This document shows, one piece after another, positions 1 through 37,465 of a stretch of DNA of 37,465 bases. The notes beneath the pieces were generated by a model. It made no database searches. It worked only from the letters and a program-made list of their open reading frames with translations, and had not been told where the DNA came from. Each line of letters opens with the position of its first letter. Within the stretch, counting starts at the first letter, position 1. Location: assembly GCA_945833805.1 (NCBI GenBank), contig CAMAGG010000004.1, forward strand, positions 1 to 37,465, written 5' to 3'. The DNA is from an uncultured Clostridia bacterium (GTDB lineage Bacteria > Bacillota > Clostridia > Oscillospirales > Ruminococcaceae). A program made the position numbers and the translations under genes.

Positions 1-2
1 CT

Positions 3-437
3 GCACAACTTCGCAAACATGCAGGCGGAGCCGAAGATGATGATTCTCGGAAGCAAAACGATTATAACGAGCTTGTGAGAGAGCACAACAGCCGAAAGCA
101 AACCGAAGCCGCGACTGAGGCTACAACGGAACCTGCAACAACAACCACTATCACCACTACAACAACTACTACAGCAACAACCACTACAACTGCCGTTAAG
201 ACAGAGCCTGCAACTAAAAAGGCAACAGAACCGCCAACAGAGAAGGAAACAGAAAAAACTGTTGAGGAAGAACCTGTTTATGAAGAAGACGATTATTATT
301 CTTCCCGTGTTTATATTACAAGAACAGGTAGAAAATATCATTATGACAATCACTGCAACGGTGGCAAATATTTTGAAAGTACGCTTCAGGAAGCGGAATC
401 CAAAGGCTTAAAACCGTGCAATAAATGTGTAAATTAA
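3..437 (+). CDS. C-terminal part of a Thr-rich-linker protein ending in a small Cys/His (zinc-ribbon-like) domain; 5' end lies outside the window
   Basis: Frame is open from the window edge (AQLRKHAGGAEDDDSRKQNDYNEL-VREHNSRK...), then Thr-rich low complexity, then YITRTGRKYHYDNHCNGGKYFESTLQEAESKGLKPCNKCVN with H/C/C/C spacing. Confidence 0.6.
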   Translation, partial: AQLRKHAGGAEDDDSRKQNDYNELVREHNSRKQTEAATEATTEPATTTTITTTTTTTATTTTTAVKTEPATKKATEPPTEKETEKTVEEEPVYEEDDYYSSRVYITRTGRKYHYDNHCNGGKYFESTLQEAESKGLKPCNKCVN

Positions 438-449
438 ATACAAAAAACA

Positions 450-479
450 ACGCCCTCGCTGCCTAAGCAGCAAGAGCGT
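450..479 (-). terminator. Hairpin with a T-tract on the minus strand, possible intrinsic terminator
   Basis: acgccctcgctgc-ctaa-gcagcaagagcgt pairs at 11/13 positions; on the minus strand it is followed by TTGTTTTTTG. Confidence 0.4.
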
Positions 480-558
480 CCAAAAAGAGTGACATCTTTT
501 TATGCAAGAACAAGTTAATTGTATCACTCTTAGAATAATTTGTCAAGGGGTGATTTTT

Positions 559-1674
559 ATGGGACGTCCAAAGAAGGAAAAGCCAACTCATTCAAGCGGA
601 ATGTATGTGTATAAAGCAACTATCGGTCACAATTTTGACGGAACGCCTAAACGCAAAGCTTTTTACAGCAGCACATCAAAAGAGGATGCCAAAACTAAGG
701 CAAATCAGTATATTATCGATAAAGAAGCAGCAGAACGGACAGGAAAATTCTACAATCCGAATCAGATCACATTTAAGAAAGCTGCTCAAAAATGGCTTGA
801 ATCAGTCAAGCCCACATTATCAGACAGCGCATTTAATAATTATGAAGTAGCTGTAAGACTGCATCTTGCCCCTTTCTTTAATAATGCACTGATAATCAAC
901 ATAAAGCCAATTGATGTGCAAAACTATTTCAACGAAATTTCAAAAGATACTCCGCTTGAAACCATGAAAAAATATAAAAACTGCCTGAACGGGATTTTTA
1001 AAATGGCTGTAGACAATGACTATTGTGCAAAAAATCCGTGTGAAAATGTAAAACTCGTTTCACAGTGTGATACAGGCGAAAAACAAACGTATACAGCCGA
1101 GCAATCCCAATTGGTATCAGATTATGCCAGAACGCACAAAGATGGATTAGCAGTGATTCTGATGCTCGAATACGGCATCAGGAAAGGTGAAGTACTTGCG
1201 CTCCGCAAAGAAGATATAGACTTTTCTGAAAATGTGATTCACATAAAACATTCTGTAGCTGATATCAAAAACAAGAATACCGGCAAAGTCGAAGTGATAT
1301 TAAAGCCGCCTAAAAACAAGCAAAGTTATCGTGATATTCCTATAACTGTTGAAATTACTAAGATGCTTGAAGCAGCCAAAACAGATTATATATTTGCAAA
1401 TACAAAAGGCGGATTATACTCTCCTCATAACTGGACAAATCGTAATTTTAAGCGCTTTATGAATGATATGCAGATTCATTATAAAAAGCAAGGAATTGAT
1501 ATCCCTATCCTCAACCCTCATGAGTTACGTCATACAAGAGCGACGTTATGGGTAAATAGCGGCAAAAATCTATTTGCTATCGCTGCTGTATTAGGGCATT
1601 CTGATTTGAAAATGCTCCAGCAAAGGTATGCTCACAAAGATACTGATAGTTTGAGAAACTTACTTGACCTATGA
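559..1674 (+). CDS. int: Tyrosine recombinase / phage integrase
   Basis: ORF 502-1674; more likely start at ATG 559 (MGRPKKEKP...). C-terminal catalytic motifs LEYGIRKGEVLALR, HELRHTRATLW, LGHSDLKMLQQRYAH. Confidence 0.93.
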   Translation: MGRPKKEKPTHSSGMYVYKATIGHNFDGTPKRKAFYSSTSKEDAKTKANQYIIDKEAAERTGKFYNPNQITFKKAAQKWLESVKPTLSDSAFNNYEVAVRLHLAPFFNNALIINIKPIDVQNYFNEISKDTPLETMKKYKNCLNGIFKMAVDNDYCAKNPCENVKLVSQCDTGEKQTYTAEQSQLVSDYARTHKDGLAVILMLEYGIRKGEVLALRKEDIDFSENVIHIKHSVADIKNKNTGKVEVILKPPKNKQSYRDIPITVEITKMLEAAKTDYIFANTKGGLYSPHNWTNRNFKRFMNDMQIHYKKQGIDIPILNPHELRHTRATLWVNSGKNLFAIAAVLGHSDLKMLQQRYAHKDTDSLRNLLDL

Positions 1675-1794
1675 TTCGACTGTTCCATTGCTGTTCCATT
1701 TATAACAGTTTTTTTGATGTAGTTTAAAGTTTATCAAATCTGAAAGATGACGTATTTACGTGATTTGCGGCAATTTTACAGGTAAGGCAATATA

Positions 1795-1851
1795 GATTAA
1801 AAATCCTTGGTAAGGAAGAGGTCGGCGGTTCAAGTCCGCTAAACAGCTCCA
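1795..1851 (+). other. 3' half of a tRNA (possibly class II, Leu-TAA-like) ending in CCA; probable phage attachment site (attP/attL/attR type)
   Basis: ttaaaaatccttggtaaggaagaggtcggcggttcaagtccgctaaacagctcca: T-arm GGCGG-TTCAAGT-CCGCT plus CCA; no matching 5' half upstream; directly downstream of the integrase. Confidence 0.6.
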
Positions 1852-1866
1852 TATAAATCCCATAGG

Positions 1867-1906
1867 TACGCCGTTTGCACGTTGTTGTGAACGGCGTATT
1901 TATTTT
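1867..1906 (+). terminator. Hairpin with following T-rich tract
   Basis: tacgccgtt (1867-1875) / aacggcgta (1890-1898), 9-bp perfect stem, followed by tttatttt. Confidence 0.5.
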
Positions 1907-2008
1907 AAAAAATGATACTGTTCCATCTACTGTTCCATGTGTACTAAAAAAAGCGGCAAGGTCTCCCCTGCCGCTTCAAACATTTCCATTATTATATCCT
2001 TTATCTGC

Positions 2009-2212
2009 TCACTTCTCCACCTCCGGAATCCCCGCCGTAGAAGTCAGCATTGACAAGATTCCCGAAAGTGCCGAAGCGGACGCCACCACCGCCCAGTTTA
2101 CATCTCCCATAACCGCAGCTGTACCGATGGTAGCGACAGCCGTCTGCGCTGCGGTTTTTACAGCTCTGACTCCCGCCGCTTTTATCCACAGCCTGAAATT
2201 TGATTTATTCAT
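2009..2212 (-). CDS. Small phage holin-like protein
   Basis: 67 aa hydrophobic protein next to the endolysin ([42 protein letters not shown]). Confidence 0.75.
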
Positions 2213-2213
2213 T

Positions 2214-3011
2214 TTACTTCACCTTCCTTACAATTTCCGCCTTAAGCTTTTTTATAAAATTCTCCCCGGCGATACCGTTCTGCTTATATCCCCACTTGCC
2301 CAGCAGGAAATTGACGGCCGCCAGAGTTCCGTCCCCCACGGTCCTGTTTTCGTTCATGCCCTTTGTACTGATACCAATTTCCTTTGCGATAAGGAGCAGC
2401 TCCTTCAGCGCTAAGCTTCCGATGGTACTGTCGCCTTCCTTGTAGCCGTCCTTGTCCAGGACATTTACAGCCGGTTTATTCACGCCAAGTGTCTTTGCCA
2501 CACCGTCCGCATACGCCTTTGCAAGCTTTTTGTAATTTTCTTTAATAAAATCCGCGTCCTTTTTGCTGTCCACAAAGCCGCCTTCGAGAAGTACCGACGG
2601 GGCAGAAGTTTCACGGATAATTGCAAAATAATCACTGCCGCTATCGAGGGTTCTTGTCTTGACTCCACGGCTGGGGAAAATCTTTGCTACTTCGGAATTT
2701 ATATTTTCGGCAAGGGTTTTCGACACACCGCCCACCACCGAACGATAGACCTCAAAACCGCTGCCGCCCCCTGCGTTGAAGTGGATATCCACAACAAGGT
2801 CAGGGCGATAGGCGTTGCACATTGTAACCTTGCTGTCCATGTCCGTGTCCACGTCCTGAGTGCGGCTCAGCTTGTAGTCGATACCGTAACCGCTGAGGTA
2901 CTCAGCTACCGCAAAGGCTGTTTTGAGAGTGTACTCCTTTTCCACTATGTATTTTGCGGCACCGCCATCAGAGCCGCCGTGTCCTACTCCGATAAATACT
3001 TTCTTTGCCAT
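2214..3011 (-). CDS. Endolysin, N-acetylmuramoyl-L-alanine amidase (Amidase_3 type)
   Basis: [40 protein letters not shown] motifs; C-terminal cell-wall-binding-like tail. Confidence 0.9.
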
Positions 3012-3026
3012 TTTTGACCTCTCTTT

Positions 3027-3299
3027 CTACTGTCTGTGTGCTTTCTCATTGAGATGTTTCTGCAATTTGTCGTGAGCCTTTGAAACTTCTCCGTTACAGC
3101 CCAGCTGTTTCAGACCGTCCAGGCAGGCGAACATTACATAGCTTGCCATGCACTGTTCATCCTTTATTTCCTGTATTTCCTTAGTCTGCTTTTGCTGTTC
3201 CTGCACCCACTTTATTATTTTATACCCGATCGCCCCGATCGCGCTCACAGCCCCCAGCACTGCCCCTGCTGTGATAATTGTACTTGCCGTTATTACCAT
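3027..3299 (-). CDS. Small membrane protein of the lysis cassette
   Basis: One N-terminal hydrophobic helix then a charged coiled region; next to the endolysin. Confidence 0.5.
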   Translation of the reverse strand: MVITASTIITAGAVLGAVSAIGAIGYKIIKWVQEQQKQTKEIQEIKDEQCMASYVMFACLDGLKQLGCNGEVSKAHDKLQKHLNEKAHRQ

Positions 3300-3303
3300 T
3301 TTT

Positions 3304-3492
3304 TTAGCCTCCTGCTGCTTTTTTCAAAATTTCCTTAAAGCTTTCCATCTCTCCGCGGTTTTTCTCACTGTATTCCCGGCTTACAATCCCGTGCTCCTCG
3401 ATAATTTGGGCTTGCTCACAGCAAATGTCAAGAAGCCGTTTTGCAATACCTGTAAGGCTATCAAGTGTTTCAATTAAGTCCGATATAATCAC
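3304..3492 (-). CDS. 62-aa helical protein translationally coupled to the DGR reverse transcriptase (unknown function)
   Basis: Track ORF 3304-3576 overlaps the RT; a GTG start at 3492-3490 overlaps the RT stop as GTGA (3489-3492), preceded by AAAGAG. Product (M)IISDLIETLDSLTGIAKRLLDICCEQAQIIEEHGIVSREYSEKNRGEMESFKEILKKAAGG. Confidence 0.6.
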   Translation of the reverse strand: MIISDLIETLDSLTGIAKRLLDICCEQAQIIEEHGIVSREYSEKNRGEMESFKEILKKAAGG

Positions 3493-4604
3493 CCCATTTC
3501 TCTTTTCATAGCCCTTAGTTTCATATACATATCCCACGTCAAGCCGTTGTTTCTTTGCCATGATCTGACAATACATTTCAGTTTACGCATTACGCGATCA
3601 CCTTTGTATAACCGCATATAAATATTATGGTTGTTGCAATGGGACAGCAGCCCTGCCCGCGAGATCACGCTTGCAGCCATACTCACAGGAACACGACTTC
3701 CCTTTTTCACCTTTTTACGGTACCGCCCTAAAGCTCTTTTAATACGCAGAAGTGTGTGCTTTCGTATCAGTGTATACCCTCTGCCGTATCTGTAGCCCAC
3801 AGCGTCCGGCATTCTCTTTGACGTGGGAAATATCTGATAGTCGCCCTTGAGCTTTAATCCGTGTTCGTTCAGCCAGCTTTCTATAAGCTTCCTGAGCTTC
3901 CTGAGATTACGCTTGTTAGCCCCTAATATAGTCAGGTTGTCCATATATCTTACATAGTGCTTACAGTATCCGCTGTTACGGATAAGCCTGTCTAATGGCT
4001 GCAAAACTGTATTTGCGAACCATTGTGAAGTGTACGCCCCTATCATGATACCATCTTTGACAATGCGCCATACAAGGTCAAGCGTTCTGTAGTCTTTAAT
4101 AAGGTGCTTCATACGCTCCATGACCACTTCCGGCTTCAGGCTGTCGTAAAAGTGATATATATCGCCGCAAAGTTCATATTTCGTTCCTTTTATATCACTG
4201 CTCATCCAGCCCTGTATAGCCTTTCGTGCTTTGTCCGTACCTCTGTCCCTGATACTTCCGCAGCAGTAAAAATCCATTCCGCGCATCATAACAGACTGCA
4301 GCACCTGTATAAGCGCATGATGTATATACTGGTCGGGGTACTGTATAGGCTCACTGATTGTCCTGTATTTCTGCGCACTCGCGTCCCACCTGACTGTCAC
4401 GCGGGGCTTTTTAGGCACAAATCCGTTAACTATAATTTTCCTGAGCTCTCTTACACGCTCGGCTTTAGTTTCCTCAACCCACGCAGTACAGCGGTTGGGG
4501 CGGTGATTTCCGTGCCAATGGTGGTTTTTGTTGACTTCATAGATTGCTGTTTCCAGATTTTTATCTGAAATAATAATATTAAATAGATTTCCTGTACGTT
4601 TGAT
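3489..4604 (-). CDS. DGR-type reverse transcriptase
   Basis: RT palm motifs: YELCGDIYHFYDSL, IGAYTSQWFANTVLQPLDR (DGR-type xGxxxSQ box), YVRYMDNLTILG. Start set at ATC 4604, 8 nt after AAAGGAGG, giving KRTGNLF... typical of DGR RT N-termini; the track ORF extends to ATG 4736. Confidence 0.9.
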   Translation of the reverse strand: MKRTGNLFNIIISDKNLETAIYEVNKNHHWHGNHRPNRCTAWVEETKAERVRELRKIIVNGFVPKKPRVTVRWDASAQKYRTISEPIQYPDQYIHHALIQVLQSVMMRGMDFYCCGSIRDRGTDKARKAIQGWMSSDIKGTKYELCGDIYHFYDSLKPEVVMERMKHLIKDYRTLDLVWRIVKDGIMIGAYTSQWFANTVLQPLDRLIRNSGYCKHYVRYMDNLTILGANKRNLRKLRKLIESWLNEHGLKLKGDYQIFPTSKRMPDAVGYRYGRGYTLIRKHTLLRIKRALGRYRKKVKKGSRVPVSMAASVISRAGLLSHCNNHNIYMRLYKGDRVMRKLKCIVRSWQRNNGLTWDMYMKLRAMKREMG

Positions 4605-4762
4605 GGGAATTTCCTCCTTTTGACAATACGGGCTTTCCAGCGTTTCATAAAAGAAATGTACTGACCCGCTCCCTTGCTGTCTATCTTCGCCGAGGGGCGC
4701 GCGATCACCTGTGCCGTGGCGCAGATTATGCACCATGAGGATATTGTTGACAAAACATTAAA

Positions 4763-4905
4763 GGATGCGACAACCGATGTTGCTGTTGGAGTTGGAAGTG
4801 CTGTTGTAGTTGACGTAGAACAAGCCGTGATTGAGGTTCTGGCTATAGTTACCGCCCACATACAAACACGGGTTGGACGCGTTGAAGTTCCAGTTATCGC
4901 AGGAA
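4763..4905 (-). repeat. DGR template repeat (TR)
   Basis: 143 bp aligns without gaps to 5023-5165; all mismatches are at TR adenines on the minus strand; next to the RT. Confidence 0.95.
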
Positions 4906-4975
4906 CGAAGAACAGAAAACATCGGAAATGCACAGATGACCCCGTTTAATTCGTAATTATGAATTAAAATATACC

Positions 4976-4999
4976 GTGAGGGGGAGATGTCCCCCTCAC
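4976..4999. repeat. DGR-associated hairpin/cruciform downstream of VR
   Basis: GTGAGGGGGA-GATG-TCCCCCTCAC: perfect 10-bp stem, 4-nt loop, 23 nt past the VR 3' end. Confidence 0.85.
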
Positions 5000-5008
5000 A
5001 CTCCCCCT

Positions 5009-6961
5009 TTAAGGGAGTTCCTGGAGGCGACAACCGATGTTGCCGTTGGAGTAGGAAGTGCTGTTGTAGTAGACGAAGAACAAGCCGCGATAGAGGTTCT
5101 GGCTATAGTAACCGCCCACATACAAACACGGGTCGGACGCGCTGAAGTACCAGTTATCGCAGGAATAAGTTGAGCTACTTCCGTTTGCTGCAGTTGGTAT
5201 AAACAACGGAAATATTCCGCTGGTATTCCTTACGCTGAATGCGGATGGATAACCGCTTGACGGTGTACCTATGCTTACTCCGTTTGAGCTGTCGCTGTAA
5301 TTGTTAGGATTGTTTATAATATTAAGACCATTACTGTTGTAATAACAGCCGTCGCACCAGTCGTAGACGTTATCCCACAATCCCTCAATATAACGGTATT
5401 GTGTACCAAGTCCGTATGTAGTGCGCGAGCTTTGTGTTGTGCCTGTATGATAGGGCATACTGTCAGTATATCCCATAGACTGAGTACCGCTGTTATTTCC
5501 GCATCCATAGCCTATCTTGCTTTGAGAATCCCAGTTAGCAAACTCAACGATATATAACAGCCATATAGTAAAACGCATAGCAAAGTCTGACTGCCATATA
5601 TTCAAGCCAAGATTGTGTATAGACGAACGTGCAGAGGAACGTGTTATGCTGACTTTTGGAGTTTGTCCTGATACGCTTTTATAGGCGCTTGAACCACAGT
5701 GATAGCGTCCGATGTATACAACATCGCGCTCACCTTTTCCGTCACCTCTGTCCATATGAGCCGGAGAAACACTGAATCCCTCAGTTTCGCCGTCAGCTAT
5801 CTGTATCTTCATTCCAGAGCCGCTTTGTGTTATCTTATACCAGAACTTTGGTATAGATACCATTGTGCCGCCTGTACGTTCGCTTGTCTGCATATCAGAC
5901 CATGGGTAACAATTATCAAACGGAGAACCATAATTGCTTGCACCCGATACATAGGGAACCGGATCAGAAAATCCTGATGAATCATCTGTTCTTGCCCACG
6001 ACGTTGAGCTTGCACCGTCCCACGAAGCACCGTATATTGATTTTGTAAGTTTAACATAATACCAACCGCCTATTATGTCGCAAAGTACGGTTTTGGTGGT
6101 TGTGACTCCGGAATATGTGACAGATACTGTCCATTCCCCGAGGGTAGGAACATGGACGTCAATAACTCCATCACTCCCAGGAGTTGCGGTTATTGTTTTT
6201 GAACCTGATTTTAAAGTAACCGCAGTATCAGGATAACTTGTAATTGTTATTTTCGGGAAACATAGGTTTTTAAGGTTTTCAACATCATCCGAATTTCCCG
6301 TAACCATAAGCACCCCATCTTTCATTTCAAGCCCCTTACCCACCTTTACGACCCCCGCCTTTTCCTCAGTCGCAGGAGTGGAGATAGTGTCAAGCGTCGA
6401 CTTATCGGCGGCTGTAAACCCACTGTTAAGCGCTGCAAGCTGACCTTCCGTAAGCGGCTTGTCGTTTACAACGTACTGAAGCGCCCATTGCCCTGTGGTT
6501 TCCCCGTCGTTTACCGTGTAAACGTACCTGCAGGCGGCGTTATCGTGGGTTTCATCGGCGAGTACAAGTGCGTAATCGTTTTTTGTGGGCACTCTCGTCT
6601 TCCCTGCGTAGTAGTAAGCAGACGCCCCCGACAGCGCCGCGAAGGTGGGGAAGGGATTTCCGTTTACATCGTATGTAATGTAATAGGCGGAAACTGAATT
6701 TATAGCGTCGTTTACATATTCTGTGCTTGCTTTTTCCCCGTCAAGAGCTTCAATTCTCCTCTGCGCCTCTGCAACGCCTTCATGGGCTTCAGCAATGCCC
6801 TGCTCCATGTGATTAAAACGTTCAGCCGAAAGAGGAGAACCCTTCTGCAATACTTCTCCGGCAGGGGTCAGGGTTTTTGTACCATCGGGATTTTCCGCCA
6901 CGGAATATGTATTTGGTCTGCTTGTAACATGGTCTTTCCATTCTGATTTAGTGTATGCCAT
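5009..6961 (-). CDS. DGR target protein: tail-fibre/receptor-binding-like protein with C-terminal C-type-lectin-like (FGE/DUF1566-like) variable domain
   Basis: 650 aa; N-terminal tail-fibre-like region (SAERFNHMEQGIAEAHEGVAEAQRRIEALDGEKAST); C-terminal domain FWYKI...GLWDNVYDWCDG...CDNWYFSASDPCLYVGGYYSQNLYRGLFFVYYNSTSYSNGNIGCRL; VR lies at the C-terminus. Confidence 0.9.
   Translation of the reverse strand: MAYTKSEWKDHVTSRPNTYSVAENPDGTKTLTPAGEVLQKGSPLSAERFNHMEQGIAEAHEGVAEAQRRIEALDGEKASTEYVNDAINSVSAYYITYDVNGNPFPTFAALSGASAYYYAGKTRVPTKNDYALVLADETHDNAACRYVYTVNDGETTGQWALQYVVNDKPLTEGQLAALNSGFTAADKSTLDTISTPATEEKAGVVKVGKGLEMKDGVLMVTGNSDDVENLKNLCFPKITITSYPDTAVTLKSGSKTITATPGSDGVIDVHVPTLGEWTVSVTYSGVTTTKTVLCDIIGGWYYVKLTKSIYGASWDGASSTSWARTDDSSGFSDPVPYVSGASNYGSPFDNCYPWSDMQTSERTGGTMVSIPKFWYKITQSGSGMKIQIADGETEGFSVSPAHMDRGDGKGERDVVYIGRYHCGSSAYKSVSGQTPKVSITRSSARSSIHNLGLNIWQSDFAMRFTIWLLYIVEFANWDSQSKIGYGCGNNSGTQSMGYTDSMPYHTGTTQSSRTTYGLGTQYRYIEGLWDNVYDWCDGCYYNSNGLNIINNPNNYSDSSNGVSIGTPSSGYPSAFSVRNTSGIFPLFIPTAANGSSSTYSCDNWYFSASDPCLYVGGYYSQNLYRGLFFVYYNSTSYSNGNIGCRLQELP
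5023..5165 (-). repeat. DGR variable repeat (VR) at the 3' end of the tail-fibre gene
   Basis: Same 143 bp as TR with 11 substitutions, all A to T/G/C in the coding sense. Confidence 0.95.
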
Positions 6962-6963
6962 TT

Positions 6964-7275
6964 TTAACTCCTTCTTTCTGATTCATATAGAGGAAATTTA
7001 AACGTGATGTAAAAGGTATCTGCGCTTGTTTTGGAAATGCTTTCGGGCGTAGCCCCTGCAACATCCCCGTCCGTATCAATAATACGGATACTCAGCGCTG
7101 TAAACTCACTGTCAGGCACCCTTGTAAACAGCACCACCGCGTTACCCTCAACAGATCTGCTGACAATTTCAAGGTCTGTCCACCGGTTTTCGCCTGTGAG
7201 TATCTGGACCCTGTCGATCTTATTCAGCCAGTAAGCCCGTATCTTATTCAAAAAAGCTTCTTTCCATATCTTCAC
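6964..7275 (-). CDS. Phage tail-associated protein of unknown function
   Basis: 103-aa ORF between baseplate and tail-fibre genes. Confidence 0.6.
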   Translation of the reverse strand: MKIWKEAFLNKIRAYWLNKIDRVQILTGENRWTDLEIVSRSVEGNAVVLFTRVPDSEFTALSIRIIDTDGDVAGATPESISKTSADTFYITFKFPLYESERRS

Positions 7276-7868
7276 GGCATAAACGCCTCCTGTCCTGCTA
7301 ACTTATTACCGCAGTAGCTTTCCACGGGATAGCCGAAGACCATCTCATTCCCTGCGGCTGTTCCGTATTCATATACAACATTAAACTGATAGGGTATATG
7401 TGCCGGCAGCTTTGCGCTGATAAGCTCCATAATGTCGCTGGGGTAGAAGCTGCTTTCAGCCCCTCTTTCGGTATCAATAAAAAGTCTGTTGTTCCCCTGC
7501 TCGTCAAAGGGTTTGAATTCAAAAGTGCTTGAAGCCCCCGTGTAAACTGCTATCATATCCCCGAGCAAAGCAGAGGACAGCTTGCCGCTTCCTGCAAGGT
7601 AGGATTTCACAAGCCTTCTGCGCTCCTCAAGGCTTTTCTGTGTTCTCAGGTGGATATGAAGAAACCCTTCCAGCTTTTCAACAGTTTTTTCGTCTGCACT
7701 GTCCACAAAACAGTTCCCGAAAACTCTTTCAATTCCGTCCTTTACGCCGTCCAGCATATCCCCTTCAGCCTTTAATACCGCCTGCATTTCCACAACGTCA
7801 ATGTAAAAAGTGGGGTAATAGGTTACAAGCTGGTCATAGCTGCTTTTGTAGTAGTCGTCAAACAGCAT
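7272..7868 (-). CDS. Baseplate/tail protein, YmfQ (DUF2313, XkdU)-like
   Basis: Position directly after baseplate J; YYPTFYIDVVEMQAVLKAEGDMLDGVKDGIERVFGNCFVDSADEKTVEKLEGFLHI. Confidence 0.75.
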   Translation of the reverse strand: MLFDDYYKSSYDQLVTYYPTFYIDVVEMQAVLKAEGDMLDGVKDGIERVFGNCFVDSADEKTVEKLEGFLHIHLRTQKSLEERRRLVKSYLAGSGKLSSALLGDMIAVYTGASSTFEFKPFDEQGNNRLFIDTERGAESSFYPSDIMELISAKLPAHIPYQFNVVYEYGTAAGNEMVFGYPVESYCGNKLAGQEAFMP

Positions 7869-8970
7869 TTACGACCACCTCCCCGGGAACGGGTATGCTG
7901 TCAGCTCCGGGAGTGATATTCTCCGTGCCGCTGTTGACTGATAGTCCGCTGTAATCGACTACCGATTTAAGGGACGCTATCAGAGCGCCTACCGCCGAAT
8001 ACCTCACTACAACATCGGAAAAATCCTCAGTAGTAAGCACTATGTTTTTAAGGTACGCTGTAAGCGCCCTTTCGGCTTCAGCCTTTGCCTCTTCCATACT
8101 GTAACCCTTTGCCAGCTCCGCGGTAAAGGTCACGTTTATTTCTGTTGGCTCAGCCGAAACCGCCGTAAAGTGTGCTCCAAGGTTAGCCGCGCCCTCGCCC
8201 AGTCCGTCGCCCATAACGTATGTCACACCGCCCACAACAGCCGTATAGCCTTTTGTCGCAGGGTCAACGTATTCCTGCACATCTGATACCAATTCAGAGG
8301 AGCAGGGAAGCCCCAGCGGATTTATAAGCACCGCCTTGACCGTGTTCGGACCGTTCCACAAAGGGAAAATGCGGGCTTTTCCTACTCCGTCAAAGCTTTC
8401 ACACCACGTTTTATAGTGCTGCTTATTTCCGTTTTCCGCGGGACCGCCTATTTTTTCCTGCACACGCTGCCGAAGGCTGTCGTCGCTCTCCGTGTCTGTG
8501 CCATATTCAAGTATAGCGCCAAACACCGCACTTTCAAGCCCTGCAATGTTATTCACAGGAATAGCAGGCGTCCCGCTCTGAACAGTGTTTCCACTGGTTC
8601 CGGGAGTTTCAGCCTGAAGATACAAAGTGCCGCTGTCTGTAATGCCAAGCACAAAGTACTCGTTGTCGGAAAAAAATCTTTCCCCAATGTCGGGAGTAGT
8701 TCCCGTGAAGGTAACAGCGTATTTCGCACTTACAGCCCCGTGACGGGTAAGCCCGTACTCAGAAGCCTTGATGTCAAGATATTCCCCCGAAGTAGTGTCC
8801 ACCTGTGTAAGCTCAGATACCAGGTCGAGATTGGCGTACAGCTCCGCTATTTTAAGAGCCGCCCCCGACACCGCGTCGTAAAAAATACTGCCCTGCCGTG
8901 TGTCAATGTCCTTCGGCGCACTGTCGATAATTTCATTCAGAATGCTTTCATAGGTTTTGTTTTCAAACAT
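7858..8970 (-). CDS. Baseplate J-like protein (XkdT)
   Basis: ILNEIIDSAPKDIDTRQGSIFYDAVSGAALKIAELYANLDLV...GEYLDIKASEYGLTR...GPAENGNKQHYKTWCESFDGVGKARIFPLW. Confidence 0.92.
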   Translation of the reverse strand: MFENKTYESILNEIIDSAPKDIDTRQGSIFYDAVSGAALKIAELYANLDLVSELTQVDTTSGEYLDIKASEYGLTRHGAVSAKYAVTFTGTTPDIGERFFSDNEYFVLGITDSGTLYLQAETPGTSGNTVQSGTPAIPVNNIAGLESAVFGAILEYGTDTESDDSLRQRVQEKIGGPAENGNKQHYKTWCESFDGVGKARIFPLWNGPNTVKAVLINPLGLPCSSELVSDVQEYVDPATKGYTAVVGGVTYVMGDGLGEGAANLGAHFTAVSAEPTEINVTFTAELAKGYSMEEAKAEAERALTAYLKNIVLTTEDFSDVVVRYSAVGALIASLKSVVDYSGLSVNSGTENITPGADSIPVPGEVVVNAV

Positions 8971-9372
8971 TTATATTACCTCCCGGATATCCGTTTTGCC
9001 AAAAATCGTGTGGGCTGTAAAGCTTATGTGAACTCCGTCCCCCTCAAAGCCGAAGGAAAAATTATCGACGTCAAGTATTCTTGTATCCTCTGCCAGCGCT
9101 TCCTTTATCAGCTGGGGAAACGCCGTCTGAATAAGCTCCTTTGTGGTATCCTTGTCGTAGAGAAGCTGCTGAAGCTCAGAGCCGTACTCGCTGTCGTATA
9201 TGAGATTATTGTACCTCGCTGTCCGGAGAGCCTTGTCTATCGCCTGTTTTACAGCTTCTGTATTATCGGCTGTTCCGACTATCCTTCCACTGTCAAGGTC
9301 AAGCCTGTATGTTTTCGACGGCTTTTCTTCCGCTTCAGAAAGCGTTCCTACAGGAATTTCAATATCAAGCAT
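8971..9372 (-). CDS. DUF2634-like baseplate protein (XkdS)
   Basis: SKTYRLDLDSGRIVGTADNTEAVKQAIDKALRTARYNNLIYDSEYGSEL; Xkd gene order. Confidence 0.85.
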   Translation of the reverse strand: MLDIEIPVGTLSEAEEKPSKTYRLDLDSGRIVGTADNTEAVKQAIDKALRTARYNNLIYDSEYGSELQQLLYDKDTTKELIQTAFPQLIKEALAEDTRILDVDNFSFGFEGDGVHISFTAHTIFGKTDIREVI

Positions 9373-9376
9373 ATTA

Positions 9377-9640
9377 TCACATCCTGTCGAGTATGTAGTA
9401 TTTTTTACCGCCCCTGTAACTCAGAAGCAGTACCTTGTCACCTGTTTTAAGTCCCGAATCAGCTATAGCTTTCCCGAAAAGAGGCTGCACAGTGAGTTTG
9501 TCGTCCCCCATTGCTATAACAGTGACAGGAGATGTCTTTGTAATAACGCCTGTAATTATATCATCCTGCTTCGGGAAAAGTGATTGAATAAGCTGTTTCA
9601 GACTGCTGTATTCTTTCATTTTGAGCCTCCTACACTTCAT
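9377..9640 (-). CDS. DUF2577-like tail protein (XkdR)
   Basis: Short protein between XkdS- and XkdQ-like genes; GDKVLLLSYRGGKKYYILDRM. Confidence 0.75.
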   Translation of the reverse strand: MKCRRLKMKEYSSLKQLIQSLFPKQDDIITGVITKTSPVTVIAMGDDKLTVQPLFGKAIADSGLKTGDKVLLLSYRGGKKYYILDRM

Positions 9641-10592
9641 TGTTTTTGTTAAGCTTCAGTGACATTGTGTGGCTGTCGCCCCTGAACGTGTGACTGTCCT
9701 CGTCTACCCAGTAGGTACGGTTAACGCCAAGCTTCCCGATATTCACCCACACGCCCACACCGGATATAACATCATCAATACCCACGGTATTTACGTTAAG
9801 GCTCTGCTCGGGAGTGCTTGCCTCTTTCAGATTTTGCTTTATCTGGTCTTTCAGCTTAGCTTCGGAAAGGTCGTCGTCCTTTTTCTCCACATTCTGAAAA
9901 ATACCTATCTTCTTTTCAAGGGCGCTGTCCTTTTCTACGGCGTAGACAGTATCATCTTTTGTAAGCACCTTAATACGGGTGTTTATTTTTTCAATAGACT
10001 TCTTAAAGCTGTAGGAAAAAATATTTCCCTCAGTTTCAAGAACGTACTGCAGAATATTTTCCTTGCGCCTTGCAAGACTTAAAATTCCCTTTGAGGAGTG
10101 GACATAGTATTTAGCCCCTGTTGCCTTGTAGTCCTGAGAAACAGCGTCCTGTATCACGTCCCACGCCGTTGTGCGCTGCTTTACAAGCTCTGAAATTTTG
10201 TAGCTTGTATTTGCTACCTCCGAATACCTGACGCCGAAACGCCTGCACACATCAATAAAAATATCGTGCAGTGTCTTGTCGTTGTATGTGAAGGTGTCCT
10301 TGTTGTTGGCAAGATATATAGCATTGTCGTAGGCAGTAACCGTCATTTTACACCCTTCCGACTGCTGCTGGCTCATTGCAAGCCCACGGAAAAGCTCTTT
10401 TCCCTCGCTGTAGAAAATAAGGCTGTCACCACGGGTAACATCAATGCCGCTTTTGATTTTTTCAGTATCAATAAGTGTTGCGTCAAGACTTCGGGCGGCC
10501 GCGCCTTTTCTGCCCTTCCAGGTCACGCTTTCCACAAGGTCTGATATATCGTAGGTACTGCCGCTTCGGCAGAGCAAAAGCTTAATATCCAT
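9630..10592 (-). CDS. Tail hub / late control D-like protein (XkdQ/YqbQ)
   Basis: YDISDLVESVTWKGRKGAAARSLDATLIDTEKIKSGIDVTRGDSLIFYSEGKELFRG...IFIDVCRRFGV. Confidence 0.85.
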   Translation of the reverse strand: MDIKLLLCRSGSTYDISDLVESVTWKGRKGAAARSLDATLIDTEKIKSGIDVTRGDSLIFYSEGKELFRGLAMSQQQSEGCKMTVTAYDNAIYLANNKDTFTYNDKTLHDIFIDVCRRFGVRYSEVANTSYKISELVKQRTTAWDVIQDAVSQDYKATGAKYYVHSSKGILSLARRKENILQYVLETEGNIFSYSFKKSIEKINTRIKVLTKDDTVYAVEKDSALEKKIGIFQNVEKKDDDLSEAKLKDQIKQNLKEASTPEQSLNVNTVGIDDVISGVGVWVNIGKLGVNRTYWVDEDSHTFRGDSHTMSLKLNKNNEV

Positions 10593-10602
10593 AATTTCCC
10601 CC

Positions 10603-11391
10603 TTACGGCAATATCAGCACCGTACCGGGCTTTATCCTGTTTGGGTTCGAGCCGATAAACCTCTTATTTACGTCATAGATCTTACGATAAGCCGAAGCAT
10701 CGCCGTAATACTTTTTGGCTAAGTCGTAAATACTGTCCCCTGCCTTTACAATGTATGTCTCAGGCTTTATAACAGCATTTATTCGCGCGGCAGTCTTTTT
10801 TGGAACAACAGCTTTGCCGTTTTGTACAGTTACCTGCCGGATCTTTATGTCCTGATATTCCTTAAAGCTTATGGAATAATCGTAGCTTCCCACATCTCCG
10901 CCCTTCTGGGAATATGTAAAGCTTTCCACCGACATAAATTTTATAAAATTACACATTGTTATGTACACACGGACAGGGATTTTTCTTTTGAATATATCAG
11001 AAATAAAGCTAATGCAGTAGTGAGGAAGTACCTTCGCCCTGTTTTCGCTTATCGTATCTGTTGTGACAAAATTCGTCCCCTGCGCCCTTGCCCTTGCCGC
11101 TAAGTCACGGACATTCACTGTGCCGTCGCTGTTAAAGTCCGACAGGTTGTCCAAAGAAGCCGCGTACTGGGCGAAGGGCAGCGGCTTTGCAGGAAAAAAT
11201 GAGGAAAAGGAAAGAGTTTCCGCCTTTGGGGACTGCAAAATGCTTGTTTCCCCGAGCTCCGCCAAAGTGACGCTCTGGTTGTTGCCGCTCACCTTGATCT
11301 CAACTTTCTGGGGATTTACAGGGATAAGCAGCTTTTCCCCCTGCGCTTCTATCCATATCTGATACGGATTAGTACTCATAGGAGTCATCAC
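10603..11391 (-). CDS. LysM-domain tail protein (XkdP/YqbP-like)
   Basis: C-terminal LysM: ETYIVKAGDSIYDLAKKYYGDASAYRKIYDVNKRFIGSNPNRIKPGTVLILP. Confidence 0.88.
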   Translation of the reverse strand: MMTPMSTNPYQIWIEAQGEKLLIPVNPQKVEIKVSGNNQSVTLAELGETSILQSPKAETLSFSSFFPAKPLPFAQYAASLDNLSDFNSDGTVNVRDLAARARAQGTNFVTTDTISENRAKVLPHYCISFISDIFKRKIPVRVYITMCNFIKFMSVESFTYSQKGGDVGSYDYSISFKEYQDIKIRQVTVQNGKAVVPKKTAARINAVIKPETYIVKAGDSIYDLAKKYYGDASAYRKIYDVNKRFIGSNPNRIKPGTVLILP

Positions 11392-14300
11392 CTTCCTCGT
11401 ATATCTCAGTGAGCAGAATGTCCATGATCGCAGGCTCCACGCTTTCCATCAGCAGCCCTAAAAGTTCTTCCTTATTCGCTCCCCCTGTTACCTCAATACT
11501 GCCGTTCCCTGCAATTTCGACCACAACTCTTCTTGTAGCTCCCGAAGCGGCAGCTTCATGGGGCATGGAAATATTGTCATTCTGGAATCTTTCGCCGTAT
11601 TCTATTGCCTGTTTAAGGTTTTCCGGAATGTACACTTCCGTGGCTTTCTGCTGCTGGCTTAATATTCGCTGCGTTTCCTGTGCGGTATATACAACCTCGC
11701 CGCCGCCGAAGTTTACAAGCTCGGGACCATTTTCGCCCACCAGTGCCAGGCCGGGAGCGGCTGAAAGAGTACCGGTGGCATAACCTCCGATAAGATCCCC
11801 GGGGCCGTTTACTGTTGTGCCTTTGGGGGCAGGATAGGAAACATTCACCGCATTTGCCGCGCTCAGAGCTTTTGAGATCCTTAAGGCAATACTCATAGCT
11901 TCCTCAACCGCATTATATCCGCTTGCTTTCAGCTGTGCGATATAGCCGTCCATCATTACTTTGGCTGAATTTGCGGCGTCTGCACTAAGACCCATTTGGC
12001 TGATAACGCCTTCCATGTTATCGTCAACATTCTGCTTGATTTTATTAAACTCTTCCTGCATTACCTTGTTCACTTCAAGCAGGGACTGTGATGTATTATC
12101 CTTTATTCCGGACAATTCCTTTAACGCGTCGTTGAGCTCTTTTACCTTTTTCTCTGCGTCGGTCGTGTTCATATTGCCCAGTTCCTGAGCAAAAGCTACC
12201 GCCTGTTCAGGATCCAGCTGAGAGATCACATCGTTATCCATTTTAAGCCCCGACAGCTGTTTTACAGCGTCATTATACTGGCTGAAATAGTCAATCTGAT
12301 CCTGGATATTGCTTGTAGCCGTGTCCATGCTGAATGTATCCTGCAGGTTCATAAACCCGTTTACAAGTCCCGGGTCTTCAAACAGATCAAACATTCCGTC
12401 AAGACTTGAGCGTATCTCGCCAAAAGCCTTCTGATATTCTTCGGCAAACTTTGTTATTTCTCCGGAGTAATTATTCCATACATTTGAAACAACGCCCTCA
12501 GCTGAAGAAATTTTTTCCGCAGTTTCTTCTGAGCTTGCACCAAGTTCTAAAGTTTGATTTTTGGCAGTTTCAAGATTTTCGTCAATCGCATCGGTAGTAT
12601 ATCCCAGCACCGTTCCGGCTTCGCGGAATTTACTTTCATATTCCGATACAGATGCGCTTGCTTCATCATAAGCTTTTTTTGACTCTTCGTACTTACTGCT
12701 TAATTCATCATATGTCAGAACACCTTGATACAGACTTTCCACATCTGTGCTATAATCTCCTGGGTTATAGTTTTCCGGGACAGCAACACCTGTATAGGTT
12801 GTATTTCCTTTTGCTGATACATATGACGGATCAGACGACATCTTTTTGATCTGATCTTCATACATTTGCATAAGCCGTAGAGTTTCCTGCTGTTGCTTTA
12901 GCTGTTCCTCGTATTCTGAGCGTTTTACGGGGTCGCCGATAAAGTCTGCGGCGTTTTCCTTTTTGTTTTTTTCAACAACTTCGTCAACTGCCGACATATT
13001 ATAAGGGTCAAACCCTGTAATATCCCCGGTATCATAATTTACAACAATGTTACAGTTAAATGTATCGTTAAGGTAATCGGCGTATTCTTTCATCAGGTCA
13101 AGATCGCTGTTGGTTTTAGCGCCCTTTTCGGATAAATATTTAAGCTGAGCCGCTGCAATATATCCTGCATTACCCATTTCAGCAATTGACGTAGTCTGCT
13201 TGTTGTATTCATCGATCCCTTCTCTGATTGATTCGGATATCGTTGTTACTCTCTGCGCATAATCAGCCGCCGCACCGCCGCCTTTTTCATACTGGGCGTT
13301 AAGCTTTTCCAGCTGACTTTCAAGACTTTTCGCGGCTTCTGAGTTTGCCCCATAAGCGTCAACAACAGCTTTATACTGCCCCTCAAGAGTGCTTATTTCC
13401 TCACTGCATTGTGCAAGAGTGCCGTTGTAGTCCTCGACCTCATCCTTTGCATTGTTTGCAGCGCCTGCAATTGCACCTATCACACCGCCCAGAAGAGCAA
13501 TACTGCCTACGACTAACCCTATCCTACCAAGCGACAGTGTCTTATTCATTGCCTGCATTGCGCTCGACACTGCCGTAATTGATGGAGCAAGGGTAGAAAA
13601 AGCGCCTGTTACAGTGCCAACAGCTCCCACAGTCCCCATTATTCCTGTGGTCAGTACAGGGCAGCTGTCCGCCAGTCCGGCGAGCCCTTTAAGCGCTTCT
13701 GTAGTCATATCAGCAAGACCGCCGATAGTAGGTGACAGAGCGCCGCCTACAGCTATTTCAAGTTCATTCGCCGCGTTTTTTGTAAGCTGTAATTTGCTTT
13801 CAAGGGTCTTGTACCGCTTTTCTGCTTCGGTAGTAAGGGCTGTGTTTTCTGTCCACGCCGTATTTGCAGTAGTGACCGCACTACTCAGCACTCCTGAACT
13901 GGATGCAAGAGCCTTGATAGTATTTGCAAGTCTTATGTCGTCAAGGTCCATCTGCTGAAGGATAACCGAAGCCGAAGCCCCGTTTCTCTCAACGTCATTA
14001 AGCCCTGCAATAAACGCTTCAATTGCGCCGATAGCGTTTTCTCCGAATGCCGCGCTGAATTCCTGAGCCGTCATATCTGCCACACTTGCAAACTGCTCTA
14101 AGTTCGCGCTTCCTGTTTCAACAGCTGTCTGCATAGCCGTTATAAGCCTTGACATTGATGATCCGCCCGCCTCGGCGTTTATTCCCACCGACGTCATAGC
14201 CGTCGCAAGCGCCAGTATATCCGTTTCTGCCAGTCCTGCAAGACTTGCCGCAGAAGCCAAATATGATGACATATTGACAATGTCGGCTTCTGTTGTGGCA

Positions 14301-15079
14301 AAATTGTTTCCTAAGTCAACAATAACGGAACCCAGATTGCTGTAATTATCAGCCGACATTCCTGTGACATTTGCAAATTTCGCAAGACTTGACGCCGCCT
14401 CATCTGCAGACAGATTTGTACTTTCACCAAGTGCTATCATGGTTTCGGTAAAACTTTCTATGCTGTCCGTTGCGATACCCAGCTGTCCCGCGCTTTCCAT
14501 TACTCCGGCTATCTCCGTTACATTGGACGGTATACTCAGAGCCATATTTCTTGCCGCGTCAGACAGCCCCAGTAATTGTTCCTGTGTGCCGTCAACAGTT
14601 TTGTACACGCCTGTGATCGCGCTCTCAAATTCAATGGCTGCGCCTGCAGTATCTGTGAAAGCGGATTTCACAAACTGCAAAACCTTGTAACCGCCTGCAG
14701 CCAGAAACAGATTATTAAGACTGTCAGCCGTGCCGGATATCCCCGCAGAAGCACGTTTCGCGGCTGGTTCAATATCCCCGTAAGCGTCTGCCTGTTTCCG
14801 GACGCTCTGAGCCGCCTTGTCCGACTTGTCAGATACCTCGTTTTCTGCTTTTGCATAGCCATACGCTGCCTGTTCCGTCTGTCTTATTACCCGGTTTGTC
14901 TTGTCGAGCTCGTTCTGATAGTTTTTAAGCCCCTGATCATTTATATCAGTCCCCGTTGACTTACGGAAATTTTCCGCCATTTCCACAGCTGCATTCATAG
15001 AAGCTACAATTTCCCACATTTTTGCAGAAAAGTTATCCTGAAGCTCTAATTTAGTCCTTACATCTCCCAAATTATTCAC
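11369..15079 (-). CDS. Tail tape measure protein (XkdO-like)
   Basis: 1236 aa; AIEFESAITGVYKTVDGT...GVMESAGQLGIATDSIESFTETMIALGESTNLSADEAASSLAKFANVTGMS; GTG start at 15079. Confidence 0.93.
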   Translation of the reverse strand: MNNLGDVRTKLELQDNFSAKMWEIVASMNAAVEMAENFRKSTGTDINDQGLKNYQNELDKTNRVIRQTEQAAYGYAKAENEVSDKSDKAAQSVRKQADAYGDIEPAAKRASAGISGTADSLNNLFLAAGGYKVLQFVKSAFTDTAGAAIEFESAITGVYKTVDGTQEQLLGLSDAARNMALSIPSNVTEIAGVMESAGQLGIATDSIESFTETMIALGESTNLSADEAASSLAKFANVTGMSADNYSNLGSVIVDLGNNFATTEADIVNMSSYLASAASLAGLAETDILALATAMTSVGINAEAGGSSMSRLITAMQTAVETGSANLEQFASVADMTAQEFSAAFGENAIGAIEAFIAGLNDVERNGASASVILQQMDLDDIRLANTIKALASSSGVLSSAVTTANTAWTENTALTTEAEKRYKTLESKLQLTKNAANELEIAVGGALSPTIGGLADMTTEALKGLAGLADSCPVLTTGIMGTVGAVGTVTGAFSTLAPSITAVSSAMQAMNKTLSLGRIGLVVGSIALLGGVIGAIAGAANNAKDEVEDYNGTLAQCSEEISTLEGQYKAVVDAYGANSEAAKSLESQLEKLNAQYEKGGGAAADYAQRVTTISESIREGIDEYNKQTTSIAEMGNAGYIAAAQLKYLSEKGAKTNSDLDLMKEYADYLNDTFNCNIVVNYDTGDITGFDPYNMSAVDEVVEKNKKENAADFIGDPVKRSEYEEQLKQQQETLRLMQMYEDQIKKMSSDPSYVSAKGNTTYTGVAVPENYNPGDYSTDVESLYQGVLTYDELSSKYEESKKAYDEASASVSEYESKFREAGTVLGYTTDAIDENLETAKNQTLELGASSEETAEKISSAEGVVSNVWNNYSGEITKFAEEYQKAFGEIRSSLDGMFDLFEDPGLVNGFMNLQDTFSMDTATSNIQDQIDYFSQYNDAVKQLSGLKMDNDVISQLDPEQAVAFAQELGNMNTTDAEKKVKELNDALKELSGIKDNTSQSLLEVNKVMQEEFNKIKQNVDDNMEGVISQMGLSADAANSAKVMMDGYIAQLKASGYNAVEEAMSIALRISKALSAANAVNVSYPAPKGTTVNGPGDLIGGYATGTLSAAPGLALVGENGPELVNFGGGEVVYTAQETQRILSQQQKATEVYIPENLKQAIEYGERFQNDNISMPHEAAASGATRRVVVEIAGNGSIEVTGGANKEELLGLLMESVEPAIMDILLTEIYEEGDDSYEY

Positions 15080-15634
15080 CTGCCTTTTTAGCGGCTTTGT
15101 TTTCGGCTTCTATACGTTTTTGTATCGAGCCGATAATAAAAGCCCTTTCTTCGATGTCCATCTTTGCAAAATCGGACGGCAGTATGTGCAGCTTCTGCAG
15201 CGCGTAATGTGCAAAAGCAGAAACACTGTCGCCCTCTATCAGTTTTTTGACTCTTCTACCTTTTCAGCCAGTGTTTCCGTGTCGCTGATTTTGTTGATAA
15301 GCAGGAACAATTCGTCAAATTCCTTTGTATTGTCCACCATCTCAAGAAGCAGCTCTTCTTCGTTCATAACTCCGTAGCTGTCCTGTAAAGCTGCGTCACT
15401 AAGATTAGGATAAACGATACTTGCACACATAATTTTTTGCCGGTACTTCTGCAGATCTATAACACCGTTATGGGAACACTCCGCCCTCAGTTCCTCATTT
15501 ACCCTGGACGTAACAGGCTTTATCTCCCATTCAAGAGGCTTGCCGTTATTGTCGCAAAGAGATTTGGTAGCGGCATACTTGACATTCTTTCTCTCCTTCT
15601 TGTTTTTCTTCATAAACTTTTCAAATTCAGACAT
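15072..15634 (-). CDS. Long form of the tail assembly chaperone made by programmed -1 frameshift (about 187 aa)
   Basis: Slippery A AAA AAC at 15248-15242; -1 frame encodes LIEGDSVSAFAHYALQKLHILPSDFAKMDIEERAFIIGSIQKRIEAENKAAKKAGE then TAA at 15074-15072, overlapping the tape-measure start. Confidence 0.8.
15239..15634 (-). CDS. Tail assembly chaperone, short form (XkdN-like)
   Basis: 131 aa; SEFEKFMKKNKKERKNVKYAATKSLCDNNGKPLEWEIKPVTSRVNEELRAEC; located between tube and tape measure. Confidence 0.88.
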   Translation of the reverse strand: MSEFEKFMKKNKKERKNVKYAATKSLCDNNGKPLEWEIKPVTSRVNEELRAECSHNGVIDLQKYRQKIMCASIVYPNLSDAALQDSYGVMNEEELLLEMVDNTKEFDELFLLINKISDTETLAEKVEESKN

Positions 15635-15707
15635 GGTTTTACCTCCGGAATCTTGTTTTACCTTGTTTTATCTTGTTTTAAAGGGCGGCAGAAGCCGCCC
15701 CCTGTGT

Positions 15708-16220
15708 TTAGTTGCTGACTGCCATTCCGTCCAGTACATTAAAGGGTGTGCTGATGGAATAATCATCAAATGTGAATGAAATATCATCTGTAAGGTCGTT
15801 TGTGCCGGAGTCGATATTTGCGATAGTTGCTCCGCTCAGCAGACAGTCTTTGAGGATCGTTACCTGTTCCCCCGCGCTTGAAGAGCTGTCGCTGTTAGTC
15901 ACCTGCATTGTAAATCTCATTTCTTTTCCGGTTTTTTTGAAATACTCCATAATTTTGGCGAACATGGATGTATTGTAGTGGAAGGTCGCCGTGCCGGAGC
16001 CTTTCCAGCCCACGGTTTTATGACCCATTCCTGACTGACCCATTATGGAAATATCGGCAATGTCAAAGTCCACCTTTGCCTTGACATTGGTAACCTGCAT
16101 AAACAGATACCTGTTGACATTTTCGGAGTAGTTGCCTTTCTTGTCCATATTCAGGGAAATGTAGCAGTTTCCGAACTTGCCGGAAACGGTATCCCTCGAC
16201 TTCATTGTCACGTTATTCAT
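15708..16220 (-). CDS. Tail tube protein (XkdM-like)
   Basis: GKFGNCYISLNMDKKGNYSENVNRYLFMQVTNVKAKVDFDIADISIMGQSGMGHKTVGWKGSGTATFHYNTSMF. Confidence 0.9.
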   Translation of the reverse strand: MNNVTMKSRDTVSGKFGNCYISLNMDKKGNYSENVNRYLFMQVTNVKAKVDFDIADISIMGQSGMGHKTVGWKGSGTATFHYNTSMFAKIMEYFKKTGKEMRFTMQVTNSDSSSSAGEQVTILKDCLLSGATIANIDSGTNDLTDDISFTFDDYSISTPFNVLDGMAVSN

Positions 16221-16236
16221 ATCTATTCCCCCTTAT

Positions 16237-17547
16237 TTAAGATACTGTAACTGTCATGTACAGCTTTTCCATACTGTTGATAACAGTGACTTCGTCTGTA
16301 ACAACAACAGAAGTGGCGTCTGAACCTCTCTCCACGGTGATGTTTCCGTCGTCAAACCCCTCAATAGCCCTGATTCTCTGCAGGCTGTTGTGGTGATCTA
16401 CAATATCATTTTTAAGTGCCGCTCTGCCTGCGCTGTCGTTGGGAACAGTGCCCAGATAATTGTCGTTGAAAATAACGGCAATGTCGTTGGCTATCTGATC
16501 CACAACGCGGATAGTCTGATTTTTCTTGAAAATATCTCCCTTTGTGTCCGACGTGGTAACAAGAGAATTTATGTCCGTGAGAACTCTTACATCTGCGCCC
16601 ACCTTGTGGAATGCAAACTCTCCGTTTTTGATAGCGGTTTCAAGCTGTGACTGAGTAAACTGGGTATTTACACTGTATTCTCCGTCATAAAGAGCATTTG
16701 AAGCCGAAGCGTTTACATTTGTGCCGGCAATAACGCCTGTTACCCAGTAGACAAGCTCTGCCCCTGTCGCGCCGCTGTCTGTTACCGTATTCTTTACGTT
16801 TACAACGCCCTCGTAGTCGGCAGCGTAGCCCTGGACAACCACCTGAAACTTCTTGCCCATTTCATCACGAAGGCGCTTGCAGTAATTCGCATACAGAGCC
16901 TTGATCGTACTTTCAGCAGAAACACAGCCTAACGCGTTAAAACTGTAGGATTCCAGTGCGTCAAGGAATGCCTGGTGCGCTTCTCCTGTTACATCGCTGT
17001 CCGTACCGCCCGTCATTGACTCCCCTGCAGTTGCGGAAAGAGAAGCCCCTGCCTTAAAGTCTGCCCAGTCGTTGGAAACAAGCTCAGCCGCAGAGGCAAC
17101 GCCCTTCTGAGTGTCCACGGTCCGTGTGCCGTAAACTGTTGCAACGTCATACTTGCCGTCGTCATCAGCGTTTACAGTAATAACTGTTTTAATGCTGTTG
17201 CCCTTAGTTCCCGGATATTTTGCCACGGCATAGGTATTCTGTGCCTTTACGCCGCCTCCGTCAAGTCTGTAACAGTAAACGATACGGGCGTGAGCGAAAA
17301 GCTCTCTTAAATTTTTCAGTTCCTCGCTGTCGTAGCTGTAGCCGAAAACCGAAAGACTGTTTTTCTGGAGATCCTCGCTTGTTACCTCGAAAATTTCTCC
17401 CGTCTTTCCCCAGCCGCCTGTAACGCCTATTGCTGCAATACCTCTGTCCGACAGCTCTCTTGAAGCCGATACCGCCGATACCACGTTAATGTATGTGCCG
17501 GGAAGTACCTTGTTCTGTGCGATAAATGTTCCGCCGCCAAGTGCCAT
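16237..17547 (-). CDS. Contractile tail sheath protein (XkdK-like)
   Basis: KVLPGTYINVVSAVSASRELSDRGIAAIGVTGGWGKTGEIFEVTSEDLQ...C-terminal VERGSDATSVVVTDEVTVINSMEKLYMTVTVS. Confidence 0.92.
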   Translation of the reverse strand: MALGGGTFIAQNKVLPGTYINVVSAVSASRELSDRGIAAIGVTGGWGKTGEIFEVTSEDLQKNSLSVFGYSYDSEELKNLRELFAHARIVYCYRLDGGGVKAQNTYAVAKYPGTKGNSIKTVITVNADDDGKYDVATVYGTRTVDTQKGVASAAELVSNDWADFKAGASLSATAGESMTGGTDSDVTGEAHQAFLDALESYSFNALGCVSAESTIKALYANYCKRLRDEMGKKFQVVVQGYAADYEGVVNVKNTVTDSGATGAELVYWVTGVIAGTNVNASASNALYDGEYSVNTQFTQSQLETAIKNGEFAFHKVGADVRVLTDINSLVTTSDTKGDIFKKNQTIRVVDQIANDIAVIFNDNYLGTVPNDSAGRAALKNDIVDHHNSLQRIRAIEGFDDGNITVERGSDATSVVVTDEVTVINSMEKLYMTVTVS

Positions 17548-17548
17548 A

Positions 17549-17743
17549 TTACATCACCTTACCTTTCATAAATTTGTCCAGAGCCCCTTCAGCTTCGGCA
17601 ATAGTGTACTCCCTGTTATCCCGGAGGAGTGCGCCTAAAGCGTCTTTTCTGCCGCTGAATCTTTCAGCGGAAAGGAGCTGTTCCTTTGTAAATTTCGGGG
17701 CTGTCTTAATTTCCACAGCCTTTTCAGTTTTGTTCTTTTCCAT
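17549..17743 (-). CDS. Small conserved-position protein upstream of the sheath gene (unknown)
   Basis: 64-aa ORF in the tail operon. Confidence 0.6.
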   Translation of the reverse strand: MEKNKTEKAVEIKTAPKFTKEQLLSAERFSGRKDALGALLRDNREYTIAEAEGALDKFMKGKVM

Positions 17744-17756
17744 TTTCTCACCTGCT

Positions 17757-18185
17757 TTATTGCTTTATGTTGTCGGTAATCTCGATCTTTTCCATTTTCG
17801 GGACGGTTTCACGGTTTCTCTGTGCCGCCATGTTGTAGGTCACAAAGAAATTGAGAAGCCCCTCCGCGGGCTCGCAGCGCAGCTCTGTGCCGTTGACCGG
17901 ACTCCCCGACACTGAAATTCTGTCCAGCGTAAAAAAGAGCCTGTCGGCAATTTCGCCGCATTCTGTTTTTGCGTTGCCGCTGTCCCTGGGTATGTACTGC
18001 ACCGCAATAGGGAACGTACAAAGGTACCTGTCGCACAGGGCGCGGTCGGTAAACCGCGCAATGCAGGAAACGAAGAAACAGGGAGTTTTAAGCCCCTGAG
18101 GTACCGCCTCGGTGTAGATCTGATACTCTTCCCCGAATTCCTCATAAATTGCCCTGCACACAGCTTTTATAATTTCCACGGTCAT
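17757..18185 (-). CDS. Tail terminator / minor structural protein (XkdJ position)
   Basis: MTVEIIKAVCRAIYEEFGEEYQIYTEAVPQGLKTPCFFVSCI; position between gp10-like and sheath genes. Confidence 0.7.
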   Translation of the reverse strand: MTVEIIKAVCRAIYEEFGEEYQIYTEAVPQGLKTPCFFVSCIARFTDRALCDRYLCTFPIAVQYIPRDSGNAKTECGEIADRLFFTLDRISVSGSPVNGTELRCEPAEGLLNFFVTYNMAAQRNRETVPKMEKIEITDNIKQ

Positions 18186-18616
18186 CTGAAAGCCCCCTTT
18201 AAAAACTCTTCAAGCTTCTGTTCCAGTACCTGTGGAGCAATGCTTCTGAGCTCCTCTTCGGATATAGTCATCATAAACCGCCCTGGAACCCAGCCCCCTG
18301 ACCTTGTCCTGTGACCATATTCAACGTATACGTCATAATCCTCGCGGTTTGTAATCGTCACCGTGTACACGCCGCCCTCCACGCTTACGTCAGCTTTCTG
18401 GCTTTTGCTGTCCCCTTTGTTGCCGGTTGCGTTCCATCCACGTTGCAGGCTTCCTGTGTCTTTAGGTGTTATAGGTTTGACCAACCTGATCAGCCTCATT
18501 GCAAGTTCTTTCACACAGGACTCCATAAACTTATGCGTGTCACTGACCGCCAGCTTATTAAACTGTTTTTGGAGGTTTTTAAGTTCTGAAATATCAAAGT
18601 TCCCGAAGCCTGCCAT
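18182..18616 (-). CDS. HK97 gp10-like head-tail connector (XkdI-like)
   Basis: Internal start MAGFGNFDISELKNLQKQFNKL...VKPITPKDTGSLQRGWN...YDVYVEYGHRTRSGGWVPGRFMM; start trimmed from the track ORF (18721). Confidence 0.85.
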   Translation of the reverse strand: MAGFGNFDISELKNLQKQFNKLAVSDTHKFMESCVKELAMRLIRLVKPITPKDTGSLQRGWNATGNKGDSKSQKADVSVEGGVYTVTITNREDYDVYVEYGHRTRSGGWVPGRFMMTISEEELRSIAPQVLEQKLEEFLKGAFR

Positions 18617-18617
18617 A

Positions 18618-18992
18618 TCAGCACCACTCCTTGAATAGCTCCAGCATGATCTCCCTGTGCGAATGATACACCATAGGCTGACCGCTTGACTTGTACGCCA
18701 CAGCAGCGCCGTTTTGTTCAACGACTATTTTAGATCCTGCCGGTATATCCGTGTCCGCCGAAACAAACAGTTTAGCTTCAAGGCGGGGCTGCGCCGCAGT
18801 ATCAGTGGGCGCCGAAGGATGAGAGTTGCTGAATTTGTAGGACAGCCGGCAGGGAATATCCTTGTACAGTACCCTCTCAGCCTTTGAAGTGATACCGCTT
18901 ACAGGGTCCCGTGTACCCTCATAAACTATAACGTCACAGCGCCCTGTGAAAGTCTTCTCAATAGTTGCCCTTGCAAGAGCCAGCGCGTCCAT
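18618..18992 (-). CDS. Head closure / minor capsid protein (XkdH-like)
   Basis: FTGRCDVIVYEGTRDPVSGITSKAERVLYKDIPCRLSYK; head-tail module position. Confidence 0.75.
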   Translation of the reverse strand: MDALALARATIEKTFTGRCDVIVYEGTRDPVSGITSKAERVLYKDIPCRLSYKFSNSHPSAPTDTAAQPRLEAKLFVSADTDIPAGSKIVVEQNGAAVAYKSSGQPMVYHSHREIMLELFKEWC

Positions 18993-18993
18993 A

Positions 18994-19377
18994 CTACCAC
19001 CTCAGCCTTCGGAAACAGGATAACTGCATTTCGCCGTTTGAAATAAGGTAGGAAGTAAAGCTGTCAAAACGTTGCTCGGGCGTCTGACTGCTGTCACTGA
19101 AACTTACAACGGTGTCCCCTGTCTGTACCTGCTTTATTGCCCTGTCAAAATCTATCTGAGTGATAGTATCGGGGGCGAAAACCTTCTTTGTGGAAAGTAC
19201 CTCGCCGCAAACCATATCCACGGCAAAGGGGATAAGCCCTTCGGGTACTTCCCGAAGGTTGCAGTCGTTTTTTATATACGCCGTAACCTTTGCGATACAA
19301 AAGGAGATAAGTCCATCGTCTTCTTCTGCGCCCTGATACCCGAAGCTTTCAAGCCTTTCAATAACTTTGTCCTTCAT
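18994..19377 (-). CDS. Head-tail connector protein
   Basis: KVTAYIKNDCNLREVPEGLIPFAVDMVCGEVL; position after the capsid gene. Confidence 0.75.
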   Translation of the reverse strand: MKDKVIERLESFGYQGAEEDDGLISFCIAKVTAYIKNDCNLREVPEGLIPFAVDMVCGEVLSTKKVFAPDTITQIDFDRAIKQVQTGDTVVSFSDSSQTPEQRFDSFTSYLISNGEMQLSCFRRLRW

Positions 19378-19380
19378 GAC

Positions 19381-20589
19381 TTAGCCCTTTGAAACGATTT
19401 TCGCAATAGCAATAGCCTTGTGAGGAATTGAGGTCGTGCCGTCGTTTATGACAGCCCAGTTATCTCCGTTTGCAAGGTCGGCGTTGGAAGCCGAAGCCGT
19501 AACGCTTGCAGGCTTTTCAAAGGAAATACCGTCAACTCCGCAGATGTATCTGTCGCGGACATACAGTGTATCCTGACCGCCGTTTACCTTAGCTTCTCTT
19601 GACATTTCGTAGGGAACGCTGTCACCGATATCATCGAGAATAATGGAGTTTTCGCCCAGAATATATGTAGTGTAGGCTGTTTCCGTTTCCGTTGCCTCGT
19701 AGTAGTTTCCGATAGCTGAAACTTCGGGATTTTCCACAGCTGTGTACACATATGCTCCGGAAGAACCGCTGCGTGTGTAGTAGGTCTTGCCCTCTGCAAG
19801 CTCAAGGTCGGAAGTCTTGGTGTAGGCTACGGGGATTTCCGCAGTAGGCATACCATCGTCAATAAGGACCGTTCTGCCGTTCCATGTTCCGAGCCCCAGA
19901 TCTCTTGTAATACCGTCACCGTCTGTATAGGTGAGGTACTTCATCAATCTAAGGTTTTCAAGGTTTGTGGCAACCTCACTGTGCATGATAGCAAGCTTGA
20001 AAATATTCTTGTTATCTCCGCAGGCTCTCTGAATGGCCTTGTTAAGGGTAGCCGCGCCCACTTTTGCGTTGTCGCCGTCAGCCCCGGAGATGTCATAGAC
20101 GTGCTTTTCAAGGAATTCAGCCGCCGCCTTAGCCGCCGCAGTGTCCCCTGTGGTTTTCATGGAGAAAACGCCCTTGAGAATTGCCAGAAGCATAGCCTGT
20201 TTAACTTCCATTTTGTAGTCAGCTATCTGCGCCGCCACGTTGTCCATAAAGTCAACGCCTGCGGTGATGTTTTTGGAGAAAGAGCGCTCTGTCCAGCTGT
20301 CCATGCGTGACGCTGTCACAAAGCCCTGCTCATAAGTGGTTGTATTTGAGGACTTGATATCAGTACCGCCGTCATTGTTCTGTGAGGTTTCTCCTGAGAT
20401 ACGTCCGAAGTAAGGGATACGGGCGTAAAGAGAGCCTGTCTGTGAAGCCAGGGAGCTTCTTGCGCCCTCGTTTGAGCCCACAGCCCCCGACTTTGCCAGC
20501 TCCGCCTTTTTAACGTTGGGGATTCTGCTTACATACCCACCGAAGGCTTCAGGGTTAAAGCTTTTTGAGTCAAATTTTGTGTTCGGCAT
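19381..20589 (-). CDS. Major capsid protein
   Basis: 402 aa after scaffold; NITAGVDFMDNVAAQIADYKMEVKQAMLLAILKGVF...LGLGTWNGRTVLIDDGMP...IGDSVPYEMSREAKVNGGQDTLYVRDRYI. Confidence 0.88.
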   Translation of the reverse strand: MPNTKFDSKSFNPEAFGGYVSRIPNVKKAELAKSGAVGSNEGARSSLASQTGSLYARIPYFGRISGETSQNNDGGTDIKSSNTTTYEQGFVTASRMDSWTERSFSKNITAGVDFMDNVAAQIADYKMEVKQAMLLAILKGVFSMKTTGDTAAAKAAAEFLEKHVYDISGADGDNAKVGAATLNKAIQRACGDNKNIFKLAIMHSEVATNLENLRLMKYLTYTDGDGITRDLGLGTWNGRTVLIDDGMPTAEIPVAYTKTSDLELAEGKTYYTRSGSSGAYVYTAVENPEVSAIGNYYEATETETAYTTYILGENSIILDDIGDSVPYEMSREAKVNGGQDTLYVRDRYICGVDGISFEKPASVTASASNADLANGDNWAVINDGTTSIPHKAIAIAKIVSKG

Positions 20590-20607
20590 AATAACACCTT
20601 ACCTTTC

Positions 20608-21204
20608 TTAAATCGTTGCCCCGGGATTTGCCGCCAGATATGCGACAGTTTCCGAGTAGGTCATTTTTGAAGTATCTACCTGTTCTGAGGGACTTCCTTG
20701 AGATTCTCCCGGCTGAAAGCCCTTAAAGCTCTGATTTTCGGGAGAAGCAAAAAGATAGCCGTCCGATTGTTTCACAGCCTCAATAGCCTCTGACAGCCCT
20801 GCAACTTCTCCCTTGTCAGAGAGCTTGAAGCCCGAGGCGTCAATAAGCCCTCTGACAGCCCTGACGTTTTTTGCGCCTGCAGAAGCCAGCGCGCTGTCTA
20901 TGGCGTTGTCAAGCCGGAGCTGAGCCATTTCCTTTTCGTGCTTTTTCAGTGCCTCTGAGTTAGCCGTTTTGAGGGTCTCGATCTGCTTTTTCAGCTCCTC
21001 ACTGTCCCCTGCGGTTTTGCTCAGGTCTTCGAGCTGTTTGTCCCGCTCTGAAACAGTCTGCTTCAGTGACTTGTTTTCCTCGTTGACCTCGTTAAAACGG
21101 CTTTTGGGTACAAAGCTTCCGTCAAGCTCCTCAGAATGGAGCTTCACAACTTTTTCAGCCTGTTCTTCGGTAAGTCCCAGTTGGATAAGATCTTCTTTTT
21201 TCAT
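20608..21204 (-). CDS. Scaffold protein (phage GP20-like)
   Basis: MKKEDLIQLGLTEEQAEKVVKLHSEELDGSFVPKSRFNEVNEENKSLKQTVSERDKQLEDL. Confidence 0.88.
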   Translation of the reverse strand: MKKEDLIQLGLTEEQAEKVVKLHSEELDGSFVPKSRFNEVNEENKSLKQTVSERDKQLEDLSKTAGDSEELKKQIETLKTANSEALKKHEKEMAQLRLDNAIDSALASAGAKNVRAVRGLIDASGFKLSDKGEVAGLSEAIEAVKQSDGYLFASPENQSFKGFQPGESQGSPSEQVDTSKMTYSETVAYLAANPGATI

Positions 21205-21325
21205 TTGTTTACCATCCTTTCAAATCCACTTTTTACCGTGGTCGTGTCCACGAATTGAAACGTCCGCCGCTGTTTACCGTCTGCGGCAAAAGACGAGGGT
21301 ATAAAAAGCATCCCGTGAGGAGTGC

Positions 21326-21463
21326 TTAATAATTACTTACAACAAAATTTTCCCATTTCTTATAAGCGTCAACATAGGTTTCGTTTCTTAAAATTAGATA
21401 TAAAAATATTACCTCTTCCGGGATGCTGAAATCAGGGAACAGTGGGGCGGGCAGTCTTTTCAA
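21326..21463 (-). CDS. Putative 45-aa protein not in the ORF track (unknown)
   Basis: TTG start at 21463 after GAAGGAAGGAC; MKRLPAPLFPDFSIPEEVIFLYLILRNETYVDAYKKWENFVVSNY, overlaps the 3' end of the morphogenesis gene in another frame. Confidence 0.45.
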   Translation of the reverse strand: MKRLPAPLFPDFSIPEEVIFLYLILRNETYVDAYKKWENFVVSNY

Positions 21464-22520
21464 GTCCTTCCTTCGAGCCCCCCTCCACAAAGGTTTTCTT
21501 CCACTGCGGATACTTCATATCATCGGGGACATAATAGGTCTTTCCGTTTTCATCCCTCGCCGCTCTCGAGCCCTTCAGCCCGAAATCATCATCAAAGAAC
21601 GGCACTGTGGTACTTCTGCACCGCACATGGAAAGGCGGCGCTGTAACACCCGGCTGCATATCCTTCACAGGGAACACTTTCCCGTCCATGGTCTGACAAA
21701 TATCGGATGTCCTGTCGTCGAGGGTAGCCAGTATTTCGTAATTTTCAACGTCGAAATCCCCGTAACAGTCTTTCTCCGCGACTGTCGAGAAAAATGCCCC
21801 CTCTGTCAGAACCAGAGCCTGAGCGTGATTTTTCTGGACATTCATTTTTTTGGCGATGTTGTCGATAACTCTCTGAGTCCCCGTCCCTGCCGAAAGGCTT
21901 CGTATGATATCTGAATGAAGCTCATTTACAAGTTTTACCCTGTTGCCCCAGATACGTTCGGAAAAATTCCGTCCGTCTGCCGTCCATGGCTTTGCAAGGA
22001 CCTTTTCAAGGTAATTCCTGTCTATTTTAGCAACATCAAAGCCGATGTTAAAGCCCTTCTGAAGCTCAAACGCCGTGTGATAATACCCTTCCTCGTAGCC
22101 CTCAGTAATGGTTCTTTCAGAAATTTCCCCCTGCTTTGCAAAAAGAAGCTGCAGGCTGTTTTCCGTTTCAAGCTTCAGAGCTTCAAGCCGTGAGATATGA
22201 AATTTTGCCGACGCATTTTCAAGCTCTTTCATCCATTTGTGGTTTACAGCATTTTCCTCACCCCGCCTTATGTACTCCCACACATCCCAGTGAAATTCCT
22301 TCAGCTGATTTGCGCTCAGAAGCTTAATAGCCTCCGCCTTTGAAATGCCGTTATTGACGGCGATACGCCCGTACCACTTGTCAATAGCCGCCTCAATGTC
22401 CCTCTGCGCCTGCCTGTATGCAGCTTCGATCTCCGCCGCGGCTTCTTCCCTTTTACTGTAAAGAGCGTTTTCCAGCTGTACAAACCGCTCCTGCCAGTAC
22501 TCGCTGTTTCTCCTGCCCAT
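21432..22520 (-). CDS. Phage head morphogenesis / minor capsid protein (SPP1 gp7 / Mu F-like)
   Basis: C-terminal LATLDDRTSDICQTMDGKVFPVKDMQPGVTAPPFHVRCRSTTVPFF. Confidence 0.9.
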   Translation of the reverse strand: MGRRNSEYWQERFVQLENALYSKREEAAAEIEAAYRQAQRDIEAAIDKWYGRIAVNNGISKAEAIKLLSANQLKEFHWDVWEYIRRGEENAVNHKWMKELENASAKFHISRLEALKLETENSLQLLFAKQGEISERTITEGYEEGYYHTAFELQKGFNIGFDVAKIDRNYLEKVLAKPWTADGRNFSERIWGNRVKLVNELHSDIIRSLSAGTGTQRVIDNIAKKMNVQKNHAQALVLTEGAFFSTVAEKDCYGDFDVENYEILATLDDRTSDICQTMDGKVFPVKDMQPGVTAPPFHVRCRSTTVPFFDDDFGLKGSRAARDENGKTYYVPDDMKYPQWKKTFVEGGSKEGLEKTARPTVP

Positions 22521-22523
22521 GTT

Positions 22524-23924
22524 TTATTCCTCAGAAGTCGCGGGGAAAGGCTGATACTCAGCTTCTTCCCTCTGTTTTTTAAGCCTTTCCATCTCCCTCT
22601 GAGGGTCGTCCACCCAGGGGTGCTGAGCAATAATAGTTTCGTCGGAAAGAATTCCAACAGAAGCCGCGCAATTGGAAATAGCCTCTGTTTCATTTATGAG
22701 AATATCACGGTTGAATATAACATTTACATTTTCCCCCTCAAAATTTCCCTTACCGGTGTTTGCAAGGTGAACGTTTGCGAACCACAGCAGCAGGTCAAAG
22801 GCGGCCTGTAATTCGGTTTCCATGTCGTTGGCGTCAAGGTCTATATCCGAATACATAGACTGGATATTCATCTGATTAGGATTGCCCGACAGTCTGTCGT
22901 CCTTGGCGTCGTAGCCCATGCCGTTTTCAATAATAGCCTTTTTGAAAATTTCCAGAATTGCCTTGTAGTTGTCGGAATTGAGCTGGATCTCCAGTGTGTC
23001 CACGCCGCCTTTGGTGTCCCCGTCGTACCGGACTTTCACGGCTCCGTAGGTAGCCAGATTTTTTCTGAACTGCCCTAAATTTTCCCCGTCGTAGTTTTTA
23101 AGTACCAGTATTGTGTTTCTGGCGTCCTCCTGCATATTATTTTCAAAGTCCGACAGCATTACATTGATACCGTCCTGTATTGACTTGACGCGTTTCAGAA
23201 GAGAGGTTTCGCTCTCGTTGTACTTTACGGGAATAAGGGGGATTTTCTCCCAGTTTACGCCCCCGCCCCTTGTCAGGACGTAAGGATTACGGCTTTCGGG
23301 ATCCGACAGCTTCGAGCCGTCCCAGCTGTGACAGCTTATCCCGTCCTTTGAAAAAATCTCCGCTTTAGTTACAAGCTTTGGGGAAACGTTGCTGTAATCA
23401 ACTACCTTGTACAGCCTGACAGCCTTCACAAGCTCTGTGTGTTCGCTGTCCGTCCAGAATGGCAGTATCTCGTAGCCCGGGAACATACGGAAAGCAAACC
23501 TGCCCTCTTTTGTGTAGTAAGGGTACAGCCAGCTGATACCGCCGCAGAGAGCCGCCTTGCCTGCGTTTTTGAGAGTCTTCATAAATTTCCTGTCAAAAAC
23601 TCCTTTCAGAAGCTCTATGTAGCTTTTATTCTCCCCGTCAAAAATAAAGGGCTGACCCAGGAGATAATTCGCTTTCTGATTGACAAGCTTTGCGTACTGG
23701 TTGTCAATAAGCCTGTTGTTGGGAAGGTTTGTGATTTCCTCAAGGTCGCCGTTCTCGCCGATAGCCGTTCTCTTGCGGCTGAGAATATCGTGTTCCCCCT
23801 CATAGTACATATGTCCTTTTATCTGCATAAGCCTTTTTGGGCTGTGCTCCCACCTTACAATCTCTCTTTCCAGAATCTCTTTTCTGTTAAGGCTCCCGGC
23901 ACCTGTTATTTCGGGTTCGTACAC
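22524..23924 (-). CDS. Portal protein (SPP1 gp6 family)
   Basis: NNRLIDNQYAKLVNQKANYLLGQPFIFDGENKSYIELL...SLLKRVKSIQDGINVMLSDFENNMQEDARNTILVLKNYDG. Confidence 0.92.
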   Translation of the reverse strand: MYEPEITGAGSLNRKEILEREIVRWEHSPKRLMQIKGHMYYEGEHDILSRKRTAIGENGDLEEITNLPNNRLIDNQYAKLVNQKANYLLGQPFIFDGENKSYIELLKGVFDRKFMKTLKNAGKAALCGGISWLYPYYTKEGRFAFRMFPGYEILPFWTDSEHTELVKAVRLYKVVDYSNVSPKLVTKAEIFSKDGISCHSWDGSKLSDPESRNPYVLTRGGGVNWEKIPLIPVKYNESETSLLKRVKSIQDGINVMLSDFENNMQEDARNTILVLKNYDGENLGQFRKNLATYGAVKVRYDGDTKGGVDTLEIQLNSDNYKAILEIFKKAIIENGMGYDAKDDRLSGNPNQMNIQSMYSDIDLDANDMETELQAAFDLLLWFANVHLANTGKGNFEGENVNVIFNRDILINETEAISNCAASVGILSDETIIAQHPWVDDPQREMERLKKQREEAEYQPFPATSEE

Positions 23925-23935
23925 ATTATCACTCC

Positions 23936-25174
23936 TTACTCAAAGCTGAATGTATCGGGCATTACCGCCCTTGTAAATCCATACCGCATAGCGTCCATAC
24001 TATGAGAAAATTCGTGGTCGGGCTTTCCTGTAAGTTTGCCGTCCCGGTCCTTTTCCCAGCAATAGTTCTTTATTTCCTTTTCAACGTTCACACATTTCGG
24101 ATGCACGATGATTTTATAATTCTGGATAAGCTGAATTCCGTGGTTTACGCTGTCCCGACCTTTCCGGGAGGCTACCGCTCTGATACCCTCGTCCCGGAGC
24201 TCTGCAATAGACTTAGGCTCAGCGCAGTCACACACGATCTGTTCGCTGCCGTAACCCATTTTCTTGATTTCTCCGGCAAGCTGCTGATTGGTAATTCCCA
24301 CGCTGTAATACTCGTCGAAAATATACAGCAATTTTTTTTCGGTATCTATCATCATTGCCACAAAAGCATTGGGATCTGTAAAGCCGAAGTCAACGCCGTA
24401 AGCCGCCTTGATACCCGATTTGCGAAGCTTGTCAACGTCAAACTCCACAATCTCCACATTCTCATAGATAAGCCCCTCAGAAATTCCCCATTCCCCGTCC
24501 CCTTCAATTCGGTAACGACGGGGATTTTTCTCTTTCATTTCGAGAAATATCCGCCTGTCGTCCTCACCCAGCCATTCGTTACACTGCCAGGTGGTAGTCT
24601 GGGTAAACACGTTGTCAGAGGGCTTGTCAAAAAACCGTGCTTTCAGCCATGAATTTTCCGACCACGGGTTGAAAGTCAGTGTGATCTGTTTAAAATACCC
24701 CTCAGGAAGCTCACCACGGATAGACATATCCAGTTTGTTAAAGTCGTCCTCGTTGCCGATCTCGTAGGCTTCTTCGATCCACACGAAGTTTAAAACGCCG
24801 TGATCTACGGAAATCGAAGTAATTTTCATACCGTCATCAAGACCACGGAAAAGAATTTTCTGCCCTGTGGGCTTGTAGACAGCCTGCATAGGCGACACGG
24901 AAAACTCCCACCATCCGTCCAGCTGCAGCTTGTGAGCCGCCCATTTCAGGTCGGAAAACATGCTGTCTCTTAAAGTGTTGCCGTAGCGGCGAACACACAG
25001 GGCATTTGAGAGGGGGTATCTGACTATGCGATAGATAAGGTTGATGGCTGTAGTCTTTGACTTTTTAGAGCCTCGTGAGCCTTTGCACACGCGATAGCGC
25101 TTTGTACATTTCCAGAAATCCGCGTACCCTTTTCCGATCAGCTCCTGCACGGATAATTTATTCCTTGACGTCAT
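23936..25174 (-). CDS. terL: Terminase large subunit (XtmB/PBSX type)
   Basis: RVCKGSRGSKKSKTTAINLIYRIVRYPLSNALCVRRYGNTLRDSMFSDLKWA...FVWIEEAYEIGNEDDF...YGVDFGFTDPNAFV. Confidence 0.95.
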   Translation of the reverse strand: MTSRNKLSVQELIGKGYADFWKCTKRYRVCKGSRGSKKSKTTAINLIYRIVRYPLSNALCVRRYGNTLRDSMFSDLKWAAHKLQLDGWWEFSVSPMQAVYKPTGQKILFRGLDDGMKITSISVDHGVLNFVWIEEAYEIGNEDDFNKLDMSIRGELPEGYFKQITLTFNPWSENSWLKARFFDKPSDNVFTQTTTWQCNEWLGEDDRRIFLEMKEKNPRRYRIEGDGEWGISEGLIYENVEIVEFDVDKLRKSGIKAAYGVDFGFTDPNAFVAMMIDTEKKLLYIFDEYYSVGITNQQLAGEIKKMGYGSEQIVCDCAEPKSIAELRDEGIRAVASRKGRDSVNHGIQLIQNYKIIVHPKCVNVEKEIKNYCWEKDRDGKLTGKPDHEFSHSMDAMRYGFTRAVMPDTFSFE

Positions 25175-25598
25175 CGCAGATCACCACAGGGATGGAGCCG
25201 GAAACGTCGACATTTTCCTTGAAAAGCCCGTACCTTTTGCCGATAAGCTCCGCAGCTTTGAGCCTGTCCTTTTCGGACACGTTGATATCCGCAATAACTT
25301 GCCCGCCTTCATCGGACAATTTCAAGACCTGTTCGGTGTGTTCGCCCCTCATGACCGACGTCAGATATTCAAGCACTTCCTTAGCGTCAGCTGTTTTTTC
25401 GCTTTCTATCTCAGCAAGCTTTTTTTCAATAAATTCTTTTAGATATGGCTTGAATTTTTTAGGCTCTTTAGGGTTCAGCCATTTACTTGCATCTTTGGCT
25501 GTACTCTCTGCATAACCTGCATCCTTTGCTGCTTTATAAGCGTTTCGTTTTGGGTCTTTCAAATAATTTAGTGCAAAATCTTTTTCCTGTGCTTTCAA
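25158..25598 (-). CDS. terS: Terminase small subunit (XtmA-like)
   Basis: LKAQEKDFALNYLKDPKRNAYKAAKDAGYAESTAKDASKWL; TTG start at 25598 (or GTG 25607); the track ORF reads through the upstream ncRNA region to 25874. Confidence 0.85.
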   Translation of the reverse strand: MKAQEKDFALNYLKDPKRNAYKAAKDAGYAESTAKDASKWLNPKEPKKFKPYLKEFIEKKLAEIESEKTADAKEVLEYLTSVMRGEHTEQVLKLSDEGGQVIADINVSEKDRLKAAELIGKRYGLFKENVDVSGSIPVVICDDVKE

Positions 25599-25620
25599 TG
25601 ACCTCACCGCCTTTCTTGTA

Positions 25621-25647
25621 AAAGAAAACCGCCCCGAAGGACGGCTT
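25621..25647 (-). terminator. Intrinsic terminator with C(UUCG)G loop
   Basis: Minus strand AAGCCGTCC-TTCG-GGGCGGTT-TTCTTT, 9-bp stem (2 G.U pairs) and T-tract. Confidence 0.85.
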
Positions 25648-25809
25648 ATCAAGAGGATCTGTAAAATGTCAGCTATTGGAGTTGCCTGCCGGAGTTGCAC
25701 CGGCTTAAAATCTAACCATAAGCAACGGAAAGGAGCGGCGGGAATTTCACCCGCCTGAAAAAAACATGAGAGATTCACAAAGTGGAACCGCTGTTCTACC
25801 TGCTTCCAT
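25621..25809 (-). ncRNA. Putative structured phage ncRNA / late-operon leader (about 185 nt)
   Basis: Bounded by an extended -10 promoter and an intrinsic terminator; contains two 7-nt T-loop-like hairpins (25688-25704 and 25737-25755) and a 50-nt acceptor+T-arm minihelix ending in CCA (25677-25726). Confidence 0.6.
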
Positions 25810-25815
25810 GGTATC

Positions 25816-25844
25816 ATTATAGCACTATCAAGGCGGACATACAA
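25816..25844 (-). promoter_or_regulatory. Sigma-A-like promoter upstream of the ncRNA/terminase operon
   Basis: TTGTAT (25844-25839) - 17 nt - TGC TATAAT (25821-25816), extended -10. Confidence 0.75.
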
Positions 25845-26304
25845 GGACATTGGCGGACAACTTTTCAATTCCATAATGATGTTTTCGCCGAATAGTCCTT
25901 TCGTTATAATTCATACATTCCGCAATCTGTTCCATAGTTTTGTACTCAAGATACCGGTACATAAAAATTGCTTCAAGTTCATCATCGTGCAATTCTTCAA
26001 TAGCAGATTCTATTTCGCGGCGAAGTGCTATGTAATCACGAAGCGCATTGTCATATTTGTCATCAGATTGGGTAAGCGTTATTAGAGCTTCTTCTACGCC
26101 GTTTCTGCGCCCGTCTGATTTACCTTTGTTATTACCCTCATAATTCGCTGTAATCCGTTGTGTGCGCTCCCTGTCACGCTTACGCAGTAATTCAAGTGCC
26201 TTGACTTTTTTCTCAGCATAAAAAGCCCGATTGAGCCACTGCGATTTTTTCTTCTGTTCTTCCGTCACACTACCCCTCCTTTTCAAACTTTTTATCCTCC
26301 GCAA
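25828..26304 (-). CDS. Sigma-70 region 4-like / ArpU-RinA-type late transcription regulator
   Basis: ELHDDELEAIFMYRYLEYKTMEQIAECMNYNERTIRRKHHYGIEKL helix-turn-helix; directly upstream of terS. Confidence 0.75.
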   Translation of the reverse strand: MRRIKSLKRRGSVTEEQKKKSQWLNRAFYAEKKVKALELLRKRDRERTQRITANYEGNNKGKSDGRRNGVEEALITLTQSDDKYDNALRDYIALRREIESAIEELHDDELEAIFMYRYLEYKTMEQIAECMNYNERTIRRKHHYGIEKLSANVLVCPP

Positions 26305-26701
26305 GCTTCCCCATCAGAGCCATGCTCAGCTGAAGCTTTGACGCGTCCGACTCAGTAATATTGACTTTTGATTTGACTTTTTCCCGCCTCATCTGTTCTT
26401 CATACGGGATGTAATCGCTCGTAAATCCTTCCGGGTCAAGCCCTGTACTGCTGTAGATCTTATTAAATTCATAATCAAAGACCCCGTCCTTGTCGTAGTC
26501 CTTAAAACGCTTCATCATGGCGTTGTAGTTGTCCATGAACTTCTCGAGCCTTTTTTTGCCAAAGCCGTAATCCGCAATAAGGGTAGCTAAGGCGACCTTA
26601 AAATTCTTTTCTGTGTGTTCTCTCACTATCCTGTTGACTTCCCAGCCTAACGCCCTTTTTTCGCTCCTTGTAAACCCTCCGGGCTTAACTCTCGACTTCA
26701 T
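26270..26701 (-). CDS. Phage protein of unknown function
   Basis: 143-aa ORF overlapping neighbours in a compact operon. Confidence 0.6.
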   Translation of the reverse strand: MKSRVKPGGFTRSEKRALGWEVNRIVREHTEKNFKVALATLIADYGFGKKRLEKFMDNYNAMMKRFKDYDKDGVFDYEFNKIYSSTGLDPEGFTSDYIPYEEQMRREKVKSKVNITESDASKLQLSMALMGKLAEDKKFEKEG

Positions 26702-27075
26702 ATGTAACCCCTTTCTTCCCCTTCGTACTGTATCATTCCCGCGTCATATCCCCGACAGAAGAGCACATCCCGTGCATGCCGCCTTTCGGATATGTTTTTC
26801 CCGCACGCCTTTTTTACAAGACAGTCAAGGCAATATGACTGTCTGTTGTTGCCGATGACCTCTCCGCAGATCTTACACCTGTGTGGTTCAAACCCTGCCA
26901 TTTCACGGATTTTCTTGCTGTAAACGCGGCTTTTCTCCCTGAGTTCTTCAGCGTGGTTACGGCAATATTTTCTGATACTCAGAGTTTTACCCGTTTCCCG
27001 GCACTTGTCGCTGCAATACTTGACGTTGCCATAATGGGGCTCAAACTCTTTCCCACAGATCTTACACTTTTTCAT
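26698..27075 (-). CDS. Double zinc-ribbon-like protein
   Basis: MKKCKICGKEFEPHYGNVKYCSDKCRE...HRCKICGEVIGNNRQSYCLDCLVKKAC; internal start at 27075. Confidence 0.7.
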   Translation of the reverse strand: MKKCKICGKEFEPHYGNVKYCSDKCRETGKTLSIRKYCRNHAEELREKSRVYSKKIREMAGFEPHRCKICGEVIGNNRQSYCLDCLVKKACGKNISERRHARDVLFCRGYDAGMIQYEGEERGYI

Positions 27076-27382
27076 TTTCCTTGATTTTCCTTTCCTCCGC
27101 AATTTTTTCAGCTGTACGCTGAGCGGTCCTTTTGACCTTAAAATCAACGTGGTCTTCTACAGAGCTGTCACAGTAGTAAATCATTTTGAGATACTCAAGG
27201 CAGATGGATACGTCTGCTATCTCGTCAACGATAGCCGCGAGCCGATCGGAGTTAAGCCCGTAACGCCTTGCTTTAAGGAGAGCTTTTGTAAGCTCCCCTG
27301 ACTCCTCAAAAAACAGGTCGACAATGTAACTTTCCCCGAAGGCGTCAATAGACCGCTGTAAAACGTGCTTTTTGTTATCCAT
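27062..27382 (-). CDS. MazG-like nucleotide pyrophosphohydrolase family protein
   Basis: DLFFEESGELTKALLKARR...AAIVDEIADVSICLEYL (EExxE / DExxD pattern). Confidence 0.7.
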   Translation of the reverse strand: MDNKKHVLQRSIDAFGESYIVDLFFEESGELTKALLKARRYGLNSDRLAAIVDEIADVSICLEYLKMIYYCDSSVEDHVDFKVKRTAQRTAEKIAEERKIKENEKV

Positions 27383-27692
27383 TTTCCTTTCCTCCGTCCA
27401 TTTTCGCGCCACAGTTTAAACAATAGTTCATATTGTTTCCCTTCGGTGTACCATCATTTAAACACCATATTTCATGACATCGAGAACACTCGTATATATT
27501 TTCATCTATATCTCCGATACATATCCAGTGTGCATGAACAACAGGCTCAACGTCTGCAGCAGGAGCATCGGAAATAGTATCTTCTATTGAATTTATACAA
27601 TCATCATAGCCAGAATCATATAAACTTTTTACAACCGTTCTCCAACTTGCTACTGCTTTCAATAACGCTTCACGCTCAATGTATTCAGCCAT
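27375..27692 (-). CDS. Zinc-ribbon phage protein
   Basis: ADVEPVVHAHWICIGDIDENIYECSRCHEIWCLNDGTPKGNNMNYCLNCGAKMDGG. Confidence 0.7.
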   Translation of the reverse strand: MAEYIEREALLKAVASWRTVVKSLYDSGYDDCINSIEDTISDAPAADVEPVVHAHWICIGDIDENIYECSRCHEIWCLNDGTPKGNNMNYCLNCGAKMDGGKENG

Positions 27693-27904
27693 TACATTAT
27701 CCCTGCCTTTCTGTAATAAACCACAACTTGACCATTCGACATTTCACATTTAATTTTCATCGGATATTTTGGTTTGTCCGATAAATCATAAACGTGTTCT
27801 TTAACCTTTTTAACGATAATGTGACTTGCTTCACACTTTTCGGCATTTGCTTTTGTCGTGTGCAGCATTCCGCAATACTCACACTGGTATACCTGTTTTG
27901 CCAT
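27692..27904 (-). CDS. Small zinc-finger-like protein
   Basis: YQCEYCGMLHTTKANAEKCEASH. Confidence 0.6.
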   Translation of the reverse strand: MAKQVYQCEYCGMLHTTKANAEKCEASHIIVKKVKEHVYDLSDKPKYPMKIKCEMSNGQVVVYYRKAGIM

Positions 27905-28193
27905 TTTCTCTACACTCCTTATCTTTTTTCATCATCGGAAATATCCATCCTGTCATATCATTTCGTAATAAATAATCAAATCCATGATAATTATTATAAT
28001 CTTTGTGACATTTCTCACATTCAAAACCAAATCTAATGTCCCATTGTCCAACTATTCCTCCACAATCACATCTCAGGTGTTCGTAATAATCGTATATATC
28101 ATACATTCTTCTCACACTCTTCCAACGCCCGCTCAGCCTCTTCCCGGCTGAGGAATACGGTTCTGCCGAAACTGTCAAGATTATATTTTCCAC
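27879..28193 (-). CDS. Small zinc-ribbon protein (start uncertain)
   Basis: LRCDCGGIVGQWDIRFGFECEKCHKDY. Confidence 0.5.
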   Translation of the reverse strand: MENIILTVSAEPYSSAGKRLSGRWKSVRRMYDIYDYYEHLRCDCGGIVGQWDIRFGFECEKCHKDYNNYHGFDYLLRNDMTGWIFPMMKKDKECRENGKTGIPV

Positions 28194-28461
28194 TAAGCTT
28201 CGACCTGCTTTCGATAGCTATAAAATGCGATTTATGAAGTTTCGTCCTGACTGATTTTTCATCAGACAAGTGTATTGCAACTACTGTCAATTCGTTGATA
28301 TATCCTGTTTTCAACGGCGTATAATACACCTTATCACCAATCACGCACGGTAGCTCAACGATAAGGGCTTTGTCCTTATACCGCCTGCAGTTTTCGGAGT
28401 TTTTATAATTTGCTCCGTCTATGCAGACTTTTCTGTGGTAACAATTTTCACACTTTGCCAT
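28099..28461 (-). CDS. Small Cys-containing phage protein
   Basis: MAKCENCYHRKVCIDGANYKNSENCRRYKDKA. Confidence 0.6.
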   Translation of the reverse strand: MAKCENCYHRKVCIDGANYKNSENCRRYKDKALIVELPCVIGDKVYYTPLKTGYINELTVVAIHLSDEKSVRTKLHKSHFIAIESRSKLSGKYNLDSFGRTVFLSREEAERALEECEKNV

Positions 28462-28463
28462 TG

Positions 28464-29168
28464 TCAGCCCTCCTGTTCCATTTCTTTTTCCTTTTTTTCT
28501 CTTTCAACGTGCATAGCCACACGACTTTCATACTCGCCCTTATCTATCTCTTTCCATCCGCTTTCAGCCTCTTTAAAAAACATTTCAATTTCAACCTTTT
28601 CATCATCTGGCATTATTGCATACAAAATAGCCACAGTATCAAAATCACCATTTTTTCTGTCAGTAAGCCATTCTTTGCAATATACCTTAATTGGATTTCT
28701 CGGTACATAAGGCATTGTAATGGGGAACTTGCCATTGATAATGTTTGCAACAAGACCTGAATAATATGAAACTTTAAGATTATCCACATCAAAGCACTTA
28801 ATCCTATCAGTATCCGAATACTTAACTGTTCCATCACTGTGAACATCCTTGAATAACGAACTCATTCGTTTGCATTGATAATGTTTACGGTCATCTTTAT
28901 AACCACCAACCTCATACCAAATATCCTCGGTATCTTCAATAGGTGTAAGCGGTTTGCCTTCGATAAGACGTATTAGTATTTGCTTTGTCACACTTATGCT
29001 AAATCCGCTATGTCCATCTTGCATAAGACTTTCAAACGCTTTTAATGCACTTTCGTAGCAGGCACATCCATAGTCCCATTCGCTTTCTTCTTTGTTTCCA
29101 CGTTCTCTCTTACAAGCAATCTCAACTTCTCTTTTTGCCCAATCTGTCATACTCATTTTTATAATCAT
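28464..29168 (-). CDS. Phage protein of unknown function
   Basis: 234-aa ORF; no family confidently recognised. Confidence 0.6.
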   Translation of the reverse strand: MIIKMSMTDWAKREVEIACKRERGNKEESEWDYGCACYESALKAFESLMQDGHSGFSISVTKQILIRLIEGKPLTPIEDTEDIWYEVGGYKDDRKHYQCKRMSSLFKDVHSDGTVKYSDTDRIKCFDVDNLKVSYYSGLVANIINGKFPITMPYVPRNPIKVYCKEWLTDRKNGDFDTVAILYAIMPDDEKVEIEMFFKEAESGWKEIDKGEYESRVAMHVEREKKEKEMEQEG

Positions 29169-29590
29169 TCTCCTTCCATCAGCTCGGGATTGTCGTGTAC
29201 ATTTCCGACAACTTCCGAGTACGGCATAATTTCAACATCATCTATCGTATCTGGAGTACAATTACCTTGTTGGGTGTGCCAACCGTTGAATATCCACTTC
29301 ACAACCTCGATTGCTACATTGTCAGGATACTCATCATATCGGCTTTTAAGTATATCCCCCTCAAAAATCCTCTTGCCGTTTTTGTCTTTAACCCCCGTGT
29401 GCCGTCCTACTGTTTCAGGTATAACCTCTGTCCCATAAATTTCTCCGTGCTTAAAATCGCCTTCGTGACTTTCGCCCGAAAAGAAGCTTCCTTCAAGTAA
29501 AAACGCTCTGCCGCTACGTGTAAAAACAATGTTGCCATATACCCACTTTTCGTTGTCAATGCTCTTGCCTCTTCTTAGAAAATCTCTCAT
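29165..29590 (-). CDS. YopX-domain protein
   Basis: VGRHTGVKDKNGKRIFEGDILK...VVGNVHDNPELM. Confidence 0.85.
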   Translation of the reverse strand: MRDFLRRGKSIDNEKWVYGNIVFTRSGRAFLLEGSFFSGESHEGDFKHGEIYGTEVIPETVGRHTGVKDKNGKRIFEGDILKSRYDEYPDNVAIEVVKWIFNGWHTQQGNCTPDTIDDVEIMPYSEVVGNVHDNPELMEGE

Positions 29591-29973
29591 ATCTCCACCA
29601 CCCTGATTCCATACCTTTCGAGCATAAGCTTACGCTTGATCTTATACGCTTCGGTCCTTACGCCCTTTACATCCTCTACAACAAGTTTGCCGTCTTTATC
29701 AAGATAATAAAAATCAGCTATGTAGCAGCACTCACGCTCCAGCAGTTTCCCCTTTTTAAAGCAGCCTTTGTTCCTGCCCGACTTGTAGATCTCCATCGTA
29801 AATTCCCTTTGCTCAGGAATGAGGACGAATTTTTTCTGAAGCTCAAGCCCGCTTATCTCTCCTGCCTTTTCCATAAGCTTCAGCTCACAGTACCGTCTGG
29901 CTTCTTTCCTGCTGTCAAAAGTAATGCTGTCAATCACAGTCTTTTTGTTCCTGTACTTGTTCAGATTTATCAC
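29587..29973 (-). CDS. DUF1064-like (resolvase/nuclease-type) protein
   Basis: NKYRNKKTVIDSITFDSRKEARRYCELKLMEKAGEISGLELQKKFVLIPEQ. Confidence 0.85.
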   Translation of the reverse strand: MINLNKYRNKKTVIDSITFDSRKEARRYCELKLMEKAGEISGLELQKKFVLIPEQREFTMEIYKSGRNKGCFKKGKLLERECCYIADFYYLDKDGKLVVEDVKGVRTEAYKIKRKLMLERYGIRVVEI

Positions 29974-30154
29974 CCCCTATAAGCTTTCCTGCGAAACATC
30001 CTCTTTTAAATTCTTTGCAGATGTACTCATTATCCCCTGCGCTGCATGTCTTGTACATCCCGTTAAATCCATACTCGCACTCATGACAGGCTACGCGCAG
30101 CCGCATAGCACCGTTTACTTTCTCATACCTGCTGTCCATAGTTTTACTCCTCAA
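29930..30154 (-). CDS. Small Cys-rich protein
   Basis: RLRVACHECEYGFNGMYKTCSAGDNEYICKEFKRGCF. Confidence 0.6.
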   Translation of the reverse strand: MRSKTMDSRYEKVNGAMRLRVACHECEYGFNGMYKTCSAGDNEYICKEFKRGCFAGKLIGGDKSEQVQEQKDCD

Positions 30155-30980
30155 ATGTATTTACAAGCTCTTTGTATTCTTCAAGATCAAAGCTTGTCTC
30201 TTTCCTTTCAGACTTGCAAGCCCCGTCTTCGGTTATCCATTTACGGATGATGGCGTTGCAGTCTGTATAAGTCCTGCTGTGTTTATATGCGTATACATCA
30301 GCCCTCCGGATATACTCTCTCACAGTAACTTCTCCGAAATCTGACACAAGACTGTTGTAATCGTTTTCACTCAGCAAAACTTTGCCATGATCACCAAATT
30401 GTTTTTCGGGGGAATGAGGGGACGGCGCAGCCGTTTCCCCTTCTTTCCTTTCCTTTACTTTACTTTTCTTTACTTTACTTTCCTTTGTGGAGTTTTTCCT
30501 GTAAAAACTCGGGTTTTTCCTGTAAAAACTGCCGTTTTTCCTGTTGAAATCCGAAAAAGGGCGCACTTTAATAAAGCTCAGGGTTTCTTCTTTTTCTAAA
30601 ACCCAGAACTCTGCAGTTACATAGATATCACGTCTGGAATTTGCTTTCGCTTCCTGATATCGTCTCTGGACAGATTCCGCAGTCAGTACCTTGACCGACT
30701 CAGCAAGTTTGATTTCTGTTATCAGTGACCGACTGAGCAAGTAGCCTACTATCTGCTTTGTGCTATTTTCTGATATATTCAGCTCATCTGAAATATCAAG
30801 TATAAAATCCTCGTCATACTCGACGCAGTACCCTTTACGGTACATTTCACAAATAATGTAAATATACACTGTAACGCCGTCATTTCCGTATCTGGCACGA
30901 AGGCGTTTGATTTTTTTGTTGGAGAAAAAATCCACGTCAAAAGGAAAGTAGTCAAGCCCGTTTTTAATAGGTCTTGCCAT
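30144..30980 (-). CDS. Replication initiator-like protein (DUF4373/DnaD-type N-terminus)
   Basis: MARPIKNGLDYFPFDVDFFSNKKIKRLRARYGNDGVTVYIYIICEMY; adjacent to SSB and recombination genes. Confidence 0.8.
   Translation of the reverse strand: MARPIKNGLDYFPFDVDFFSNKKIKRLRARYGNDGVTVYIYIICEMYRKGYCVEYDEDFILDISDELNISENSTKQIVGYLLSRSLITEIKLAESVKVLTAESVQRRYQEAKANSRRDIYVTAEFWVLEKEETLSFIKVRPFSDFNRKNGSFYRKNPSFYRKNSTKESKVKKSKVKERKEGETAAPSPHSPEKQFGDHGKVLLSENDYNSLVSDFGEVTVREYIRRADVYAYKHSRTYTDCNAIIRKWITEDGACKSERKETSFDLEEYKELVNTFEE
30492..30550. repeat. Three 21-bp-spaced iteron-like repeats inside the initiator gene
   Basis: gtttttcctgtaaaaac at 30492 and 30513, degenerate copy gtttttcctgttgaaat at 30534; each full unit is itself an inverted repeat; next to a pyrimidine-rich tract 30441-30487. 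Confidence 0.7.
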
Positions 30981-30991
30981 AACTCCTCCTG

Positions 30992-31477
30992 TCAGAACGG
31001 AACTTTTCCGTCGCTCAATATCTCCTCAAACTCACCTATATCACCTATATCACCTATGGCAACATTTTCGTTTACCTCATCGGGTTTCTCGACCGATTTC
31101 GGAGCCCCGGCGTAGGTGTAACTTGTTGTTGCCGCAGCAACATTCCCCGAATCAGCCGACTTCGGTACAAATCCAACGTTATCAGCTAAAACATCCATGC
31201 TGTAGTGCTTGACACCGTTTTTGTCGGTGTAGTTGTTGTTGCGAAGGCTGCCGGCTACGGTGATCGGAGTACCTTTTGAAAAATATCTGCTGACAAATTC
31301 GGCAGTTGCCCTCCACGCCGTAACGTTTATGAAGTCAGCTTCCTGCTCCTTATCTTTCTGATATGGTCGGTTCACAGCCACGCAGAATCTGCAGCAGCTT
31401 ATGCCCGAAGTCGTTGTTTTCAGTTCAGGGTCGGCGGTAAGCCGCCCTGTGATACTGACTAAGTTATGTACATTCAT
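30992..31477 (-). CDS. ssb: Single-stranded DNA-binding protein
   Basis: MNVHNLVSITGRLTADPELKTTTSGISCCRFCVAVNRPY...ADFINVTAWRATAEFVSRYFSKGTPITVAGSLRN; acidic tail ending GKVPF. Confidence 0.93.
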   Translation of the reverse strand: MNVHNLVSITGRLTADPELKTTTSGISCCRFCVAVNRPYQKDKEQEADFINVTAWRATAEFVSRYFSKGTPITVAGSLRNNNYTDKNGVKHYSMDVLADNVGFVPKSADSGNVAAATTSYTYAGAPKSVEKPDEVNENVAIGDIGDIGEFEEILSDGKVPF

Positions 31478-31664
31478 TCCTTTTCCTTTCAATCATTTTC
31501 ATGATTACTCTTTCAAATTCAAACCGTTCGCTGTCCGACAAAATAATCGCGCCTATCTTCTTTTTGTACGCATCATAGAGCGGCTTGATTTTCGGATGGT
31601 TAATGCTTATCTTGTATCCATATTTATTATGCGGCGCGAAGAAAGAACTGTTATCATTCTCCAT
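31464..31664 (-). CDS. Small phage protein of unknown function
   Basis: 66-aa ORF overlapping the ssb start. Confidence 0.5.
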   Translation of the reverse strand: MENDNSSFFAPHNKYGYKISINHPKIKPLYDAYKKKIGAIILSDSERFEFERVIMKMIERKRNECT

Positions 31665-31667
31665 AGC

Positions 31668-32189
31668 TTATTTCCTTGGAGCAGTAAGCTTTTTGTAGTT
31701 GTGATAATACCAGAAGAATATTTCAACAATTTTAACAGCGGTTTTTGTTATATCCGGCACAAATTCAACGCTGAAATCGTATCTGTTTCCGCACTTCCAC
31801 GCCTGGAGCGTACCGTAACAGGTTTCCCCGATATTTTTGACCTTCCTGTCATTACCCATGTCATTTCCCGAAAGAGTAAACAATTTCAGATCGTTCCAGT
31901 CCTGAACATTTTCTATGAGAAATGTCAGCTGATTTGCATTTTTAGAAGCTGTGTCCAGCTCCTTTTCGATCCGTTCGCGGTCGGCGGAAACATTGCAGTA
32001 TATCTCATTAACATTAGCCTTACGCTCTACAACGCAGATTCCGCTGAAATCCTTCCCGTCTATCTGAAAGCTATAATCTCCGTAATCCAGCTTTCTCGAT
32101 TCGTGCATAATTCCCATTTTATCAAGTGCAGTTACAATGTGTTCATTTTTCTGCTCTCTTGTGTCTATGATGATATTGACTTTTTTCAT
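31668..32189 (-). CDS. ERCC4-type nuclease
   Basis: MKKVNIIIDTREQKNEHI...RKLDYGDYSFQIDGKDFSGICVVERKANVNE. Confidence 0.88.
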   Translation of the reverse strand: MKKVNIIIDTREQKNEHIVTALDKMGIMHESRKLDYGDYSFQIDGKDFSGICVVERKANVNEIYCNVSADRERIEKELDTASKNANQLTFLIENVQDWNDLKLFTLSGNDMGNDRKVKNIGETCYGTLQAWKCGNRYDFSVEFVPDITKTAVKIVEIFFWYYHNYKKLTAPRK

Positions 32190-32211
32190 AAAGTCTTTTT
32201 TCTCAGAAACA

Positions 32212-32994
32212 CTACTCAACTTCGTACACCTCGCATTCTTCAAGGAAGTTCACAGGAGCATTCAGAACTTTAGTGTGTCTGCACCACGCACACTTTTCAC
32301 ACCTCTGTGGAGTAATTTCCCCGTTCTTGATTTTCTGAAATCTTGGTGCAAGGCTTTTAACCTCGCTTAAAGCATCATCAAGCACATTATCAGGTATCCA
32401 GTAAAGCTGCATATCCGGCTCAGGCTTTTCCTTGGTAAGAGCGGAAATGTAAAAAGGCAGTGTATTTTCTGTGTTCTGACGGACTATTTCACGGTATATT
32501 GCGCCCTGAATATCATAGCCCCAGTAGGTTATAAAATGTTCTCTTCTGCGCTCTTCTTCGTTCCACACACTGGCAAAATCCTTCATGCATTTAAGATCAA
32601 CTATACAGGTCGGATGATAGCTGTCAACTTTAATTTTAAAAGGCACCCCCGCAATTTCCCCTGTAAAGATTTTCTGTTTTTCGCCGCTCATATACTTCAT
32701 GAACATTTTATCCCGTTCAGCTCTCTGTATCATGTACTCGGCATGCTGATACTGGCTTTTCAGTTCGCCTTTTCTCGTAAATAATTCAGGGTGCTGTACT
32801 TTGAATATATTAAGCGTACCCTCAAAATGAGCGTCTACGAAAGAACCGATAAGGAGAGCGTCAGATAGCGGTCTGACGTATTCTCCTTTGATCTCAGCAA
32901 GAGCAGCGGCTTCACATTTCTGAAAAGCCTTGAACTGGGAAGAGCCCATATATTTCATGTTGTTTTCATAGGAAAAGTAATTCTGCTGATTCAT
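32212..32994 (-). CDS. PD-(D/E)XK exonuclease, RecE/Cas4-like (DUF3799-type)
   Basis: LLIGSFVDAHFEGT...FKIKVDSYHPTCIVDLKCMKDF...YDIQGAIYREIV...CEKCAWCRHTK. Confidence 0.85.
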   Translation of the reverse strand: MNQQNYFSYENNMKYMGSSQFKAFQKCEAAALAEIKGEYVRPLSDALLIGSFVDAHFEGTLNIFKVQHPELFTRKGELKSQYQHAEYMIQRAERDKMFMKYMSGEKQKIFTGEIAGVPFKIKVDSYHPTCIVDLKCMKDFASVWNEEERRREHFITYWGYDIQGAIYREIVRQNTENTLPFYISALTKEKPEPDMQLYWIPDNVLDDALSEVKSLAPRFQKIKNGEITPQRCEKCAWCRHTKVLNAPVNFLEECEVYEVE

Positions 32995-33602
32995 GTTGTT
33001 CCTCCCAGAGGATCGGGAGCTTTTTCAACTTTGATTACAGAATCTTCAACTTCTCCCTCTGACGATACACCCATTAAAACTTCCGGGCAATATATTCTTG
33101 CAAAAAAAGCAGCCGCACGGTATGCAAGCATTTGTTCAGGCATACTTTTCCACTTTGGATTACTTAGCCAACCCTCAGCTTTTGCCATTGCCATAGTAAT
33201 TTCTGTGCCCTCTATTGTACAGCCGTCCTTGGTAACAGCTCTTATGTAGCAGCCTCTTGTATCTGTTCCCTTTGTTCCGGTATAAACAGGTGATACGTCA
33301 GAAAACTTTGCTCTGATAAAGCTCATACAGGCTTGTCCGCTCCATGACGGCTTCCCTTTTACCACATACAGTGACTGCATAACCATCATAGGGGATACTC
33401 CCATTCTGTTAGCCATATCAATTGCTATTACGCAGTCCTCTGGTTTGTTCTGATACTGCTGCGGTATCAATGTAGATTTGGACAATACATTAGCAAGTTT
33501 ATAGCACTCTCTGAAGTTTTCCACAAAACTATTCTGCATATTTTGTGGCATTTCTATTTCTGTCTGTACTGTTTTTTCAACAGGTAAATTATTATCAGCC
33601 AT
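32991..33602 (-). CDS. recT: RecT-family single-strand annealing protein
   Basis: DCVIAIDMANRMGVSPMMVMQSLYVVKGKPSWSGQACMSFIRAKF...PKWKSMPEQMLAYRAAAFFARIYCPEVLMG. Confidence 0.85.
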   Translation of the reverse strand: MADNNLPVEKTVQTEIEMPQNMQNSFVENFRECYKLANVLSKSTLIPQQYQNKPEDCVIAIDMANRMGVSPMMVMQSLYVVKGKPSWSGQACMSFIRAKFSDVSPVYTGTKGTDTRGCYIRAVTKDGCTIEGTEITMAMAKAEGWLSNPKWKSMPEQMLAYRAAAFFARIYCPEVLMGVSSEGEVEDSVIKVEKAPDPLGGTT

Positions 33603-33623
33603 AATGCTTTTCATTCCTTTCCG

Positions 33624-33827
33624 TTAATCATTAACTATCTCCCAGAAAATATATCCGTTGCAGTCATCTTTTGACGCAGCTTCAATTACAGCGAGACCCT
33701 CACCCAAAGGTAAACGATTTAAAACACGCGCTCCCCCACCGGGACAGAGCTTATCCAGAAAGTACACCTTATTCCCCGCCCGAATTTCATCTGTCACCTG
33801 AAAGTGGTAGATATCTTTTATTTTCAT
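33624..33827 (-). CDS. Small phage protein of unknown function
   Basis: Start at MKIKDIYHFQV; 67 aa; tightly packed operon. Confidence 0.55.
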   Translation of the reverse strand: MKIKDIYHFQVTDEIRAGNKVYFLDKLCPGGGARVLNRLPLGEGLAVIEAASKDDCNGYIFWEIVND

Positions 33828-34102
33828 TAGTTTTGCTCCTTTCTGCCCTGCATACACTCCCCGTGAATAATCTTCGCCGCCTTATTCCAGGTAAGCTCGG
33901 CAACATCTTTTCCTCTGACAACCCTCACGCCTTTACGGTTTCCGAAAACAGTAAAATCATCGCAGCCTTTTCCTCCACAATGCTTCCCGTGGTTTTCGGC
34001 AAGAATTTTCCCCAGATCCCCGTAAGATACCCTGGAAGCCAGTTCCTTTTCCTCGTCCGTTATGTACCACAGCAATGCTTGCTTTATGTATTCTTCATTC
34101 AT
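33827..34102 (-). CDS. Small phage protein of unknown function
   Basis: Start at MNEEYIKQALL after AGGAGAAAAATA. Confidence 0.55.
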   Translation of the reverse strand: MNEEYIKQALLWYITDEEKELASRVSYGDLGKILAENHGKHCGGKGCDDFTVFGNRKGVRVVRGKDVAELTWNKAAKIIHGECMQGRKEQN

Positions 34103-34113
34103 TATTTTTCTCC

Positions 34114-34227
34114 TCAATCCTCAAACGCTCCGTAAATTTTGATATAACAGAGCAGATGATAAATAAAATTTATCCCCTTGCAGTAGTCCCCCGTGATGGG
34201 CTTACCGCAGTGTTTGCAAATTTTCAT
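34114..34227 (-). CDS. 37-aa zinc-ribbon-like microprotein, not in the ORF track
   Basis: MKICKHCGKPITGDYCKGINFIYHLLCYIKIYGAFED; RBS AAGGAGGGGAAGGC; ATGA overlap with the upstream ORF. Confidence 0.6.
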   Translation of the reverse strand: MKICKHCGKPITGDYCKGINFIYHLLCYIKIYGAFED

Positions 34228-34337
34228 GCCTTCCCCTCCTTAACATATTCCCTGCACGGATACTCCCTTGACCGTTCTGGGCAGTAGTACCTGTTCTGGC
34301 AGTTCTGACACGATGGAAAATTATTTTCTTTATCCAT
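34224..34337 (-). CDS. 37-aa Cys-rich microprotein, not in the ORF track
   Basis: MDKENNFPSCQNCQNRYYCPERSREYPCREYVKEGKA; CxxC...C...C; follows the methyltransferase stop. Confidence 0.6.
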   Translation of the reverse strand: MDKENNFPSCQNCQNRYYCPERSREYPCREYVKEGKA

Positions 34338-34338
34338 A

Positions 34339-35253
34339 TCAATCACCATCAAACAACTCAAAAGATAGCTGTTCTCCTACAGTAATATCTTCTGTTACTG
34401 ATTCTCTTGCATTCATAACGTTTTTCACCATTTGCGTATAATAGCTTTCTTTTAGTTCGCAGGCAATTGCTCTTCTGCCGAGAGTATTTGCCACGTAGGG
34501 CACCGATCCGATCCCTCCAAATGGCTCGAGGACGATATCTCCCGGATTGCTCCAGAGTTCAATACACCTGCGTATTACTTCAAGCTGTAAAGGGCAGATA
34601 TGCCTTTCGTCTTTTTCTTCTCTTGCCGACTTTTTTTGAAGCGTGTCCGATTGTTTTATATCCATCCATACCGGCGAAGCGTATTCTTGCCACACATCAC
34701 AAGGGAAAGTCTCATCTGTATGTGTAATGCGCTCAGGATTTTCGCCCGGCTTACGCATAGTAACGATATAATCCGGAATGCCCTGCCTGTTCATGCTGCT
34801 GTCTTTTTTTATCTGTTTCCACAGCAGACCAAGAGCCTTTGTTCTTTGCATTTCAGTAACCGGGTTCTTCCAGATAGTCACTTTGCTGTGATAAATAAAT
34901 CCGCAATCCTCAAAAATCTGCCTGAGAATTGACGGGAAATCCTTAAGCCCGATCACTCCGTCACGCTCTTTCATTTTTGGCAAATCCATGCAATGGAAAG
35001 ATAAAAGTCTGCCCGGCATTGTTACACGATACAATTCCTTTGCAAGAAAAATAAAGTGTTCGTAGAATTCTTTGTCATCTTTGCAGTTGCCCATATCTCT
35101 GTCACTGTTTGAATATGTATACAGGCTGCTGAAGGGTGGAGAAAATAGGGTGTAGTGAATACTGTTATCCGGTATTCCCTTGACAATCTCGCAACTGTCT
35201 CCATTGTACAGTGCATATCTATCTGAAACACACTGATCAAGCACATTCGGCAT
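34339..35253 (-). CDS. DNA methyltransferase (N6-A/N4-C beta-type)
   Basis: IHYTLFSPPFSSLYTYSNSDRD (SPPF motif IV) and DIVLEPFGGIGSVPYVANTLGRRAIACELKESYY (SAM motif). Confidence 0.9.
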   Translation of the reverse strand: MPNVLDQCVSDRYALYNGDSCEIVKGIPDNSIHYTLFSPPFSSLYTYSNSDRDMGNCKDDKEFYEHFIFLAKELYRVTMPGRLLSFHCMDLPKMKERDGVIGLKDFPSILRQIFEDCGFIYHSKVTIWKNPVTEMQRTKALGLLWKQIKKDSSMNRQGIPDYIVTMRKPGENPERITHTDETFPCDVWQEYASPVWMDIKQSDTLQKKSAREEKDERHICPLQLEVIRRCIELWSNPGDIVLEPFGGIGSVPYVANTLGRRAIACELKESYYTQMVKNVMNARESVTEDITVGEQLSFELFDGD

Positions 35254-36619
35254 TTTTAAATTCCTCCCATGTCGGTAATTTCATCAAATATTCGGGGGTG
35301 TATGGCGTGGTAATTCTGCAAGTTGATTTCAGTTCTCTTGCAGTAATATCTCTTGTTAGCGATACAAGCTCCTTTTTGAATTTTTCATTGTCAGCTTGCT
35401 TTCTTTCAATGTTCTGCTTCACTGCGCCTTCTTTTGACGAAATAATTATGTAAGCGTTCACTTTATAATTCTGCCCGAATCTCCAGCAGCGTCTGACAGA
35501 CTGATAATAAGCCTCAAAGCTATCAGAAAGCCCTACAAAAATCATGTTGTGGCAATTCTGCCAGTTCATGCCATATCCGGCTATTTTCGGCTTTGTGATA
35601 AGACATCTGAGTTTTCCGTTTGCAAAATCGGACATTGCCTTTATTTTATGGTCAGGTTTGTCAGAGCCCTGAACATTCACACTGCCGCCGATAAGCTTAT
35701 TAAGCATGTCAGCCTCACTGTTAAGGTCACACCATACAAGCCACTGTTCATCTGATCTATTTACCAGTCCGGCAGCAGCTTCACATCGTAATTCTATGCT
35801 GTTACGCCTTGCATTCCTGCGTTCTGTAAGCGTTAATATCTCATTTGATATTGCATTACCGTCCACAATGATCTGGCTTACTTCAAGCTCTGGCAGTGTA
35901 TAATCAACACTTGTATATCCCAGATTTGCGGGATTATCTACTACCGCGGACCAGCTTGCAAGCCACTTCCAGAACAGGTCCTGCGCGTGTCCCTTCAGCC
36001 TCCATTTGGAAGTCTGTCCTCCGTCGTGGACAAAGAACATTGAAAGCATTTCCGCCCTCGTCATAACCCCAAGAAACTCCGAATGATTGCCCAATTCCAT
36101 GTAATCGTTGGGGGCAGGAGTGGCAGTACACGCGAGCTTGAAGCTTGTATTCCGAAACATACTGATAATCTGATTTCTTATTTTTCCTGCGAAAGCTTTT
36201 AAGATGGAACTTTCATCAAGAACAACGGCTGTAAACTCATTTCCGCTGAATTTTTCAAGTTTTTCGTAGTTCGTAATATTCACCGCATCAGCCGTTACAT
36301 CAGACTGAGAACTGCAAATATTGACATTGACCCCGAATTTTAAGCCTTCTTCCTTTGTCTGCGACGCTACTGCAAGAGGAGCTATCACAATCACCTTTCC
36401 ATTGGTTCTCTTTCTTATTTGCTCTGCCCATTCAAGCTGCATGGCGGTTTTTCCGAGTCCGCAGTCAGCAAATATTGCAGCTCTGCCTTTTGCAAGTGCC
36501 CAGCGGACTATGTCTTTCTGAAAGTCAAAAAGCTTCGTATTAAGTTCGTCAGTATCTATACAAATTCCTTTGCTTTCGAATGTAAGCGCTTTACTATTTA
36601 TAAATTCTTTGTAATCCAA
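35237..36619 (-). CDS. SNF2/DEAD-like superfamily II helicase
   Basis: AIFADCGLGKTAMQLEWA (Walker A), VVLDESSILKAF (motif II), ACTATPAPNDYMELGN, YYQSVRRCWRFGQ (motif VI). Confidence 0.92.
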   Translation of the reverse strand: MDYKEFINSKALTFESKGICIDTDELNTKLFDFQKDIVRWALAKGRAAIFADCGLGKTAMQLEWAEQIRKRTNGKVIVIAPLAVASQTKEEGLKFGVNVNICSSQSDVTADAVNITNYEKLEKFSGNEFTAVVLDESSILKAFAGKIRNQIISMFRNTSFKLACTATPAPNDYMELGNHSEFLGVMTRAEMLSMFFVHDGGQTSKWRLKGHAQDLFWKWLASWSAVVDNPANLGYTSVDYTLPELEVSQIIVDGNAISNEILTLTERRNARRNSIELRCEAAAGLVNRSDEQWLVWCDLNSEADMLNKLIGGSVNVQGSDKPDHKIKAMSDFANGKLRCLITKPKIAGYGMNWQNCHNMIFVGLSDSFEAYYQSVRRCWRFGQNYKVNAYIIISSKEGAVKQNIERKQADNEKFKKELVSLTRDITARELKSTCRITTPYTPEYLMKLPTWEEFKNAECA

Positions 36620-36639
36620 TATCTATACTCCTTTCCATA

Positions 36640-36801
36640 TCACCGTTCAAGAGGACATTTCCCCGGTTCGCCCCTCTTCGGGCATTCGGGGCAGTCCAGA
36701 AGGCACTGACCTTCCTCAGCCGCCGCCCGATAATACTCAAGTCTTCGACAGCCCTCGCAGTCCAGCTGACACTGAACATCCATGTCGCGGATACAAACCA
36801 C
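36640..36801 (-). CDS. 53-aa Cys-rich microprotein, not in the ORF track
   Basis: GTG start 36801, 8 nt after GGGGAGG: (M)VCIRDMDVQCQLDCEGCRRLEYYRAAAEEGQCLLDCPECPKRGEPGKCPLER. Confidence 0.6.
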   Translation of the reverse strand: MVCIRDMDVQCQLDCEGCRRLEYYRAAAEEGQCLLDCPECPKRGEPGKCPLER

Positions 36802-36851
36802 TTGACAAACCTCCCCTTATGTGATAAAATATCTTCGTAGTTTTTTAATGT

Positions 36852-36891
36852 GCTGTACGGGTTGCGTCGCTGCGCCTGTACAGCTTTTTTT
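36852..36891 (+). terminator. Hairpin with a T-run on the plus strand
   Basis: gctgtac (36852-36858) / gtacagc (36878-36884) followed by ttttttt. Confidence 0.45.
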
Positions 36892-37081
36892 ACTTGACAT
36901 CAATGTTCTCCATCTGAGGAGTAACGCGCACACAACGGCACTTGCGACCCTTGTCCGCTTCCCTTTTGAGCTGGGACATCACCTCGTAAAAGTTGTCGAA
37001 CTGTTCCATCTTCTGAGCGTCCTTAAGGCTCATGTACTTCTTAGCGGTTGCTTTCACAGCAGCCAATATAATTTCATTCAT
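36890..37081 (-). CDS. Small phage protein of unknown function
   Basis: 63 aa; MNEIILAAVKATAKKYMSLKDAQKMEQFDNFYEVMSQLKREADKGRKCRCVRV. Confidence 0.5.
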   Translation of the reverse strand: MNEIILAAVKATAKKYMSLKDAQKMEQFDNFYEVMSQLKREADKGRKCRCVRVTPQMENIDVK

Positions 37082-37289
37082 TCAAAGCTCCTCCTGTTTT
37101 CAAGTTGACTTCTGCTCTGTCCTTAGCCATTCTCCAAAGTCTGCTTATAAGCAGGCTAACCGGCTTTACTGTCCCGCCGCTGCGATATGTGCCGCGCCTG
37201 ATAATGTTTTCAAGCTCCATGCAGTCTTTGTAACTGCCGGATCGGATAACCTTACCGCCTCCACAGAATGTAAGTGTACACTGTTTCAT
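37074..37289 (-). CDS. Small phage protein of unknown function
   Basis: 71 aa; ATGA-coupled to the ORF upstream. Confidence 0.5.
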   Translation of the reverse strand: MKQCTLTFCGGGKVIRSGSYKDCMELENIIRRGTYRSGGTVKPVSLLISRLWRMAKDRAEVNLKTGGALNE

Positions 37290-37465
37290 TTATCCATCAC
37301 CTTCCTGTTTCTTATTTTTCGTAAAATCGGCTTAGGCTTGTCCGTTCTGTCCATCTCCGCCAGATGCCGTTTTATTTTTTCTTTATGGTTCTTCTGGCAG
37401 ATTGCGTACAGCTTGTACTTGCTGCATGTCCCATGACAGACAGCCGTTCTTGCCGTGCACTCTGT
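37286..37465 (-). CDS. C-terminal part of a Cys-containing phage protein; 5' end lies outside the window
   Basis: Frame open to the window edge: TECTARTAVCHGTCSKYKLYAICQKNHKEKIKRHLAEMDRTDKPKPILRKIRNRKVMDK; ATGA overlap with the next ORF. Confidence 0.5.
   Translation of the reverse strand, partial: TECTARTAVCHGTCSKYKLYAICQKNHKEKIKRHLAEMDRTDKPKPILRKIRNRKVMDK

Follow-up and report, generated by a model that had tools for sequence, protein, structure and literature searches.

The minus-strand cassette considered here was initially annotated as a complete diversity-generating retroelement (DGR) of a contractile-tail phage, and it combines a reverse transcriptase (RT) whose catalytic box reads YMDN with the lack of a recognisable Avd protein. 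The window, i.e., the whole stretch of DNA analysed, was 37,465 nucleotides long; the contig had no terminal repeat, and a complete circular contig was rejected. Tail sheath and baseplate genes were present, in agreement with a contractile-tail phage. When the order of the parts was re-derived from their coordinates, all core components indeed lay in one minus-strand cassette, in the order target gene, variable repeat (VR), two hairpins, template repeat (TR) and RT, and the spacing of 117 bp between TR and VR was recovered (gap at 4906–5022). The features were located as follows.

5009..6961, minus strand: DGR target gene, encoding a 650-aa tail protein
5009..6064, minus strand: C-terminal variable domain of the target, with a predicted C-type-lectin/FGE-like fold
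5023..5165, minus strand: VR, at the 3' end of the target gene (target residues ~600–646)
5000..5018, minus strand: hairpin 1, 4 nt past the VR and covering the target stop codon; ACTCCCTT AAA GGGGGAGT
4976..4999, minus strand: hairpin 2, with a GC-rich 10-bp stem and the sense-strand loop CATC
4763..4905, minus strand: TR
4614..4699, minus strand: RT-18 RNA (Rfam RF03021; 66.3 bits, gathering threshold 41.3), the proposed DGR spacer/priming RNA
3489..4604, minus strand: DGR RT of 371 aa, with a probable ATC start codon at 4604
4023..4028, minus strand: SQ motif, Ser193-Gln194 (IGAYTSQ), a sequence motif
3936..3941, minus strand: catalytic box, Asp222-Asn223 of YMDN (YxDD in other DGR RTs)

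The element had been delimited at 3304–6961. Its boundary on the target side held, but the part at 3304–3576 was removed: the ORF there (90 aa, after the RT) was rejected as an accessory protein, having no family match and no counterpart among the downstream genes of relatives. The element therefore spans approximately 3489 to 6961, because this ORF is a neighbouring gene that is not conserved with it. The assembly held no other VR or TR copies and no second RT that passed the Pfam cut-off, and a search for second targets elsewhere in the genome found none.

The repeats carried the pattern of adenine-specific mutagenesis. TR and VR differed at 11 of 143 nt, and all 11 mismatches fell within the 37 adenines of the TR (TR to VR: 6 A>T, 4 A>G and 1 A>C), an outcome with a probability of ~1e-7 under random placement. 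In the target frame, the TR adenines were distributed 18/19/0 over the three codon positions, and no A substitution was able to produce a stop codon; judged from the sequence, this placement is what a DGR template should show. No close copies that could reveal VR polymorphism were found among phages, and a search of viral contigs with the A-masked TR pattern found no close copy of this phage. Both hairpins (5000–5018 and 4976–4999) correspond to the GC-rich 7–10-bp hairpin expected soon after a VR. The position of hairpin 1 matches that in BPP-1 (PMC3240598), and the tandem pair was seen in most of the folded clade members. The 4-nt GRNA loop, which is usual but not defining in phage DGR hairpins (PMC3240598), was found in neither (loops AAA and CATC).

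The target had been described as tail-fibre-like, and it matched PHROG 5302 'tail protein' over residues 337–650 (E 1.7e-38). Its C-terminal ~340 aa shared 60–76% identity with related DGR targets, and the N-terminus was not conserved. The variable domain, as predicted with AlphaFold2 (pLDDT 88), was closest in a Foldseek search of the PDB to the DGR variable protein TaqVP (5vf4, E 6e-10), and Treponema denticola variable protein 1 (TvpA; 2y3c, E 1e-3) was also matched. The VR thus occupies the 3' end of a gene whose product has a predicted CLec-type domain. These two proteins have the CLec/FGE-like fold in common with the predicted domain but only 10–14% identity, and they are cellular, whereas the target is a phage tail protein. 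By analogy with BPP-1, variation of the tail tip may diversify the host range.

The RT contained the DGR-type SQ box noted earlier (IGAYTSQWFAN), which fits (I/V/L)GxxxSQ. Its placement in a phylogeny, proposed as a check, put it among DGR RTs, split from the group II RTs with support of 100 and nested in a YMDN clade of 18 rows (support 100), in a tree that included group II RTs but no retron RTs. The closest structure to its predicted fold was 8ub7, the BPP-1 DGR RT. Scores for membership of the group II intron and retron RTs were far below the NCBIfam cut-offs, and an RNA family scan identified no intron or retron RNA. RT phylogeny, RT fold, the A-restricted mismatches and the variable-protein-like target domain together uphold the DGR identity. 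The RT frame stayed open upstream as far as an ATG at position 4736, yet the start indicated by homologues is at 4604; since the codon there is ATC, RT expression may be weak. Starts in other clade members were also weak (GTG, TTG and CTG).

The catalytic box of this RT differs from that of other DGR RTs. A survey of 155 DGR RTs reported 100% conservation of both aspartates of YxDD, which is an observation rather than a definition (PMC3521204), whereas the RT here and its whole clade have YMDN/YxDN. The second catalytic position was Asn in 87 clade RTs from many contigs (19 in the first set and 68/68 in a further one). YxDN has one or two evolutionary origins (AU test, p 0.174).

The mutation spectrum of this lineage differed from that of YxDD DGRs. 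In the lineage 97–98% of mismatches were at TR adenines, and A>C changes accounted for 25/769 in the YxDN lineage versus 148/622 in YxDD DGRs. The first comparison gave 4/195 in 15 YMDN loci versus 144/607 in YxDD loci, and the depletion was replicated in 44 further YxDN loci that had not been used when the pattern was first noticed (21/574). DNA context was rejected as the cause, with the same depletion within the AC context (8/376 versus 40/169), and so was the RNA class, with A>C at 60/240 in YxDD DGRs that carry RT-18. A natural Asp-to-Asn change in the YxDD box may have produced an Avd-less, RT-18-based DGR lineage that remains A-mutagenic but no longer misincorporates G opposite A, a proposal to which we give slightly less than an even chance. 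Asn as the cause of the spectrum is something we infer, and the association amounts to one or two evolutionary contrasts, because YxDN arose once or twice. This small number of origins leaves room for selection on the target protein, or host repair of A:G mispairs, rather than the RT active site, to have removed A>C, as do the single target domain family found throughout the clade and two YxDD loci (L054 and L061) that likewise lacked A>C (0/24). The VR remains shaped by selection. However, the depletion occurred at both codon positions and in both AA and AC contexts, and serines at AAY sites, at which the amino acid is identical by either route, were AGY:TCY = 116:2 in YxDN loci versus 53:25 in YxDD loci (TCY in 2/118 versus 25/78), which speaks against amino-acid selection alone. 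Moreover, L056, a YxDN locus outside the main clade, had A>C at 0/11, versus 2/11 in its YMDD sister L048. We regard selection or repair as a possible, although not a probable, cause of the pattern.

The absence of a recognisable Avd between VR and TR, as first annotated, extended to the whole assembly, in which the bAvd family (PF22296) had no match anywhere. The BPP-1 control confirmed PF22296 as the right Avd family, and the control was also positive in RT-14 DGRs. An Avd hidden in the window was rejected: the only match, below the cut-off, was to PF05635 and lay inside the tape-measure gene. The locus thus lacks the bAvd gene near the TR that marks a BPP-1-type, Avd-dependent DGR, and an accessory protein unrelated to bAvd may be involved. 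The compact layout and the lack of Avd had been put forward as grounds for novelty, but they are not what is new, because both are ordinary among relatives, in which VR–TR gaps were ~80–300 bp and no bAvd match was found in the RT-18 members tested. More unusual are RT-18 as the proposed spacer RNA, the YMDN catalytic box and the A>C-poor spectrum, none of which appeared in the initial annotation.

RT-18 lay in the TR–RT interval of this element and of 35/35 scoreable relatives, always downstream of the TR. Its structure was supported by covariation (88% of cells paired versus 31–44% when slid; 145 two-sided changes). The RT-n RNAs were reportedly defined by Weinberg in 2017. None of these families was found in nine group II RT loci, and other DGR groups had different RT-n RNAs in the equivalent position. 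In BPP-1, the Phage_DGR RNA (RF03022) lies between TR and brt, and this spacer RNA recruits bRT–Avd and primes the cDNA (PMC12875486). Because RT-18 occupies the same place, it most likely serves a group of Avd-less phage elements as their DGR spacer RNA. Its 3' end holds the Shine–Dalgarno sequence of the RT (AAGGAG) and abuts the RT start, which would also suit a mere conserved leader governing RT translation; given its invariable place downstream of the TR and the equivalent RNAs of BPP-1 and other DGR groups, we consider a leader without a priming role unlikely.

A degenerate DGR, in which YMDN and the ATC start reflect an impaired RT and the differences between VR and TR date from long ago, would explain the departure from YxDD and the start codon in the window, but it is highly improbable, because Asn is invariant across the clade and so not a sign of decay, neither the RT nor the target frame is interrupted, the lineage has its mismatches concentrated at TR adenines, and other members also have weak starts.

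A complete DGR in a contractile-tailed prophage is very probably the best explanation of the locus, and the element is apparently a working one. A single transcript would carry the TR and RT-18, and RT-18 would take the role of the BPP-1 spacer in recruiting the RT and priming the cDNA without a recognisable Avd. The RT would then copy the TR, misincorporating opposite adenines, and the cDNA would replace the VR with the assistance of the hairpins, altering up to ~20 codons for the tip of the tail protein. Less certainly, the Asn-type active site would place C or A, and hardly ever G, opposite a template A, and VRs would therefore gain G and T but hardly any C.

Among known systems, Bordetella phage BPP-1 (mtd/avd/TR/brt) has the same minus-strand order of target, VR, hairpin, TR, RNA and RT beside lysis genes, the same A-restricted mutagenesis pattern and RT fold, and a structured RNA between TR and RT. 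The present element differs in having no bAvd in the assembly, RT-18 (84 positions) rather than Phage_DGR (127), YMDN rather than YMDD, few A>C changes, an extra second hairpin and an RT of only ~25% identity. Closer are gut phage DGRs of the same RT clade (46–67% identity), namely MT838586 from human faeces and IMG/VR contigs (L004–L006, L033–L045 and L142–L209), in which all RTs that were read across the motif had YxDN, RT-18 and the compact VR–TR–RT arrangement were present where scanned, and close members had homologous target C-termini. Their RT starts were mostly GTG, TTG or ATG, and their target N-termini and the genes after the RT differed, indicating that the cassette resides in different phages. 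Faecalibacterium phage FP_Epona and Lactobacillus phage LBR48 were likewise Avd-less in the bAvd search, with the RT near tail and lysis genes, but both retain the two aspartates (YMDD and NIDD); LBR48 also carries RT-18, whereas FP_Epona has RT-4 RNA in place of RT-18.

Programmed protein hypervariation in phages is known chiefly from DGRs. The association of RT-18, and by position also of RT-3, RT-4 and RT-14, with DGRs suggests a role for these RNAs where the Rfam name gives none, and RT-n RNAs offer an RNA-based means of DGR detection. With no recognisable Avd, the DGR also makes a smaller candidate for reconstitution. Its altered catalytic box, coupled with a measurably different spectrum, provides a natural comparison for the unsettled question of how errors at adenines arise, and the widespread YMDN phage lineage makes the link between active site and mutation spectrum testable. 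If this link is true, the second catalytic aspartate would help to determine which errors a diversity-generating RT makes.

The minus strand of this contig carries a genuine diversity-generating retroelement (DGR), and the cassette initially annotated, with the template repeat (TR) and variable repeat (VR) 117 bp apart, agrees with the sequence.

3489–4604, minus strand: reverse transcriptase (RT) gene
4614–4699, minus strand: RT-18 RNA (Rfam RF03021), 66.3 bits against a cut-off of 41.3, between the TR and the RT gene
4763–4905, minus strand: TR, a 143-nt direct repeat
5023–5165, minus strand: VR, a 143-nt direct repeat, 92% identical to the TR

When the minus strand is read, each of the 11 TR/VR mismatches (6 A>T, 4 A>G, and 1 A>C, from TR to VR) coincides with one of the 37 TR adenines; random placement would achieve this with a probability of ~1e-7. 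In the target frame, these adenines occupy codon positions 1, 2, and 3 in 18, 19, and 0 cases, respectively, no substitution at any of them can produce a stop codon, and ~10^22 protein variants are computed to be attainable. The sequence suggests that the element is active. No further TR or VR copies were found in the assembly. In one compared locus, L009 (G083), an additional partial A-biased copy lies between the VR and TR (1045–1103) and may be the remnant of a second VR or TR.

The RT protein matched PHROG 1423, and its best sequence match in the PDB was 8ub7, the RT of the Bordetella phage BPP-1 DGR in its active state. The same structure was the nearest fold to the AlphaFold2 model (pLDDT 89; TM 0.78/0.88; E 7.7e-19), and in this prediction it outranked the group II and retron RTs. 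In the maximum-likelihood tree, the RT belonged to an 18-row clade (support 100) among the DGR RTs. The phylogenetic check proposed in the initial annotation thus places it with the DGR RTs, which were split with support 100 from nine group II RTs, whose loci carry group II intron RNAs. No second RT above the Pfam RVT_1 cut-off was present in the assembly. The putative start codon is ATC (4602–4604, minus strand), at the conserved start position after AAGGAG and 9 nt; relatives have GTG, TTG, CTG (L035), or ATG there, and the weak starts GTG and TTG prevail in the clade.

The Shine–Dalgarno sequence of the RT gene is the 3' end of RT-18, and the order TR–RT-18–RT was conserved in all 35 relatives in which a TR was found. 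Across 38 sequences, the Rfam RT-18 structure had 88% of cells paired, compared with 31–44% when it was slid, and covariation comprised 145 two-sided changes, with such a change in 18 of the 20 pairs. The place of RT-18 is held by Phage_DGR RNA (RF03022) in BPP-1, by RT-4 in FP_Epona, and by RT-14 in a DGR group from genomes of the same phylum, and RT-3 lies just upstream of the RT in a hankyphage-like phage. At L013, L014, L115, L117–L121, L130, L131, and L133, RT-4, RT-3, or RT-14 was located immediately upstream of DGR RTs and, at loci with an identified TR, downstream of that TR. The nine group II RT loci contained no RT-n RNAs. In BPP-1, the TR–brt spacer folds, recruits bRT–Avd, and primes cDNA at an internal adenine (PMC12875486). 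Because the position of RT-18 matches that of this spacer, RT-18 is, by analogy, most likely the DGR spacer RNA, and would prime cDNA synthesis. The RT-n accessions and names were not mentioned in the literature searched, which did not cover the paper defining these families; that paper may already have proposed the link between RT-18 and DGRs.

The profile of the accessory protein bAvd (PF22296), which recovered the BPP-1 Avd as a control, detected no bAvd in the assembly. Nor did it find one in LBR48, FP_Epona, vir215, the hankyphage-like record, or any of the 17 RT-18-group viral records screened, which were as long as 152 kb. RT-14 was accompanied by bAvd, just upstream of the RT, in the three RT-14 DGR genomes tested (3/3), and the RT-4 and RT-3 DGRs were without it. 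The VR–TR gap in the RT-18 group is mostly 80–300 bp, leaving no room for avd. The compact, Avd-less layout noted in the initial annotation is therefore present, but is standard for the group rather than unusual. The DGR appears to be independent of Avd, although an unrelated accessory protein is possible, because the hankyphage Avd was inferred from size and charge only (PMC6199706).

The C-terminal ~340 residues of the target share 60–76% identity with related DGR targets and the N-terminus shows no conservation with them, indicating that the mobile unit consists of the C-terminal domain, VR, TR, RNA, and RT, as described for a Vibrio/Bordetella case (PMC3521204). The predicted structure of this domain (pLDDT 88) resembled the DGR variable proteins TaqVP (5vf4) and TvpA (2y3c), in that order, followed by formylglycine-generating enzymes. 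Two tandem GC-rich hairpins start 4 nt after the VR, the first spanning the target stop codon; they agree with the BPP-1 rule (stem 7–10 bp, 4–34 bp from the VR; PMC3240598) in position and stem length, but not with the loop consensus GRNA. The contig encodes an integrase, tail sheath, baseplate J, Mu gp48-like protein, tape measure, endolysin, portal, terminase, and head proteins, and is therefore that of a temperate phage with, as initially annotated, a contractile tail. No close relative of this phage was found. The DGR has baseplate genes on one side and lysis genes on the other, an arrangement shared with BPP-1 and FP_Epona. By analogy with BPP-1, it may affect host range. A 90-aa ORF (3304–3576) overlapping the 3' end of the RT gene had no family match and was absent from relatives of the element.

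In place of the YxDD box of other DGR RTs, in which both aspartates were reported as 100% conserved across 155 DGR RTs (PMC3521204), the RT has YMDN. The first set contained 19 RTs with Asn, and a new scan yielded 68 more clade RTs, every one of which also had it (63 YMDN, 3 YVDN, and 2 YLDN); these 68 include a few re-fetched or near-identical contigs. One scan pattern required RYMDN, biasing recovery towards that box, and the other did not. A genome match outside the clade had YMDD. The L056 RT also has YMDN but branches apart from the main clade with this box, and its sister has YMDD; even so, a single YMDN clade including L056 was not rejected (AU p 0.174). No paper in the literature searched mentioned YMDN together with reverse transcriptase.

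The altered box was accompanied by a distinct mutation spectrum. A>C accounted for 4 of 195 A substitutions in 15 YMDN loci (none in 11 loci), compared with 144/607 in YxDD loci (none in 3 of 50) and 60/240 in RT-18 DGRs with YxDD. In 44 newly fetched YxDN loci, with duplicates of known TRs set aside, the proportion was 21/574 (3.7%); one new YMDD locus had 4/15. The pooled values were 25/769 for YxDN and 148/622 for YxDD. Because the BPP-1 bRT inserts G opposite A chiefly when C follows (PMC12875486), sequence context was compared, and A>C was scarce in YxDN relative to YxDD in both the AC (8/376 vs 40/169) and AA (13/342 vs 56/281) contexts. As a control for protein selection, the two codon routes to serine at AAY codons were counted: the AGY:TCY ratio was 116:2 for YxDN loci, compared with 53:25 for YxDD loci (P 1e-9, assuming independent loci, whereas the loci are not independent and the contrast represents one or two origins). 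The shortage of C is thus not attributable to context or amino-acid choice alone. In addition, A before T was seldom changed in YxDN templates (12% vs 55% in YxDD templates).

L056 had no A>C among 11 substitutions, and is possibly a second origin of both YMDN and low A>C. Two related YxDD DGRs, L054 and L061, had 0/24; either a factor other than Asn can yield the same spectrum, or this is due to chance. C has already been noted as the rarest substitution overall, with ratios differing between VRs (PMC3521204); its near absence bound to one lineage is new. The novelty of the element lies in the catalytic box and the spectrum, not in its layout. Our hypothesis is that Asn (Asn223 here) causes the spectrum: as an A>C change in the VR implies that G was placed opposite A in the cDNA, the YxDN RT would have lost the misincorporation of G opposite template A.
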